NCBI RefSeq assembly: GCF_000154985.1
Contig: NZ_DS572694.1
Location: forward strand, 186,001-250,000
Reading direction: 5' to 3'
From: Streptococcus infantarius subsp. infantarius ATCC BAA-102
Lineage (GTDB): Bacteria; Bacillota; Bacilli; Lactobacillales; Streptococcaceae
DNA: 64,000 nt
Shown: one piece after another, positions 1-64,000 of the stretch
How the letters are laid out: each line of letters begins with the position of its first letter
Position numbering within the stretch: the stretch's first letter is position 1
Notes under the pieces: model-generated
The model's input: only the letters and a program-made list of their open reading frames with translations
Told to the model about the DNA's origin: nothing
Databases searched by the model: none
Position numbers and translations under genes: made by a program

Positions 1-2585
1 CATTGTGTCACACTCAAGTGTGAAACGTGGAATAATTGGTTAAATCCAGGTACTACAATAGTTACCATCAATAGTAGGAAGGCTACTGGAATTGCCCTGT
101 TAAAGGTTCTATTTCTGAAAGCTCCAACTGTAAAGATTGATTGGTAAACAGACTTAACGTTAAAGGCATGGAGCAATTGAATCAAACCAAGAGTTGCAAA
201 CGCCATTGTCAAAGCATCTTCGTGCATCATGCGGTTTGAAGCATGTTCTGGGAACATCAATGCCCATCCGTAAACACCTAAAACAAGTAAAGTTTGGAAA
301 ATACCTTGATAGATAATTGCGCCCATAACCCCACCATCAAAGAAGTTTGATTTACGTCCACGAGGTTTGTGAGTCATCACATCTGGTTCAGCTGGTTCAA
401 CACCAAGCGCAATCGCTGGTAGCGTATCTGTTACCAAGTTAATCCAAAGAAGGTGTACAGGTTGAAGAACATCCCAACCAAATAGTGTGGCAAAGAAGAT
501 TGTGAGGACTTCTGCCATATTAGCTGAAAGAAGGTATTGAATTGATTTTTGGATATTAGAGAAGACCTTACGTCCTTCTTCAACAGCGACGATAATCGTT
601 GCAAAGTTATCATCAGCAAGGACCATGTCAGAAGCCCCTTTAGAAACTTCTGTACCAGTAATCCCCATGCCGATACCGATATCAGCTGTCTTAAGTGATG
701 GTGCATCATTAACACCGTCACCAGTCATGGCAACAACTTTACCTTCATTTTGCCAAGCTTTAACGATACGGACTTTGTGTTCAGGAGACACACGTGCATA
801 AACTGAATATTGTTTGAAAACTTTTTGGAATTCTTCATCTGACAATTCATTAAGTTCAGCACCTGTGAAGACGTGGTCTTGACCGTCATCTTCAATGATA
901 CCAAGACGTTTAGCAATAGCTTCTGCTGTATCTTGGTGGTCACCAGTAATCATAATTGGACGAATACCAGCTTCCTTAGCAACAGCAACAGCTTTCGCTG
1001 CTTCTGGACGTTCTGGGTCAATCATTCCGACAAGACCTGAGAAAATCAAATCAGACTCAACAATTTCTGATTCAAGCGTTGGCACTTCAGAAACATATTT
1101 ATAAGCCATCATCAAAACACGAAGAGCTTGTTTTGCAAGGTCTTTATTGACTTGCAAAATAGCTTGCTTCTCATCAGCTGTAATATCACGAACTTGACCA
1201 TTTTCTTCGATACGAGTCACACGTTTAAGCAATTGATCTGGTGCACCTTTAACAGCAACAAGGTACTTACCATCAGCTTCTTTGTGAATCGTTGACATTA
1301 ATTTACGTTCAGAATCGAATGGTAATTCTGCCACACGTGGTTCTTTTTTAAGAACTTCACGAATGTCAAAACTATGGTCAAGACCAAATTGAACAAGTGC
1401 TGTTTCAGTTGGGTCTCCGATTAATTTACCATTTGGATCAATTTTTGTATCATTGGCAAAGTTCATGATACGAAGTGTGTTGTTATCAGCTGAAATTTCG
1501 CTAGTAGCATTTTGCAATTGACCATTTGTGTACACTTTTTCAACTGTCATTTGGTTCATTGTCAATGTCCCTGTTTTATCTGAGGCAATGATTTCTGTAG
1601 AACCAAGTGTTTCAACAGCTGGCAATTTACGAACGATAGCATTACGTTTGGCCAAGGTTGTTGTCCCCATTGACAAAACGATTGTTACAATGGCTGGCAA
1701 ACCTTCTGGAATAGCAGCAACAGCAAGTGCAACGGCAACCATTAATCCGTTAAGCGGAGCTTCACCACGAACAAAGACACCGATAAGGAAAGTAACAGCA
1801 GCAATCCCTACAATCAAGTAAGTCAATACTTTAGACAATTGGTTAAGGCTTTGTTTAAGTGGTGTGTCTGTTTCATCTGCATTTGCAAGCATATCAGCAA
1901 TTTTACCAACTTCGGTAAACATACCAGTGTTAACAACCACACCAACACCACGTCCGTAGGTAACATTTGAGTTTTGGTAAGCCATATTCACACGGTCACC
2001 GATACCTGCATCAGCTGGAACATCAACAGACAAATCTTTCTCAACTGGAACAGATTCACCGGTCAAAGCTGCTTCTTCAATTTTCAATGATGCAGCTTCT
2101 AAAAGACGCATATCTGCTGGAACAACATCCCCTGCTTCAAGCATGACAATATCACCAGGCACTAATTCGCGTGAGTCAATTTCCACCACATGGCCATCAC
2201 GACGAACACGCGCAATCTGACTAGACATGTCTTTTAGTGCTTCAATCGCTGCTTCTGCTTGACCTTCTTGGTAAACACCAAAGGCTGCGTTCAAGATGAC
2301 AACAGCAAGAATGATTAAAGCATCTGTCAATCCGTGCATTCCTTCTGTAATAACAGAAAGAGCCGCAGCGACCAACAAAATGATAATCATCAAATCTTTG
2401 AACTGATCGATGAATTTCGCAAACAAACCACGTTTTTCACCTTCATCAAGTTCATTGTGACCAAATTCGTCCAAGCGTTTTTGAGCTTCGTCTGTAGACA
2501 AACCATCACGTGATGACTTCAGAGTTTCCAATGTTTCATCTTTGCTCTGTGTATAAAACAGAGCTTTACTTTGTTCTTTAGACAA
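1..2585 (-). CDS. P-type Ca2+/Mn2+-exporting ATPase (MgtA/CaxP-like), C-terminus cut by window edge
   Basis: Membrane pump of the P-type ATPase family, probably exporting Ca2+ and Mn2+. Translation from a TTG at 2585 gives an N-terminal cation-ATPase domain, a first membrane pair, and the phosphorylation motif DKTGTLT encoded near 1570-1590. About 861 codons are present with no stop, so only a short C-terminal piece lies outside. The TTG start is chosen because TAGGAGG lies 8 nt upstream and no better start exists. The long leader holds a manganese riboswitch, the arrangement known for the pneumococcal Mn/Ca exporter; this favours Mn2+/Ca2+ export over Mg2+ uptake despite the frequent MgtA name. 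Substrate is inferred from family and riboswitch. Confidence 0.9.
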   Translation of the reverse strand, partial: MSKEQSKALFYTQSKDETLETLKSSRDGLSTDEAQKRLDEFGHNELDEGEKRGLFAKFIDQFKDLMIIILLVAAALSVITEGMHGLTDALIILAVVILNAAFGVYQEGQAEAAIEALKDMSSQIARVRRDGHVVEIDSRELVPGDIVMLEAGDVVPADMRLLEAASLKIEEAALTGESVPVEKDLSVDVPADAGIGDRVNMAYQNSNVTYGRGVGVVVNTGMFTEVGKIADMLANADETDTPLKQSLNQLSKVLTYLIVGIAAVTFLIGVFVRGEAPLNGLMVAVALAVAAIPEGLPAIVTIVLSMGTTTLAKRNAIVRKLPAVETLGSTEIIASDKTGTLTMNQMTVEKVYTNGQLQNATSEISADNNTLRIMNFANDTKIDPNGKLIGDPTETALVQFGLDHSFDIREVLKKEPRVAELPFDSERKLMSTIHKEADGKYLVAVKGAPDQLLKRVTRIEENGQVRDITADEKQAILQVNKDLAKQALRVLMMAYKYVSEVPTLESEIVESDLIFSGLVGMIDPERPEAAKAVAVAKEAGIRPIMITGDHQDTAEAIAKRLGIIEDDGQDHVFTGAELNELSDEEFQKVFKQYSVYARVSPEHKVRIVKAWQNEGKVVAMTGDGVNDAPSLKTADIGIGMGITGTEVSKGASDMVLADDNFATIIVAVEEGRKVFSNIQKSIQYLLSANMAEVLTIFFATLFGWDVLQPVHLLWINLVTDTLPAIALGVEPAEPDVMTHKPRGRKSNFFDGGVMGAIIYQGIFQTLLVLGVYGWALMFPEHASNRMMHEDALTMAFATLGLIQLLHAFNVKSVYQSIFTVGAFRNRTFNRAIPVAFLLLMVTIVVPGFNQLFHVSHLSVTQ

Positions 2586-2615
2586 AATAACTTCCTCCTA
2601 TGGTCTCCTCTATAG

Positions 2616-2731
2616 AAAAAGAGACCTGTTTTTTTAAAACAAGTCTCGCTGTTTAAGACAGGGCCGGAAATTTCTTTCGTAATGACGACCATGTCACGGG
2701 CTTTACCCGTCTGCTACTCCCTTGAATACAA
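2616..2731 (-). promoter_or_regulatory. Manganese riboswitch (yybP-ykoY class) with transcription terminator
   Basis: On the minus strand the leader carries the hallmark blocks of the yybP-ykoY Mn2+ riboswitch: AAGGGGAGTAGC-like 5' segment (here CAAGGGAGTAGC), a GTCGTCA block, a GGCCCTG block and CAGCGAGAC. The P1 strand CAAG can pair with CTTG just after GCGAGA. The same CTTG belongs to a terminator hairpin GAGACTTGTTT/AAACAGGTCTC followed by five T (2616-2647). Aptamer and terminator are therefore mutually exclusive, the logic of an ON switch: Mn2+ folds the aptamer, frees the terminator strand and allows expression of the ATPase. Confidence 0.9.
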
Positions 2732-2735
2732 AGTA

Positions 2736-2764
2736 ATCATATCAATTTTAAAACCATTTGTCAA
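2736..2764 (-). promoter_or_regulatory. Promoter of riboswitch-ATPase transcript
   Basis: Consensus sigma-A promoter read on the minus strand: TTGACA (2759-2764), 17-nt spacer, TATGAT (2736-2741). Predicted start near 2729, just before the riboswitch aptamer. Confidence 0.85.
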
Positions 2765-2778
2765 CTAAACACATGAGT

Positions 2779-2801
2779 CTCAAGGCTTGATACATCAAGC
2801 T
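2779..2801 (-). other. Palindromic hairpin after DUF1934 gene
   Basis: GCTTGA/TCAAGC stem with a 4-nt loop lies just past the DUF1934 stop codon. There is no clear T-tract, so it is at best a weak terminator or a 3'-end stabiliser. Confidence 0.35.
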
Positions 2802-2811
2802 TTGGTTAAGC

Positions 2812-3198
2812 TTACAACCACTTAATTTCTAGCTGATAGTTCGCAAAAACATTATCTCCTTCAATTTGTTTTAGTTGATAGTGGATTTTAAGATTTTGCT
2901 CTTTGGTATCCAACTCATAAACACTGGTTTGTGTTTGTAAATGTTGCATACCAACTGGAGTTGGAATAGCAACTAAAGCTGGCAGTTCGCGATGAAATCG
3001 CATGATTGATTTTGGCATTGAAAAACGTGTCATAATCAACTCTTGGTCATTACACTTAAGCATAACCGTTTCTTTTTCTTCATTGGTGTAGGTAAGGTAG
3101 ATATGACCATTTTTTTCGGTTAATTTGACTGGGTATGATTGCTCAACTAACTCAACTTGTCCATCTAAATCAATTTTATTCTTAATATGAAGTTTCAT
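2812..3198 (-). CDS. DUF1934 domain-containing protein
   Basis: Small soluble protein of 128 residues matching the DUF1934 (YwiB-like) family, predicted to form a calycin-like beta-barrel; its biochemical role is unknown. No signal peptide, membrane segment or catalytic motif is visible. Alternating short hydrophobic strands run through the whole length, consistent with an all-beta fold. It lies 70 bp downstream of the TauE/SafE permease on the same strand and may be co-transcribed with it. GAAAGGAAG about 12 nt upstream of the ATG is a distant Shine-Dalgarno sequence. Confidence 0.8.
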   Translation of the reverse strand: MKLHIKNKIDLDGQVELVEQSYPVKLTEKNGHIYLTYTNEEKETVMLKCNDQELIMTRFSMPKSIMRFHRELPALVAIPTPVGMQHLQTQTSVYELDTKEQNLKIHYQLKQIEGDNVFANYQLEIKWL

Positions 3199-3268
3199 CT
3201 AAGTAAGCTTCTTCCTTTCTCTAAAATTATACCAATTCTTTCTTCGGAAAGCTAATAATAACGCTGGT

Positions 3269-4147
3269 TTAACGCTTAATCGCTGATGAACGAAACAAAC
3301 TTGTTCCAGTAAAAATAGCGATGAAAACAATCAGTATTTTAAACTTATTGATATCCAGCTGACTGAGGAAAAATGCTGCTGTCAAAACACCAAAAGAACC
3401 ACCAATAATGATACCTAGAACCCCCGGCCAATTCACACGACCAGATTTAATAAATTCTGTCGTACTTGCTGACATGATAACTGCTGCGTCAAGCATCATC
3501 ACTGGAAGTGCAATCGACGGATTAATCCCAAGCATTGAAAAGAAAATCAATTCTGGAGCATAGTTTCCTAATCCCATGGTCATCAAAATACCAATCGTAA
3601 AATTAAACACTATACCAACCAAAAGCCAAATGCCGTGAAGACCGTGAACACCGTCACCCATTCCTGCACTAGGATTTGCAATCATGCGATAAACCATGAT
3701 AAGCGCAGCAATAATCAACAGCGTTCCTAAAGCTCTTTGAACATGACGTGTGTCCCAGTTTTTCGTAAGACGTGTACCGACAAGAGCTCCCACAAAAGAA
3801 GCCGTTGCCATCGCTAACAAGGTTGGCAATTCCACTTTCACAATCGTGATAAAGCAAAGTGCCTCAATCAAGACTGGAATGACGTGAGCAGTTGATAAGG
3901 TTGCAGGAATCTGTTTATCATCCTTGACTAATTTTGTTGCCTTAAAAAGCGCCGTACTAGTCGCAAACGTTCCAATTCCTAAAGTATCTAGTAAATCTGT
4001 CAGATAGCCTATCCATAGACCTGTCCAGAATCTTTCCTTTAAATTAATTTTATTTTTCTTGGCATGCAAGATGATATTTCCAAAAATCCAAATAATTAAG
4101 AAAACCAAAAAAATCTGGATTAAACGTAAGATAAATTCATTTGTCAT
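3269..4147 (-). CDS. TauE/SafE family sulfite/anion exporter-like permease
   Basis: Polytopic membrane protein of the TauE/SafE (DUF81) family, which moves sulfite, sulfonates or related organic anions. The ~292-residue sequence has about eight hydrophobic segments in two related halves, with family-like glycine-rich stretches such as ASFVGALVGTRL and IIIGGSFGVL. An upstream ATG at 4186 keeps the frame open, but the promoter -10 (4155-4160) lies downstream of it, so the ATG at 4147 (MTNEF) or 4156 (MESM) must be used. With 4147 the mRNA would be almost leaderless. Substrate unknown. Divergent from the HD-domain gene. Confidence 0.8.
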   Translation of the reverse strand: MTNEFILRLIQIFLVFLIIWIFGNIILHAKKNKINLKERFWTGLWIGYLTDLLDTLGIGTFATSTALFKATKLVKDDKQIPATLSTAHVIPVLIEALCFITIVKVELPTLLAMATASFVGALVGTRLTKNWDTRHVQRALGTLLIIAALIMVYRMIANPSAGMGDGVHGLHGIWLLVGIVFNFTIGILMTMGLGNYAPELIFFSMLGINPSIALPVMMLDAAVIMSASTTEFIKSGRVNWPGVLGIIIGGSFGVLTAAFFLSQLDINKFKILIVFIAIFTGTSLFRSSAIKR

Positions 4148-4154
4148 AGACTCC

Positions 4155-4183
4155 ATTATAAGCAATTTTTTAAATTTCGTAAA
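4155..4183 (-). promoter_or_regulatory. Promoter of TauE/SafE gene
   Basis: Minus-strand TTTACG (4178-4183), 17-nt spacer and perfect TATAAT (4155-4160). Only 7 nt (GGAGTCT) separate the -10 from the ATG at 4147, so transcription should begin at or next to the start codon. Confidence 0.6.
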
Positions 4184-4228
4184 CAAGATTATTTCAAGAG
4201 TTAAACCCTTAGCTTTTTTAGCTTTTTT

Positions 4229-4236
4229 GTTATAAT
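4229..4236 (+). promoter_or_regulatory. Extended -10 promoter of HD-domain gene
   Basis: TGTTATAAT (extended -10, TATAAT at 4231-4236) lies 6 nt before the ATG at 4243. The -35 is poor. No Shine-Dalgarno can fit, so a leaderless mRNA is predicted. Confidence 0.6.
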
Positions 4237-4242
4237 GAAACT

Positions 4243-5544
4243 ATGAATGAAAAAGTATTTCGTGACCCTGTTCACAATTATATAACCGTCAATCATCCGG
4301 TCATTTATGACCTTATCAATAGTAAAGAATTTCAGCGTCTACGTCGTGTCAAACAAGTCTCGACAACTGTTTTCACCTTTCATGGCGCTGAGCACAGTCG
4401 CTTTTCACACTGCTTAGGCGTTTATGAAATTGCTAGACGAGTAACTGAGATTTTTGATGCCAAATTTCCAGAGATTTGGGATTCTAATGAAAATCTTTTA
4501 ACCATGGTAGCAGCCCTCTTACACGATGTGGGGCATGGTGCTTATTCACACACTTTTGAAAAGCTTTTCGATACTGACCACGAAGCTATTACTCAAGAAA
4601 TTATCACTAGTCCTGACACGGAAGTTAATGCGATTTTACGCGGAGTATCCCCAGATTTTCCTGAAAATGTGGCAAGTGTCATCAACCACACTTACCACAA
4701 CAAGCAAGTGGTGCAACTCATCTCTAGCCAGATTGACTGCGACCGAATGGATTACCTTTTGCGCGACTCCTACTACAGTGGAGCAAGATATGGTCAATTT
4801 GATTTGACACGCATCTTGCGTGTTATTCGTCCAACAGCTGACGGCATTGTCTTTGAATATAACGGCATGCACGCTGTCGAAGACTACATTGTGAGTCGAT
4901 TTCAAATGTACATGCAAGTCTATTTCCACCCCGCTAGCCGAGCTATGGAAGTCTTGCTGCAAAATCTCTTAAAACGTGCTAAATACCTTTATCACATTGA
5001 TAGCCACTTCTTTAAAAAAACGTCACCAAATCTCATTCCATTTTTAACTAATCAAGCTAGTCTAGCCGATTATTTATCGCTGGATGATGGTGTGATGAAC
5101 ACTTATTTTCAAGCTTGGATGGCTGCTGAAGATGACATTCTAGCAGATTTAGCCAGCCGTTTTGTTAACCGTAAGGTTTTCAAATCCGTAACTTTCGAAG
5201 AAGAATCTCGTAAGGACCTCAGTCATTTAGTTGAATTGGTAAAATCTGTTGGTTTTGACCCAGACTATTACACTGGTATTCATGTTAATTTTGATCTTCC
5301 TTACGATATTTATCGCCCAGAAAAGAAAGAACCTCGCACTGAGATTAACATGATTCAAAAAGATGGTTCAGTTGTTGAATTATCAACTATCTCACCAATT
5401 GTCAAAACTTTGACAGGTACCATTTATGGCGATAGACGTTTTTACTTTCCAAAAGAAATGCTCAGTGATGATGACTTATTTGCACACACCAAAAAGGAAT
5501 TTATGAGCTATATCTCAAATGATCATTTTGTCTCACCCAATTAA
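4243..5544 (+). CDS. HD-domain phosphohydrolase (YwfO/dNTPase-like)
   Basis: Cytosolic metal-dependent phosphohydrolase of the HD superfamily, related to YwfO and dGTP triphosphohydrolases. The metal ligands are visible: His51 in GAEHSRFSH, and His94-Asp95 plus His98 in LLHDVGHGAYSH; a later Asp lies in SSQIDCDRMDYLLRDS. The length of 433 residues is normal for YwfO. The N-terminus MNEKVFRDPVHNYI is the usual one for the family, so the ATG at 4243 is convincing although no Shine-Dalgarno precedes it and the -10 box is only 6 nt away. dNTP hydrolysis is inferred from the family. Confidence 0.85.
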   Translation: MNEKVFRDPVHNYITVNHPVIYDLINSKEFQRLRRVKQVSTTVFTFHGAEHSRFSHCLGVYEIARRVTEIFDAKFPEIWDSNENLLTMVAALLHDVGHGAYSHTFEKLFDTDHEAITQEIITSPDTEVNAILRGVSPDFPENVASVINHTYHNKQVVQLISSQIDCDRMDYLLRDSYYSGARYGQFDLTRILRVIRPTADGIVFEYNGMHAVEDYIVSRFQMYMQVYFHPASRAMEVLLQNLLKRAKYLYHIDSHFFKKTSPNLIPFLTNQASLADYLSLDDGVMNTYFQAWMAAEDDILADLASRFVNRKVFKSVTFEEESRKDLSHLVELVKSVGFDPDYYTGIHVNFDLPYDIYRPEKKEPRTEINMIQKDGSVVELSTISPIVKTLTGTIYGDRRFYFPKEMLSDDDLFAHTKKEFMSYISNDHFVSPN

Positions 5545-5605
5545 GAAGTTAGAAATGAAACTAATGACAAATTGTCTAGGTTTCACCTAGCTTCTTTTCT
5601 TTGTT
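5545..5605 (+). terminator. Possible terminator after HD-domain gene
   Basis: Two alternative stems are possible: GAAGTTAG with CTAGCTTC (long loop), or CTAGGT/ACCTAG with a 3-nt loop, followed by a pyrimidine-rich CTTCTTTTCTTTG tract. Weak. Confidence 0.35.
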
Positions 5606-5609
5606 TAAA

Positions 5610-5624
5610 ATGAAAACGGTACCT
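5610..5624 (+). promoter_or_regulatory. Candidate CcpA cre site
   Basis: ATGAAAACGGTACCT matches every defined position of the cre consensus WTGNAANCGNWNNCW. It lies about 23 bp upstream of the -35 of the Cof-FemAB-FemAB operon, a position compatible with activation or modulation by CcpA. Confidence 0.45.
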
Positions 5625-5646
5625 CTTAGAATTCCTTGTGTTCCCC

Positions 5647-5675
5647 ATGACAAATAAGCCACTTTTTAGTAAGAT
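5647..5675 (+). promoter_or_regulatory. Promoter of Cof phosphatase/FemAB operon
   Basis: ATGACA (5647-5652), 17-nt spacer, TAAGAT (5670-5675). Each hexamer departs from consensus at one or two positions. Confidence 0.5.
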
Positions 5676-5714
5676 ATATAGGTAGAGATTCTTTAGGAGG
5701 GGTAAACTAACCTT

Positions 5715-6524
5715 ATGTCTATTAAATTAGTCGCTGTCGACATCGACGGCACACTTTTAACCAACGACCGTAAAGTAACGCCTGAGGTTTTTGAAGCTGT
5801 TCAAGAAGCTAAAAAACAAGGTGTTAAGGTCATTATCGCAACTGGGCGCCCAATTCCCGGTGTTCAGCCACTTCTTAACGAATTAAATCTAAGAGAAGAA
5901 GGCGATTATGTTATTACCTTCAATGGTGGACTAGTCCAAGATACGTCAACCGGTGAAAACATCATCACGGAAACCATGACTTACGAAGACTATCTTGATA
6001 TTGAGTTCCTTAGCCGTAAATTAGATGTTCACATGCATGCCATCACGAAAAAAGGAATTTATACCGCTAACCGCAACATTGGAAAATACACGGTTCATGA
6101 ATCAAGTTTGGTTAACATGCCAATTTTTTACCGCACTCCAGAAGAAATGGGCGATAAAGAAATTATTAAAATGATGTTCATCGATGAACCTGAAATCCTC
6201 GATGCAGCCATAAAAAAAATTCCACAAGAGTTCTTCGATAAATACACTATCGTTAAATCAACACCATTTTATCTAGAATTCATGAACAAAAAAGCCAGCA
6301 AAGGAAATGCCATCAAACACCTTGCTGAAAAAATGGGGCTTACTCCTGACCAGACTATGGCAATCGGCGATGCTGAAAACGACCGTACCATGCTTGAAGC
6401 TGTTGGTAACCCTGTCGTTATGGAAAATGGTACACCTGAGCTTAAAGAAATTGCTAAATATATTACAAAATCAAACGAAGAAAGTGGCGTTGCACACGCC
6501 CTTAGAGAGTGGGTCTTAAAATAA
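5715..6524 (+). CDS. Cof-type HAD-IIB phosphatase
   Basis: Cytosolic sugar-phosphate or nucleotide phosphatase of HAD subfamily IIB. Motif I is VDIDGTLL (residues 8-15), motif II IATGRP (~42-47), Lys of motif III in ASKGNAIKHL (~195-205), motif IV MAIGDAENDRTML (~216-228). The alpha/beta cap lies between motifs II and III. Length 269 is typical. The best Shine-Dalgarno (AGGAGG, 5695-5700) is 14 nt from the ATG, unusually far, but a stop just upstream rules out an earlier start. It is the first gene of an operon with two FemAB genes: its TAA overlaps the next ATG. Substrate unknown. Confidence 0.88.
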   Translation: MSIKLVAVDIDGTLLTNDRKVTPEVFEAVQEAKKQGVKVIIATGRPIPGVQPLLNELNLREEGDYVITFNGGLVQDTSTGENIITETMTYEDYLDIEFLSRKLDVHMHAITKKGIYTANRNIGKYTVHESSLVNMPIFYRTPEEMGDKEIIKMMFIDEPEILDAAIKKIPQEFFDKYTIVKSTPFYLEFMNKKASKGNAIKHLAEKMGLTPDQTMAIGDAENDRTMLEAVGNPVVMENGTPELKEIAKYITKSNEESGVAHALREWVLK

Positions 6525-7741
6525 TGTATAGCTATAAAATCGGTATCTCAGCTGAAGAACACGATAATTTTGCAAAAGCAAGTAACCAAACTAACCTTTT
6601 ACAATCTTCAAATTGGGCAAAAATCAAGGATAACTGGGACAATGAACGTATTGGTTTCTACAAAGACGACCAATTAGTCGCTTCCGCTTCTGTCCTTATC
6701 AAAGCTTTGCCACTTGGCTTTACTATGCTTTACATTCCACGTGGACCAATCATGGACTACAGCGATAAAGAACTCGTTGCTTTCGTGATTAGCTCACTTA
6801 AAAAATATGGTAAAACAAAACATGCTCTATTCATCAAGATGGATCCAGCATTGTTATTAAAACAATACAAAATCGGTGAAGAAGTTGATGAAAACAAAGA
6901 TACACTTCTTGCAATCGACAACTTGAAAGCAGCTGGTTGCGAATGGACTGGACGCACAACAACAATTGCTGAAAGCATCCAACCTCGTTTCCAAGCCAAT
7001 GTCTACACACAAGAAGACATGACAACAACTTTCCCTAAACACACAAAACGTTTGATGAAAGACGCCGTTCACCGTGGTGTTATCACTACGCGTGGTACAA
7101 TCGATGACGTCAAAGCTTTTGCTGATGTCGTTGCCCTTACAGAAAACCGCAAAGGTGTTGCTCTTCGTAACGAAGATTACTTCCGTAAAATGATGGAAAT
7201 TTATGGTGATGATGCTTACCTACACTTGGCAAAAGTTAACTTACCAAAGCGTTTGGCTGAATACAAAGAACAATTGGCTAAAATCGAGAAAGACTTGTCT
7301 GAAACAGCTGAACACCAAAAGAAACGTTTGACAAAACTCACTCAACAAAAAAATTCTGTTACTAAATACATTAAAGAATTTGAAGAATTCGTTGAAAAAT
7401 ACCCAGATGAACTTATCATCGCTGGAATTCTGTCAGTATCATTTGGTAACGTTATGGAGATGCTTTACGCTGGTATGAACGACGAGTTCAAAAAATTCTA
7501 CCCTCAATACTCACTTTATCCAAAAGTATTCGAAGACGCATATGCTGACGGAATCATTTGGGCAAACATGGGTGGTGTTGAAGGAACGCTTGATGATGGT
7601 TTGACAAAATTTAAATCAAACTTCAATCCAACAATTGAAGAATTCATTGGAGAATTTAACATTCCAGTAAATGGTTTGCTTTACAAACTTTCAAACTTGG
7701 CTTACAATATTCGCAAACAAAGGAGAAATAACCATCAATGA
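6524..7741 (+). CDS. murM: FemAB-family peptidoglycan bridge aminoacyltransferase (MurM-like)
   Basis: Transfers an amino acid from aminoacyl-tRNA onto the lysine side chain of lipid-linked muropeptide, starting the peptidoglycan cross-bridge; acts at the inner face of the membrane. The ~405-residue protein has the two GNAT-like halves of FemABX and a charged coiled-coil arm (about residues 240-290, KIEKDLSE...KKRLTKL). The N-terminus MYSYKIGISAEEH resembles MurM. A GTG at 6509 is in frame, but the ATG at 6524 overlaps the previous stop (TAATG) and fits homologues. It ends in an ATGA overlap with the second FemAB gene. Which amino acid is added cannot be told from sequence. Confidence 0.85.
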   Translation: MYSYKIGISAEEHDNFAKASNQTNLLQSSNWAKIKDNWDNERIGFYKDDQLVASASVLIKALPLGFTMLYIPRGPIMDYSDKELVAFVISSLKKYGKTKHALFIKMDPALLLKQYKIGEEVDENKDTLLAIDNLKAAGCEWTGRTTTIAESIQPRFQANVYTQEDMTTTFPKHTKRLMKDAVHRGVITTRGTIDDVKAFADVVALTENRKGVALRNEDYFRKMMEIYGDDAYLHLAKVNLPKRLAEYKEQLAKIEKDLSETAEHQKKRLTKLTQQKNSVTKYIKEFEEFVEKYPDELIIAGILSVSFGNVMEMLYAGMNDEFKKFYPQYSLYPKVFEDAYADGIIWANMGGVEGTLDDGLTKFKSNFNPTIEEFIGEFNIPVNGLLYKLSNLAYNIRKQRRNNHQ

Positions 7742-8916
7742 ACTCTCTTGAGATTATCGATAAAAAAGTTTTTGAGACTTTTTACAACACCGTCTCTCAC
7801 AAATCATTTATGCAATCGGTAGAGATGGCGGATTTATTAAAAAAACGTGGGTACCAAGTAACCTATCTTGGGCTAAAAGATGAAGAGACACTGCAAGTTG
7901 CTGCCGTTCTCTTTAGCTTGCCAATGACTGGTGGTCTCCATATGGAAATCAATTCTGGGCCCCTCTACCAAGAGGAAACCCTGCTAGAGCCCTTCTATGT
8001 AGCATTAAAAGACTATGCGAAAAAGAATGGCGCTATTGAACTAGTTATCAAACCCTATGATAACTATCAAACCTTTGACAGTGACGGCAATCCAATCAGT
8101 GAAGAACAGAGTCATTTTTTAGATACACTTAAAAACTTAGGTTATCAACATGATGGTTTCCAAACAGGTTATCCTGAAGGAGAACCTGTTTGGCACTATC
8201 TAAAAACTATCAAAGGAGATGACACAAAATCTCTACTAAAATCCTTCAACAAAAACTGTAGTCGCAATATTACTACTGCCCTAAACTATGGTATTTCCAT
8301 CCGAAACATTACCAGAGAAGAAATCCCTCAGTTTAAACAAATTATCGAGGAAACTGGTAAGAGACAAGGTTTTGAGGATAAAAGTCTGAGTTACTACTAT
8401 GATTTGTATGATAGTTTTGGTCCAAATGCGGAATTCGTAGTTGCTGAGATCAATTCAACAGCTGCCCTTGCTCACTTGGATCAGAAAATTTCCTTGCTAA
8501 ATCCATCCGCTAAACAATATGAACAACAATTACAAAAACTAGAGAAACAAAAGAATATTGTTCAGGGAACTTTAGCTGGTAAAGAATCTGAAAACGTTCC
8601 TTTAGCATGTGCTCTCATAATCTATACCCCTTCGGAAGTCACTTATTTATTTGGAGGATCTTATACTAAATATCAGAAATTTTCTGCTGCTTTCTTGCTT
8701 CAATACCATGCAATGAAGCGTTCATTACAAAAAGGGATTACTTTATATAACTTCCTAGGCATTCAAGGAATCTTTGACGGGTCAGACGGTGTTCTTCGTT
8801 TTAAACAGAACTTCAATGGCTACATCGTTCGTAAGATGGGAACATTCCGTTATTACCCACATCCACTCAAATACAAACTTATCCATAATCTCAAAAAAAT
8901 TCTTGGACGTTATTAA
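7738..8916 (+). CDS. murN: FemAB-family peptidoglycan bridge aminoacyltransferase (MurN-like)
   Basis: Second FemABX transferase, 392 residues, likely adding the second residue of the peptidoglycan cross-bridge after the MurM-like enzyme. Seen: FemAB fold features, a short coiled-coil arm (~residues 245-285) and the C-terminal region FGGSYTKYQKF...FLGIQGIF typical of the family. It starts inside the stop codon of the upstream gene (ATGA), indicating translational coupling; AGGAG is about 12 nt upstream. The pair is the MurM/MurN arrangement of streptococci with two-residue bridges. Lys-Thr-Ala bridges are described for S. bovis/equinus, which would fit two transferases, but specificity is inferred. 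Confidence 0.83.
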   Translation: MNSLEIIDKKVFETFYNTVSHKSFMQSVEMADLLKKRGYQVTYLGLKDEETLQVAAVLFSLPMTGGLHMEINSGPLYQEETLLEPFYVALKDYAKKNGAIELVIKPYDNYQTFDSDGNPISEEQSHFLDTLKNLGYQHDGFQTGYPEGEPVWHYLKTIKGDDTKSLLKSFNKNCSRNITTALNYGISIRNITREEIPQFKQIIEETGKRQGFEDKSLSYYYDLYDSFGPNAEFVVAEINSTAALAHLDQKISLLNPSAKQYEQQLQKLEKQKNIVQGTLAGKESENVPLACALIIYTPSEVTYLFGGSYTKYQKFSAAFLLQYHAMKRSLQKGITLYNFLGIQGIFDGSDGVLRFKQNFNGYIVRKMGTFRYYPHPLKYKLIHNLKKILGRY

Positions 8917-8920
8917 AAAC

Positions 8921-8951
8921 AAAAGCTTGGAACATATGTTCCAAGCTTTTT
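8921..8951 (+). terminator. Terminator of FemAB operon
   Basis: Perfect inverted repeat AAAAGCTTGGAA/TTCCAAGCTTTT with a short loop, ending in T residues, immediately after the murN-like gene. Confidence 0.9.
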
Positions 8952-8956
8952 AGCAT

Positions 8957-8989
8957 AAAAAACTACCTGTCCTAAGACAAGTAGTTTTT
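8957..8989 (-). terminator. Terminator of tpiA
   Basis: AAAACTAC-TGTC/GACA-GTAGTTTT hairpin with T-tracts on both strands, on the 3' side of tpiA; could work in both directions. Confidence 0.8.
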
Positions 8990-9012
8990 AATATGACTTC
9001 AATGATTCTTGA

Positions 9013-9795
<783 letters not shown>

Positions 9796-9875
9796 TTACC
9801 CCCTTATTTTATCATATTTTCAGCATCTTTTAAAGGTTCGAGGGGATTTTTACACATAATCATGAAAGAAATTGC

Positions 9876-9904
9876 AAAAAAAGAGCCCCTTTCGGGACTC
9901 TTTC
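9876..9904 (-). terminator. Terminator of tuf
   Basis: Minus-strand hairpin AAAGAGTCCC/GGGGCTCTTT with GAAA-type loop followed by seven T. It lies 57 bp past the tuf stop. Confidence 0.9.
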
Positions 9905-9960
9905 CACAATTACTATCTGACTAATAATTGTTATCTGGGAACTTAATTAATTAACTAAAA

Positions 9961-11157
9961 TTAAGCTTCGATTTCTGAAACGATACCTGAACCAACAGTA
10001 CGTCCACCTTCACGGATTGAGAATGTAGTACCTTGTTCAACGGCGATTGGGTGAATCAATTCAACCTCGATAGTAACGTTATCACCAGGCATTACCATTT
10101 CAGTACCTGCTGGAAGTTCGATTGAACCAGTAACGTCAGTTGTACGGAAGTAGAATTGTGGACGGTAGTTGTTGAAGAATGGAGTGTGACGTCCACCTTC
10201 TTCTTTAGTAAGGATGTAAACTTCACCTTTGAATTTAGTGTGTGGGTGGATTGAACCTGGTTTAGCAATAACTTGACCACGTTCGATTTCATCACGTTGG
10301 ATACCACGAAGAAGAACACCAACGTTATCCCCTGCAAGACCTTCATCAAGTTGTTTACGGAACATTTCAACACCAGTAACAACTGCTTTTTGGCTTTCTT
10401 CTTTAAGACCAACAATTTCAACTTCGTCATTAACACGAACAACACCACGGTCAATACGTCCTGATGCAACAGTACCACGACCAGTGATTGAGAATACGTC
10501 TTCGACTGGAAGAAGCAATGGTTTGTCAGTATCACGTTCTGGTTCTGGAATGTATTCGTCAACAGTATTCATCAAGTCCATGATGATGTCTTCATATTTA
10601 GAATCACCTTCAAGAGCTTTAAGAGCTGAACCTTGGATAACTGGAATGTCATCACCTGGGAAATCGTATTCTGAAAGAAGGTCACGGATTTCCATTTCAA
10701 CCAATTCAAGCAATTCTTCATCGTCAACTAAGTCAATTTTGTTCATGAAGACGATAAGGTGTTTAACACCAACCTGACGTGAAAGAAGGATGTGTTCACG
10801 AGTTTGTGGCATTGGACCATCTGTTGAAGCTACTACAAGGATAGCACCATCCATTTGGGCAGCACCAGTGATCATGTTTTTAACGTAGTCCGCGTGTCCT
10901 GGAGCGTCGATGTGAGCGTAGTGACGTTTTTCAGTTTCGTATTCAACGTGTGCAGTGTTGATTGTGATACCGCGTTCACGTTCTTCAGGAGCAGCATCGA
11001 TAGAAGCGTAGTCTTTTGGTGTGTTAACTGCGCTTGGAAGACGACGAGCAAGAACTGTTGTAATTGCAGCTGTCAAAGTAGTTTTACCGTGGTCAACGTG
11101 TCCAATTGTACCAATGTTAACGTGTGGTTTACTACGATCGTATTTTTCTTTTGCCAT
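9961..11157 (-). CDS. tuf: Translation elongation factor Tu
   Basis: GTPase delivering aminoacyl-tRNA to the ribosome. The 398-residue protein starts [16 protein letters not shown]; GTPase motifs GHVDHGKT (G1), DAPGH (G3), NKID (G4) and SALK (G5) are present, followed by beta-barrel domains 2 and 3 ending in GRTVGSGIV. The frame stays open 23 codons further upstream, but those codons are the 5' leader: the promoter -10 at 11230-11235 and TTGGAGG 11 nt before the ATG at 11157 fix the start. Other streptococci carry tuf between ftsW and tpiA; here an IS and a sigma pair separate it from ftsW. Confidence 0.98.
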
Positions 11158-11229
11158 TTGGGTAAAAGCCTCCAATAAAATATATTTTATAGATAGACGG
11201 TAAGCAATACAGTCTAACTTTACCATACT

Positions 11230-11257
11230 ATTTTAACAAATTATGTGGGAATTGCAA
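11230..11257 (-). promoter_or_regulatory. Promoter of tuf
   Basis: Minus-strand TTGCAA (11252-11257), 16-nt spacer, TAAAAT (11230-11235), giving a leader of roughly 65 nt. Confidence 0.6.
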
Positions 11258-11289
11258 GTATTTTACTATTTTATTTATGATTTCTCTAT

Positions 11290-11302
11290 TTCTTTATTTC
11301 GT
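11290..11302. repeat. 13-bp direct repeat flanking IS30 element (left copy)
   Basis: TTCTTTATTTCGT occurs exactly here and again at 12374-12386, directly outside the imperfect terminal inverted repeats of the IS30-type element. Confidence 0.6.
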
Positions 11303-12373
11303 GCTAAATTTCAAGTCCAAGTTAGCCAGTTTGTAAAAACTCTTTAGGAGATTTGTAATCTAGAATTTTCTTTGGATAGTTATTAATCCAATTTTCAATG
11401 AATGCGACTTGTTGTGGAGTCGCATTTTTGCTTCCTTTCGGTAACCAACGACGAATCAGCCTGTTATGGTTCTCATTGCTTCCTCTTTCCCAAGAAGAAT
11501 AGGGATGAGCATAATAAATATGTTTAGGGTCAAAGACATCCTCTAAGCGACTGAATTCTGTCCCGTTATCTGCTGTGATAGAGTTAATTTGATAGTTTTT
11601 TAGAATGGCTTTCAAGGCCTGATTAACTGAAGTAGACGACTTGTCAGGAATAAGCCGAATAATTTGATAGCGACTCTTCCTGTCAGTCAGAGCAAATAAG
11701 CACTCGTTTTTAGCCCGTGTTTGAATAACAGTATCAATCTCAAAATCCCCTAGCTTCTCACGATTATTAATGCTCTCTGGTCGCTCCTCAATAGACTTTC
11801 CAGCAAGTTTAAAATTGGGGCTGACTTGTTTTTTCTTAGGGGTCGCCTTACGAGGATAAAGCATATCTGCTCTGGTTAGGCCTAGTTGTCCATGATGAAT
11901 CCAATAATAAATGGTTGAGATAGAGACATTAATACCCTTTGTTTTGACTATCATTTCAGGAGAGTATTTCTGTTTGATGTAGTGGACAATATTTTCTCTG
12001 AGCTCTTTAGTTAGAGAAAGCCGCTTCACAGAACGTTTACGATTATTATCATAAGCATCCTGTGCAAAGTCAGCTGAGTAAACTAACTCGTATTTTCCTT
12101 TACGCACTTGTTGTCTGACTTGTCCGCTCTTGACTTCATTGTGAATGGTTTGAGGAGCTTTGGCTAATCTTCTAGCGATTTCGCGATTGGAATGACCTTC
12201 TTTGAGCCAACGTTCTATATTTCTACGGTCAGCTAGTGTTAAATGTTTCCATTTTGGTGTATAATAGTTCCTGCATCCCGGAGGCTTTCTAATGTTGTTG
12301 TGGTGATTACATTATATCTCTCTGAGATGTTTTTTGATACCATCAAGTGGCTAGCTTCATTTTAGAACTTTCA
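11303..12373 (-). mobile_element. IS30-family insertion sequence (about 1.07 kb)
   Basis: Contains one IS30-type transposase. The segment between two 13-bp direct repeats has imperfect terminal inverted repeats: 11303-11328 against the reverse complement of 12348-12373 match at about 16 of 26 positions, best at the inner TTAGCCA/CTAGCCA end. It lies between the tuf promoter and the 3' end of the anti-sigma gene. The exact ends are inferred; a 13-bp target duplication would be longer than the 2-3 bp usual for IS30. Confidence 0.65.
11322..12276 (-). pseudogene. IS30-family transposase, frameshifted at the N-terminus
   Basis: DDE transposase with the IS30 catalytic core: GDFEIDTV (first Asp), ITADNGTEF (second Asp), and Glu in SSWERGSNENHNRLIRR. 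A continuous frame reaches upstream through YYTPKWKHLTLADRRNIERW, the helix-turn-helix region, but that frame has no ATG before a stop. The only suitable ATG (12276) is one base out of phase: ATGCAGGA then ACTATTATACACC. IS30 proteins of this type start MQDHYTPK as far as I recall, so one inserted base just after the start codon probably inactivates the gene. A GTG at 12107 could give a 261-residue form lacking the DNA-binding domain. Confidence 0.75.
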
Positions 12374-12386
12374 TTCTTTATTTCGT
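12374..12386. repeat. 13-bp direct repeat flanking IS30 element (right copy)
   Basis: Exact copy of 11290-11302. It contains the stop codon (TAA, read on the minus strand at 12378-12380) of the anti-sigma gene, so the element sits right at the end of that gene without truncating it. Confidence 0.6.
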
Positions 12387-13325
12387 AAGTGTGTGATATG
12401 GCTGAATTGTGACGCTCTGTCCGATATTCGAAGCGTAAATCCAATCCTTGTCTTCAAGCTGAGCAAAATTTTCAGCACGCCCAGTCAAGATAACCCCAGA
12501 AAAGGTTGCTGTTTTGTAATTTGAATTATTTTTCAAGTAAGTTTTAGCATCATCTTCTAATGACAATGTTTCATCTTCAATGCTATATCGAGAATCAACG
12601 ACACCTGACTCAATCGCCTTTTTTAAATTTGACTTGAAGTTCTTAAAATCAGCCGCATAATCATTTATTGAAGACGGAGCGAAACCTAGTTGGGCATCTA
12701 GAGCTAAATTCGCTGTATCCACAGTACTCGATGTGCCAATCCAGTACCAATTGACCAAAAGGTTATCAGGGACCATGTCTGTAATTTCTTGATAGGTGTA
12801 AGGTTTATCAAATGTAATTGCTACTTCCACAGCCTGTCCAGTCATTTCTGCAACCTTACTAATATCTTGTGTGACTTCCATACTTACTGTCTTAGCGGAA
12901 GCATTAACATTATAGAAGATTGGTACTTTATAGAGATTGCCATGTGTATAGTTGGAGCTATTGCTATCTCCTTCTTCCAAGCCTTCATTTTGACTAGCTG
13001 ACATAGGACCAATTATTGAATAATTTCCTTGATACTCTTCAAAAGGGACACTAATACCGTCAATATTTTTAGAACGGTGTGAATAAAAGGTCCCTGTAAA
13101 TTCCGAATTTGCTTCAAAGCCCCAAGTGGTGTAGTCGATATTGGGATAGGCAATCTCTGACCTCAACAGATAGTTTTCTTTGACCATCTCTGCATGACGT
13201 TCTGTCAACGAACGTAAGCCTAAAAAGATAATCAAAGCACTAATCAACATCATACCAACACTAATCCCAACTGTTTTCAAGCGATTTTTTCGCTTATTTT
13301 TCGTAGCTAATTTTTTCAAAATCAT
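12378..13325 (-). CDS. Anti-sigma factor with Sigma_reg_N/Sigma_reg_C-type domains
   Basis: Probable membrane-anchored anti-sigma factor controlling the adjacent ECF sigma factor. A short basic cytoplasmic segment (residues 1-18), one membrane helix (~19-38) and a long extracellular region follow. The external part resembles the sigma-factor regulator families: an N-terminal segment around the helix and a C-terminal domain with VEVAITFDKPYTYQEI...NWYWIGT. No zinc-binding anti-sigma motif is present. It overlaps the sigma gene by 4 bp (ATGA), so the two are translationally coupled. The trigger is unknown; an external sensory domain suggests envelope stress. Its stop codon abuts the IS30 element. 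Confidence 0.75.
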   Translation of the reverse strand: MILKKLATKNKRKNRLKTVGISVGMMLISALIIFLGLRSLTERHAEMVKENYLLRSEIAYPNIDYTTWGFEANSEFTGTFYSHRSKNIDGISVPFEEYQGNYSIIGPMSASQNEGLEEGDSNSSNYTHGNLYKVPIFYNVNASAKTVSMEVTQDISKVAEMTGQAVEVAITFDKPYTYQEITDMVPDNLLVNWYWIGTSSTVDTANLALDAQLGFAPSSINDYAADFKNFKSNLKKAIESGVVDSRYSIEDETLSLEDDAKTYLKNNSNYKTATFSGVILTGRAENFAQLEDKDWIYASNIGQSVTIQPYHTLTK

Positions 13326-13843
13326 TTGAAATCGTCATAATAATCCCCTTCTTTCTCTAATATTTTTTGCAAATCGCGTCGCCCTCGCATCAAATCAATC
13401 TTGGCTTTACTTGCTGAAATACCAAGAACTTGACAAATCTCCTTTATAGAAAGATTCTGGAAGTAATACAAATCAATCACCAAGCGATATTTTTCCTTTA
13501 ACAAAGCCACGGCTTGATAAAGTGGTTCATAATCTGGGCTATCAAAAGCAATGACATTTTCATCCTTAAAGAATTCACGTTGTAAGATTTCCCAATACTT
13601 TTTATCACGCCGATAGCGGTCAATGTAGAGCCTAACTGCCACACGGTACATCCATGCCCGCATTTTCTCGAAAGGAAGGACAATCTCGCTTTCTAGCATT
13701 TTAACGAGAACATCTTGGCTAATGTCACGTGCATTTTCAGCACTAGCCCCCGATTTTTGCAAATAATAACTAATCTCCTCAGCGAATCCTAACAATTCCA
13801 CCTCATAACCATCCAGCTTAATCCTACTCACCTCCCTTTTCAC
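13322..13843 (-). CDS. ECF-type RNA polymerase sigma factor
   Basis: Extracytoplasmic-function sigma factor of 173 residues. Region 2 (~25-90) includes ARDISQDVLVKML and AWMYRVAVRLYIDRYRRDKK, which contact the -10 and core enzyme; region 4 (~115-165) includes LLKEKYRLVIDLYYFQNLSIKEICQVLGIS, the -35-reading helix-turn-helix. The annotated GTG at 13843 has no Shine-Dalgarno; the strong GGGAGGTG lies inside the first codons, pointing to a later non-ATG start (ATT or CTG around residues 8-10) or to a leaderless GTG. A probable self-recognised promoter lies directly upstream. Such sigma/anti-sigma pairs are uncommon in streptococci. Confidence 0.85.
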   Translation of the reverse strand: MKREVSRIKLDGYEVELLGFAEEISYYLQKSGASAENARDISQDVLVKMLESEIVLPFEKMRAWMYRVAVRLYIDRYRRDKKYWEILQREFFKDENVIAFDSPDYEPLYQAVALLKEKYRLVIDLYYFQNLSIKEICQVLGISASKAKIDLMRGRRDLQKILEKEGDYYDDFK

Positions 13844-13849
13844 TTTTAT

Positions 13850-13875
13850 AACGAATCACATTTCTTTTGGTTACA
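13850..13875 (-). promoter_or_regulatory. Candidate ECF-type (autoregulated) promoter
   Basis: Minus-strand TGTAAC (13870-13875), exactly 16 nt, then CGTT (13850-13853). This resembles Bacillus ECF promoters (TGAAAC or TGTAAC, 16-17 nt, CGT). The -35 overlaps the T-tract of the ftsW terminator. A sigma-A reading (TTGTAA and TTATAA) needs a 19-nt spacer and is weaker. Confidence 0.5.
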
Positions 13876-13899
13876 AAAAAACTCCCGCAAAGGGGAGAT
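13875..13899 (-). terminator. Terminator of ftsW
   Basis: Minus-strand CTCCCC-TTTG-CGGGAG hairpin followed by a run of seven T, just after the ftsW stop codon. Confidence 0.85.
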
Positions 13900-13901
13900 T
13901 T

Positions 13902-15182
13902 CTAATAAAAACTATCTAGGTCGATAACGTTGTCATCATATTCTTGTGTTATTTCCTTGGTTTTTAATTGTTCTTCTGCTTCGCGATAAATTTCTTCGCG
14001 TTTTTCATTAGCATCGATATTCAAAACAAAACCAACCGCTACCGACAAGACCAGGACACTATTTCCTCCCTGCGATAGGAATGGGAAGGTAACCCCTGTA
14101 GATGGAATCAAGCCTGAAATTCCACCGATATTAACGAAAGTTTGCATTAGAATCATTCCTCCGATTCCAAGAGCAATCATTGAGTTAAACGGATTTTTAG
14201 CCTTAATACCAACATGCATAATGCGCAAGATTAGGAAAAATAGCAAAGCTAGGATAAGGCTTGCACCAATCATGCCAAGTTCTTCCATCACGCCTGGGAA
14301 AACAAAGTCTGTGGTTGCTTCTGGGAGATAGCCACCTTTTTCGATAGAATTTCCAAGACCACGACCAAACCAGCCACCGTTACTCATCGCATAGTATGAA
14401 TGCGCCAATTGGTGTCCTGAATCGGACAAGTCTTTAAATGGGTTATAAAAGGCGCTGAAACGTTTAGCAACATAACCAAAGACAGGAACTTTCCCCATCT
14501 TATCAACCCCGACAATAGCAATTATGCCAAGAAAGACTGTTGAGAAGGCTGTGATGGTTGCCAGAATAGCTGAAAACCAACGATAACCTACACCACTGAT
14601 AGAATACATAATCAAACCAGTCAAAACGACGATAGCTGCATTTCCAAGGTCAGGCTGCGCCGCAACCAAAAGAACCATAACTAACGAATACACGCGCCAA
14701 TCTTTCAAATCGCTAAGCTTAGTTGGCCACCATTTGCGCTTAGTCAAAGCTTGATAGTCATATGTTGAAATCAATTCTTGACGCCTTGCAAAAGTAAATG
14801 CTAAGAACCAAACAATGATGATTTTCAAATACTCAGCAGGTTGGAAACTAATAGGACCAATGACAATCCAACCATGGGCACCATTGACGGTCTTGGTAAA
14901 GAAACGTGCAATCAACAAGAGCACTACTTCTATCATCATGGTCATTGTCAAAACACGAGAGTTTTTCAAAAAGTTTAATTTTAACTTATATATAAAACTA
15001 ATTGCAAATAGACTGATTAACCAAAAAACACCCTGGTTCAGTACTGACATAAAGGGATTCACACCATACTGAATCAGTGTCGCACTAGTTGTTGAATAAA
15101 CAACAATCAGTCCAATTACTGAAAGGATTAAATAAGGCACTAGGATGGAATAATTTAGGAGATGCCTTTTATCAATTTTCAT
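13902..15182 (-). CDS. ftsW: FtsW septal peptidoglycan polymerase (SEDS family)
   Basis: Integral membrane glycosyltransferase that polymerises lipid II at the division septum with a class B PBP. About ten membrane segments are visible, with SEDS-family blocks QPDLGNAAIVVLTGL, the long extracellular loop with GRGLGNSIEKGGYLPEATTDFVF, and a terminal SQGGNSVLVLSVAVGFVLNI. The cytoplasmic tail is acidic. An ATG at 15221 overlaps the promoter -10 (TATAATG, 15220-15225) and cannot be used; MKIDKRHLLNYS at 15182 has AGGTGA 4 nt upstream and matches homologues. It lies downstream of ppc, as in other streptococci, but has its own promoter. Confidence 0.93.
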   Translation of the reverse strand: MKIDKRHLLNYSILVPYLILSVIGLIVVYSTTSATLIQYGVNPFMSVLNQGVFWLISLFAISFIYKLKLNFLKNSRVLTMTMMIEVVLLLIARFFTKTVNGAHGWIVIGPISFQPAEYLKIIIVWFLAFTFARRQELISTYDYQALTKRKWWPTKLSDLKDWRVYSLVMVLLVAAQPDLGNAAIVVLTGLIMYSISGVGYRWFSAILATITAFSTVFLGIIAIVGVDKMGKVPVFGYVAKRFSAFYNPFKDLSDSGHQLAHSYYAMSNGGWFGRGLGNSIEKGGYLPEATTDFVFPGVMEELGMIGASLILALLFFLILRIMHVGIKAKNPFNSMIALGIGGMILMQTFVNIGGISGLIPSTGVTFPFLSQGGNSVLVLSVAVGFVLNIDANEKREEIYREAEEQLKTKEITQEYDDNVIDLDSFY

Positions 15183-15219
15183 AGAGTCACCTATAATATC
15201 TTCGAATTTATCATATGAC

Positions 15220-15225
15220 ATTATA
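15220..15225 (-). promoter_or_regulatory. -10 element of ftsW promoter
   Basis: TATAAT on the minus strand; 17 nt upstream only a T-rich -35 is seen. It decides the ftsW start codon because the upstream in-frame ATG lies within it. Confidence 0.45.
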
Positions 15226-15240
15226 TCATCTTTCTGGACT

Positions 15241-15286
15241 AAAAAAAAGTCAAAGTCTGAGAACTTAATCCCAGACCTTGACCTTG
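15241..15286 (-). terminator. Terminator of ppc
   Basis: Long minus-strand hairpin (AAGGTCAAGGTCTGGGA paired with TTCTCAGACTTTGACTT through G-U pairs), followed by eight T. Confidence 0.88.
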
Positions 15287-15296
15287 ATTAAACATA

Positions 15297-18119
15297 TCAG
15301 CCAGAATTACGTAATCCTGTGGCAATACCGTTAATTGTAGTGTGAATGAGTTTTTCGTAATCTTCGTCCAACTCATCATGGCGCAAACGTTTAATTAATT
15401 CAATTTGAATGTAGTTCAAAACGTTAAAGTATGGAATACGATAATCCAAACTTGCGCGAAGTGATGGATTTTCTTCCAACAAGTTATCATGTTTTTCAAT
15501 TGCCAAGATAACATCTTTTGTCAATTGCCATTCGTCAAGAATAACATTGAAGACATTACGAACTTCTTCACTTTCAGCCAATTTAGAATATTGGAAAGCA
15601 ATATTCATATTTGTTTTAGACAATACCATGTCTACATTTGAAAGAAGTGAATGGAAGAATGGCCATTTTTCATACATGTGTTGAAGTTTTTCAAGGTTTC
15701 CTTCTTCAGCATCGATGAAATGTTTGAAGGCTGAACCAACACCATACCATCCTGGAAACATGATACGACTTTGTGACCATGAGAATACCCAAGGAATTGC
15801 ACGAAGACCAGAGATTTCTGTGATTGTCTTACGAGCAGCTGGACGTGAACCAATATTCAAGCTTGATACTTCTTTAATTGGAGTAGCTTCGAAGAAGTAA
15901 TCGTAGAAATGTGGATTACCAAATACCAAATCACGGTAAACGCCATTTGAGTATGTCACAATGCCATCCATTGTTTCACGGAAAGTATCAATTTCATCTG
16001 GATTTGTAATCATACGAGTAACGATACGGCCAACTGTCGCTGAAAGCAACATTTCAAGGTTGTAGTAAGCAACGTCTTTATTTCCGTATTTGTTTTCGAT
16101 GATTTCACCTTGTTCTGTCAAACGAATGCGTTCTTTAATAGAACCAAATGGTTGTGATGTGATTGCTTCATATGATGGACCACCACCACGACCGACAGTA
16201 CCACCACGACCATGGATGAATGTCACTTTAATACCACGTTCTGAACCGATGCGAGTCAATTCATTTTGAGCTTTGTAAAGTGTCCATACAGATGATAGGT
16301 AACCACCGTCTTTGTTACTATCTGAGTAACCAAGCATGATTTCTTGGTAACCTTTGTTAGCTGTAACCCAACGACGAACGATATCATAATCAAGGAATTC
16401 TTCCATGATACCACGTGAGTTTTCAAGGTCTTTGATAGTTTCAAAAAGTGGTACGATTTGAACACGCGCTTTTTGGTTATCAAGAAGTCCAACTTCTTTA
16501 AGCATGATAGCCAATTCAAACATATCAGAAACACTTTCAGTGTGTGAAATAATGTGTTGTTTGATAACTTCATCACCTAATTTATCTTTAAGGTAACGAG
16601 CTGTTTGGAAGATAGCCAATTCTTTTTGAAGTTGTTCTGATTTTTCGGCATTTGTTGATGACAATGTACGTGGGTCTTCTTGCAATTCTTTAAGAAGGAC
16701 TTTAACTTTTTCTTCTTCAGAAAGAGCGCTGTAGTCATCAACAATATTTGCTGATTTCAACAATTCTGCGACACAAGCTTCATTGACGCTTGAATCTTGA
16801 CGCATATCGATTGTTGCAAGGTAGAAGCCAAAGACATCAACAGCTTGAAGCAACTCGCTAAAGTCACCTGTCAAGAGAGCATCGTCTCCATTATCAAGCA
16901 ATGATTGTTTGATGATGAGCAAGTCGTCTTTAAATTCTTTAGCAGTTTTATAACTTGGAATTTCATCTTGAAGTTCTGATGAAACTTTATTAACTTTGTT
17001 TTGCAAATATTTAGCAATAACACTTGCGTTGTTAGTGTTTGCGTAAACGTCTGAACCAAGTTTACTATTTTCAAATGCATGACGTGAAATAGTTGGACCA
17101 GCTTTCAATTCAATCAATGTTTGAATCAATTTTGATTGGATATAGTTGAAAGCTTTACGGTATGGTTCATTTTCACGATAAATTGATTTATCGCTTGATA
17201 ATTCTGCCAAACGTTCAACTTCAGGGCTGATTTTAGTCAACGTTGTTGAAAGTGAGAATGTTCGGTAAAGACCTGTCAATTTTTCAATGTAGTAATTGAT
17301 GATGACTTCACTTTGAACAGTAGCTGACAAACGAAGAGTTTCAGCAGTTACGTATGGGTTACCATCACGGTCACCACCAATCCACATACCCATTGTGATA
17401 GGTTTTGGATTTGTAAGGTCGATACCTTTTTCAGCAGCCAAACGTTTGTACTCTGACGTCAACTTAGTAATCGCTTGGATTAAGGATCCATTGTAATATT
17501 CCATTACATTGGTAATTTCATTTTTTACCTTAAGTTTTTTCTCACGAATGATGTCCGTTTGCATGATGATTTCAATGTAACGGCGTAAGTCAGTGTACCA
17601 TTTATCACGATTAACTACTCCTGCTTTCACATCACGGTATTTACGCAAAAGGTCGTGAATATGGTTTGTTAATTCAAGGACCGTTTTACGTTGAACTTGT
17701 GTTGGGTGAGCAGTCAATACAGGTACAACATTTACGTTTTCAAGGATTTCTTTAGAGTTTTCACTTTCTGAAACCATGTCAACAGTCATAGAGAGTTTGC
17801 CAAGATAATCCTGATTTGTATTATTTTGGTAGTTGATTTCATAAGCAAAGTCAACGTCTTCAGAAATGTTGATTAACAGTGGCAAAATTGAAAAATAACG
17901 AGACACAACAACCATCTCTTCGTTGGTCAACTGAGCTACTAGTTCTTCAAGTTTGCCATATTCATCACTTGCTGACAATTTAACAATGTTTTGAATTTTA
18001 GCGAATACCTCATCACCAACCATTTGATGGGTTGTTTCATCGAGTAAGCTTTTTAGTACTTTGACTTCCTCGGTAATGATCGACTGGGTATCATTGTTCT
18101 CCAGTTTTTGGATTGTCAC
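15297..18119 (-). CDS. ppc: Phosphoenolpyruvate carboxylase
   Basis: Carboxylates phosphoenolpyruvate to oxaloacetate, feeding aspartate-family and other amino-acid synthesis in an organism without a complete TCA cycle. Catalytic blocks are intact: [13 protein letters not shown] with the essential His, [48 protein letters not shown] and [10 protein letters not shown]; the C-terminus ends [10 protein letters not shown]. About 940 residues, normal for the family. A GTG at 18128 lies within the Shine-Dalgarno AAGGAG, so the second GTG at 18119, 8 nt after it, is the likely start. Divergent from pepF. Confidence 0.95.
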
Positions 18120-18431
18120 ACTCTTCACTCCTTTTTTGTTCGGATTTTAATCCTTTATTACAAGCGTACTACTTAATCATACCACTTTTTACGGAAAATG
18201 TAACCCAATTTCTATAAATTGCACATTATTTTATATAATTTTCTGACTTTTTTAAATAAACTTGTTGGCCAGAATTTCTGACAAAGCTTGTTAGATAAGC
18301 AATGTCACCGCTTTACTAAAAAACAAGCTTGGATTAAAAATTTTTTTAAGAAAAGTGGTGGCTCTCTTTTCAGTTAACCACTTTTTTCTGATATACTGTT
18401 CCATAATAATGTTATAAGAAGAGGTACAACC
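18120..18431. other. Divergent ppc/pepF control region
   Basis: This 312-bp AT-rich stretch has no gene. On the minus strand TATGAT with a weak -35 could serve ppc. On the plus strand a perfect inverted repeat AAGCTTGTT/AACAAGCTT (about 18284-18334) and a terminator-like hairpin (18352-18388) precede a possible -10 TATACT and pepF, suggesting a structured leader or insulation from an upstream transcript. Confidence 0.4.
18352..18388 (+). terminator. Terminator-like hairpin upstream of pepF
   Basis: AAAAGTGGT/ACCACTTTT stem followed by a T-tract. It ends no visible gene on either strand, so it may be an attenuator in the pepF leader. Confidence 0.5.
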
Positions 18432-20231
18432 ATGGAATTAAAACACCGTTCTGAATTTCCTGAAAATGAACTGTGGGATTTAAGCGCTCTTTACCAGGAC
18501 CGCGAAGATTTTCTACGTCATATCGAAAAGACACTAGAAGATATTAATCTTTTCACGAAAAACTACCAAGATAAACTTTCAACTGTCGATGACTTTACTC
18601 GTGCACTTTATGAAATCGAGCAAATCTACATTGAGATGAGTCACATTGACAATTACGCTTTTATGCCACAAACGACAGATTTTAGCAACGAAGAATTTGC
18701 TCAAATTGCCAAAGCTGGAGCTGATTTCTTTACCAAAGCTAATGTAGAACTCAGCTTCTTTGACACTGCTCTTGCTACTGCTGATTCTGATATTCTTGAT
18801 GCTCTTGAAGCAAACCCACATTTTAGCACAGCCATTCGTCAAGCCAAAATCAAGAAAAGTCACTTTATCTCTCCAGAAGTTGAAAAAACACTGACTAACC
18901 TTGGTGAAGTTTTTAGCGCTCCGCAAGATATTTACACTAAGATGCGTGCAGGTGACTTTGAAATGGACGATTTTGAAGTTGATGGTAAAATCTATAAAAA
19001 CTCTTTCGTCACTTACGAAAACTTCTATCAAAACCATGAAAATGCTGACGTTCGTGAAAAAGCTTTTCGTTCTTTCTCAGCAGGACTTCGCAAACACCAA
19101 AATGCAGCTGCTAGCGCCTATCTTGCCCAAGTCAAATCTGAAAAACTTATCGCCGATATGCGTGGCTATGACTCAGTCTTTGATTATCTTTTAGCTGAAC
19201 AAGAAGTTGACCGTGCCATGTTTGATCGACAAATCGACCTTATCATGACTGAATTTGCTCCAGTAGCTCAAAAATATCTCAAACACGTTGCCAAAGTCAA
19301 TGGTCTTGATAAAATGACGTTTGCTGACTGGAAACTTGACTTGGACGCTGAACTTAATCCTGAAGTTACTATTGATGATGCTTATGATTTAGTCATGAAA
19401 TCTGTGGCAGCTCTTGGTCAAGAATACGCAAACGAAGTCTCTCGTTTTAGAAAAGAACGCTGGGTTGACTTTGCTGCTAATGCCAACAAAGATTCTGGTG
19501 GCTATGCTGCTGACCCTTACAAAGTTCACCCCTATATCCTCATGAGTTGGACAGGTCGTATGTCTGACGTTTACACACTTATTCATGAAATTGGGCACTC
19601 TGGTCAATTTATCTTCTCAGATAATAACCAAAGCTACTTCAACACACATATGTCAACTTATTATGTTGAAGCCCCATCAACTTTCAATGAACTGCTTTTA
19701 AGTGATTATCTTGAAAAACAATTTGATAATCCTCGTCAAAAACGCTTTGCGCTAGCACACCGTTTAACAGATACTTACTTCCACAACTTCATCACACACT
19801 TATTGGAAGCTGCTTTCCAACGTCGTGTTTATAACTTGATTGAAGAAGGGAAAACATTTGGTGCTGAACAGCTTAACAACATTATGAAAGATGTCCTAAG
19901 TCAATTCTGGGGTGATGCGGTTGAGATCGATGACGACGCTGATCTCACTTGGATGCGTCAAAGTCATTACTACATGGGACTTTACAGCTACACTTACTCA
20001 GCTGGTATGGTGATTTCAACTACTGGTTACCTTAACCTGAAAAACAATCCAAATGGTGACAAAGATTGGCTTAATTTCTTAAAATCTGGCGGTTCACGCA
20101 CACCGCTTGATACTGCAAAATTAATCGGTGCTGATATCTCAACAGCTCGACCACTGCGCGACACTATCCAATTCTTAAGTGATACTGTCGACCAAATCAT
20201 CACTTACACAGAGGAGCTCAACCATGACTAA
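18432..20231 (+). CDS. pepF: Oligoendopeptidase F
   Basis: Cytosolic zinc metallopeptidase of family M3B that cleaves peptides of moderate length; part of peptide nutrition and protein turnover. The zinc motif HEIGH is in LIHEIGHSGQF (~residues 385-395), with the third ligand Glu downstream near YVEAPSTFNELLL. The N-terminal helical domain and total length of 599 are typical. GAGG lies about 8 nt before the ATG. Its last 8 bp overlap the glutathione peroxidase gene, so the two are probably co-translated. Confidence 0.95.
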   Translation: MELKHRSEFPENELWDLSALYQDREDFLRHIEKTLEDINLFTKNYQDKLSTVDDFTRALYEIEQIYIEMSHIDNYAFMPQTTDFSNEEFAQIAKAGADFFTKANVELSFFDTALATADSDILDALEANPHFSTAIRQAKIKKSHFISPEVEKTLTNLGEVFSAPQDIYTKMRAGDFEMDDFEVDGKIYKNSFVTYENFYQNHENADVREKAFRSFSAGLRKHQNAAASAYLAQVKSEKLIADMRGYDSVFDYLLAEQEVDRAMFDRQIDLIMTEFAPVAQKYLKHVAKVNGLDKMTFADWKLDLDAELNPEVTIDDAYDLVMKSVAALGQEYANEVSRFRKERWVDFAANANKDSGGYAADPYKVHPYILMSWTGRMSDVYTLIHEIGHSGQFIFSDNNQSYFNTHMSTYYVEAPSTFNELLLSDYLEKQFDNPRQKRFALAHRLTDTYFHNFITHLLEAAFQRRVYNLIEEGKTFGAEQLNNIMKDVLSQFWGDAVEIDDDADLTWMRQSHYYMGLYSYTYSAGMVISTTGYLNLKNNPNGDKDWLNFLKSGGSRTPLDTAKLIGADISTARPLRDTIQFLSDTVDQIITYTEELNHD

Positions 20232-20703
20232 TCTCTACGACTTCACCGTCAAAGCACAGGACGGCACTGATATTTCTCTTTCAAAATACCAAGGCAAGGT
20301 TCTTTTAGTTGTTAATACAGCAACTGGATGTGGCTTAACTCCACAATACGAGGGCTTGCAAAAACTCTACGATACTTATCATAACAAAGGCTTTGAAATT
20401 TTAGATTTTCCTTGTAATCAGTTTATGAATCAAGCGCCTGGAACTGCTGATGAAATCAACACTTTCTGCACGCTAAATTATCAGACTACGTTCCCACGTT
20501 TTGCTAAAATCAAAGTCAATGGTAAAGAAGCCAATCCACTTTATGACTGGCTAAAAAGTCAAGCAAAAGGACCTCTTGGCAAGCGTATTGAATGGAATTT
20601 TGCCAAATTCCTCATTGACCAAAATGGAAATGTCGTCAAACGCTTTTCTGCAAAAACAGAACCTGAAACAATTGTTACAGAACTAGAAAGCCTTTTCAAA
20701 TAA
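20224..20703 (+). CDS. Glutathione peroxidase family protein (thioredoxin-type peroxidase)
   Basis: Reduces hydroperoxides; bacterial members usually take electrons from thioredoxin rather than glutathione. The peroxidatic Cys is in NTATGCGLTPQYEGLQ (residues ~30-45), with the family Gln-Trp positions in FPCNQFMNQ and WNFAKFLID. Length 159 is normal and no signal peptide is present. The start at 20224 (MTNLYDF) lies inside the end of pepF; GAGGAG in the pepF reading frame serves as Shine-Dalgarno. The usual SK before the Cys is replaced by TG, a mild variation. Confidence 0.9.
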   Translation: MTNLYDFTVKAQDGTDISLSKYQGKVLLVVNTATGCGLTPQYEGLQKLYDTYHNKGFEILDFPCNQFMNQAPGTADEINTFCTLNYQTTFPRFAKIKVNGKEANPLYDWLKSQAKGPLGKRIEWNFAKFLIDQNGNVVKRFSAKTEPETIVTELESLFK

Positions 20704-20784
20704 CATACCCCAGAAAAGCTTATTGCAAAGGCTTTACTGGCGTTACTGACTTTCGTGATGTCCATAGATAGTTTGTTAAAAAAT

Positions 20785-20801
20785 ATGACAAATTGGTTAC
20801 A
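20785..20801 (-). promoter_or_regulatory. Candidate WalR/VicR binding site
   Basis: Read on the minus strand: TGTAAC-5 nt-TGTCAT, matching 11 of 12 positions of the WalR consensus TGTWAH-N5-TGTWAH. It lies about 15 bp upstream of the GH25 -35, a position suited to activation. Confidence 0.4.
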
Positions 20802-20815
20802 AAATGATCATTGTT

Positions 20816-20844
20816 TTGATTTTTGATTCTTTTTACGCTAAAAT
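20816..20844 (+). promoter_or_regulatory. Promoter of GH25 gene
   Basis: TTGATT (20816-20821), 17-nt spacer, TAAAAT (20839-20844). The ATG follows 7 nt later, predicting a leaderless mRNA. Confidence 0.6.
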
Positions 20845-20851
20845 ATGACTA

Positions 20852-21706
20852 ATGAGAAGACGATTAAAACCAATTGTTGTTGTAGTTTTCTTTGCCCTGT
20901 TTGGGCTGCTTCTCGTGATTGGTAAAGCTCACTCTGACGGCTTACGAAAGCAACAACTGGCTTCGGCTAAGGCTTCTATCCCAACTATGAGTAGCTCAAG
21001 CACGACCCCTACTACATCAACTTCAGAAACTGATGAAGAATTCGTTCTTAATCCGATTATCGATGTTTCAGGTTGGCAACTACCAAATGAAATTGATTAT
21101 GACACTTTATCTCAAAATATTTCTGGTGCTATTGTACGTGTCTATGGAGGGTCACAAATCAGTAAAGATAGCAACGCTGCCTATACAACTGGTATCGATA
21201 AATCGTTTAAGACACATATTAAAGAATTTCAAAAACGAAATGTTCCTGTAGCCGTCTACAGTTACGCCCTCGGAAAAAGCGTCAAGGAAATGAAAAATGA
21301 AGCAAGGACCTTCTACGAAAATGCTTCACCTTACAAACCTACTTTCTACTGGATTGACGTTGAGGAAGCGACTATGTCAGACATGAATAAAGGTGTACAG
21401 GCATTCTTAAGCGAATTAAAACGACTTGGAGCTGAAAAAGTTGGTATCTACATTGGTACTTACTTCATGACTGAGCAAGAAATCTCTGTTGACGGTTTTG
21501 ATGCCGTATGGATTCCTACTTATGGTTCTGACTCTGGTTACTATGATGCCGCTCCACAAACAGACTTGGATTACGATCTTCATCAATATACATCACAAGG
21601 TCATCTCGGCGGATTTGATTCTGCTCTTGATTTGAACCAAATCGCCGTTACCAAAGATCGAAAAGAAACGTACGAAAAACTTTTCGGAAAAGCTGATAAC
21701 AAATAA
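20852..21706 (+). CDS. Membrane-anchored GH25 family muramidase (lysozyme-like)
   Basis: Predicted peptidoglycan hydrolase cleaving between N-acetylmuramic acid and N-acetylglucosamine. Residues 1-28 form a signal anchor (MRRRLK then a hydrophobic helix), followed by a Ser/Thr-rich linker (~45-62) and one GH25 domain. Active-site acids: Asp71 in IDVSGWQ and the DxE pair in FYWIDVEEA. No cell-wall binding repeats are present, so the enzyme is probably tethered to the membrane. The ATG is 7 nt after the -10 and has no Shine-Dalgarno. A WalR-like box lies upstream. Followed by an amidase gene of like architecture. Confidence 0.87.
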   Translation: MRRRLKPIVVVVFFALFGLLLVIGKAHSDGLRKQQLASAKASIPTMSSSSTTPTTSTSETDEEFVLNPIIDVSGWQLPNEIDYDTLSQNISGAIVRVYGGSQISKDSNAAYTTGIDKSFKTHIKEFQKRNVPVAVYSYALGKSVKEMKNEARTFYENASPYKPTFYWIDVEEATMSDMNKGVQAFLSELKRLGAEKVGIYIGTYFMTEQEISVDGFDAVWIPTYGSDSGYYDAAPQTDLDYDLHQYTSQGHLGGFDSALDLNQIAVTKDRKETYEKLFGKADNK

Positions 21707-21738
21707 AGGACTAGCATTTTGATTTTGCTAGTCTTTTT
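21705..21738 (+). terminator. Terminator of GH25 gene
   Basis: AAGGACTAGCA/TGCTAGTCTTT hairpin followed by T residues. Confidence 0.88.
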
Positions 21739-21761
21739 ATTTTTCTTTAAGCCAATCAAAT

Positions 21762-21767
21762 TATAAT
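21762..21767 (+). promoter_or_regulatory. -10 element of amidase gene
   Basis: TATAAT lies 6 nt before the amidase ATG; the -35 is weak (ATTTTC, 17 nt upstream). No room for a Shine-Dalgarno. Confidence 0.5.
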
Positions 21768-21773
21768 TTAGGC

Positions 21774-22763
21774 ATGACAATAAAGAAACATCTCTCTCGG
21801 AGGAAACGACATCAAAACTCAGTTTACCTAAACATTTCTGTCTTAGTCATTTCCTTTGCTGCACTTATAATCTTTTTTTCTAAACTATTCTTTTCTGGAA
21901 TTATTACACACGCGCTTGATCAAGGCTTGGATTTGTCATCACCTAGCAACTACACTACGTCTCAAACAGCCACTGTCTCAGGCACTAAAGCTAATATTTA
22001 CACAAAGAATGGCTCAAGCACCAGTCTTCCAAAAGACACCGAGTTATCTATCGATGCTTATTATTACAAAGCTAAAATCAATGAAAAAGAAGTTACCCTT
22101 GCAGAATTTGATATGAATGGTGAAACTTACTATATCGACACCAAAGATATTTCACTACAGCAAACAAACGCCATCAACCAATATATTGCTGGGACACTTA
22201 CCTATTCACACAACGAGATTACAGATAGTATTGAAAAGAGCTTTGAACAAAGCGCTTATAAAACCTCTGATGGTAAACCTCGTGGAATCATTATTCACGA
22301 TACTGGCGTTGATGATTCAACTATCCAAAGTGAAGTGAACTATATGGTTCAAAATTATGATGAAGAAGGCATTTTTGTCCATTCTTTCATCGACGATGCA
22401 ACCATTCTTCGTATTGCTGATGAAAATTACGAAGCTCAAGGCGCTGGTGCCAAAGCCAATCCTTACTACATTCAATTTGAATTAACACATGAGGATTCTC
22501 AAAAAGGCTTCGCCGAGCAACTAGCAAACGCAGCTTATTATACTGCCTACATGTTCAAAAAATATGACCTTCCTGTAACACTTGGTCAAGAAGATGGCGA
22601 AGGAACCATTTGGACACATGAAATGGTCAGCCTTTACCTTGGTGGTACTGACCACGTTGATCCAACTGATTACTGGACAGAAACCGCTAATGATTATTTC
22701 GGTACGGACTATGACGTCGAAGATTTTGTCGAACTCGTTCAAGCTTATTATAATGCTCTCTAA
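21774..22763 (+). CDS. Membrane-anchored N-acetylmuramoyl-L-alanine amidase (Amidase_2/PGRP type)
   Basis: Predicted zinc amidase that removes stem peptides from peptidoglycan glycans. A basic N-terminus (KKHLSRRKRHQ) precedes a membrane helix (~residues 19-42); then comes a ~120-residue region of unknown fold, possibly SH3-like (ATVSGTKANIYTKNG), and the Amidase_2 domain from about residue 150. Zinc ligands are visible in GIIIHDTGVDD (His) and in GTDHVDPTDYW (His and Asp). The ATG lies 6 nt after TATAAT, without a Shine-Dalgarno. With the upstream muramidase it forms a pair of anchored wall hydrolases, each with its own promoter and terminator. Confidence 0.87.
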   Translation: MTIKKHLSRRKRHQNSVYLNISVLVISFAALIIFFSKLFFSGIITHALDQGLDLSSPSNYTTSQTATVSGTKANIYTKNGSSTSLPKDTELSIDAYYYKAKINEKEVTLAEFDMNGETYYIDTKDISLQQTNAINQYIAGTLTYSHNEITDSIEKSFEQSAYKTSDGKPRGIIIHDTGVDDSTIQSEVNYMVQNYDEEGIFVHSFIDDATILRIADENYEAQGAGAKANPYYIQFELTHEDSQKGFAEQLANAAYYTAYMFKKYDLPVTLGQEDGEGTIWTHEMVSLYLGGTDHVDPTDYWTETANDYFGTDYDVEDFVELVQAYYNAL

Positions 22764-22793
22764 AAGGTGCAAACTTGTACCTTTTTTATTTTT
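22762..22793 (+). terminator. Terminator of amidase gene
   Basis: AAAAGGT-CAA/TTG-ACCTTTT hairpin followed by T-rich sequence; its 3' arm also supplies TTGTAC, the likely -35 of the next gene (TAAAAT 16 nt later). Confidence 0.85.
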
Positions 22794-22839
22794 TAGTAAA
22801 ATAGTAATTGACTAATGAATAGAAAGATTGAGAGGGAAA

Positions 22840-23322
22840 ATGGCAAAAAAAGCAAATTTAAAAAAGACACTTGTTGACCAAATTCTGGACAAGGCAAAAA
22901 TCGAACACGACAGTTTAGTAATCAATGCACTTGAGGGAGACTTACCAGATGACATTGAAAAATCTGATATTTTCAAAACCCTTGCTTTAACAGGTGACAA
23001 AACAGGTCCTCTAATCGGAATTGTTCAAATCACCGAACATCTTTCTGAGAAAAAATTAGCCAAAGTTTCTGGCAACAAAAAAGTCAGCATGATTCCACAA
23101 AAAAATCTTCAAAAAACGACTGGCTACATTCACGGAGCAAATAATCCTGTCGGTATTCATCAAAAACACAATTTTCCGATTTTCATTGACAACCGTGCTT
23201 TAGAAATGGGTACGATGATTGTTTCTGCTGGTGAAATTGGACGTTCTATCCGCATTGACAGTCAAACCTTGGCAGATTTTGTTGGTGCCAGCTTTGCTGA
23301 CTTGATTGACGATTCACATTAA
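22840..23322 (+). CDS. ybaK: Aminoacyl-tRNA deacylase, YbaK/EbsC family
   Basis: Cytosolic trans-editing enzyme that hydrolyses mischarged tRNA, typically Cys-tRNA(Pro). The ~160-residue protein carries the INS/YbaK fold, with the conserved Lys in KKVSMIPQKNLQKTTGYIHG and GANNPVGIHQK and C-terminal GEIGRSIRI. An in-frame TTG lies at 22828, but MAKKANLKKT at 22840 is the usual start; GAGAGGG is close in front of it. Followed 22 bp later by the histidine phosphatase gene, probably as one operon. Confidence 0.9.
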   Translation: MAKKANLKKTLVDQILDKAKIEHDSLVINALEGDLPDDIEKSDIFKTLALTGDKTGPLIGIVQITEHLSEKKLAKVSGNKKVSMIPQKNLQKTTGYIHGANNPVGIHQKHNFPIFIDNRALEMGTMIVSAGEIGRSIRIDSQTLADFVGASFADLIDDSH

Positions 23323-23344
23323 TTTTTAGATTGGAAAGTAACTG

Positions 23345-23974
23345 ATGAAATTTTATTTTGTACGTCATGGTAAAACACAATGGAACTTAGAAGGACGTTT
23401 CCAAGGAGCAAATGGTGACTCCCCACTCTTGGAGGAATCCGTCCATGATTTGGAAAAATTAGGTGATTATCTCCAAGATGTTAAATTTGATGCCGTTTTT
23501 TCAAGCGATTTAAAACGTGCCAGCGATACCTGCAAGATTATCATGTCACGCAGCCGCTATCCAAAGCCAATCAGCTTTCAACCCTCGCTGCGTGAATGGC
23601 ATCTTGGAAGATTGGAAGGCAGCAAAATTGCAACGATAACATCTATTTATCCTCAACAAATGCAAGCTTTTCGACATAATTTAGCTAAATTCGATAATGA
23701 TGTATTTGACGCTGAATCTGTTTATCAAACCACTAAACGCGTTGAGTCATTCATTAAATCAATGAAAAATCAACCTTATCAGAATGTCTTGTTAGTTGGG
23801 CATGGTGCTAATTTTACCGCCTCTATCCGTACTTTATTAGGATATGAACCACCCGTTCTCCGTGCCCAAGGCGGACTTGATAACGGTAGTGTGACGATTT
23901 TAGAGACCAAGGATTTTAAAACCTTCACTTGCCTAAAATGGAATGACACATCTTATAAACAAAAGAAATCTTAA
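23345..23974 (+). CDS. Histidine phosphatase family protein (phosphoglycerate mutase-like)
   Basis: Phosphatase or mutase of the histidine phosphatase superfamily. The catalytic RHG motif is in FVRHGKTQWN (residues 5-14) and the second His in LLVGHGANFTA (~150-160). Length 209 fits the family's broad-specificity phosphatases more than glycolytic GpmA, whose other motifs are absent. GGAAAG stands 8-9 nt before the ATG. Second gene of the ybaK unit; ends in a strong terminator. Substrate cannot be inferred. Confidence 0.87.
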   Translation: MKFYFVRHGKTQWNLEGRFQGANGDSPLLEESVHDLEKLGDYLQDVKFDAVFSSDLKRASDTCKIIMSRSRYPKPISFQPSLREWHLGRLEGSKIATITSIYPQQMQAFRHNLAKFDNDVFDAESVYQTTKRVESFIKSMKNQPYQNVLLVGHGANFTASIRTLLGYEPPVLRAQGGLDNGSVTILETKDFKTFTCLKWNDTSYKQKKS

Positions 23975-23980
23975 AGACAA

Positions 23981-24014
23981 AAACTCTCCTAAATAGCGTT
24001 TAGGAGGGTTCATT
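23981..24014. terminator. Bidirectional terminator between convergent genes
   Basis: CTCTCCTAAA/TTTAGGAGGG hairpin; a T-tract follows on the minus strand and weaker T's on the plus strand. Serves the histidine phosphatase and HAD genes. Confidence 0.85.
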
Positions 24015-24016
24015 TA

Positions 24017-24925
24017 TTAGTTATTTCTTGCGTATTTTAGGCGCAAAACTTTTTCTTGTTGTTTGTCCAAACGAAGCAGGATAACAACTTTATCAATACT
24101 CATGTTACTTTCAAGCAGACGTTCTGCTGCCATCATCAATCCGTTATTGATACCCATTTCAAGAATTGGATTTTTCTTGTCATTGACATCAAAGATGAAT
24201 TTATTATCAGGAAGGTCAAAGAGAACTTTCACAGCTCCGAACAATTGTTCAAAGTTATCAATAGCAACATCATAAACTGGTTTGATACCAGGTTTCAAGC
24301 TACGACCACGGTGGTTAAACCACATTGAGTGCCAGCCACCATTGAAAGCACCGACAACGTCATTGTCATATGAATCACCGACGTAAAGTGTTGTTGCAGG
24401 GTTCATGTCAAATTGCTCAGCAGCAAGGTTGAAAATCTCTTTTTCTGGTTTTTGGAATCCAGTCGCTTGACTGACAAGGACACGTTTTGGATCAACATAA
24501 TCATAAAGACCAAGTTTTTTAACTTTTTTCAATTGGTGTTCCGTTGGTCCGTTCGTGATAATTCCCATTGGAATGCCTTTTTCTTTAAGAAAATCAAGCG
24601 TCATGCGCATCTCATCAAGCATTGTGATATTTTCCAATTCTTCTTCATAGATTTCTTGAAAATGCACGCCAGTTGCTTCATCGATTTCACGGTAACCAAA
24701 TTCTAACAAGGTTTCCTTGCAACGCCAAAAACGGAAATACTCAGTTGTCCACTCACCTGCCATTACACGCGGAAATCCAACATCTGAATAATGACGGAAA
24801 CGAATATAAGCCTGATTGATTTTACTCATATCAAAATCAGGGAAACATTTCTCAACGGCAATGCGATAAGGTGCCTGTTGGTCATAAATCGTATCATCAA
24901 CATCAAAAACAATTGAAGTAATCAT
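24017..24925 (-). CDS. HAD-IA family hydrolase with C-terminal extension
   Basis: HAD phosphatase of the YjjG/HAD-IA type: motif I FDVDDTIYD (residues 7-15), motif II IITNGPTEHQ (~122-131), Lys in GFQKPEKEIF (~157-166) and motif IV LYVGDSYDNDVVG (~178-190). The family is normally about 220-240 residues; here about 70 more follow, ending in a basic segment RLDKQQEKVLRLKYARNN, preceded by GINNGLMMAAERLLESNMS. I do not recognise this extension with certainty. AAGAGA lies before the ATG. Substrate unknown, nucleotide monophosphates being common in this group. Confidence 0.85.
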   Translation of the reverse strand: MITSIVFDVDDTIYDQQAPYRIAVEKCFPDFDMSKINQAYIRFRHYSDVGFPRVMAGEWTTEYFRFWRCKETLLEFGYREIDEATGVHFQEIYEEELENITMLDEMRMTLDFLKEKGIPMGIITNGPTEHQLKKVKKLGLYDYVDPKRVLVSQATGFQKPEKEIFNLAAEQFDMNPATTLYVGDSYDNDVVGAFNGGWHSMWFNHRGRSLKPGIKPVYDVAIDNFEQLFGAVKVLFDLPDNKFIFDVNDKKNPILEMGINNGLMMAAERLLESNMSIDKVVILLRLDKQQEKVLRLKYARNN

Positions 24926-26744
<1,819 letters not shown>

Positions 26745-26766
26745 TTTAGCGAAAAGATTATAGAAT

Positions 26767-26796
26767 AAAAACCACTAGCTAAGCTAGTGGTTTTCC
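26767..26796. terminator. Bidirectional terminator lysS / MFS gene
   Basis: AAAACCACTAGC-TAA-GCTAGTGGTTTT, perfect stem with A/T tracts on both sides, between convergent genes. Confidence 0.9.
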
Positions 26797-26815
26797 TATA
26801 CTCAAATTTCCTCCA

Positions 26816-28584
26816 TCACTCTTTCACTTTTTTATCTGTCAGGTAAGCGAGTGGGCTTGTGATGAGGACGATTAGGGATGCGATGATGAAGACTTGGTTA
26901 AAGGCTCGGCTAAGATTTTTATTTTTAGAGTCTTTAATCTTTTGGAAGGTATCGGTTAGTTCTTCTTTTTGGGCTAGGAGTTGGATTCCTTGTCCTAGTT
27001 GCGCTTGCCCTTGGCTTAAAGGTGTTAAGGCTGAGCTGATTTGTTTTGGAAGATTGACTACGACTTTTTCTGAGCCTACGACTAATTGACTATTGGCATC
27101 ATAGAGTTTTCGATAATCACTGCCTTTCTTAGGGAGAGGAAGATTATCAGTCTTTGTAGCCGCAGCTTTGACCTTCGTCAGCATTTGATTTTGTTTTTTA
27201 GAAGAATCAGTGGTCTTGCTTGTAGATTCAAAGATTTCTTTGATTTCCATTTTAACGACAGATTTCACCGAGTCAGATAAAACATGCTTATCAATTTGAA
27301 CATAAGCATAATGTCTGATATTATCCCTAGCCGTGTTAATATTAGCATTCAAAATAGTCACAAGTAATGCCATACCAATCTCTTGCCCAATATATCTTGA
27401 AGCGTCGACAATCCCAAAACCAATTCCTGCTTTAATAACAGGAAGGTATCTTACAGAAGCAGTCATAGACATCGCCATAAATCCTAAACCAAGACCAATA
27501 ATCACATTACAACAAATAATAATAGCTTCTGAAGTTTCAAATTGAACTAAGCTTAGCATAAAAAGTCCAGCTGCTGTGATAAACATCCCAATACCAATAA
27601 GAAGTTTCGCAGAAAGTTTTTGGTACATTTTGGTTGCTAGAGGCATTCCCAAAGCAATCGCTAAAGAGGTTGGCACGATGAGATAAGCTGAATGAAGAGC
27701 GCTATAGCCACGAACATTTTGAAGGAAGTAATTCAAAATCAATGACGGTACAATAATTGCAAAACCAAAAATCATGTAAATGATGCTTGAGGCTGTAAAG
27801 ATCTTTTCTTTGAACAGTGACAGTTCAATAATCGGTGATTTTACTTTTTCTTCTACAAAAATTAACAAGATTAAGCCAACTAAACTAATGGCAAAGCTTA
27901 TAAAATGATAGTTGACGTCCAACCATATTCTCTTCCTTCTAGAAGACCAAATGTCAAACCTCCTAAGGCACAAGTCAAAAATACCATACCAAGCCAGTCA
28001 ATTTCTTTAGCAATACTAAAATCATAAGATTCCTCATTGCCAACTAGAATAAGCACAAAAGAAATCAAAGCAATTGGAATATTAATTCCAAAAATCCAAT
28101 TGTAGCTTGCCCAATTAATGATAAAGCCACCTATGACTGGACCGCTTGCTGCAGCCAAAGCGCTGAATGCACCTATAACTGCTGTTACCTTACTTGTGTT
28201 TGCTTTTCCAAAAAGTGCAATCCCCATTGGTAAAACAATCGGTGTCAAAATTCCCCCACCGATTCCTTGGAAAAATCGGAAAGCAATTAAAAAACTTAGC
28301 GAATTTGCCATCATGCAAGCAAATGAAAAGACTCCAAATATAGCAACACAAATCAGCATAACTAATCTACGACCATACAAATCAGCGAGCTTAGAAGCTG
28401 TAATAATAAAAGCAGCCATTGCCAAAACATAAATCGTTGAAACCCAGCTCGTATCTGTCAAACTAGAATTGAGATGCTTCATAATGTCTGGTAAGGCAAT
28501 ATTAACGATAGTAGCATCCAAAGCTCCCATAAACATGGCAAGAACTAATCCGACGAACCCAAATACTTTTCTTGTCTTTGACAT
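26816..28584 (-). pseudogene. MFS drug exporter, DHA2/EmrB-QacA type (14 TM), frameshifted
   Basis: Two overlapping frames together encode one 14-helix major facilitator. The first (28584-27898) has helices 1-6, with the DHA2 blocks GALDATIVNIALPDI and LADLYGRR, and stops after EYGWTSTIIL. The second carries on from SFAISLVGLILLIF to the end. The break is in TTTTATAAGC near 27898-27905, where one extra base would restore the frame (ATT TTA NTA AGC). A ~150-residue hydrophilic loop lies before the last helix, as in QacA-like pumps. The lesion is recent, because both halves are otherwise intact. Divergent from a TetR regulator. Confidence 0.85.
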
Positions 28585-28741
28585 ATTCCTATCCTTTCTT
28601 CATAAAAACTCATACCCCATTATGCTTCAAAAAGCTTAATACGATAAGTCAACGCTTTAACATTTTACGAAAAAATAATACAATATTAACAAATCAAAAA
28701 CCATGACAGATTTTAATAATGTGTTTAATTAAGGGAAAATT

Positions 28742-29281
28742 ATGACGATTAATCGAAAAACAAGCAGCGTTGAAAGCCTAAAAAACGCCCTTATTGAATT
28801 GCTTTTTGACAAAACTTATTCAGAAATCACAGTCGCTGACATTGCCAAAAAAGCTGGTGTTAGCCGCGGAACTTTTTACCAGCATTCTCTTGATAAAGAT
28901 GACCTAGCAACAACCATCAGTGACGAAACTTCCGAAAGATTCAGGAATATTTTATCCAAAGGAAATCTTGATAAGCCAGATAAAATCCTCGAAAGTCTAA
29001 AGTGTATTAAAGATGATGCCAAACACTTCAAAGTCATCTCACAAGCGCCTCATGTGCAATTTTCAAAAACTGTTCGTGTACTACTAGAACGATTGGTCAC
29101 AACAAATGTTAATCTCAAAAAAAGAATCAAGCAAAAAAGTAAAACAACTGATGATTTGATTATTGAAGCCTTCTGTGCCTCTTTTGAGCGAATCATTTCC
29201 GCATGGATTGAAAGTGACTTTAAAAAAAGCCCAGAAGAAATCAGCAATATTATCGTCAAATTGGAAGAATTGTTTTTGTGA
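28742..29281 (+). CDS. TetR/AcrR family transcriptional regulator
   Basis: DNA-binding repressor of 179 residues. The N-terminal helix-turn-helix is clear: residues ~10-55 with YSEITVADIAKKAGVSRGTFYQHSLDKDDL. The C-terminal ligand-binding half is variable, as usual. AGGG stands 8-9 nt before the ATG. It is transcribed away from the broken MFS exporter with 157 bp between, the classic arrangement of a local repressor and its efflux pump. No clear operator palindrome was found. If the pump is inactive, the regulator may have lost its target. Confidence 0.88.
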   Translation: MTINRKTSSVESLKNALIELLFDKTYSEITVADIAKKAGVSRGTFYQHSLDKDDLATTISDETSERFRNILSKGNLDKPDKILESLKCIKDDAKHFKVISQAPHVQFSKTVRVLLERLVTTNVNLKKRIKQKSKTTDDLIIEAFCASFERIISAWIESDFKKSPEEISNIIVKLEELFL

Positions 29282-29294
29282 GAGAAAGCCACAT

Positions 29295-29330
29295 AAAAAC
29301 TGCACTTCGATGTTAGAAGTGCAGTTTTTT
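29295..29330. terminator. Bidirectional terminator TetR / HAD genes
   Basis: AAAAACTGCACTTC/GAAGTGCAGTTTTTT, perfect 14-bp stem with T-tract, between convergent genes. Confidence 0.92.
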
Positions 29331-29337
29331 CATTCTC

Positions 29338-30090
29338 TCACCCCACCAACTCACTGATATCATTAATCAATTTAGCATTCATGGTGTTAAGGTTTTGGAT
29401 GTCTTCTTTGCTGTATGGGAAGGTGTTTAGCAAAATGCCATCCATGCCTGCTGCTTGTGCGATTGCCATGTCGCTGGTGAAGTCGTTGCCAACCATGACA
29501 CTTTCTTTTGGATCAAGCTGATTTTCTTTTAGGACAAGGTTCATAAAGTCAACTTGCGGTTTTTTCATTTTGTGGTCAGACGAGATGTAAATCTTATCCA
29601 AAAATTCTCTGCATCCTGTCATTTCAATCTCTGCTTGGGTAAATGCACGCTGAGCATTTGAAAGTAAAATGACCGTAGCTCCTGCTTCTTTTAATGTTTT
29701 CAAAGTGGCTAGCGTATTTTCGTAAACTTGCAATTTTTTGCGTGACAGCATTCTAAAGATCTGGGCAATGAGATTTCCCCAAGTTTCTAAATCAAGAATG
29801 ATACTATCTGTCGCATGCTTGCGCGGTGCTTCAAGCATAAGCTCGATAAAAACCACTACCAAATCAACTTCAACGTGCTGCCATGAATAGTGTTTGCGCA
29901 GTTTTTCTTCTTGGCATTTGATTAGCTCATCATAATTAGCTTTCAGCTCATTGGCTGAGTAAACGGCACCATATGCACAATACAGCTCTGCCATTTTTTG
30001 CCAAAGCGCTAAGTCAGCCTCATCTGTCTCAATATCCACCAAAGTGCCGTAAAAATCAAAAATATAATTCTTATACTGTAAATTTGTCAT
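29338..30090 (-). CDS. HAD-IA family hydrolase
   Basis: Cytosolic HAD phosphatase, 250 residues. Motif I is FDFYGTLVD (residues 11-19), in which Tyr replaces the more usual Asp or Asn neighbour; motif II ILLSNAQRAF (~141-150); Lys in KMKKPQVDFM (~172-181); motif IV VMVGNDFTSDMAIA (~195-208). A helical cap lies between motifs I and II. Shine-Dalgarno AAGGTGAGG is well placed. Substrate unknown. Monocistronic between terminators. Confidence 0.85.
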   Translation of the reverse strand: MTNLQYKNYIFDFYGTLVDIETDEADLALWQKMAELYCAYGAVYSANELKANYDELIKCQEEKLRKHYSWQHVEVDLVVVFIELMLEAPRKHATDSIILDLETWGNLIAQIFRMLSRKKLQVYENTLATLKTLKEAGATVILLSNAQRAFTQAEIEMTGCREFLDKIYISSDHKMKKPQVDFMNLVLKENQLDPKESVMVGNDFTSDMAIAQAAGMDGILLNTFPYSKEDIQNLNTMNAKLINDISELVG

Positions 30091-30164
30091 TTGACCTCAC
30101 CTTATGATTACGTTTACAAAGGTTATTATAGTGAAAAATAAAATATTTGACCAGTCCCAGCCGC

Positions 30165-30211
30165 AAAAAAAAAGCCGACAGATCATAAAAGATGATTTGT
30201 TGACTCTTTTT
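30165..30211 (-). terminator. Terminator of YdbC gene
   Basis: Minus-strand imperfect hairpin AGTCAACAAATCAT/ATGATCTGTCGGCT followed by nine T; it begins right at the stop codon. Confidence 0.8.
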
Positions 30212-30423
30212 TATCCGCGAAAAGCATCCAAAATGATTTTGAATTCATCGTTTGTAAGTGTCACACCTTTGCCCATCTTGCTGTGGTCTGGGCTCCAAGA
30301 ACGAATATCAAATTTTGGTTCCGCACCATTAAAGCTGACACGGTTCAATTCTTTTGTCCATCCTTTATCGCTTTCTGATAGTGTAAGCAAGTGTTCAACG
30401 ATTTCAAATTTAAATTCTGACAT
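30211..30423 (-). CDS. YdbC/PC4-family single-stranded DNA-binding protein
   Basis: Small 70-residue protein of the bacterial PC4-like (YdbC) family, dimeric single-strand nucleic-acid binders. Seen: KFEIVEHLLTLSES, GWTKELNRVSFNGAEPKFDIRSWSPDHSKMGKGVTLT, a strand-rich region followed by a short C-terminal helix DEFKIILDAFRG. GTAGGAGG before the ATG is an excellent Shine-Dalgarno, which favours this frame over a longer antisense frame at 30104-30454. Exact cellular role is unclear. Confidence 0.9.
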   Translation of the reverse strand: MSEFKFEIVEHLLTLSESDKGWTKELNRVSFNGAEPKFDIRSWSPDHSKMGKGVTLTNDEFKIILDAFRG

Positions 30424-30534
30424 ATTTATCTCCTCCTACTTAATATATTCGTAAAAAATTTCTAAACTTTTGATTATTTATTTTTTTTCTTAAAAGGTGT
30501 ATAATCATTCTATCAATTTTTGAAAGAAAATACC

Positions 30535-30849
30535 ATGAAAAAATTCCTGCAGATTATACTGGGACATCTCACATCCTTTATTGAGTCCAGTCCCAGGACG
30601 CCTATCGTCAACCATAAAATCAAACAGCACCACCGCCTCATTTCTGAGGCTTTGAAGAAACACGAAGCTGTCCATGTCATCTACCAAGAGAAAAGCTTTA
30701 CAGGGGATATTGTCAAGTATGACAAAGAAGCCGGGAAATTAATTTTAAAGAATTTTAAAAAGAATATGTCTGTGATTATTGCCATCTCAGACATTGATAA
30801 ACTGACGCTTGTCCCGCCAACCATCAAGCAATCTCAAAAATGGACTTAA
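30535..30849 (+). CDS. Conserved-looking small protein of unknown function
   Basis: I do not recognise this ~104-residue protein with certainty. It is basic, has no convincing signal peptide or membrane helix, and its second half (VHVIYQEKSFTGDIVKYDKEAGKLILKNF...IDKLTLVPP) alternates strands like a small beta-barrel, reminiscent of YolD-like proteins. A TTG at 30520 is in frame, but ATG at 30535 is preferred. TATAAT at 30500-30505 precedes it by 29 nt and a terminator follows, so it looks like an independent real gene. Confidence 0.6.
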   Translation: MKKFLQIILGHLTSFIESSPRTPIVNHKIKQHHRLISEALKKHEAVHVIYQEKSFTGDIVKYDKEAGKLILKNFKKNMSVIIAISDIDKLTLVPPTIKQSQKWT

Positions 30850-30880
30850 AAAGACCAAGTAAAACTTGGTCTTTTTTTTT
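30847..30880 (+). terminator. Terminator after small unknown gene
   Basis: AAAGACCAAGT/ACTTGGTCTTT hairpin followed by nine T. May also serve ahpF on the other strand. Confidence 0.88.
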
Positions 30881-30912
30881 GGATTTCTAACACTTTAGAA
30901 GCAATCTTTTCC

Positions 30913-32445
30913 TTACTGTCTGATAAGGTAGTCAAAAGCACCTAAGGCTGCTGTTGCTCCTGATCCCATCGAAATAATAATTTGCTTATAAGCGCTGTCG
31001 GTACAGTCTCCAGCTGCGAAAATACCTGGAAGATTAGTCGCTCCGTCTTTGGCAACCTTAATTTCACCTCGCTGATTGAGATCAATTCCTGAATCTTTAA
31101 GCCAGTCCGTGCTTGGAACCAGACCAATCTGCACAAAAACACCTTCTAAATCAAGATGATGTTCCTGATTGCTTTCACGGTCAATATAATTAAGCCCTCG
31201 GACATGATCATCTCCAACGATATCCTTGGTGGCAACATTGGTCAAGATGGTTATGTTTGACAGCTTGGCCGCCCGGTCTTGTAGAACCTGGTCCGCTTTT
31301 AAATCAGGCAGAAACTCGAGTACGTAGACATGACTGGCTAGTCCAGCCAAATCAATAGCTGCTTCCAGACCGGAATTACCGCCGCCGATAACAGCCACTT
31401 TCTGGTTTTCAAAAAGCGGGCCATCACAGTGCGGACAATAAGTCACTCCCTTGGTTAAAAATTCTTTTTCTCCAGGCACATTGATATTGCGCCATTTGGC
31501 ACCTAGAGCCAGAATAGCTGATTTGGCTTTCAAAATAGCGCCATTGGTCAGCTCAACCTCAACCAAATCTTTTTTCTGAATGGATTTGGCTCTTTGCGCT
31601 TTCATAATATCCACATCATATTCTTTGGTATGCTGTTCCACCTGAGCCATCAGTTGGGGGCCTTCTGTATAAGGTGTTCCAATCATATTTTCAATACCGA
31701 CTGTTTCCATGACCTGCCCACCAAAGGTTTCTGCGACAAGACCTGTCTTAATACCTTTACGAGCAGCATAGATGGCTGCACTGTTACCTGCCGGACCGCC
31801 CCCGATAACCAGAACGTCAAAGACGCCTTTATCCGCAAAAGCCTCTTCAGACTGAGGACCTATCACAAGCTCTAAGAGTTGCTCCAAACTGGAACGGCCT
31901 GAGGTCAATACTTGTCCATCCTTATAGGTTGTTGGAACTGACATGATCCCCTTTTCTTTGACCTCATCCTGAAACATTCCTCCCTCAACCATGGTGTGGG
32001 AAATGTTAGGATTTAAGACGGACATGATATTGAAAGCCTGCACCACATCAGGGCAGTTATGGCAGGTCAGGCTGACATAGGTTTCAAAATGCATTGGGGT
32101 CTGAATCGCCTTGATACGCTCTGATAGCTCAGAATCAATCTTGGGCGGACGGCCAGACACCTGTAAAAGCGCCAGTATAAATGAGGTAAATTCGTGCCCC
32201 AGAGGGAGACCCGCAAATTCAACACCAGATTCTTGACCCTTTTGGGCGACTTGAAAGCTAGGTGTTCGGCTTAAGACTTTGTCTTCCAAGGACAGACGAT
32301 CAGACATGGCCACAATCTCTTCAAGGAAATCTCTGACTTTTTGAGAATTAGCATCGTCTGCTAAATGTGCCTGCAAGACAATATCAGATTCCAGCAAGGC
32401 TAGATATTGTTCTAATTGAGCTTTTATCTCTGCATCTAATGCCAT
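30913..32445 (-). CDS. ahpF: Alkyl hydroperoxide reductase subunit F (NADH-dependent)
   Basis: Flavoprotein that passes electrons from NADH to AhpC for peroxide removal, in the cytosol. The 510-residue protein has the N-terminal double-thioredoxin-fold domain with redox motif CHNCPDVVQAF (~residue 127), a FAD motif VIGGGPAGNSAAIYAARKG (~residue 210), the CPHCDG disulfide centre (~335), an NAD motif VIGGGNSGLEAA and the C-terminal FAAGDCTDSAYKQII. It lies 11 bp after ahpC in one operon. GC content seems a little higher than in neighbours. Confidence 0.96.
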   Translation of the reverse strand: MALDAEIKAQLEQYLALLESDIVLQAHLADDANSQKVRDFLEEIVAMSDRLSLEDKVLSRTPSFQVAQKGQESGVEFAGLPLGHEFTSFILALLQVSGRPPKIDSELSERIKAIQTPMHFETYVSLTCHNCPDVVQAFNIMSVLNPNISHTMVEGGMFQDEVKEKGIMSVPTTYKDGQVLTSGRSSLEQLLELVIGPQSEEAFADKGVFDVLVIGGGPAGNSAAIYAARKGIKTGLVAETFGGQVMETVGIENMIGTPYTEGPQLMAQVEQHTKEYDVDIMKAQRAKSIQKKDLVEVELTNGAILKAKSAILALGAKWRNINVPGEKEFLTKGVTYCPHCDGPLFENQKVAVIGGGNSGLEAAIDLAGLASHVYVLEFLPDLKADQVLQDRAAKLSNITILTNVATKDIVGDDHVRGLNYIDRESNQEHHLDLEGVFVQIGLVPSTDWLKDSGIDLNQRGEIKVAKDGATNLPGIFAAGDCTDSAYKQIIISMGSGATAALGAFDYLIRQ

Positions 32446-32456
32446 TTGTCTCCTCC

Positions 32457-33017
32457 TTAAATTTTACCAACGAGATCAAGACTAGGTTTTAAGGTCTCTG
32501 CTCCTTCTTTCCATTTTGCTGGGCAAACTTCACCTGGATGCTGGCGCACATATTGGGCAGCGTGCACCTTATCAATCAATGTGCTGGCATCACGTCCGAT
32601 ACCATCCGCATTGATTTCCATCATTTGGATAATACCGTCTGGATCCACAATGAAGGTGCCGCGTTGCGCCAAACCATCTTCGCCAAGAACATCAAACCCT
32701 TGTGAGATAGCGTGTGATGGGTCGCCAATCATGGTGTAAGTAATGGTTCCCACAACGTCTGAATCATCGTGCCATGCCTTGTGAACGAAGTGGGTATCTG
32801 TTGATACCGAATAAACTTCTACTCCCAGAGACTGCAACTCAGCATACTGCTCCTGCAAATCTCCCAATTCTGTTGGGCAGACAAATGAAAAGTCTGCGGG
32901 ATAGAAACAAAAGACAGCCCATTTCCCTTTGACATCCTCACTGGTTACCTTGATAAATTCACCATTGCGGTAAGCATCCGCTGAAAATGCAATCATTTCT
33001 TTTCCGACTAAAGACAT
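32457..33017 (-). CDS. ahpC: Alkyl hydroperoxide reductase subunit C (peroxiredoxin)
   Basis: Typical 2-Cys peroxiredoxin that reduces H2O2 and organic hydroperoxides and is recycled by AhpF. The peroxidatic Cys is in [14 protein letters not shown] (~residue 47) and the resolving Cys in [10 protein letters not shown] (~residue 165). Length 186 is canonical. AAGGAGG precedes the ATG. First gene of the ahpCF operon; promoter at 33047-33076. No clear PerR box was found, only a half-site-like AT-rich palindrome upstream. Confidence 0.97.
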
Positions 33018-33046
33018 ATACTATCCTCCTTCTTTAATGTGCCTCC

Positions 33047-33076
33047 ATTATATGAAAATACTTTCCAAAAGTCCAA
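33047..33076 (-). promoter_or_regulatory. Promoter of ahpCF
   Basis: Minus-strand TTGGAC (33071-33076), 18-nt spacer, perfect TATAAT (33047-33052). Confidence 0.65.
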
Positions 33077-33107
33077 TTATTTAATTATCAAACAATCTCA
33101 GGATATC

Positions 33108-33135
33108 AAAAGAGCCTAGTATTCTAGGCTCTGAT
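33108..33135 (-). terminator. Terminator overlapping end of U32 gene
   Basis: AGAGCCTAG/CTAGGCTCT perfect 9-bp stem that includes the stop codon, followed by a short T-run. Confidence 0.65.
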
Positions 33136-34413
33136 CGTTTCGCTGGACCCATCTTTCTGGTAGAGGTTGATTAAGCCTTCCTTGCAAGCACGAATCATGT
33201 CGCCAGGTTGAACCGCTTGTGGGACAGTGATTGTTAGTAATTCCATTGGATTTGGAGCGCGGTCTATTTTGTTTCCATCAGCATCGTGCAAGTCTTTGAT
33301 AGTTGTTTCAAAGTGACGAAGACCTGGACCGTAAAATTCGACCTTATCTCCTTCGAGGATAACGTTACGTTGACGGATTGTTGCTGTCATTGTGCTTTCA
33401 TCAAAGGCAACAACTTCTCCGACAAATTTATATTGTGGTATTTTACGACGAGCGCCAAAGAGTTGCTCGTTTTCTGTTGGTGTTTGGTAGTAGAAACCAG
33501 TTGCCAATTCACGCTGGGCAACTTTCCAAAGCTCATCAAGCAATTCACCTTTGATTGCTTCAAATTTTGCTGGACTTTCTAGGTAAGCATCAACACCTGC
33601 GCGGTAGCAGTTTGTCACTGTTGAAACATAGTGAATTGATTTCATACGACCTTCAATCTTGAAGCTATCAACACCATTATCAATCAAATCTGGCAAGTGT
33701 TCAATCATACACATGTCAACTGATGACATTGAAAATGGTTCTGGGATTTCACCTTCAAGGCTCTTGCGTTCTTGACCAAATGGCATATCGTAAAGGTCAT
33801 ATTTCCAACGACAAGATTGTGAGCAACCGCCACGGTTGGCATCACGGTGACTCATATGGTTAGAAAGGACACAACGTCCTGAGTAACCGATACACATAGC
33901 TCCATGAACGAAAGCTTCAATTTCAAGTGATGTGTTTTTGCGGATTTCTGCAATTTCAGCAACACCGACTTCACGCGCCAAAACGACACGTGACACACCA
34001 ATTTCTTCCCAGAAAGCAAAGGCTTCGTAGTTAGTTGTAGAAGCTTGTGTAGACACATGGACTTCTAAACCTGGTGCTTCTGTTAAACAAATTGTAATCA
34101 TGGCTGGGTCTGATACGATAACTGCATCTAATCCCATATCACGAAGTTGACGGAACCACTCTCCTGCACCGACTTCGTTTCCTTCGTGAGTAACCATGTT
34201 AGCTGCGACGTGCACACGAGCACCGCGAGCATGGGCATAGTTAATCCCTTCTTGCAATTCTTCCATAGAGAAGTTACCAGCACGGCTACGAAGACCGTAT
34301 TGTTGACCACCTACAAAGACTGCATCTGCTCCGTAATCTACAGCGACTTTTAATTTTTCAAGAGTTCCAGCAGGTGCTAAAACCTCTGGACGTTTAAAAT
34401 TATTTTTTGACAT
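33124..34413 (-). CDS. U32 family protein, TrhP2/YrrO-like (tRNA U34 hydroxylation)
   Basis: Labelled peptidase U32, but members of this type (TrhP/YrrO, RlhA) take part in prephenate-dependent RNA hydroxylation; TrhP makes 5-hydroxyuridine at tRNA position 34. The family signature is EAFVHGAMCIGYSGRCVLS (~170-190), followed by conserved cysteines in RGGCSQSCRW, likely iron-sulfur ligands. The 429 residues comprise a TIM-barrel part and a C-terminal beta domain (VGEVVAFDEST). GGAAG lies before the ATG. The next gene upstream is a second, shorter U32 protein, the YrrN/YrrO arrangement. Confidence 0.9.
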   Translation of the reverse strand: MSKNNFKRPEVLAPAGTLEKLKVAVDYGADAVFVGGQQYGLRSRAGNFSMEELQEGINYAHARGARVHVAANMVTHEGNEVGAGEWFRQLRDMGLDAVIVSDPAMITICLTEAPGLEVHVSTQASTTNYEAFAFWEEIGVSRVVLAREVGVAEIAEIRKNTSLEIEAFVHGAMCIGYSGRCVLSNHMSHRDANRGGCSQSCRWKYDLYDMPFGQERKSLEGEIPEPFSMSSVDMCMIEHLPDLIDNGVDSFKIEGRMKSIHYVSTVTNCYRAGVDAYLESPAKFEAIKGELLDELWKVAQRELATGFYYQTPTENEQLFGARRKIPQYKFVGEVVAFDESTMTATIRQRNVILEGDKVEFYGPGLRHFETTIKDLHDADGNKIDRAPNPMELLTITVPQAVQPGDMIRACKEGLINLYQKDGSSETIRA

Positions 34414-34548
34414 TATAATCTTCCTATTTTCAAGATAGTAAAAATGATTTTTAATAAACGCTAAGCTTTATCCATTTAACTGTGTTCTTTTGCTTATCAT
34501 GCCCTGAAATAGTAACTCAATCATGATAAACAGATATTTGCGTGAGCC

Positions 34549-35475
34549 TTATTTGACTTCTTCTGGATCAAATTCGTAGAATCCAGTTCCTAGTGTACGA
34601 CCTTTTGGATGCAATTTACGGATTTCTTCATCAAACAAGAAGGCTTGATCTGATGTAAATTCTCCAGCTTCCATCAATTCTTTTGTTTTCACAAAGATTT
34701 TTGCGATTTCAACAAAATTATGACCTGGGCAGTAGATACCATCTAATTTCCAGTGTGTAAAGTTATGTTCAACCAACTCTGTTATTTTTGGCATCATATC
34801 AAGATCGTCAGTATCGAAGATGTGTGTACCGTGTTTGTCTTCATAAATTGAATAGTGTGAGTCTTTGTTGCTTGGTTCAGCAAGGAAAAGACCACGTTCA
34901 CGTGTTTTTTCATCATCGATGTGTGTAAAATTATAATAATTTTGCAACAAAGGACGTTTTGAATGATGAATAACAGTTGCTCCGTAAACAAGTACTTCAG
35001 CTGGGTAGCGAAGATTTTCAGACATTTGGAACAACTCTGCTGATGGGATTTCACGCGCAAGAACTGTTTCACTTGCTCCGTGGTCACCCCAGAAGTTTAC
35101 TTGACGACTTGATGTCACGAAAACTGAAGCATCGTAAATCATCTTGAAGTTGTAGCCTTCGTGTTTGTTGATGTGGAAAAGTCCAGCATCACAAGCTACC
35201 ACGTAATCTGCTTGGATTTCTTTCAAGAAATCAAGGTATGGTCGAACGGCACTGATCATGTCTTGGTGTAACAATGCATTACATGCAACCGTTAATTCTT
35301 TACCAGCGGCATGAACCATATCAGCAATCTCACGAAGTTCATCATATGTGAAATTGTGCGGCAAACGCAAACTATAATTTTCTTCACCCACATAAATGCG
35401 GTCAACACCTGCATCTAAGAGCTCTTTGACCTGCTCGATAGATTCAGCTGTCGCAGTAATAATTATTTTTTCCAT
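34549..35475 (-). CDS. U32 family protein, TrhP1/YrrN-like
   Basis: Shorter U32 paralogue (308 residues), barrel domain only: MEKIIITATAESIEQVKELLDAG, then GVDRIYVGEENYSLRLPHNF and YVVACDAGLFHI. The cysteine-rich U32 signature of the longer paralogue is largely missing (EVLVYGATVIHHSKRPLLQNYY replaces it), as in YrrN-type partners. It is probably a subunit or partner of the following U32 protein. The ATG is only 9 nt after an extended -10 and has no Shine-Dalgarno. Confidence 0.87.
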   Translation of the reverse strand: MEKIIITATAESIEQVKELLDAGVDRIYVGEENYSLRLPHNFTYDELREIADMVHAAGKELTVACNALLHQDMISAVRPYLDFLKEIQADYVVACDAGLFHINKHEGYNFKMIYDASVFVTSSRQVNFWGDHGASETVLAREIPSAELFQMSENLRYPAEVLVYGATVIHHSKRPLLQNYYNFTHIDDEKTRERGLFLAEPSNKDSHYSIYEDKHGTHIFDTDDLDMMPKITELVEHNFTHWKLDGIYCPGHNFVEIAKIFVKTKELMEAGEFTSDQAFLFDEEIRKLHPKGRTLGTGFYEFDPEEVK

Positions 35476-35484
35476 AACGTTTTA

Positions 35485-35493
35485 ATTATACCA
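35485..35493 (-). promoter_or_regulatory. Extended -10 promoter of U32 pair
   Basis: TGGTATAAT read on the minus strand (TATAAT 35485-35490). The ATG at 35475 is 9 nt downstream, so the leader would be about 2-3 nt. Confidence 0.6.
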
Positions 35494-35692
35494 CTCCTAT
35501 AACAATTCGTCACTCAGATTTCCTCAGAATCCTTTTGTTATAGCTTTCTAAAGTATTTTTATCTAGCTTCAGAATGAGCAAAACTTTATGAGAGGAGAGA
35601 CTCAAAAGAAATCCTCATTTTGAAACAAAAAAGAAGAACAACTATTTTAAACATATTTTTGACAAAGAGTCAAGAGCTTTTTTTAAAAAAAT

Positions 35693-35721
35693 GTGACAAA
35701 CATATTAATTTATGATATGAT
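35693..35721 (+). promoter_or_regulatory. Promoter of DUF3270 gene
   Basis: GTGACA (35693-35698), 17-nt spacer, TATGAT (35716-35721), each hexamer one mismatch from consensus. Confidence 0.7.
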
Positions 35722-35747
35722 ATCAGTTGAAGTAGAGGAGAGGAATT

Positions 35748-36038
35748 ATGCCAACACCGTTAAAGCAACATAAAGACCTTGAAGAACAAGAACAACATCT
35801 TCAGGTAGATGATACCCCTAAATTTTACGAATTTCAGGAAATTAATCACAGAAGCGCTAAGCTCAAGGAACTCATGTTCTTTGCCCGTATCGCTTTATTT
35901 ACTATTTCCACTGTTGTGGTATCTTTCTTTTTACTTGTCTTGAATCTGGCTCCAATCTGGGCTTTCTTGTTTGCCTCTCTTATCAGCCTAGCCATTACGT
36001 CAGCTGTTTCAAGCATTATTTGGTCATTAAGACATTGA
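35748..36038 (+). CDS. DUF3270 family membrane protein
   Basis: Streptococcal protein of 96 residues with a charged N-terminal half (EEQEQHLQVDDTPKFYEF) and two membrane helices (~45-68 and ~70-92) forming a C-terminal hairpin. Function unknown. AGAGGAGAGG stands 6 nt before the ATG; a good promoter and a strong terminator make it a single-gene unit. Confidence 0.85.
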   Translation: MPTPLKQHKDLEEQEQHLQVDDTPKFYEFQEINHRSAKLKELMFFARIALFTISTVVVSFFLLVLNLAPIWAFLFASLISLAITSAVSSIIWSLRH

Positions 36039-36043
36039 TAAAC

Positions 36044-36070
36044 AAAACTCCCATTACTGGGAGTTTTTTA
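36044..36070 (+). terminator. Terminator of DUF3270 gene
   Basis: AACTCCCA/TGGGAGTT hairpin followed by six T. Confidence 0.9.
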
Positions 36071-36075
36071 ATACG

Positions 36076-36104
36076 AAAAAAGCGGCCTTTGGACCGCCTT
36101 TTTA
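36076..36104 (-). terminator. Terminator of hprK-lgt-DUF948-YtxH operon
   Basis: Minus-strand GGCGGTCC-AAA-GGCCGCTT hairpin followed by T residues, directly after the YtxH stop. Confidence 0.88.
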
Positions 36105-36599
36105 TTATGCTTTAGTATCTGCTTCTGATTTTTCAGCTTCTGCTTTTGGTTCTTCAGAAGGTGCTTCATCTTCTTTTGCTGTGTAGTCAATGATAATATC
36201 ATCAACTTCAGCTTCCACATCTTCTTTGACATCACCTGCTTTATCAGTAACATCGTCAACGACATCAGATACTTTTGACGTTAATTCTGATACTTTTTCA
36301 GTCGCATAGTCAGCTGCTGCTTGACCTTTTTCTTTAACGACTTCAAGAAATTCATCAGTTGTTAATTCGCCTGATTCAAATTTTTCTTTGTAATCGTTAA
36401 AAGTGTCAACTGCTAAGTCAGTGTATTCTGTTGCTTTATCTTTAGCTTTTTGACGGTATTCAGAAGGATTTTCTTTGTAAGCTTGATATGCTTTACTTGC
36501 TTTTTTCTGTAATTCTTTACCTTTTTCAGTAGATAGGAAATAAGCTGCGGCTGCACCTGAGGCAACACCAATAATCACATTTCTCAATAATTTACTCAT
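36105..36599 (-). CDS. YtxH domain-containing protein
   Basis: Membrane-associated protein of 164 residues. The N-terminal YtxH hallmark (RNVIIGVASGAAAAYFLSTEKGKELQKKASKAY) is a short membrane helix followed by a charged helix; the rest is a long acidic, Glu/Asp/Lys-rich helical tail. General stress association is known for the family, mechanism unknown. AAAGGAG before the ATG; separated by 1 bp from the DUF948 gene, last in the hprK operon. Confidence 0.88.
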   Translation of the reverse strand: MSKLLRNVIIGVASGAAAAYFLSTEKGKELQKKASKAYQAYKENPSEYRQKAKDKATEYTDLAVDTFNDYKEKFESGELTTDEFLEVVKEKGQAAADYATEKVSELTSKVSDVVDDVTDKAGDVKEDVEAEVDDIIIDYTAKEDEAPSEEPKAEAEKSEADTKA

Positions 36600-36600
36600 A

Positions 36601-37011
36601 CTATTTCTCCTTTTTTAATAGTTTTGAGGCAACTTTACCGACAGCATAAGCTGCACTAGCTTTACCAACATTTGATGTCGCTTGAGTGGCTTTTTGAGAG
36701 AGACGACGCGCTTGCGCATTCAAATCAGAAACTGATTCTGAAAGGTCTGCTACTGCGACAAACAAAGGATCAATCGTTGATACTTTGCCATTGACATCTT
36801 CTACTAAAACGTTAGCTTTAGCGAGGATTTCATTGGCTTGGTGAAGCGAGACATTCACATCACTAGTCAACACTTTAATCGTTTCTTTTGACTCCTCAAT
36901 AGTCTCATTAACAACATCAACTGTTTTATATAGTTTAACACCAATTGGTATAAAAACGCCAACCATAACTGCAAAAGCGATGGCAAAAATTAACAAAGCT
37001 ACTTCTAACAT
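36601..37011 (-). CDS. DUF948 domain-containing membrane protein
   Basis: 136 residues: one N-terminal membrane helix (residues 1-25, EVALLIFAIAFAVMVGVFIPIG) then a long amphipathic coiled-coil region (~30-110) and a basic C-terminus. Function unknown, but it is nearly always found beside lgt and YtxH genes in streptococci. Good Shine-Dalgarno (GGAGATAAG). Third gene of the operon. Confidence 0.87.
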   Translation of the reverse strand: MLEVALLIFAIAFAVMVGVFIPIGVKLYKTVDVVNETIEESKETIKVLTSDVNVSLHQANEILAKANVLVEDVNGKVSTIDPLFVAVADLSESVSDLNAQARRLSQKATQATSNVGKASAAYAVGKVASKLLKKEK

Positions 37012-37034
37012 CTTATCTCCTATCTCCTAAGCAC

Positions 37035-37817
37035 TTATTCCTGATAATAAGGAATATCTTTTTGGTTTCTTCTCCAAACGATCAAGACAATTCCAAGAAG
37101 AATTAATACGGCTGATAACCATTGTGACACTCGCATACCTAAGAACATCAAACTGTCTGTTCGCATGCCTTCAATCACAAAGCGTCCGCAACCATACCAA
37201 ATCAAATAAAAGAACGTCACTTCTGCTTGTTTTAGAAAACGTGGACGGTGTCTCACACTCATAATAATGATAAAACCAAGCAAGTTCCACATTGACTCGT
37301 ATAAAAAGGTCGGAACGCGGTAACTACCGTCGATATACATTTGATTTTTGATGAAATCTGGCAAGTAGTTAAGACTCTTAACAGCTTTACCATAAGCTTC
37401 TTGATTGATAAAGTTTCCCCAGCGCCCAATAGCTTGCGCAATCATCACACCAGGAGCAGCGATATCTAAGAAATTAAGTGGATTAATGGCACGATAATAT
37501 GAAAAGACAAAGAGAACAATGGCTCCCGTCAGCAAACCACCATAAATGGCTAGACCACCATGCCATACCGCAAAAATCTCAGTCCAAGGCTGACTAGTAT
37601 AATAGTTAAAATCAAATATCACATAATAAAGACGAGCCCCGATAATCGCTATTGGAAAAGCAATTAAAATAAAATCTAAAATATCATCTGGAATAATCTT
37701 ACGTCGTGGTGCTTCCTTCATAGCTAAATAAACTGCTAGAAGCATACCAGAAACAATGAAAAGCGCATACCAGCGAATGGCAAAGGGACCAAATTGAATC
37801 GCGATTGGATTAATCAT
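37035..37817 (-). CDS. lgt: Prolipoprotein diacylglyceryl transferase
   Basis: Integral membrane enzyme that transfers diacylglycerol from phosphatidylglycerol to the lipobox Cys of prolipoproteins, the first step of lipoprotein maturation. About seven membrane helices; the Lgt signature [13 protein letters not shown] (~residues 130-142) with the essential Arg and Asn is intact, as is [13 protein letters not shown] before it. Length 260 normal. Overlaps hprK by 4 bp (ATGA), so expression is coupled. Confidence 0.96.
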
Positions 37818-38746
37818 TGGTTCACCTCATTCTTTGTAATGAGTTGGGTCAAGCGTTCTTCAAAAGTCTTCGTCGCATCAAATCCCATTTGTTTGGCACG
37901 ATAATTCATAGCTGCTGCCTCAATGACAACTGACATGTTTCGACCAGTTTGAACTGGGATACGTAGACGTGGAATTTTGACTCCTGACAACTCAAGCTCT
38001 TCATTACCATTTCCAAGACGGTCAAAGACTTTTCCTGACTCATAATTTTCAAGGTAAATAACCAATTGAACTTGTGATGAATCCTTAACAGCACTAGCAC
38101 CGTATAGGCTCATAACGTCGATAATCCCAACTCCGCGAATTTCTAGCAAATGACGAAGAATCTCAGCTGGTTCACCCCAAAGGGTTTCTTCATCTTTAGC
38201 AAAAACATCCACACGGTCATCAGCTACCAAACGGTGACCACGTTTAACCAACTCAAGACCTGTTTCACTTTTACCAATACCAGAGTCTCCTTGAATCAAG
38301 ACACCCATGCCGTAGATATCCATCAAAACACCATGGACACTTGTACGTTCTGCCAAGCAAGAATCAAGATACCATGACATTTCACCAGACAAACGACTAG
38401 TTGGAACGTGACTTTGCAAAATCGCAATGCCTTTTTCCTTAGCAGCGCTAATCATTTCCTCTGGAATAGCCAAATTACGCGCCACGATAATGGCTGGTGT
38501 TTCTGGCTTAATCATTTCTCTTAGGACATGACGACGGTTGTGTGAGGTCATTTTCGTTAGATATGACCACTCTTTCATCCCAAAAAGCTGCAAACGCTCT
38601 GGTGAATAATAATCAAAATAACCAGTCATTTCAAGACCTGGACGTGAAATATCTGACGTTGTAATCTCTTTTGATAATAAGTCATCATCACCGTAGATAA
38701 CATCAAGTTTTACCTTGTCGACTAACATTTTTACAGTAACTGACAT
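37814..38746 (-). CDS. hprK: HPr kinase/phosphorylase
   Basis: Bifunctional enzyme that phosphorylates HPr on Ser46 and reverses it, controlling carbon catabolite repression with CcpA. The C-terminal kinase domain has Walker [10 protein letters not shown] (~153-161) and the HPrK signature [16 protein letters not shown]; the N-terminal domain has [15 protein letters not shown]. Length 310 canonical. The ATG at 38746 has only a weak Shine-Dalgarno. First gene of the hprK-lgt-DUF948-YtxH operon. A 19-bp palindrome and a cre-like site lie just upstream. Confidence 0.96.
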
Positions 38747-38763
38747 GTCTCATACCATGAACT

Positions 38764-38782
38764 TTTTACAAAAAATGTAAAA
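38764..38782. promoter_or_regulatory. Perfect 19-bp palindrome upstream of hprK
   Basis: TTTTACA-5 nt-TGTAAAA, 17 bp before the hprK ATG. Could be an operator or a small leader hairpin. It does not match CopY, GlnR, Rex or NrdR boxes. Confidence 0.4.
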
Positions 38783-38786
38783 TGAA

Positions 38787-38801
38787 TTGAAAACGATAAA
38801 A
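38787..38801 (+). promoter_or_regulatory. cre-like site upstream of hprK
   Basis: TTGAAAACGATAAAA matches the cre consensus except for one fixed position (A instead of C near the end). Regulation of hprK by CcpA would be autoregulatory. Confidence 0.3.
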
Positions 38802-38953
38802 ATAGGCTTTTCTTATAGCAAGTCCATTTTCACTAAATTAACAATTCTGTTCAATCCTTTTCCTCTTTTTCATTATTATATCACAATTAGCCTAAAAAGT
38901 AAGCGCTCACGCAAGCTTTTGAAAATTAATTCTTAGCTTTTCCAGGCACACGT

Positions 38954-38984
38954 AAAAAGGCTTGAGACTTTTCCCAAACCTTTT
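38954..38984 (-). terminator. Terminator of PspC gene
   Basis: Minus-strand AAGGTTTGGG/CTCAAGCCTT stem (two G-U pairs), 6-nt loop, then five T. Confidence 0.7.
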
Positions 38985-39068
38985 CTTGTTTCATAGACTA
39001 GGATAAGTTCCTATTATACTTATCTAGACATTTTTGATTACAACATTAAAAACTCTATTTGTCAGTGA

Positions 39069-39347
39069 TTACCAGAACCAGCCGTCATTGTCGTCGTCAT
39101 CGTCAACAACTTCAGCATCCTTTCTTCGACGTGGCCCCGTACCATATTGGTCACGAGTGATATCTTCTTTGTAAGGAAGAAAAATTACTAAGAGGATGTA
39201 AAGCAAAATGCCAAAGCCATAAAAGTACATTAGCAATGCTGCTAGGACACGTGTCAAAGGCAAGTCCCAACCAAACTTATCAGCAATTCCGGCGCAAACA
39301 CCACAAACCAGTTTATTCTTTCGCTGTTTATAAAGAGCTGATTTCAT
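39069..39347 (-). CDS. PspC domain-containing membrane protein
   Basis: 92 residues. The PspC (phage shock protein C) domain covers residues 1-60: KSALYKQRKNKLVCGVCAGIADKFGWDLPLTRVLAALL, then a membrane helix YGFGILLYILLVIFL; the tail is charged and ends in an Asp-rich stretch. Streptococcal PspC-like proteins are often linked to envelope stress. TATAAT (39380-39385) and GAAGGGATAAAG precede the ATG. Monocistronic. Confidence 0.9.
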   Translation of the reverse strand: MKSALYKQRKNKLVCGVCAGIADKFGWDLPLTRVLAALLMYFYGFGILLYILLVIFLPYKEDITRDQYGTGPRRRKDAEVVDDDDDNDGWFW

Positions 39348-39401
39348 CTTTATCCCTTCCTTCTTTTCTCACTATAATGATTATACCTAATTTCTTTACA
39401 A

Positions 39402-39431
39402 ATAAAATCAGCCTTACGACTGATTTTATAA
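39402..39431 (-). terminator. Terminator of SprT gene
   Basis: AAAATCAG/CTGATTTT hairpin between the SprT stop and the PspC gene, with T-rich flanks. Confidence 0.65.
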
Positions 39432-39457
39432 TTAGAAAGTCTGTTTCTGATAGTTCT

Positions 39458-39901
39458 CTAAGTTTCTAGACTTTTGATTTCTAAGAGTTTGCCATGGCAG
39501 CGGCCACAGCGGTATTTTTTGGTATTGACACGGCGTTCTCTACGATACTCTTGCCCGCACTTTTGGCAACGATAGCAATGATAAGCCGTCTCACTTGGTA
39601 TAGTCGGTGCGTAGCGAAGGCCATCAACCTTTTGAAGTAATTCTTTAAAATCTGCGTCAGCGTGTTTGTAACCTTTTCCTTCAAAATAAAGATGATAATG
39701 GCAAAGCTCATGACGAACAATCTTTCGAAAGCTTTCCAGTCCAAACACCTCAAGGATTTTTGAATTAAAATCTAGATGCCCATCAGCTGGGAAAAATCGG
39801 CCGCCAGTTGTCCTGAGACGAGTGTTCCAGATAGCTGTATGTCGGAAGGCTTTCCCAAAATCTTCTTGTGAAACTTCTTTGACGTAATTAGTTAAGTTCA
39901 C
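39458..39901 (-). CDS. SprT family zinc metalloprotease-like protein
   Basis: 147-residue SprT-like protein. The metal motif HELCH is in [13 protein letters not shown] (~residues 62-74) and a C-terminal zinc ribbon is visible as CYRCQKCG...CGRCHG (~108-140). Proteolytic activity of bacterial SprT proteins is not well established. It overlaps the end of tex by 14 bp, so it is the second gene of a tex-sprT unit, a common Gram-positive pairing. Confidence 0.92.
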
Positions 39902-42020
39902 GTAAATCTACCAAAGAAAGGTTAATTTTGCCACGCTCTTTATCGATTTTTGAAACCCACACTGTGACCACATCACCAACAGAAACGACTTGGCTAGGGT
40001 GTTTAACAAAGGATTTGCTCATTTGTGAAATGTGAATCAAGCCATCATCGTGAAGACCAATATCAACAAAGGCACCAAAATCGACCACATTTCGAACAGT
40101 CCCTTCTAATTTTTGTCCGATTTCAAGGTCAGAAATATCAAGCACATCTTGGCGAAGGACTGGTGCTTCAAAATCATCACGCAAATCACGACCTGGTTTT
40201 AAGAGATCAGCAATGATATCTTTCAGAGTTTCTTGACCAAGTCCGATTGTTTCAGCCATATCTTTTACAGACACCGCTTGAAGTTTTGCCTTAGCCGAAT
40301 CATCCAAATCAGTGATGTCCAGCTCTTTCAGCAAGCGCTCAACTGCCTTATATGACTCAGGGTGAACGCCTGTGTTGTCAAGAATATTTTTAGCACCAGG
40401 AATGCGCAAGAAACCAGCAGCTTGTTCAAAGGCTTTAGCTCCCAGACGTGGCACTTTCTTAATCTCTTCACGTGAGCTGATACAACCATGCTCGTCACGG
40501 TACTTAACGATATTTTCTGAAATGGTTTTATTTAATCCTGATACGTGTGACAAGAGTGCTGGACTTGCTGTATTAATGTTAACCCCGACTTGGTTAACCA
40601 CGGTATCAACAACGAAATCTAGGTTTTCAGCCAATTTTTTCTGGCTAACGTCGTGCTGGTATTGACCGACACCAATTGATTTTGGATCGATTTTAACCAA
40701 TTCTGCCAAAGGGTCTTGAAGACGACGAGCAATAGAAATGGCAGAACGTTTTTCAACCGTCAAGTCTGGGAACTCATGGCGAGCAAGCTCAGAAGCAGAG
40801 TAGACAGAAGCTCCGCTTTCATTGACAATAACATAAGAAACGTCTGGAAAATCTTTCAAGACTTGCGCTACGAATGCTTCGCTTTCACGGCTAGCTGTTC
40901 CATTTCCGATAGCGATAATTTCAATGCCGTAGCTAGAAATGAGCTCAGCTAAATCTTTTTTAGACTGTTCGATTTTGGCTTGGCTAGCAGGTGCAACTGG
41001 GTAAATCACTTGTGTTGTCATGAGTTTACCTGTTTGGTCAACCACGGCTAGCTTGGCTCCTGTACGAAAGGCAGGGTCAAAACCAAGAACCATTTTCCCT
41101 TTTAGCGGTGATACTAAAAGCAAGTTGCGAAGATTTTCTGAGAAGAGCTCGATAGCCCCATCTTCAGCACTCTCTGTCAATTCACTGTGAATACGGCGTT
41201 CCATAGCGGGAACGATTTTTTTCTTGATGGTTTTTGAGATGACATCGTCGATGTAAGCATTTCTATTTTTAAAACGTGACGCCATGAAACGAATCATCTT
41301 GTCAGTATTGTGGTCAAAACCAACTTTTAAAATGCCTAATTTTTCACCACGATTAAGAGCTAAAATGCGGTAGCCTTGCATTTTAGAAACTTTTTCTGAG
41401 AAATCATAATAGATTTGGAATGTTTTTTTATCATCAGCAGTTTCATCTTTAACACTCGAAACAACAGAACTATATGACCAGATTTCATTGTAAACCCATG
41501 AGCGAAGGCGATTGTCTTCTGAGAAAGATTCAATCAAGATTTCACAAGCTCCTGCGATAGCTTTATCAGCTGTTTCAAAACCATCACAAATAAAAGCTTG
41601 AGCTTCTTTTTCAAGCGAAGCTTTATTTTGTAAAATCAGGCGTGCTAGGGGAAATAGCCCTGCTTCTCTGGCAATGGTTGCTTTCGTACGACGTTTTTCT
41701 TTGTAAGGAAGGTAAAATTCTTCAACGTCAGCCAATTTTTCAGCTGCCTCAATTGCTTTTTTGAGTTCAGCTGTTAATTTTCCTTGTTCTTCAATTTTAC
41801 TTAATACCGTTGCTTTGCGTTCAGCTAAAGCTGTCATGCTTTTATCAAAATCAATGATAGCCTTAATTTGAACTTCATCCAAATTACCAGTCATTTCTTT
41901 ACGATAACGAGCGATGAAAGGAATGGTATTTCCTTCGCTTGTCAACTCGAGAACTTTGGTAATTTGGTTCTCTTTAATTGTTAATTCTTGAGCAATTTTA
42001 TGTATATTATCATTTTTCAT
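39888..42020 (-). CDS. tex: Tex family transcription accessory / S1 RNA-binding protein
   Basis: Cytosolic nucleic-acid-binding protein of 710 residues. Domains in order: N-terminal helical Tex part (1-320), YqgF/RNase H-like fold ([17 protein letters not shown], ~320-450), helix-hairpin-helix repeats ([17 protein letters not shown], ~490-560), and a C-terminal S1 domain ([28 protein letters not shown], ~640-705). Linked to transcription and RNA quality in other bacteria. Overlaps sprT downstream. Confidence 0.94.
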
Positions 42021-42141
42021 AGCCTTTCTATTATATCAAAAAACTCTTAAAGATTGGATTTTTATTAATTCTTTTGATGATTTTTAACTTAACTTTTACC
42101 GGATTTTATCAAATTCTATCTTATAAATATCCGCTTAGCTT

Positions 42142-42170
42142 TTGCTGATTTTTTCAAATGATAGTATAAT
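42142..42170 (+). promoter_or_regulatory. Promoter of SPJ_0845-like/permease operon
   Basis: TTGCTG (42142-42147), 17-nt spacer, perfect TATAAT (42165-42170). Confidence 0.6.
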
Positions 42171-42207
42171 AACTGGTGACTATATTTAGAAAAGAGGTGT
42201 CCATCTT

Positions 42208-42342
42208 ATGGCAATCACTCACAAACGTCAGGACGATTTAGAATCAATGTTTGCAAACTTTGCAAGTTTTCCAAAAGTCTCTAGCGACCCTGAAAAAGAA
42301 AAGGAAAGTAAGGATAAAAACGATAAGAAAGCGACTCATTAA
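42208..42342 (+). CDS. SPJ_0845-like small protein (44 aa)
   Basis: A 44-residue charged, soluble peptide that begins MAITHKRQDDLESMF and ends in a Lys/Asp/Glu-rich tail. It resembles the SPJ_0845 family of small streptococcal proteins, whose function is unknown. AAAGAGGTG lies 8 nt before the ATG and a good promoter is upstream, so it is well supported despite its length. The stop codon is 5 bp before the permease ATG, which has no Shine-Dalgarno of its own and is probably translated by coupling to this gene. Confidence 0.75.
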   Translation: MAITHKRQDDLESMFANFASFPKVSSDPEKEKESKDKNDKKATH

Positions 42343-42347
42343 GTTTT

Positions 42348-43253
42348 ATGGACATTTTTAATCACTTACCAGCAAGTGTCTTACAATGGTTTGCGATTTT
42401 TATCTCAATTATCATTGAGGCCTTGCCTTTTGTTTTGCTTGGAACGATTTTATCTGGTTTTATCGAGGTTTACGTGACACCTGATTTGGTGCAACGTTAC
42501 CTCCCTAAAAATAAATTCCTACGAATTCTCTTTGGAACCTTCGTTGGTTTTATTTTTCCTTCCTGTGAATGTGGGATTATTCCTATCATCACGCGCTTTC
42601 TAGAGAAAAAAGTTCCTAGCTACACTGCTGTTCCCTTTCTAGCCACAGCACCGATTATCAACCCTATCGTGCTTTTTGCAACATACTCAGCCTTTGGAAA
42701 TAGCTGGCGCTTCTTGTGGTTACGACTTCTTGGTGCTGTTGTTGTTGCTATCACGCTTGGAATTATGCTTGGCTTTGTGGTCGATGACAATATCTTAAAA
42801 GAAGATATGGCGCCTTGTCATTTTCACAATTACTCTGGTGAACCTTGGTATCGCAAGATTTTCCTCGTTTTAGCACATGCTATCGATGAATTATTCGACA
42901 CTGGGCGTTATCTGGTCTTTGGGTCTTTGGTAGCTTCGGCTATGCAGATTTATTTGCCAACCCATATTCTAACCAAAATTGGTGGAAATGCCTTAACAGC
43001 CATTCTAGTGATGATGCTGTTAGCCTTCATCTTGTCACTTTGTAGTGAAGCCGACGCCTTTATTGGTGCTTCACTTCTCTCAAGTTTTGGGACTGCACCA
43101 GTCCTTGCCTTTCTTTTGATTGGTCCAATGGTGGATATCAAAAATCTCATGATGATGCTCAATTCCTTTAAGAAACGTTTTATCGTGCAATTTATTAGCG
43201 TTTCTGCTGGGATGATTATCCTTTACTGTCTACTTGTGGGGGTGATTGGATGA
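42348..43253 (+). CDS. Permease, UPF0718/DUF318 family (YcgR-like)
   Basis: Polytopic membrane protein of 301 residues, about eight helices. Family features: PSCECGIIPIITRFLEKKVPSY (~residues 68-88) with its conserved SCECG, APIINPIVLFAT, and LCSEADAFIGASLL. The family includes ArsP-type and YcgR-type transporters. In Bacillus the YcgR/YcgQ pair is Zur-controlled, so a zinc link is possible but not shown here. No Shine-Dalgarno; likely coupled to the small gene upstream. Overlaps the next gene by ATGA. Confidence 0.85.
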   Translation: MDIFNHLPASVLQWFAIFISIIIEALPFVLLGTILSGFIEVYVTPDLVQRYLPKNKFLRILFGTFVGFIFPSCECGIIPIITRFLEKKVPSYTAVPFLATAPIINPIVLFATYSAFGNSWRFLWLRLLGAVVVAITLGIMLGFVVDDNILKEDMAPCHFHNYSGEPWYRKIFLVLAHAIDELFDTGRYLVFGSLVASAMQIYLPTHILTKIGGNALTAILVMMLLAFILSLCSEADAFIGASLLSSFGTAPVLAFLLIGPMVDIKNLMMMLNSFKKRFIVQFISVSAGMIILYCLLVGVIG

Positions 43254-44062
43254 TTCGATTTTTAATTCTTGCTGGTTATTTTGAATTAACCATGTACTTA
43301 CAAATTTCAGGAAAATTAAATCAGTACATCAATAACCACTACGCTTATCTAGCATACATTTCCATGGTGCTGTCATTTGTTCTAGCTATCGTACAATTAG
43401 TTATCTGGGTTAAAGATTTGAAAATACACAGCCATTTACATGGAAAATTAGCGAAAATCACTAGTCCAATGATTCTGGTCATTCCAGTACTTATCGGACT
43501 TTTAGTTCCAACAGTAACCTTGGATTCTACAACGGTTTCTGCCAAGGGTTACCACTTCCCACTTGCAGCAGGGTCAACTGGAACAGTCAGCGAAGATGGC
43601 ACACGTGTCCAATACCTAAAACCAGATACCAGTCTTTATTTCACTTCTGCTGCTTATGATAAGGAAATGCGAAAAGAAATGAAAAAATACAAAGGTTCTG
43701 GTGATTTGACCATTACAACGGATAATTACATGGAAATCATGGAGCTCATCTACCTTTATCCTGATGAATTTTCTGGACGTAATATCACTTATACTGGTTT
43801 TGTCTATAATGAACCAGGTCACAATGGTTATCAATTTCTTTTCCGTTTTGGTATCATTCACTGTATTGCCGATTCAGGTGTCTATGGGCTTTTAACGACT
43901 GGCAATGCTACTAGCTATCCAAACAACACATGGATTACAGCAACTGGTACCATTAGTCTTGAGTACGATAAGACTTTGGAACAAAACTTACCAGTCCTAC
44001 ACATTTCTAAGATTAAAGAAACAGATGCCCCTGATAATCCTTACGTTTATCGCGTCTTTTAG
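43250..44062 (+). CDS. TIGR03943 family membrane protein (YcgQ-like permease partner)
   Basis: 270 residues: three to four membrane helices in the first 110 residues, then a large extracytoplasmic domain (YLKPDTSLYFTSAAYDKEM...FRFGIIHCIADSGVYGLL). TIGR03943 proteins always accompany DUF318 permeases. One Cys and several acidic and His residues in HCIADSG could bind metal, but this is speculation. GGGGGTG serves as Shine-Dalgarno and the ATG overlaps the permease stop. Ends in a strong terminator. Confidence 0.85.
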   Translation: MIRFLILAGYFELTMYLQISGKLNQYINNHYAYLAYISMVLSFVLAIVQLVIWVKDLKIHSHLHGKLAKITSPMILVIPVLIGLLVPTVTLDSTTVSAKGYHFPLAAGSTGTVSEDGTRVQYLKPDTSLYFTSAAYDKEMRKEMKKYKGSGDLTITTDNYMEIMELIYLYPDEFSGRNITYTGFVYNEPGHNGYQFLFRFGIIHCIADSGVYGLLTTGNATSYPNNTWITATGTISLEYDKTLEQNLPVLHISKIKETDAPDNPYVYRVF

Positions 44063-44072
44063 ATAATAAAAT

Positions 44073-44106
44073 CCCACCAGACTAATAAACTGGTGGGTGT
44101 TTTTTA
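44073..44106. terminator. Bidirectional terminator
   Basis: CCCACCAG/CTGGTGGG hairpin with six T on the plus strand; it also overlaps the stop codon of the minus-strand small membrane gene. Confidence 0.88.
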
Positions 44107-44274
44107 GTTATTTTTCTTGTAAGAAACAGCTAGTCTAATAATGTTAAACAGTGTTAAGATTCCCCAAACCGCCATGATTTGCCACTTGGCTTCAGCAAGA
44201 TAAATCAGCGTTAAGACAAGCGTCGATGAGGTCAAGAGAATTGTCGATAAATGTGCTTTTACGAAATCAAGCAT
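44104..44274 (-). CDS. Small membrane protein (56 aa) downstream of ftsY
   Basis: Continuous minus-strand frame of 56 codons, below usual length limits: MLDFVKAHLSTILLTSSTLV, then LTLIYLAEAKWQIMAVWGIL and TLFNIIRLAVSYKKNN. Two hydrophobic helices (~9-28 and ~31-50) with a short polar turn and a basic tail. It begins 4 bp after the ftsY stop codon on the same strand; AAGGAC directly precedes the ATG, and the terminator lies at its stop. Position and helix pattern support a real gene. Function unknown. Confidence 0.65.
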   Translation of the reverse strand: MLDFVKAHLSTILLTSSTLVLTLIYLAEAKWQIMAVWGILTLFNIIRLAVSYKKNN

Positions 44275-44278
44275 GTCC

Positions 44279-45571
44279 TTAAATAATCCCTTCTAGGAGA
44301 CCACGGATAAAGTCTTCGGAGTCGAATTCGCCGATATCATCAATCTTCTCACCAAATCCAATGAATTTAACTGGGATATCAAGTTCTTGGCGGATAGCTA
44401 GAACAACACCACCTTTGGCAGTCCCATCAATTTTAGTCAAGATGAGTCCTGTTAATGGTGTGATTTTTGAGAATTCTTTTGCTTGGCTAAGAGCATTTTG
44501 ACCTGTCGAAGCATCAAGGGCAAGAAGGGTTTCGTGCGGAGCATCTGGTACCACGCGCTTAATGATTCGACCAATTTTTTCAAGCTCTGCCATCAAATTA
44601 TCTTTGTTTTGCAAACGACCTGCGGTATCAATCAACAGAACGTCAACATTTTCAGCGACAGCTCTTTCCATACCATCAAAGACCACTGAAGCTGGGTCTG
44701 CTTTTTCTGGTCCCGTCACAACTGGGACATCAACACGTCGTCCCCATTCAGCAAGCTGAGCAACGGCACCAGCACGGAAAGTATCAGCCGCAACAAGCAT
44801 GACTTTCTTGCCTTCATTTTTGTATTTATAAGCAAGCTTACCGATTGATGTTGTTTTACCAACTCCGTTGACTCCGACAAAGAGCATAACAGTCAAGCCA
44901 TCTTGAAAATTGATTTGTTCGTTAAAGACACCATCTTTTTCATAGATTTCAACCAATTTTTCAATGATGACACGTCTCAAATCATCAGCTTTCTTAGCGT
45001 TTTCAAGCTTAGCTTCATAACGCAAGTCTTCTGTCAATTGTGTAGCCACATTAACACCGACATCAGACAAGATAAGCATTTCTTCTAATTCTTCAAAGAA
45101 GTCCTCATCCACACGACGGAAGTTTGCTAGAAAGGCATTCAAGCGTGCGCTAAATCCTGTGCGTGTCTTTTTAAGACTGCGATTGTATTTTTCTTCTTCA
45201 GTCTCAACAGGTGCATTAACTGACTCTTCTTTTACATCTTCTTGTTTTGTTTCAACAGCTTCAAATTCAACTGTTTCACCACGGTCTAAAGCCTCTTTGG
45301 CTGCTTCTTTTTTAGCATAATAATCTGCCATGACTCCTGAAAAATCAGCTTCAGCTGTTTCCTTAGTTTCATCAAGCTGTCTAGCTTCTTCAGAAACTGG
45401 AGTCACTTCACTTTCAATCACGTCTTCTGCTTGAGTTTCAACGGCAGCTGTTTCTGCCACTTCTTTACTCTCATCAGCAGAAGTTTCTTCAAGTACTTGA
45501 GCAATTTCTTGTTCTTCAATCTGCTCTTTTGTATCCTTTTTCTTTCCAAATAAACGATCAAATAATCCCAT
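44279..45571 (-). CDS. ftsY: Signal recognition particle receptor FtsY
   Basis: Membrane-associated GTPase that docks SRP-ribosome complexes at the translocon. The 430-residue protein has an acidic, Glu-rich N-terminal A domain (~10-135), then the NG domain with GVNGVGKTTSIGKLA (P-loop), DTFRAGA, DTAGRLQN, TKIDGTAKGG and a C-terminal amphipathic helix. The MGLFDRLFGKKKD start is standard, but only a weak Shine-Dalgarno precedes it; AAGAGG further up fits a four-codon mini-frame (45578-45592) better. Downstream of two Cof phosphatases on the same strand. Confidence 0.96.
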   Translation of the reverse strand: MGLFDRLFGKKKDTKEQIEEQEIAQVLEETSADESKEVAETAAVETQAEDVIESEVTPVSEEARQLDETKETAEADFSGVMADYYAKKEAAKEALDRGETVEFEAVETKQEDVKEESVNAPVETEEEKYNRSLKKTRTGFSARLNAFLANFRRVDEDFFEELEEMLILSDVGVNVATQLTEDLRYEAKLENAKKADDLRRVIIEKLVEIYEKDGVFNEQINFQDGLTVMLFVGVNGVGKTTSIGKLAYKYKNEGKKVMLVAADTFRAGAVAQLAEWGRRVDVPVVTGPEKADPASVVFDGMERAVAENVDVLLIDTAGRLQNKDNLMAELEKIGRIIKRVVPDAPHETLLALDASTGQNALSQAKEFSKITPLTGLILTKIDGTAKGGVVLAIRQELDIPVKFIGFGEKIDDIGEFDSEDFIRGLLEGII

Positions 45572-45610
45572 ATTAAGCTACCAAGAGAACATACTGTCCT
45601 CTTATCCTTT

Positions 45611-46432
45611 CTACTTAGCTTCTAAAATGTATTTTTTAACAGCTTCTGCAACACCAGACTCATCGTTAGTGCGACTTGTCACAGCATCTGCTGTTTCTTT
45701 TGCGATTGAAACACCATTTGCCATAGCAACACTTAACCCAGCCCATTTTAACATGGAAAGGTCGTTTTCTTCATCACCCATAGCCATGACATTTTCTGAT
45801 GATAAGCCTAGGTGTTTAACTAGTTGATTCAAACCAGCAGCTTTATGAATCCCTTTAGGCATCATTTCTACTATGATATCACGTGATTTAAAAATTTCAA
45901 AATATTGATGTAGTTCTTTTGGCAATTTTAAGAGTTGTTGATCCAAAAATTCTGGTTTTGTGACACTAACCACCTTGTTGTAAATCACATTTTCAGGAAT
46001 GTCAGCAAAGCTATCAACCGTTACAAATTCAAGGGTTGGATTTGCTTGCGGGTAGTGTGATTCATTGCCACGACAGGCTAAACTATAAACAATGCCATCA
46101 CTAAGCACATCAAATGGTAGAGCTAAGGGCTCTAGATGACGGTACAAAAGCTGAAGCTGAGAACGGCTGAGCTCGCTCTTAGCTAAAATCTCACCTGTCG
46201 TCTTTTGAACCAAGCCACCATTAAAGGTAATCAGATAATCCTCATCAGAAATCAAGTCTAATTCTTCAAGCAAACCACTGATAGCTTTAAGAGGGCGTCC
46301 CGTCGTGATAACCACTTTAACGCCCATATCTCGCGCAGCTCTAAGAGCCAATTTATTTTCTCGTGTGACAACTTTTTGCCTGTTAAAGAGTGTGCCATCT
46401 AGGTCCAAGGCAAGCAATTTAATATCTGCCAT
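45611..46432 (-). CDS. Cof-type HAD-IIB phosphatase
   Basis: 273-residue Cof/YidA-like phosphatase. Motifs: LALDLDGTLFN (residues 6-16), VITTGRPLKA (~39-48), Lys in KAAGLNQLVKHL (~198-209), VMAMGDEENDLSML (~216-229). It begins in the stop codon of the preceding Cof gene (TAATG) and lies 39 bp before ftsY. Substrate unknown; YidA-like enzymes act on sugar phosphates. Confidence 0.9.
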   Translation of the reverse strand: MADIKLLALDLDGTLFNRQKVVTRENKLALRAARDMGVKVVITTGRPLKAISGLLEELDLISDEDYLITFNGGLVQKTTGEILAKSELSRSQLQLLYRHLEPLALPFDVLSDGIVYSLACRGNESHYPQANPTLEFVTVDSFADIPENVIYNKVVSVTKPEFLDQQLLKLPKELHQYFEIFKSRDIIVEMMPKGIHKAAGLNQLVKHLGLSSENVMAMGDEENDLSMLKWAGLSVAMANGVSIAKETADAVTSRTNDESGVAEAVKKYILEAK

Positions 46433-47229
46433 TAATCAACTAATCCTTCCATATAAGCCATCACCGACTCTTCATCACAATGTCCGATAATTTCGCTAGA
46501 AATCTCTTTGATTTCTTGACGAGCATTTTTGGTTGCAACTGCTCTTCCAGCAAATTCAAGCATTTCATAGTCATTGAGGTTATCTCCAAATGCAACAACT
46601 TCCGCAGCTGATAAGCCATAAGACTCACAAAGTGCCTCAAGACCTGTTCTTTTGTTGACATCAGAAAGAATGATGTCAATTGATTTAAAGCCTGTTGTTA
46701 CTGCTTTAACGTAATCAATATGTTGGTTAAACCAAGCTTCACCTTTTCGAACCGTATCTTCTGCAAAGTTAGCTGTCACTTTCAAGATATTGTCAGTAAC
46801 ATTTGCTAGATTGTCAACACGTTGCACATTTTCATAGTAATGACTGATAAATTCAAGGTATTCATCACTGGCTTTAGGATGCAAGTATGCTCCATTTTCA
46901 CCAGATAATAAGAAATCATAACCTGTCATATAAGGGCTTTCAATTAAGGTATCAATAATCTCTAAAAATTGTGGTTTCGTTAAACCAGATTCAAAAACTG
47001 TCTTTTCACCGACTTTAACAAGTGTTCCATTTTCAGCAATAAAAGCCATTTTATCAGCATGTGGCGCAAACATTTTTTCCAAAGCAAGCATTGAGCGCCC
47101 ACTAGCTGCCACAAATAACATATCGTTTTTTTCAAATTTTTCGAGGACATTATGGAGGCGTTGATTGTCATAAAAGCCTTTACTAGTCAAGAAAGTGCCA
47201 TCCATATCTGTCGCAACAAGTTTTACCAT
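46432..47229 (-). CDS. Cof-type HAD-IIB phosphatase
   Basis: 265-residue Cof-like phosphatase, distinct from its neighbour. Motifs: VATDMDGTFLTSK (~residues 4-16), FVAASGRSML (~38-47), GLEALCESYGL cap-side region, VVAFGDNLNDYEML (~215-228). The ATG at 47229 (MVKLVATD) is chosen over an in-frame start 15 bp upstream, because GAGGGAGAG lies just before it. First gene of a Cof-Cof-ftsY run on the minus strand. Confidence 0.9.
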   Translation of the reverse strand: MVKLVATDMDGTFLTSKGFYDNQRLHNVLEKFEKNDMLFVAASGRSMLALEKMFAPHADKMAFIAENGTLVKVGEKTVFESGLTKPQFLEIIDTLIESPYMTGYDFLLSGENGAYLHPKASDEYLEFISHYYENVQRVDNLANVTDNILKVTANFAEDTVRKGEAWFNQHIDYVKAVTTGFKSIDIILSDVNKRTGLEALCESYGLSAAEVVAFGDNLNDYEMLEFAGRAVATKNARQEIKEISSEIIGHCDEESVMAYMEGLVD

Positions 47230-47413
47230 TTTTCTCTCCCTCAATATTACATAATTCTATTCTAGCAAAAAACGCCAACTTTTTCCTGCTAATAATCTAT
47301 TCTTTTCGACTTGTCGCTAGCAAAAATTTTTTAAATTTTTTGAAAAAAAGCTAGGTTTTAAAAATTTTTTTCTAATAGATTATTTAGAAGAATATTATTT
47401 AAAGGGGTAAACG

Positions 47414-48230
47414 ATGATGAAAAAAACAAATCGTACTTTCTGGATTTATGGCTTATTGGTACTGACTGTGTGTGGAGGGGCTTTGGCTCTCAATCAACAT
47501 TCGCAACACAAGCATACAAGTGTAACAGCCAGTCAACACCTTCACCGAGGCACTAAGGGCAAAAGCACTTCATCTTCTGCTAAGAAAAAAGAAGGCGACA
47601 AGCGCCTTGATTTATTCCAACTGCCAAATAAAAAAAAAGATTACCAACGATTTAGTTAAAGATGGAAAAACTATCGTTGATTCTAGACAAGTTAGCAAAG
47701 AAGCTAGTTACTTTAATTTTGCTGCGCTAGTTCAGGGCAATTTTTCAAGTCTTGCTGGAACTTGGCAGGATGCTAACGGCTTTACTTTCGAATTTTCTCC
47801 ATAGGGCATTGTCTCAGAAAATGGTAGATTGACTTTGTCTGCTCTCGCTTACAACGATAAAGGCGAAGCGGTTTCTCAAGTCTCTTCTCAAAGAGGTGGT
47901 GGTTTCATCTTGTACTAATATGCTGCAGATAATCAAATTCCAAATTGGCATTTTGATATCACTGACTCTGACCCATCAGACTATGGGCGTGATCGTCTTT
48001 TTGCCACACAACTCAGCCGTTTCGACTATGAATCAACACAACAATTCGTAAACAGCGTTTTCTATAAAGTTTCTAACAACTACAGCAAAGTCTCACAAAC
48101 CGAATCTGAGTCAGCCGAAACTTCAGAAGAAGACACCAAACAAGACTTGCAAAATGCCGAAACTACAACAGATGAGCAAGCTTCTGACACTCAAGAAAAT
48201 ACTCAAAATGATGTAAAAACTGATGAATAA
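47414..48230 (+). pseudogene. Decayed surface-protein gene (DUF6287-like), three lesions
   Basis: An N-terminal signal anchor (MMKKTNRTFWIYGLLVLTV...) and a Ser/Lys-rich linker are followed, in another frame, by a domain containing LVQGNFSSLAGTWQDANGFTF, NGRLTLS, and DRLFATQLSRFDYES, then an acidic Thr/Glu/Gln-rich tail. I recognise streptococcal DUF6287-type proteins with moderate confidence. Lesions: a frameshift in a nine-A run (47630-47638), a TAG at 47802-47804 and a TAA at 47916-47918. Beyond these the frame is continuous to 48230. A terminator follows. Confidence 0.75.
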
Positions 48231-48233
48231 CAA

Positions 48234-48264
48234 ACAAAAAGCCCAGCTATTGCTAGGCTTTTAA
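48234..48264. terminator. Terminator between pseudogene and Nudix gene
   Basis: AAAAGCC-AGC/GCT-GGCTTTT hairpin with A and T flanks, between convergent genes. Confidence 0.8.
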
Positions 48265-48275
48265 AATCTGAATTA

Positions 48276-48686
48276 CTATTCTTTTTTCAGAATATCTACC
48301 AGATATGGAACAATTTTTTCTCCATCCAAATCATTCAAAACACTTATCCAACGATAATCAATATGTTCTTCGGGATTTAATGTGACACTCATTTCCTTAT
48401 TCTTAGGAAGATGAGCAGCATAAACTAATCTAGTGTATACAACACCATTATCTAAATTACTATCTTCATGAATAATATCATCTATTTTGATCTGAAGTCC
48501 TACTTCTTCAAGACACTCTCTGATAGCAGCACCTTTCGGCAACTCCTCACTCTCAACACTACCCCCAGGAATATCCCAATAAGACGGATAAACATTATTT
48601 CTACCATAGCTTATTGCAACTCGTTTTATCACTAAGTATTTTTCGTGATATTTTATTAAACTGTGCGCAATTAGTTTATTTACCAT
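48276..48686 (-). CDS. Nudix hydrolase
   Basis: 136-residue pyrophosphohydrolase of the Nudix family. The Nudix box is GGSVESEELPKGAAIRECLEEVGL (split here: GGSVESEELPKG then AAIRECLEEVGL, ~residues 42-65), matching GX5EX7REUXEEXGU. Substrate (nucleotide sugar, dNTP or other) cannot be told. GAAGGG precedes the ATG. It lies 17 bp downstream of smc on the same strand and may be co-transcribed with it. Confidence 0.88.
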   Translation of the reverse strand: MVNKLIAHSLIKYHEKYLVIKRVAISYGRNNVYPSYWDIPGGSVESEELPKGAAIRECLEEVGLQIKIDDIIHEDSNLDNGVVYTRLVYAAHLPKNKEMSVTLNPEEHIDYRWISVLNDLDGEKIVPYLVDILKKE

Positions 48687-48703
48687 TTTTTACCCTTCAA
48701 TGA

Positions 48704-51700
48704 TTATTCCACAAGATTTTCAGCATCTTTCAGCTTAACGGATACGATGCGTGAAATTCCTGATTCTTGCATGGTTACTCCGTAAATGCTGTCAGCTGCT
48801 GCCATAGTTCCCTTACGGTGAGTAACAACTATGAACTGACTTGATTTATCAAAGCGATTGAGGTAGTCCCCAAAGCGTTTGACATTTGCCTCATCAAGCG
48901 CTGCTTCCACCTCATCAAGAATAACAAATGGGATGGTTTTGACGCGAATGATAGCAAATAGCAAAGCTAAAGCTGATAAAGCTTTTTCGCCACCTGACAT
49001 CAAATTCAACGATTGAATTTTCTTACCTGGTGGCTGCACAGAAATCTCAACCCCTGCTGTCAGCAAGTCACCTTCTGTCAATGACAAATCGGCAGAACCA
49101 CCACCAAACATTTGCGTGAAGGTTTGCTTGAAGGATTCTCGAATAGCGTTGAATGTCACTTGGAAGCGTGATTTCACTTCATCATCCATCTCGTTAATGG
49201 TATCAAGTAGAAGATTCTTAGAATGAACCAAATCTTCTTTTTGACCATTTAAGAAAGTCAAACGATTATTGACTTCATCGTATTGAGCAATAGCATCCAA
49301 GTTGATTGGGCCTAATGCCTTGATACGGCGGCGCAAATCTTGCAGGCGTTCGCGAGCAATAGCCACATCTTCCACAACCTGACTAGCTTCTTTGGCTTCA
49401 GCCAAGGTCATGTGATAATCTTCTGTCAAATCATGTGTGAAGCCACGCAAACGTTCTGAGACTTGAGCAACTTGGGCTTCAACTTGGGCTTGTTTGCGGA
49501 TTAATTCTTCATTTTTTTGATTTTCTTTGGCAACTTGTTCTTCGAGTTCTTCAAGATTAGCTTCACAATCTTCCAGTTCAAAACGAAGGCTAACCAAACG
49601 TTCTTCTTCGCTCGCTTTTCTTGTCACAGCTTCGTCATGTTTTTTTTTCAGAAGTGGCAAGTTTTCAATTTCTTGATCACTCGCATGAAAGGCAAGTAAA
49701 TCTTCACATTTTGCCATTTCTGCTTTATTTTCGGCTAAACTGATATCAAGACGTGTCTTGTTGGCAGATTCAAATTTGCGTTCGCTGAGAAGTTCACGCT
49801 CTTGAAGTTTTGCTTGTGACAAGTCTTGACGAAGTTGTTCAACTTTTTGCGTAATGGCATTTTTATTTTCTTTGATTTGGTCAATCTGGCTTGTCAACTC
49901 TTGCTTACGTTCAGCAACTTTTGTTAACTCAGCTTCAAAGTGAGCTTTTTGAGATTCCAAATCATTTGAACTACTATCAGTCTCACTTTCTTGAAGTTGT
50001 TTGCAGAGTTGCTTAACATCGTTCAAGCGTTCAGCTAATTGTTGGTATTCCAATTCAGCTTTTTGTTCTGCAAAACGAGCTTCTTCACCTTGAGCTTTCA
50101 GGCTAGCTAATTCTTCTTTGTTAGCTAGCAATGTTTCGTGAAGAGTTTGAACCAATTTTTCTTGTGTGACTTGTTTTTCTTGAAGGTTAATTAATTCAGC
50201 CACAAGATTGTCTAATTCTGGTTTGATAAATGTGGTGTTATTTTGACGATTAGCACCACCTGAGAATGACCCACCAGGGCGAATCTCAGTACCATCCAAA
50301 GCTACTAAACGCACTTGATAATGCAACGCACGCGCAGCTTTATTAGCATTATCAACCGTATCAAAAACAGCTGTCACACCAAGAAGGTTTTGGAAAATAT
50401 TATCCAAGCGTTTATCAAATGATACCAAGTCGCTTGCCACACCAAGGAAGCCTTGACTAGAAGACAAAATAGCTTGATTTTGTTGTGATAAATGACGCGC
50501 TTTGATAGTCGTCAGTGGCAAGAAAGTGGCACGTCCTTGACGATTTTTCTTCAAGAAAGCAATTGAGCGTTTAGCAGCTGCCTCATCTTCAACAATCACA
50601 TGTTGGCTTGAGCCGCCAAGAGCAATTTCAAGGGCCGTTTGATATTTACGGTCAAAGCTTAAATGCTCGCTCACGGCACCAATGATGCCACCAAGTTGGC
50701 TAGAAGCTTGCAAGACGGATTTGACACCTGCGTAGAAATTACTGTGATTTCTAAGGATAGATTCAAGACTAGACTTACGAGCTTGCTTAGATTTGATGAC
50801 ATCTAATTGGTCAAACATTTTCGTCTGCTCAGCTTGATAATCTTTTTCAAGTTGACTTGTCTTAGCAAACAACTCCTGATAAGCATCTAGAAGCTCTTTA
50901 ACTTGTTTGCGTGCTGCTTCAAAGCTTTCAAGAGCATCTTTAGCATCCGCTTTTAACGCTTCCAAGTTAGCCTGTATCTGTGCTAATTCTTCAGATTTTG
51001 ATTCTGATAATTGTTTTTGATTATCAATATCAGCTTGTGTCATGGTTAACTTGTTAGACAAATCAGCTTCTTCTTGCATCAAGCTAACAAATTCTTCACG
51101 TAATTTTTCAATGACTTGATCTGGATCAGTTGAAAAGCGATCCAATTCAGCTTGTAATTTTTGAATCGTTGCTGTAGTTTCGGTCAATTCGTCATCTAAT
51201 TTTGCGAGCTGACCTTCTTTTTGCTCTAATTCTTCTCGTAAACTTTCCTGACTAGCCTTAAGCTCAGCCAATTGGCTAGTAGCCGCTTGTTTTTTCTCTT
51301 CTTTTTGACTTGATTCTAAGGCAATCAAATCCATTTGGCGTTCAAGGTCAGAAATAGCTTTTGTAATATCCACCAAGCCAGCCTGTTTTGTCGCCATTTC
51401 TTCAGACAATTGGTGGCGTTTTTCTTTTAAGGCTTGATTTTGTTTTTCAAATTGCTGGCGCTGTTCATAATAAGCTGACAAATCTGACTTGATACTAGCC
51501 AAGTCTTCTTTCAAGCTATCCAAACGGACTTTATCAGTTTGAATATCTTCTACCAAGACATTCAAATGAAGTTGCTTGCGCTCATCTTCCAAGCCAATAA
51601 ACTCTTTAGCGACTTTCGCTTGGCGTTCCAAAGGCTTCACTTGAGATTCCAGTTCGTAGATAATATCGTCTAGACGGTCCAAGTTATCTTGCGTTTGATT

Positions 51701-52243
51701 GAGCTTAGTTTGTGTTTCTTTTTTTCGTGTCTTGTATTTTAAAACACCAGCCGCTTCTTCAAAAATCGCACGACGTTCTTCTGGTTTACTGTTGAAAATT
51801 TCTTCAACACGACCTTGCGAAATCACTGAGAAAGAATCGCGCCCAAGACCTGTATCCATAAACAAATCATGAATATCACGCAAACGCACCTTGCGACCAT
51901 CAATCAAGTACTCACTATCGCCATTTCGGTAAATATGGCGTTCTACTCGAATCGTCTCTTTAGCATCTTTGATAAAGCCATCTGAATTATCTAAGCTAAC
52001 AACAACTTGAGCGTAGTTCAATGGTTTGCGGTTTTCAGCTCCAGCAAAAATGACGTCTGGCATCTTGCCACCACGTAAATTCTTGGCAGAAGATTCCCCA
52101 AGTGCCCAACGTAAACTTTCGGTAATGTTAGATTTACCAGAACCATTTGGACCTACAATGGCTGTAACTCCCTTATCAAATTCAATTGTCGTCTTGTCTG
52201 CAAAGGACTTAAAGCCCTGCATTTCAATTTCTTTTAAATACAT
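48704..52243 (-). CDS. smc: Chromosome segregation/condensation ATPase SMC
   Basis: 1179-residue condensin subunit with ScpA/ScpB. Walker A GPNGSGKSN near residue 35, N-terminal coiled coil to ~500, hinge ~500-680 (ILRNHSNFYAGVKSVL...GGSFSGGANR), return coiled coil, then signature LMSGGEKALSALALLFAI and Walker B FVILDEVEAALDEANV. MYLKEIEMQGFKSFADKT is the standard start (52243). No Shine-Dalgarno precedes it (CATCTCTCATTTT), unusual for such a gene; the leader between rnc and smc can fold into a branched structure. Confidence 0.96.
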   Translation of the reverse strand: MYLKEIEMQGFKSFADKTTIEFDKGVTAIVGPNGSGKSNITESLRWALGESSAKNLRGGKMPDVIFAGAENRKPLNYAQVVVSLDNSDGFIKDAKETIRVERHIYRNGDSEYLIDGRKVRLRDIHDLFMDTGLGRDSFSVISQGRVEEIFNSKPEERRAIFEEAAGVLKYKTRKKETQTKLNQTQDNLDRLDDIIYELESQVKPLERQAKVAKEFIGLEDERKQLHLNVLVEDIQTDKVRLDSLKEDLASIKSDLSAYYEQRQQFEKQNQALKEKRHQLSEEMATKQAGLVDITKAISDLERQMDLIALESSQKEEKKQAATSQLAELKASQESLREELEQKEGQLAKLDDELTETTATIQKLQAELDRFSTDPDQVIEKLREEFVSLMQEEADLSNKLTMTQADIDNQKQLSESKSEELAQIQANLEALKADAKDALESFEAARKQVKELLDAYQELFAKTSQLEKDYQAEQTKMFDQLDVIKSKQARKSSLESILRNHSNFYAGVKSVLQASSQLGGIIGAVSEHLSFDRKYQTALEIALGGSSQHVIVEDEAAAKRSIAFLKKNRQGRATFLPLTTIKARHLSQQNQAILSSSQGFLGVASDLVSFDKRLDNIFQNLLGVTAVFDTVDNANKAARALHYQVRLVALDGTEIRPGGSFSGGANRQNNTTFIKPELDNLVAELINLQEKQVTQEKLVQTLHETLLANKEELASLKAQGEEARFAEQKAELEYQQLAERLNDVKQLCKQLQESETDSSSNDLESQKAHFEAELTKVAERKQELTSQIDQIKENKNAITQKVEQLRQDLSQAKLQERELLSERKFESANKTRLDISLAENKAEMAKCEDLLAFHASDQEIENLPLLKKKHDEAVTRKASEEERLVSLRFELEDCEANLEELEEQVAKENQKNEELIRKQAQVEAQVAQVSERLRGFTHDLTEDYHMTLAEAKEASQVVEDVAIARERLQDLRRRIKALGPINLDAIAQYDEVNNRLTFLNGQKEDLVHSKNLLLDTINEMDDEVKSRFQVTFNAIRESFKQTFTQMFGGGSADLSLTEGDLLTAGVEISVQPPGKKIQSLNLMSGGEKALSALALLFAIIRVKTIPFVILDEVEAALDEANVKRFGDYLNRFDKSSQFIVVTHRKGTMAAADSIYGVTMQESGISRIVSVKLKDAENLVE

Positions 52244-52257
52244 AAAATGAGAGATGA

Positions 52258-52374
52258 AAAGGCAAAGACCTTCCCGAGCTAACAACTAAGAAGAGCTTAA
52301 CAGACCTTCTTATCGTCTTCTAGGCTACGTCAAACACGTATCATATGACCTAGGCAGGTTGGACATTTGCCTTT
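52258..52374 (-). other. Structured rnc-smc intergenic RNA (candidate)
   Basis: The 151-bp rnc-smc gap contains a closing stem AAAGGCAAA/TTTGCCTTT (52258-52266 with 52366-52374), enclosing two hairpins: AAGAAG/CTTCTT (52288-52293 with 52306-52311) and a nested CTAGG/CCTAG (52320-52324 with 52349-52353) plus TACGT/ACGTA (52326-52330 with 52336-52340). There is no T-tract. Position right after the RNase III gene and before an SD-less smc suggests a processing site or translational control. Confidence 0.45.
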
Positions 52375-52394
52375 ACGAATTCCTTTCAAACGTC

Positions 52395-53081
52395 TTATTG
52401 AAGAGTGGCAAGCGCATTTTTAGCAGCATCTTGCTCAGCTAATTTCTTAGATTTTCCGATTCCTTTACTTTTAGCTTCGTCATTGACATACACAGTCACT
52501 TCAAAGACTTTGGCATGTGCAGGACCAGATTCACTTGACACACGATAGTCAATAGTGACATCACTGTGGCCTTGCAATAATTCTTGCAATGTTGTTTTGT
52601 AATCTTTGACACGTTCAAAGTTACCTTTTTCAACTTGCGGAATCATGACTTGATTCAAAAATTTATTAACCGCTTCAACCCCTTGGTCCATCAAAAGGGC
52701 ACCAAGAAAAGCTTCAAATAAGTCACCTAAGATAGTGTCGCGGTTACGTCCACCAGATTTTTCTTCACCATTACCAAGTTTGATGAATTCATCAAAACCA
52801 CAGTAACGTGAAAAACCTGCTAATGATTCTTCACGAACAATAACAGAACGCATCTTAGATAAATCACCTTCTGGTTTCTTCGGATATTTTTTAAACAAAT
52901 ACTGAGAAATCAAAAGTTGAAGAACCGCGTCTCCTAAAAATTCCAAGCGTTCATTGTGTGAAATGTTTAGGAGGCGATGTTCATTAGCGTAAGATGTGTG
53001 AGTAAATGCAGTTTCAAGCAATGTTTTATCTTCAAATGCGATACCAAAGTCTCGCTGAAGTTTTGTATCTAAAGCTTGCAT
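52395..53081 (-). CDS. rnc: Ribonuclease III
   Basis: Double-stranded-RNA endonuclease for rRNA and mRNA processing. 228 residues: RNase III domain with signature [18 protein letters not shown] (~40-57) and the second acidic site [11 protein letters not shown], then a C-terminal dsRNA-binding domain ([11 protein letters not shown]...[13 protein letters not shown]). The ATG at 53081 (MQALDTKLQ) is used rather than an upstream TTG, since GGGAG lies 8 nt before it. Own promoter with extended -10; followed by a structured spacer and smc. Confidence 0.95.
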
Positions 53082-53180
53082 AAATAAATCTCCCTTCAAA
53101 AATTGGTCTATTTTTAATCAATTAAGCCTTTTCCAGACTAGTTTATTTAAAACATTAATTTTCCTTTTATAGACTATTTT

Positions 53181-53189
53181 ATTATACCA
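53181..53189 (-). promoter_or_regulatory. Extended -10 promoter of rnc
   Basis: TGGTATAAT on the minus strand (TATAAT 53181-53186), giving a leader of about 90 nt. Separates rnc-smc from vicRKX. Confidence 0.6.
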
Positions 53190-53267
53190 GAAAGTTAGAA
53201 AAAATGGGAATTCTCGCTAAAATACCTGTAATTCTTTTCTATTATAGGCACGTTTTTATGGTAACTA

Positions 53268-53299
53268 TAAAAGCCTAGCGCTTTAGTGCTAGGCTTTTG
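53268..53299 (-). terminator. Terminator of vicRKX
   Basis: AAAAGCCTAGC/GCTAGGCTTTT hairpin, 8-nt loop, T residues on both sides, 4 bp after the vicX stop. Confidence 0.88.
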
Positions 53300-53302
53300 T
53301 TC

Positions 53303-54112
53303 TCATAGACCTGCTAAAGGCGTTGCTTCATCAGGTGATGTATCAAAAACAGTCATGTCATGACCAACAGCAAAATTGGCTTGCATCAAGTTATTTTCCA
53401 TGGTCATATGAGCCAATTCTTTGATATTATTTTCTTTACTCAAGTGTCCAAGATAAATTCTTTTTGTGCGATTGCCGATAGTACGAATCATGGTATCAGC
53501 ACCATCTTCATTTGACAAGTGACCACGATCAGATAGAATACGTTGTTTCAAGCTCCACGGATAAGAACCCGCACGCAAAATCTCAACATCATGGTTTGAC
53601 TCAATCAGATAACCATCAGCATTTTCAATCACACCCGCCATTCGGTCACTAACATAACCAGTATCTGTCAGAACGACAAATGACTTATTATCTTTCATCA
53701 AACGGTAAAATTGCGGATCGACAGCATCGTGACTGACTCCAAAACTTTCAATATCAATATCACCAAAAGTCAATGTTTTACCACGTTCAAAGACATGTTT
53801 TTGCCCAACATCAAGTTTTCCAATCATGTTGCGCTCATCAATCATTTGCCAAGTTTTGGCATTGGCATATACATCAAGATTGTATCTGCGAGCCAGCACT
53901 CCTACTCCTTTAATGTGATCAGAGTGTTCGTGCGTAATCAAAATAGCATCCAAATCTTCTGGTTTTCGGTCAATTTCAGCAAGAAGACTGGTAATTTTCT
54001 TACCAGTCAAACCTGCATCTATCAAAAGACATTTTTGTGGCGTTTCCACATAAAATGAATTTCCAGTTGAACCGGAGGCTAAGACACTGTATTTAAAAGC
54101 ATTCTCAGGCAT
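53303..54112 (-). CDS. vicX: VicX/WalJ (YycJ-like) metallo-beta-lactamase fold hydrolase
   Basis: 269-residue MBL-fold protein. The metal motif HxHxDH is in LITHEHSDHIKGV (~residues 58-70), with later ligands in SNHDVEIL and LGHLSKENN. WalJ/YycJ proteins are 5'-to-3' exonuclease-like and belong to the WalRK locus; in streptococci VicX affects competence and oxidative response. Last gene of vicRKX, starting 1 bp after the vicK stop. Confidence 0.94.
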   Translation of the reverse strand: MPENAFKYSVLASGSTGNSFYVETPQKCLLIDAGLTGKKITSLLAEIDRKPEDLDAILITHEHSDHIKGVGVLARRYNLDVYANAKTWQMIDERNMIGKLDVGQKHVFERGKTLTFGDIDIESFGVSHDAVDPQFYRLMKDNKSFVVLTDTGYVSDRMAGVIENADGYLIESNHDVEILRAGSYPWSLKQRILSDRGHLSNEDGADTMIRTIGNRTKRIYLGHLSKENNIKELAHMTMENNLMQANFAVGHDMTVFDTSPDEATPLAGL

Positions 54113-55465
54113 CTAGTCCTCGTCATCCTCCCATTCATCATAAATATCAGAATCCTTCTCATACGGAAGAACAATTGTAAATGTTGAGCCCTTACCATAG
54201 GTACTTTGAGCCCAAATAAATCCTTTATGTTGTTTGACAATTTCTTTAGCAATGGCAAGTCCAAGCCCTGAACCACCTTGGGCACGACTTCTAGCCTTAT
54301 CAACACGGTAAAAACGGTCAAAGATTAACGGCAAGTCTTTCTTCGGAATACCAAGTCCTTCATCAGAAATCGAAATAATCAACTGAGTTTCAGTTGTCTT
54401 CATGCTAACAGTGATCTTACCACCGTCTGGTGAATACTTAATGGCATTATTTAGAATATTATCCAAGACCTGGGTCATCTTATCTGGGTCAATTTCAACC
54501 CAGATTGACTTGATCGGATAGTCTCTGACAATTTCGTATTGCTTGCCAGCAACCGTGTGTTGACTTTTAATCTGGTCAAAACGATTCAAAATAGACGTCA
54601 TAAAGGCTGTGAAATTCGTCATTTCAACTTCTAATTGCACCGTTTGATTGTCGATTCGAGACAGATTAAGCAAATCAGAAATCATGCGAATTATACGATT
54701 GGTTTCATCCAAAGAAACTTTAATGAAACTTGGTGCAATATCTTCTTTCAGAGCCCCTTCATCCAGTGCCTCAAGATAAGATTTAACCGAAGTCAGTGGC
54801 GTACGCAACTCGTGACTAACGTTAGAAACGAACAAGCGACGTTCACAGTCTTCTTTTTCTTGCTCTGTCGTATCATGCAAGACAGCAATCAGCCCAGAAA
54901 TAAAACCACTATCTCTACGATTTAAGGCGAATCGAATGCGCAAAGTGATAAATTCTCCCGTCTCATCACGACGATTAAGCACAATTTCTGGCGTCTTAGA
55001 TACCAAATCATGGTAAGAATAATCGCTATCATCACCAAGAATGTCAACGATATTCATTCCAAGAGCTTCTTCACGCTCAAGATTTAGTTGCTTTTGAGCG
55101 GTCTGGTTAATCATGGTGATATTTCCAGAACGGTCAGTCGCTAGCACCCCATCAGTCATGTAAGACAAAATACTTGCTAAACGATTCTTTTCTTGGGCTA
55201 GATTTTCTTGAGCCAAACGAAAGACAGTTGACAAATCATTTAACTGACCAGCCAGCTCTGCTAAATCTCTATCTTTTTCAATGATAATATCTTCTGTGTA
55301 TTTTCCTGTAATCAGTTCACGAACCTTACCACTCAATCGACGAATATTAACAGACGTTCTATAGTCTCTGATAGCCAAATGAATAAAATAAATGGCTACA
55401 AAAGCTAACAAGAAAAGAATGGCTTGTTCAAACAGATATTGATTCTGTACCATTGTATCATTCAT
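54113..55465 (-). CDS. vicK: Cell-wall metabolism sensor histidine kinase VicK/WalK
   Basis: Membrane kinase phosphorylating VicR. Streptococcal type: a single membrane helix near the N-terminus (~residues 10-32), no large extracellular domain, then HAMP (~35-88), PAS (~95-195; [22 protein letters not shown]), HisKA with [14 protein letters not shown] (catalytic His ~218) and HATPase with [14 protein letters not shown] and [13 protein letters not shown]. 450 residues, normal. Overlaps vicR by 8 bp. Confidence 0.96.
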
Positions 55466-56168
55466 AAGACTTCATGTAGTATCCAACACCGCGACGTGTC
55501 AAAATATATTCTGGACGGCTCGGAGTGTCTTCGATTTTTTCACGTAAACGACGGATGGTAACGTCAACCGTGCGGACATCACCAAAGTAATCATAACCCC
55601 AAACAGTCTCCAAAAGGTATTCACGCGTCATCACTTGTCCCATGTGAGTAGCTAAGTGATGAAGTAATTCAAATTCACGGTGTGTTAATTCAATGTCTTC
55701 GCCACGTTTTTGGGCAACAAAGGCATCAGGCAAAATCTTCAAATCGCCGATGGTAATTTCAGAATTTGATGAAGAAGCATTTTCCTCAGCGACAGCTGAT
55801 TCGATGTTCTCAGTACGACGAAGGTGTGCTTTGACACGTGCTAACAATTCACGATTTGAGAAAGGTTTTGTGACGTAGTCATCTGCACCGATTTCAAGAC
55901 CGATAACTTTATCGAACTCACTATCTTTTGCAGAAAGCATAATAATAGGAATATGACTCGTTTTACGAACTTCTTTTGCAACTTCAAGTCCATCCAATTC
56001 TGGCAACATCAAATCCAAGATAATCAAATCAGGATTTTCTTCTTCAAATTTAGTAATTGCTTCACGACCATCAAAAGCCGTAACAGTTTCATAACCTTCT
56101 TTAGTTAAGTTAAATTTAATAATATCTGAAATTGGTTTTTCATCATCAACAATAAGAATTTTTTTCAT
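55458..56168 (-). CDS. vicR: Response regulator VicR/WalR
   Basis: Essential OmpR-family regulator of peptidoglycan hydrolase and envelope genes. Receiver domain with phospho-acceptor Asp in [14 protein letters not shown] (~52) and Lys in [13 protein letters not shown]; winged-helix DNA-binding domain with [23 protein letters not shown] and TRRGVGYYM. 236 residues. Leader of about 90 nt with an 8-bp hairpin. First gene of vicRKX, divergent from glnQ. Confidence 0.97.
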
Positions 56169-56227
56169 ATGTCACCTCTTCAATTCTATGTCAGTAGAAT
56201 AAAAAATTCTCAAACAACAATTTCTAT

Positions 56228-56250
56228 GTCATTTTATTTACAAAAATGAC
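56228..56250 (-). other. Hairpin in vicR leader
   Basis: GTCATTTT and AAAATGAC form a perfect 8-bp stem with a 7-nt loop, in the vicR 5' untranslated region; no T-tract, so not a terminator. Confidence 0.45.
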
Positions 56251-56365
56251 CTCTATCCTTAATTATATCAAAATTCAAGATTAATTGGAAACCTTGGATA
56301 CTTTTGAAACCAGAACGTAACAATTGACCTTAAAATTCAATCTATTTTCCCTTATAACTTATTTA

Positions 56366-56380
56366 AATTTTCTGAAATAT
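56366..56380 (+). promoter_or_regulatory. Candidate CodY box of glnQHMP
   Basis: AATTTTCTGAAATAT matches 13 of 15 positions of the CodY box AATTTTCWGAAAATT and directly abuts the -35. Confidence 0.5.
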
Positions 56381-56410
56381 TTGACAGTTAACAAGGTAAT
56401 GTGGTAAGAT
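56381..56410 (+). promoter_or_regulatory. Promoter of glnQHMP
   Basis: Perfect TTGACA (56381-56386), 18-nt spacer ending TGG, TAAGAT (56405-56410): consensus -35 and extended -10. Confidence 0.75.
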
Positions 56411-56431
56411 AAACTAACCCATCTTGTTAGA

Positions 56432-56448
56432 TGTTAAAAAACCTAACA
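56432..56448 (+). promoter_or_regulatory. GlnR box of glnQHMP
   Basis: TGTTA-7 nt-TAACA fits the GlnR/TnrA consensus TGTNAN7TNACA at every position. It lies about +15 to +31, suited to blocking RNA polymerase. It also forms part of a leader hairpin TCTTGTTAG/CTAACAAGA (56422-56451). Confidence 0.6.
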
Positions 56449-56479
56449 AGAAATTCTTATCTTTGAAAAGGAGACAAGT

Positions 56480-57244
56480 GTGGCACTTATTGAATTTAAA
56501 AACGTTGAAAAATACTATGGCGACTATCACGCCCTCAGAAATATTAACCTAGAAATCGAGAAAGGGCAGGTCGTAGTTCTTCTTGGCCCATCAGGTTCTG
56601 GTAAATCAACTCTTATCCGAACAATGAACGCACTCGAATCAATCGAAACAGGTAGCTTAAAGGTTAATGGACACGAATTAGCTAACGCTTCTGCCAAAGA
56701 TTTGGTGCAACTTCGCAAAGAAGTTGGCATGGTATTCCAACATTTTAACTTATATCCGCATAAGACGGTGTTAGAAAATGTGACTTTGGCACCAATTAAG
56801 GTTCTTGGTAAATCAAAACAAGAAGCTGAAGCTATCGCTGAGCAATACTTGACTTATGTTAACATGTGGGATCGTAAAGATTCATTCCCAGGAATGCTTT
56901 CTGGTGGACAAAAACAACGTGTGGCAATTGCTCGTGGTTTGGCAATGCAACCAGAGTTATTGCTTTTTGATGAGCCTACTTCTGCTCTTGACCCTGAAAC
57001 AATCGGTGATGTTCTTGCTGTTATGCAAAATCTTGCCAAAGAAGGAATGAACATGGTCGTTGTCACGCACGAAATGGGATTTGCCCGTGAAGTTGCTGAC
57101 CGCATTATTTTTATGGCTGAGGGGGAAATTTTGGTAGATACTACTGATGTCCAAGGTTTCTTTGACAACCCAACTGAACCACGTGCTAAACAATTCTTGA
57201 GCAAAATCATTAATCACACAAGTGACACTGTCTCTCAGAAATAA
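56480..57244 (+). CDS. glnQ: Glutamine/glutamate ABC transporter ATP-binding protein
   Basis: ATPase of a polar amino-acid importer. Walker A GPSGSGKST (~36-44), Q-loop FQHFNLYPHKTVLENV, signature LSGGQKQRVAIARGLA (~135-150), Walker B LLLFDEPTSALDPE, switch His in VTHEMGFA. 254 residues, typical of PAAT-family ATPases. GTG start with GGAG 6 nt upstream. First gene of an ATPase-binding protein-permease-permease operon, the order of glnQHMP beside vicRKX in S. mutans. Under a CodY-like and a GlnR box. Confidence 0.93.
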   Translation: MALIEFKNVEKYYGDYHALRNINLEIEKGQVVVLLGPSGSGKSTLIRTMNALESIETGSLKVNGHELANASAKDLVQLRKEVGMVFQHFNLYPHKTVLENVTLAPIKVLGKSKQEAEAIAEQYLTYVNMWDRKDSFPGMLSGGQKQRVAIARGLAMQPELLLFDEPTSALDPETIGDVLAVMQNLAKEGMNMVVVTHEMGFAREVADRIIFMAEGEILVDTTDVQGFFDNPTEPRAKQFLSKIINHTSDTVSQK

Positions 57245-57254
57245 GGAGATGCTT

Positions 57255-58067
57255 ATGAAGAAAAAACTAGGTTTAGCCATTTTAGCCAGTCTGTCACTTA
57301 TTTTATTGACACTTTTTACTGGCAAAACAACATTTGCAGATAGCGTATCTGAACAAGTCAAAAAAATTCAAGACGCTGGCGTTTTAAAAGTCGGTGTTAA
57401 ACAAGACGTTCCAAACTTTGGTTATTATTCAGCCGAAACTGGAAAATACGAAGGTATGGAAGTTGATTTAGCTAAAAAAATCGCTAAAAAATTAGGGGTT
57501 AAAGTTTCATTTACAGCAGTTACTCCTCAAACACGTGAAGCACTTTTAGATAATGGACAAATTGACATTTTGATTGCAACTTATACTATTACTGAAGAAC
57601 GTCAGGCTTCTTATGCGATTTCTGACCCTTATTATTATGATGAGATTGGTTTCTTGGTTAATAAATCAAAAGGTTATGATAGCATTGCTGATTTGGACGG
57701 CTTGACAATCGGTGTTGCCCAAGGTTCAACAACTAAATCAGCTATTGAAGAATATGGTGAAGCACACAATCTAAGCTTTAATTTTGTTCAACTCGGTTCA
57801 TATCCAGAATTAGCCATTTCACTTTATGCTAATCGTATCAGTGCTTTCTCTGTTGATAAATCTATCTTGACTGGTTATGTCAGCAAGAAAACAGAAATCA
57901 TTGACGAAGGGTTCAACACTCAAGAATACGGTATCGCAGCAACAAAATCTAATCAGTCTGTGATTGATTACATCAATGACTTACTTGCTGATTGGAAAGC
58001 TGATGGTAGTTTGCAAAAACTTTATGACAAATACGATTTAACGCCTGCAACGGCTGACGATAATTAA
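57255..58067 (+). CDS. glnH: Amino-acid ABC transporter substrate-binding protein without lipobox
   Basis: Extracellular binding protein (SBP_bac_3) of the glutamine/glutamate importer: 270 residues with GVLKVGVKQDVPNFGYYS, YEGMEVDLAKKIAKKLGVKV and GLTIGVAQGSTTKSAI. It has a signal peptide (MKKKLGLAILASL...TTFADS) but no Cys at all, hence no lipobox; Gram-positive binding proteins are usually lipid-anchored, so how this one stays at the membrane is unclear. AAGGAG 6 nt before the ATG at 57255 fixes the start over upstream in-frame codons. Second gene of the operon. Confidence 0.9.
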   Translation: MKKKLGLAILASLSLILLTLFTGKTTFADSVSEQVKKIQDAGVLKVGVKQDVPNFGYYSAETGKYEGMEVDLAKKIAKKLGVKVSFTAVTPQTREALLDNGQIDILIATYTITEERQASYAISDPYYYDEIGFLVNKSKGYDSIADLDGLTIGVAQGSTTKSAIEEYGEAHNLSFNFVQLGSYPELAISLYANRISAFSVDKSILTGYVSKKTEIIDEGFNTQEYGIAATKSNQSVIDYINDLLADWKADGSLQKLYDKYDLTPATADDN

Positions 58068-58083
58068 GAGAGGAGAGATTGAC

Positions 58084-58788
58084 ATGTTTTTATTAACCGA
58101 AGCTGCAAGTCCATTTGCCCTCTCACGTTGGGCAGATTTCTTTGCCAATTTTGGTGAATTTGCAAAAGGCTTCTTATATACGTTGGGAATGTCTATTTGC
58201 GCCTTGATTTTAGCTTTTGTTTTAGGGGTTATCTTTGGTGCTATGTCATCATCTAAGAATAGAGTTCTAAAAGCAATTGCCCGTGTTTATGTCGAAGTTT
58301 TCCAGAATACACCTCTTCTAGTGCAATTCGTTTTCGTTTATTACGGTCTTGCCATTATGACTAACGGTGTTATCATGATTTCAACATTCTTCACAGCTGT
58401 TCTTTGTGTTGGGATTTACCACGGTGCTTATATCGCCGAAGTTATTCGTTCGGGGATTGAAGCTGTGCCAAAGGGGCAAACAGAAGCTGCTCTTTCACAA
58501 GGATTCACTTATAGTCAAACCATGAGTTTAATTATCCTGCCACAAGCTGTGCGTACTATCTTGCCACCACTAACTAACCAAGTGGTTAACTTGATTAAAA
58601 ATACTTCTACTGTTGCTATCATTTCAGGAGCAGATATCATGTTCACAGCCAAAGCTTGGGCTTACGAAACAACCAACTATGTTCCTGCATTTGCTGGTGC
58701 AGCACTCCTTTACTTCATCATGTGCTTCCCACTAGCAACTTGGGCGCGCCACAAAGAAGAAGAAAACAAAAAATCATATTCAATTTAG
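58084..58788 (+). CDS. glnM: Amino-acid ABC transporter permease
   Basis: Membrane subunit of the glutamine/glutamate importer, 234 residues, about five helices. The EAA loop contacting GlnQ is visible as GQTEAALSQGFTYSQTMSLIILPQAVR (in GQTEAALSQGFTYS and LIILPQAVRTILPP, ~140-170). AGAGGAGAG precedes the ATG. Third gene, 16 bp after glnH. Confidence 0.92.
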   Translation: MFLLTEAASPFALSRWADFFANFGEFAKGFLYTLGMSICALILAFVLGVIFGAMSSSKNRVLKAIARVYVEVFQNTPLLVQFVFVYYGLAIMTNGVIMISTFFTAVLCVGIYHGAYIAEVIRSGIEAVPKGQTEAALSQGFTYSQTMSLIILPQAVRTILPPLTNQVVNLIKNTSTVAIISGADIMFTAKAWAYETTNYVPAFAGAALLYFIMCFPLATWARHKEEENKKSYSI

Positions 58789-58800
58789 GAGGAGAATTAA

Positions 58801-59448
58801 ATGTCAGTATTAACACCGACCAACCTTAGCTTCATCCTCCAAGGATTGTGGCTAACCATTTATATTTCATTTATTTCCATTGTACTCTCAACGCTTATTG
58901 GAACGGTTCTTGCCGTCATGCGAAATGGAAAAAATCCTGTACTTCATTTGATTTCAAGTATCTATATTGAATTTGTCCGCAATGTACCAAACTTGCTTTG
59001 GATATTCATTATTTTTCTTGTTTTCCAAATGAAGTCAACACCTGCTGGTATCACAGCCTTCACTGTCTTTACCTCTGCTGCTCTTGCAGAAATCATTCGT
59101 GGTGGTTTAAATGGTGTTGACCATGGACAAACAGAAGCTGGTCTAGCTCAAGGAATGACAAACTTCCAGATTTTTATCTACATTGTCTTCCCACAAGCTT
59201 TTCGTAAAATGTTGCCAGCTATCATTTCACAATTTGTAACAGTTATTAAAGATACTTCACTTCTTTACTCTGTTATCGCTATTCAAGAATTATTCGGTAA
59301 AAGTCAAATCTTGATGGGACGCTATTTCGAAGCCAGTCAAGTCTTTACCCTTTATGCTCTTATCGCTGCCATTTACTTTGTGATTAACTTTAGTATTTCA
59401 ACGATTTCTCGTCGCTTAGCTAAAAAATGGGAAAAAGCAGCCGAATAA
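58801..59448 (+). CDS. glnP: Amino-acid ABC transporter permease
   Basis: Second, non-identical permease subunit, 215 residues. EAA loop in GQTEAGLAQGMTNFQIF and VFPQAFRKMLP (~120-150). Probably forms a heterodimer with the preceding permease. AGGAGGAG 7 nt before the ATG; 12 bp after the previous gene; last gene of the operon, followed by a strong terminator. Confidence 0.92.
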   Translation: MSVLTPTNLSFILQGLWLTIYISFISIVLSTLIGTVLAVMRNGKNPVLHLISSIYIEFVRNVPNLLWIFIIFLVFQMKSTPAGITAFTVFTSAALAEIIRGGLNGVDHGQTEAGLAQGMTNFQIFIYIVFPQAFRKMLPAIISQFVTVIKDTSLLYSVIAIQELFGKSQILMGRYFEASQVFTLYALIAAIYFVINFSISTISRRLAKKWEKAAE

Positions 59449-59455
59449 AATAACA

Positions 59456-59488
59456 AAAAGCTCCAGCTTTAAAGCTGGAGCTCTTTTA
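59456..59488. terminator. Terminator of glnQHMP / VTT gene
   Basis: AGCTCCAGCTTT/AAAGCTGGAGCT, perfect 12-bp stem with T-tract on the plus strand and A-flank for the minus strand; touches the stop codon of the VTT gene. Confidence 0.9.
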
Positions 59489-60094
59489 TTGGAATAAAGT
59501 AAGCAAATAGCTAAGTCCTTTGTAACCAATAATCGTATAGAGATAGAGTGTGACAGGTTTTGTAATCAGGAAAATCGTAACGAATTTCTTAAACGACATT
59601 TTCGATAGCCCAGAAACCATGCAAAGAAAGTCATCTGGGAAACCAGGTAGAGCAAAAGCAGCTCCAAGAATCATCGCATAAGATTTCCCGTTATTCTTAT
59701 CCAAATAACCAATATACTTATCGTAAGTCTCTTGGGAAACAAAAGCCTTCACAAATGTTTCTCCGTAACGTCTCGCTAAAGCAAAGGCGATAAGAGAACC
59801 AATAAAGATACCGGTGAAGTTATAAACGAATCCCCAAATCGGACCAAAAGCAATATAACCGATCACACTGGTCATCCCACCAGGAACAATTGGATAAATT
59901 ACCTGAACCACTTGCAAAGCCATAAAAATCAGCGGTGCAAAGAGGCCAAGATTTCCTAAATAACTTTGGAAAAGCCCGCCAACTTGGAAGTAAGCTGGGT
60001 GCTGTTTGAAGAAAATAAACAAAGCAATGGAGATAATAAATCCAATTCCAGTTAAAATCTGAATGTATTTTCTCTGTGATCCTGTTTCTGTCAT
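59486..60094 (-). CDS. TVP38/TMEM64 (VTT domain) membrane protein
   Basis: 202-residue integral membrane protein of the VTT/DedA-like superfamily with about five helices. Characteristic segments: PGGMTSVIGYIAFGPIWGF, FALARRYGE and GFPDDFLCMVSGLSKMSFKKF. Some members act in lipid flipping or transport; the function here is unknown. GGGAGGGG gives a strong Shine-Dalgarno. Confidence 0.9.
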   Translation of the reverse strand: MTETGSQRKYIQILTGIGFIISIALFIFFKQHPAYFQVGGLFQSYLGNLGLFAPLIFMALQVVQVIYPIVPGGMTSVIGYIAFGPIWGFVYNFTGIFIGSLIAFALARRYGETFVKAFVSQETYDKYIGYLDKNNGKSYAMILGAAFALPGFPDDFLCMVSGLSKMSFKKFVTIFLITKPVTLYLYTIIGYKGLSYLLTLFQ

Positions 60095-60122
60095 CGCAGC
60101 CCCTCCCTTAATTGTCGTAGTC

Positions 60123-60230
60123 TTATCGTCGCCAACTGATGAGTTTTAACCCAAATACTTCTAATAGGTAACTAATCAAAGCAAGTGGTAAAACGATTAA
60201 TAGCAATATATACATAATCTTCTTTTTCAT
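60123..60230 (-). CDS. Possible 35-aa membrane peptide
   Basis: Minus-strand frame of 35 codons: MKKKIMYILLLIVLPLALIS then YLLEVFGLKLISWRR. It reads as a single hydrophobic helix with basic ends, suggesting a small membrane peptide. The Shine-Dalgarno (ATCAGA) is poor and no promoter is clear, so it could be chance. Lies between the VTT and PepSY genes. Confidence 0.35.
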   Translation of the reverse strand: MKKKIMYILLLIVLPLALISYLLEVFGLKLISWRR

Positions 60231-60306
60231 TCTGATATTACATTCAATTCAGCAATAAGATTGAATTCCTCTTTCATTTCATTCTTTACCAAGACCAAGC
60301 CAAGGC

Positions 60307-60609
60307 TTATTTTTTCTTGTAGTGTCGTTCGATGATAGAACCTGAAGAAGCATTGATAGTATAGGCATATGATTTTGAATTTGTTTCTAGTTTAACCACA
60401 TAAGTTGCTGCTAAACCAGTTCTACTTTTTACGAATTCTTGTGATTTTATATCCTTACTCTTAATTCCTGCGTTTTGGTAAGCAATTTGTTTGATATCAT
60501 TTGTCGTTAACTTATAGCCAAATTGATGATAAGCATAAGTTCCTAAAAGCCCCAAAGCAAGTGAACCAAGTAAGACAAGAATAGCCCAATACTTCTTAAT
60601 TCCTTTCAT
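60307..60609 (-). CDS. PepSY-domain membrane-anchored protein
   Basis: 100 residues: N-terminal signal anchor (~7-28, AILVLLGSLALGLLGTYAYH) followed by one PepSY-like domain (LTTNDIKQIAYQNAGIKSKDI...SYAYTINASSGSIIERHYKK). PepSY proteins are thought to inhibit or modulate proteases or sense at the surface. AGGAAAAG precedes the ATG. It lies beside a two-component system on the same strand, a frequent pairing. Confidence 0.82.
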   Translation of the reverse strand: MKGIKKYWAILVLLGSLALGLLGTYAYHQFGYKLTTNDIKQIAYQNAGIKSKDIKSQEFVKSRTGLAATYVVKLETNSKSYAYTINASSGSIIERHYKKK

Positions 60610-60767
60610 CTTTTCCTCGCTTCAATATTGTATCCATATTATAACGAAGATTACTTGAGAAAGCTTGGATAAAGTTTCGAAAAGCTGTGGCAAAAGTGTG
60701 GCAAGTTTTGGCCTCAATTTAGTTTATCTTATTTTAAGGAATCTCCCGCTTACAAAAGTGTAAGAAA

Positions 60768-60804
60768 AGAAAAACACCCATCTAGATACTTAATCTAAAT
60801 GGGG
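60768..60804 (-). terminator. Terminator of histidine kinase gene
   Basis: Minus-strand CCCATTTAGA/TCTAGATGGG stem, 7-nt loop, then TGTTTTTCTTTT. Confidence 0.78.
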
Positions 60805-60810
60805 ATTTCT

Positions 60811-62289
60811 CTAATATTGTCGCAGTGGAAGTCTAATGATAAAACATGTTTCTTGGTCATCTGAAGTCACTTGAATCTCACCGTGATGGCGGTCAATGAT
60901 TTCCTTAGTGATGGCAAGTCCAATACCAAAATGGCCTCCCTCACCTTTATAAAAGCGTTCAAAAAGATGAGCTTTATCCTTATCAGAAATAGCTTTTCCA
61001 TCATTTGATAAGCGAATTTCAAGCATTTGATTTTCTAACAATTCACAAGAAATGCTAACTATCTTTTTAGCGTAACGAACCGCATTTGATAAGATATTAG
61101 CAATAGCTCGCTCGATAAGTTTTTCATCAGCTTCAATATCTAGATAGTCAGAAGCAAATCGATGTTCAAAGACAAGACCATGCGCATCTGCTTTAGCTTT
61201 TAAGTGCCAACTCACATCGTAAAGTAAATCAACCATATTGAAGTTTTCTAGTTTCAAAGGTTGCTGAGCGGATTCCATTTTGGACAAAGTCAAAATACCA
61301 TCAACCAGCTCTGCCATTTTCCTGCTTTCGTCTAAAATCACACTAGCAGCTTCTTGGTCATCCGCAGCCACTCCTTCTTTAATAGCCTCTGCATAACCTT
61401 GAATGGACATGAGCGGAGTGCGCAGCTCGTGAGAAGAATTTTGAAAAAAGAGTTGCTGACTGCGCTGGTTAGCATCAATCATGTCATTCATCTTCTCAAC
61501 AGTCTGACCAACTTCGTTAAATTCACGGTAAGCAAAATTTTCTGGCTGCAAATCACCTTCACGGTTACCGACGCGTAAAATGTAAGATTTCAAAGCCCCA
61601 AAATGCTTATCTAATTTCCGTGAGGTTAAGAAGATGGTTATGATAGCAATCAAACCAACAATCACCATCAGCGAAAGCAGAAGGTAATTGATATAGGTTT
61701 CAAAGTCCGCAATCGGAGTGACATTAGCAAAGACAAAGACATAATAGTTTTGCGACTTACTGTCATCACTATCTTGCTTGATATAACTTTCTGAAAAGGT
61801 ACCAGGATATTCTTGCATCTTAACCATATAAGTCGAATCATAGACCTTGACCTTTTTAAAATGCTGCGAACTATTATCAAATTCATCATCAAACCAATCA
61901 ATCGACTTGTTATCTGAAAAGTAATCAACGACTTTCTCAGAAATTTGCTTTTCAGATAGATCATAGGTTGATGCTGAAATATATTTGATGTCAAACTTTT
62001 CATCAACGATGGCATAAGTAGTTTCAAAGATGTTACCATCTGAAATTTTTGGCAAATCCTCACCGACATACAGTGCATCTAAAGTATCGTATTGATTTTG
62101 AATCGCTGTAAAAGCTTCTTCAGCCAGAAACAACTTTAATAGCACATTAAAGACAAGCAAAATAATAGCAAAGGAAGTAATCAAAATCGTCAGTGGCTGC
62201 AAAAATAAGGTCGTTCGAAAACGCGATTGCCACCTTTTCTTCTTTAAGTGACTGTCTTTTTTAGTCTTTTTTCGTGAGCTTGAACCCAT
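60811..62289 (-). CDS. Sensor histidine kinase (two-component system)
   Basis: About 492 residues. Basic N-terminus (SSSRKKTKKDSHLKKKRW), helix 1 (~30-55), extracellular sensor domain (~56-190), helix 2 (~195-220), HAMP, HisKA with [19 protein letters not shown] (His ~290) and HATPase with NILSNAVRYAKK and FGIGLAITKEI. It overlaps the response regulator gene: starts at 62325 or 62289 are both within it; 62289 (MGSSSRKK) is preferred, though its Shine-Dalgarno is weak. Signal unknown; the PepSY protein downstream is a possible partner. Confidence 0.88.
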   Translation of the reverse strand: MGSSSRKKTKKDSHLKKKRWQSRFRTTLFLQPLTILITSFAIILLVFNVLLKLFLAEEAFTAIQNQYDTLDALYVGEDLPKISDGNIFETTYAIVDEKFDIKYISASTYDLSEKQISEKVVDYFSDNKSIDWFDDEFDNSSQHFKKVKVYDSTYMVKMQEYPGTFSESYIKQDSDDSKSQNYYVFVFANVTPIADFETYINYLLLSLMVIVGLIAIITIFLTSRKLDKHFGALKSYILRVGNREGDLQPENFAYREFNEVGQTVEKMNDMIDANQRSQQLFFQNSSHELRTPLMSIQGYAEAIKEGVAADDQEAASVILDESRKMAELVDGILTLSKMESAQQPLKLENFNMVDLLYDVSWHLKAKADAHGLVFEHRFASDYLDIEADEKLIERAIANILSNAVRYAKKIVSISCELLENQMLEIRLSNDGKAISDKDKAHLFERFYKGEGGHFGIGLAITKEIIDRHHGEIQVTSDDQETCFIIRLPLRQY

Positions 62290-62953
62290 AGCCCCAAACC
62301 GTTTCAATAAGGACATGACTCTCAACCCCTCTCAATTTTTTGCGCAGGCGTTTGATGGTATCATCTGTCACACGTGTCTCGACGTCACTTTCATAGCCCC
62401 ATACTTGACTCAAAAGGTCATCACGCGATATTGCCTCCTCGCTATGTGACAACAAAACTTTCAATAGCTCGAATTCTGTATTGGTCAGCTTGATGTGTTT
62501 TCCTTGATAAGTTGCAGAGCGGTCCTTATCTGAAAGCTCCAAACCTTCATAAGCAAGAGGTTTAGCCTCTTCATTTGTAGCTTCTTTAGCTACTGGTTGA
62601 CGTGCCAAAATGGCTCTGACACGCAAACTCAATTTCAAGGGTGAAAATGGTTTGGTAAAATAATCATCAACCCCAGCTGAAAATCCCTTCACAAAATCAT
62701 CATCACTATCACGCGCAGTTAAAAGAATAATCGGCACCTCAGAGCGTTTACGCAACATAGCCGCAATATTAATACCACTTGTTCCTGGCATCATGACATC
62801 AAGAACAACCACATCCGCTTCTTCTTCCATAAAACGTAAAAGCAACTGATCACCCGTTTCAAAGACTTCAACTTCTAAGCCTTGATCGCGTAAAAATGAG
62901 GCAATCAAATCACGAATATTCTTCTCATCATCTGCTACATAAACCTTTGCCAT
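62261..62953 (-). CDS. OmpR-family response regulator
   Basis: 230 residues. Receiver domain: acidic pocket YVADDEKNIRD, phospho-acceptor Asp in DVVVLDVMMPGTSG (~51), Lys in DDYFTKPFSPLKL; C-terminal winged helix with LTNTEFELLKVLLSHSEEAI and ETVWGYGFKLTKKD. GAGGTG lies before the ATG. Overlaps its kinase by about 29 bp. Not recognisable as a named streptococcal system from sequence alone. Confidence 0.92.
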   Translation of the reverse strand: MAKVYVADDEKNIRDLIASFLRDQGLEVEVFETGDQLLLRFMEEEADVVVLDVMMPGTSGINIAAMLRKRSEVPIILLTARDSDDDFVKGFSAGVDDYFTKPFSPLKLSLRVRAILARQPVAKEATNEEAKPLAYEGLELSDKDRSATYQGKHIKLTNTEFELLKVLLSHSEEAISRDDLLSQVWGYESDVETRVTDDTIKRLRKKLRGVESHVLIETVWGYGFKLTKKD

Positions 62954-63157
62954 AGAACACCTCGACTTGCTTAATTTCTTACCTTCATCATACCATAATT
63001 CCTCTCAAAAGCTCCAAAGCTAGCTAAACTTGCCACAAAAATCTTACAATTTGAGTCCCTGTTTTTCCTTGATTTCCCTGAAAAAGTAAAATAGAATTAC
63101 CCTGACCTAGTAAGAATTATTAGATTTTTTAGTATTAGATTTCAGGAGATAGCAAAA

Positions 63158-64000
63158 ATGGATGAAAAAATGATAGCAAATAAGATTTCTGGCTTATCAA
63201 GCAAAGAGGTTGAAGAACGTCTAAAAAATGGTCAAAATAATAAAATGGTCGACGAAAATGCGGCAACAACAAGCTCTATCATTCGCCAAAATATTTTCAC
63301 CTACTTCAATTTAATCTTTGCCATTATCAGCTTATTATTGATTATCGCTGGTTCTTTTAAAAGTTTAACTTTTTTACCTGTTATTATCATTAACATTATC
63401 ATCGGAATCGCTCAACAACTGCGCTCTAAAAAAGTATTAGACCAGCTGAATGTCATTTCAAAATCATCCTACCAAGTTATCAGAGATGGAAAATACCAAT
63501 CTGTCCCTATTGATGAATTGGTGCTTGATGACATCATTTTACTAGATGAAGGAAGACAAATTCCTGCCGATGCCACTTTAGTCGATGGGAAAGTATCTGT
63601 CAACGAATCTCTTCTAACAGGTGAAGAAGATGAAATCGAAAAAGTCATCGGTAGCGATTTAAAATCAGGTAGTTCTATTATCTCAGGAAAATGCCTCGCA
63701 AAACTAACCGCAGTCGGAAACGATTCATATGCCGCCAAACTAACACAAAAAGCTAAAGAAGTTAAACACAAAAAAACAGATATGATTCGCGCTATCGAAG
63801 GCATCATCAAATTTGCCGGAATTATCATTATCCCCATTGGTATTACCTTATTTAGCCAATCACTGTTTTTAAATCACAAAACATTTAGTGACAGTATCGT
63901 GTCAACAGTCGGCGCTCTAATCGGTATGATTCCTGAAGGACTTTATTTATTAATAACCGTTGCTCTTGCCATCAGTGCAATGAAATTGGCTAGAAAAAAA
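63158..64000 (+). CDS. P-type cation-transporting ATPase, C-terminus beyond window
   Basis: First 281 codons of an E1-E2 ATPase. Seen: N-terminal segment SGLSSKEVEERLKNGQNN, membrane pair 1-2 (~50-95), actuator domain with LLTGEEDEIE (TGES-like dephosphorylation loop, ~150) and RQIPADATLVDG, membrane helix 3, and the ion-site motif MIPEGLYLLI at ~265. The phosphorylation Asp lies outside. It resembles the Exp7-type cation ATPases of streptococci. AGGAGA 8 nt before the ATG. Ion specificity unknown; PEGL rather than CPx argues against copper or zinc. Confidence 0.88.
   Translation, partial: MDEKMIANKISGLSSKEVEERLKNGQNNKMVDENAATTSSIIRQNIFTYFNLIFAIISLLLIIAGSFKSLTFLPVIIINIIIGIAQQLRSKKVLDQLNVISKSSYQVIRDGKYQSVPIDELVLDDIILLDEGRQIPADATLVDGKVSVNESLLTGEEDEIEKVIGSDLKSGSSIISGKCLAKLTAVGNDSYAAKLTQKAKEVKHKKTDMIRAIEGIIKFAGIIIIPIGITLFSQSLFLNHKTFSDSIVSTVGALIGMIPEGLYLLITVALAISAMKLARKK

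Follow-up and report, generated by a model that had tools for sequence, protein, structure and literature searches.

The window, by which we mean the whole 64-kb stretch of DNA that was analysed, carries on its minus strand, in this order, ftsW, a terminator-like hairpin, the gene of an ECF sigma factor, the gene of a membrane anti-sigma protein, an IS30 element and tuf (Table 1). The sigma open reading frame (ORF; 13322-13843) contains a Sigma70_r4_2 domain (E 2.3e-12, Pfam) and scores 50.9 bits against the cut-off of 42.9 for TIGR02937 (NCBIfam), while its Sigma70_r2 domain, at 23.4 bits, lies slightly below the Pfam cut-off of 24 bits. The protein combines regions 2 and 4, the former just under its cut-off, with the lack of regions 1 and 3 in a length of 166-173 residues, and its gene is paired with that of a membrane anti-sigma protein; the ECF assignment made in the original prediction is thereby upheld. 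The product of the second ORF (12378-13325) has one predicted helix, a short N-terminal segment and both domains of the Sigma_reg type of anti-sigma, each above its Pfam gathering score: Sigma_reg_N (PF13800) with 43.1 bits (cut-off 26.3) and Sigma_reg_C (PF13791) with 67.6 bits (cut-off 25). The profile search thus agrees with the one-helix anti-sigma with Sigma_reg-type external domains that had been proposed for this ORF.

An insertion sequence had likewise been placed between ftsW and tuf, and an IS30 transposase ORF, which reaches 244.5 bits against a cut-off of 80 for NF033563 (NCBIfam), is indeed found between the anti-sigma gene and tuf. The ends of the element are defined by the 13-bp direct repeats and by a second copy in the genome G139, which matches exactly the span 11303-12373 at 96%; a repeat search at these ends found no inverted terminal repeats. 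Because the repeat on its anti-sigma side overlaps the anti-sigma stop codon, the anti-sigma reading frame is intact at the end of the element. The transposase frame stays open past its listed GTG start (11322-12290, minus strand), without a canonical start for the N-terminal part. Elsewhere in the window, at 27000-28600, an MFS-type transporter is encoded in two overlapping ORFs (26816-27973 and 27898-28584), which may reflect a frameshift.

Table 1. Features at the sigma/anti-sigma locus (window coordinates)
Feature	Position	Strand	Remarks	Basis
tuf (EF-Tu)	9961..11157	-	constant neighbour downstream of the module	
Segment near-identical to G139	11117..13950		bounded within tuf and at the ftsW 3' end	difference counts and block identities
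13-bp direct repeat, tuf side of the IS	11290..11302			repeat search
IS30-family insertion sequence	11303..12373	-	transposase ORF 11322-12107	NF033563 and second copy in G139
13-bp direct repeat, IS side of the anti-sigma gene	12374..12386		overlaps the anti-sigma stop codon	repeat search
Membrane anti-sigma gene	12378..13325	-	Sigma_reg_N and Sigma_reg_C	Pfam and comparison with relatives
ECF sigma factor gene	13322..13822	-	166 aa from the conserved start position, ATT	Pfam/NCBIfam; 69 sigma loci compared
Shine-Dalgarno region GGAGGTGA and ATT start codon	13822..13834	-	part of the conserved initiation site	sequence
ECF-type promoter of the module	13848..13875	-	-35 TGTAACC 13875-13869; -10 CGTTAT 13853-13848; spacer 15	
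Terminator-like hairpin after ftsW	13897-13882			consensus scan
ftsW	13902..15221	-	upstream neighbour of the module	Pfam PF01098

The module promoter and its occurrence elsewhere

The promoter upstream of the sigma genes has the form TGTAACC, 15 or 16 bases, CGTTATA. An exact TGTAACN{15,17}CGTTNTA is present within 450 nt upstream in 58 of 70 distinct sigma loci, Lactococcus included, and its single match in the window is the module promoter. Among the 12 loci that lack the exact motif 8 fit a slightly relaxed form, and the 4 that do not are S. gallolyticus BI02, the second copies of L048 and L051, and L049. When TGTAACN{15,17}CGTTAT was searched in five genomes of the window's complex, one match per genome was found, at the module, in G001, G139, G038 and G062, and none in G089, in which the -35 is altered and the anti-sigma gene broken; the reversed control gave 0, 0, 1, 1 and 0 matches in G001, G139, G038, G062 and G089, respectively. 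Since the exact motif occurs only at the module in four of the five genomes, we infer that the module is autoregulated and that it has hardly any further strong targets, or none, within this complex.

Less stringent searches of the complex gave no excess over the reversed controls, with 28-44 matches per genome against 63-100 for GTAACN{15,17}CGTT, and 8-12 against 10-24 when up to 2 mismatches were allowed. No convincing new target emerged from the 14 looser-pattern sites that were inspected, of which 8 lay within ORFs and 6 outside; weak extra targets of the sigma factor may exist in the complex. With the -10 form CGTTNTA, one further site (L142) is common to G001, G139, G038 and G089; its surroundings look coding, perhaps with a likeness to a single-strand binding protein.

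At the level of the genus, the motif is matched in 138 of 247 genomes, and the reversed control is similar in size, so that the counts alone mean little. From the matches listed genus-wide 14 regions were picked by eye, a choice that favours promoter-like sites, and 13 of these regions contained 14 motif sites: one belonged to the S. ovis module itself, 6 lay upstream of an ORF, 5 inside ORFs, and 2 were unplaced. Among the matches listed, the motif precedes: 1) a MacB/FtsX permease gene in G148, G236 and G024 (at least three species); 2) an S11 D-Ala-D-Ala carboxypeptidase gene in G206 and G116 (at least two); and 3) the gene of a Bsp-repeat protein with a VanY/LdcB domain, near the module, in S. 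ovis (G208). Ten genomes bear the permease; the motif stands before the permease gene in only 3 of them, and the module is present in 7 (one-sided Fisher p 0.03). Because permease and carboxypeptidase genes carry the module motif in other species, we lean towards an envelope signal for the switch. The envelope-stress circuit of the original prediction gains indirect support from the D,D- and L,D-carboxypeptidase and MacB/FtsX permease genes that follow the motif in other species, and not from the nearby ftsW, which is no evidence for a regulon because the exact motif occurs only at the module in the four genomes of the complex.

Age of the locus and probable replacement of its allele

ECF sigma factors had been thought rare in streptococci, an expectation that failed: with the anti-sigma as query (E <= 0.001, fragments counted), relatives were found in 90 of 247 Streptococcus genomes. 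A scan of named entries comprised 56 loci, of which 44 (L031-L074) are entered under a Streptococcus name and the remaining 12 under Lactococcus, further Streptococcaceae or Bacillota bins. Of these 44 Streptococcus loci, 39 have the pair immediately before tuf; the linkage is missing in S. castoreus, S. bovimastitidis, S. uberis, S. penaeicida and S. pseudoporcinus. What lies upstream of the module varies among the named loci (ppc-ftsW, ftsW-ppc, or neither), and within 1.5 kb upstream of tuf the non-carriers have ftsW in 5 of 20 cases, ppc in 3 and neither in 12, so that the adjacency of ftsW and tuf stated for other streptococci is variable. In G097 and G244, which are close relatives of the window, the ftsW-tuf interval retains only about the last anti-sigma codons, and in G226 a promoter-like stretch and the sigma start are fused to the anti-sigma C-terminus across a deletion. 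In light of its wide occurrence upstream of tuf and of these deletion remnants, we read the module at this position as an old streptococcal locus that was lost repeatedly. The comparison of the ftsW-tuf interval across streptococci, which had been proposed as a check, hence came out mostly on the side of an ancestral module, yet one present in about one third of the genomes and not in all.

Several variants of the arrangement were observed in this survey. The module lies away from tuf in four pyogenic-type loci, and its neighbours in L058 and L069 are genes for an Rce1-like membrane protease and an S66 L,D-carboxypeptidase. Tandem double sigma/anti-sigma modules are found in L026, L028, L030, L048, L051 and L052, the second copy being more diverged in both promoter and sigma. 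In the Lactococcus loci L076 and L083 the listed anti-sigma ORF opens with an extra membrane-like N-terminal stretch, and the sigma/anti-sigma border is therefore unlike that of streptococci. The copy of S. gallolyticus BI02 (L003/L032) has internal stops in the anti-sigma gene plus a changed module -35, and is hence silenced and broken. In S. equinus ATCC 9812 (L002/L031) sigma and anti-sigma form a single ORF, which we rejected as a true fusion, since it resembles an indel in an A run.

The anti-sigma of the relatives starts at an ATG within the last sigma codons, with the N-terminus M-K/E-T..FEKIAKK. In the window this ATG is out of frame through an indel, which is one of the 5 differences from G139; the start is intact in other copies, G139 among them, and the indel may be a real mutation or a sequencing error. 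The ATGA by which the two genes had been considered coupled is present in the window, but it is a secondary start, 13 bases beyond the ATG of the relatives, and the conserved start lies further inside the sigma gene. The out-of-frame start, together with the altered -35 and anti-sigma stops of G089 and the deletions at the locus in G097, G244 and G226, would suit a decaying relic, imported with the IS and a disturbed anti-sigma N-terminus and now being lost in this strain like the copies of G089, G097 and G244; we consider this rather unlikely, as the sigma ORF and promoter of the window are intact, its anti-sigma is still open from the secondary ATG, the lone indel may be a sequencing error, and the pair is conserved over the genus.

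The allele present in the window has a history distinct from that of the locus. Between 11,050 and 13,950 the window differs from G139 at only 5 positions (4 substitutions and 1 indel) and shares with it the same IS insertion site; 41 differences are found over 13,900-14,199, with 37 in the 200 bases from 14,000. The backbone outside the tract has a median identity of 96.8% to G001, 95.8% to G244, 95.0% to G097 and 83.4% to G139, as calculated from the 58 500-base blocks of the first 45 kb of the window in which all four genomes were aligned. The nearest relative, G001, carries an allele of its own at the locus: its sigma is 80.7% identical to that of G139, and its anti-sigma 48.9%, the lowest value of 40 comparable proteins (median 88.8%). 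With the anti-sigma being the most divergent of these shared proteins, a very different sensor allele would therefore have been imported. The segment of about 11.1-13.95 kb, IS30 included, looks like a recent homologous replacement, with a G139-like relative as the source of the diverged allele, and a donor within the S. gallolyticus group is likely because the broken anti-sigma of BI02 (G089) is 91-92% identical. The horizontal acquisition suggested as a possibility in the original prediction thus fits the allele, since only 5 differences separate ~2.8 kb of the window from G139 and the surrounding backbone is much nearer to G001, G244 and G097, but not the module as such, which is widespread and has left deletion remnants.

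Further pieces of mosaic were noticed in the window. A second G139-like tract, at 22500-25400 (95-99% to G139 versus 73-93% to G001), covers genes for phosphoglycerate-mutase-like and HAD-like proteins, and blocks at ~6000-7000 and 9000-9500 are nearest to G062 (97-100%).

A chimeric or mixed assembly could in principle produce such a mosaic in place of recombination, given that the tract borders fall in the conserved genes tuf and ftsW and that the nearest relative switches again at ~22.5-25.4 kb and 6-6.9/9 kb; however, several short tracts with differing nearest relatives are consistent with streptococcal gene conversion, and the 5 positions that differ from G139 imply that the tract was not copied from the G139 assembly, which makes an artefact improbable.

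The start position of the sigma gene

The start at GTG 13843 that had originally been given to the sigma gene is not plausible, as it comes four bases past the -10 element and still ahead of the Shine-Dalgarno sequence. In the window the position at which the start is conserved is instead the ATT at 13822, with a further in-frame alternative, GTG 13831, inside the Shine-Dalgarno sequence. Across 69 distinct sigma loci the codon ahead of the conserved (K)LDxYE is ATT in 27, ATC in 18, GTG in 12, ATG in 7, ATA in 3, and ACG and TTG in one each; AUU, AUC, AUA or ACG thus occupy the start position in 49 of the 69 genes, and AUG, GUG or UUG in the remainder. For the 58 Streptococcus loci the share of ATT, ATC and ATA is 48. 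A near-cognate start codon stands at this position in 69 of 69 genes, versus 0-22 of 69 at the flanking codons -6 to +8. On a tree of 65 sigma proteins the start classes change 6 times, and supported branches require at least 4 of these changes, whereas shuffling gave a mean of 16.6. At the sequence level, a non-AUG codon is hence conserved at this position across species, and the sigma protein appears to start there. The idea that the weak start is offset by a longer Shine-Dalgarno sequence is not supported, as no difference in its length was seen between non-canonical and canonical starts (p 0.35); the spacing is mostly 8 at the former versus mostly 5 at the latter.

It might be argued that the ATH codon is merely an ordinary second, fourth or later one with a conserved isoleucine, and that the true start is an upstream GTG or ATG, such as the GTG in the Shine-Dalgarno sequence, or an internal codon 9 or 10. 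Such an in-frame GTG three codons earlier is present in 19 of the 69 sigma genes, but it overlaps the Shine-Dalgarno sequence itself; the ATH codon is directly preceded by ATG in S. ferus (L005) and by GTG in S. merionis (L072), yet no in-frame ATG, GTG or TTG stands between the last stop and the start position in 18 of the 49 genes of the non-canonical class. Internal canonical codons are present, in many genes as TTG or ATG at codon 9 or 10, with AGGA before them in 2 of the 18 critical cases, but starts at these codons would forfeit the conserved KLDxYE region. Furthermore, the genes without ATH or ACG at the position have only ATG, GTG or TTG there (20/20), a pattern unexpected from coding Val or Leu. 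We regard the ordinary-codon explanation as distinctly unlikely.

The proposed switch and its known counterparts

The reading that we favour, with a probability of roughly two in three, is that of an old ECF sigma/anti-sigma switch upstream of tuf, which mainly fires itself, starts its sigma factor at a non-AUG codon and has had its allele recently replaced in this strain. In the working that we infer for it, the anti-sigma, with its short N-terminal cytosolic segment, one helix and large outer domain, would hold the sigma factor until an outer signal led to proteolysis of the anti-sigma, probably ending with an RseP/Eep-type M50 protease (an M50 protease is present in 7 of 7 genomes searched, and likewise in 14 of 14 controls). 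The freed sigma would read TGTAACC-N15/16-CGTTATA, chiefly re-firing its own operon, and the anti-sigma made along with it would shut off the pulse. The non-AUG start codon (AUU in the window) would keep translation of the sigma low, and the anti-sigma, made from the overlapping AUG, would keep the brake in excess; a low sigma and a well-made brake are the simplest reading because the anti-sigma starts of the relatives are ATG. In some species peptidoglycan carboxypeptidases and the MacB/FtsX permease would have been recruited to the regulon, which would therefore point to an envelope signal, and in this strain the whole segment, IS30 included, would recently have been swapped for the diverged allele of a G139-like relative.

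That the main role of the module is instead to increase EF-Tu under stress, by read-through from its promoter, is very unlikely: its place upstream of tuf is constant in the 39 loci even where ftsW and ppc are swapped or missing, and only a short gap separates the anti-sigma stop from the tuf promoter-like sequence in the six carriers inspected, but tuf retains this promoter-like sequence of its own in carriers and non-carriers alike, five named loci lack the linkage, and in the window the IS lies between the pair and tuf. Some read-through into tuf is possible because these six carriers leave little room for a terminator after the anti-sigma stop; in the window the IS intervenes. We are similarly doubtful of a wider scheme, in which a genus-wide ECF switch would make its sigma from a conserved AUU, AUC or AUA at a level set by initiation fidelity (IF3), run its operon into tuf and move its fast-diverging sensor by allele replacement, thus forming an envelope sensor wired to and from translation.

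In the literature that our search reached, streptococcal ECF signaling is little studied. Should the start codon be genuine, automated annotation would misplace many of these sigma starts, and an ECF sigma would be restrained at translation initiation in addition to its anti-sigma. The promoter motif provides a direct handle on the regulon, whose few extra targets suggest trimming of peptidoglycan peptides, while the rapid divergence of the anti-sigma, along with the import of the allele, suggests that the sensor is exchanged between species.

Among known systems, the module resembles the ECF sigmas of the SigM/SigV/SigW kind from Firmicutes in the architecture of regions 2 and 4, the AAC-type -35 and the overlap with a membrane anti-sigma gene, and it differs from them in its apparently self-only regulon in the window's complex and in its non-AUG start position. 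The closest solved sequence is of the B. subtilis SigW type (5wuq, E 1.5e-9, PDB sequence search); nevertheless, the sigma of the window falls outside the SigM subfamily (TIGR02950; 85 bits versus a cut-off of 147.95) and below the NCBIfam cut-offs for SigV, SigW and SigZ. The anti-sigma is akin to the Sigma_reg_N/Sigma_reg_C anti-sigmas in its two domains over cut-off, one predicted helix and short N-terminal segment; a PDB sequence search found no solved structure for it at E < 0.01 and only two weak matches, both to TlpC chemotaxis receptors (E 0.021 and 0.059).

Our literature search, which reached few subscription journals, found nothing on the promoter, start codon or tuf linkage of this family. 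Within streptococci, S. dysgalactiae subsp. equisimilis has a putative ECF sigma/anti-sigma pair that is reported to reach higher levels in infected muscle than in vitro, and to be present in several streptococci but absent from GAS (PMC12345147). The likeness lies in the pairing of a streptococcal ECF sigma gene with an anti-sigma gene, sequence identity with the family studied here being our assumption; the accessible part of that report describes the pair by its expression in infected muscle, and not by promoter, start codon or locus (PMC12345147). With regard to the start codon, the accessible portion of a study in S. aureus describes conserved AUU/AUA starts in infC, cvfC1 and ccpN, with ~10% of the AUG reporter yield in poor medium (PMC13009471). 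These genes do not encode sigma factors, and the unusual starts of streptococci come without a longer Shine-Dalgarno sequence; nevertheless, the two cases share, as far as that portion goes, an AUU or AUA start that follows a strong Shine-Dalgarno sequence and is conserved between species, accompanied in S. aureus by a reduced yield (PMC13009471).
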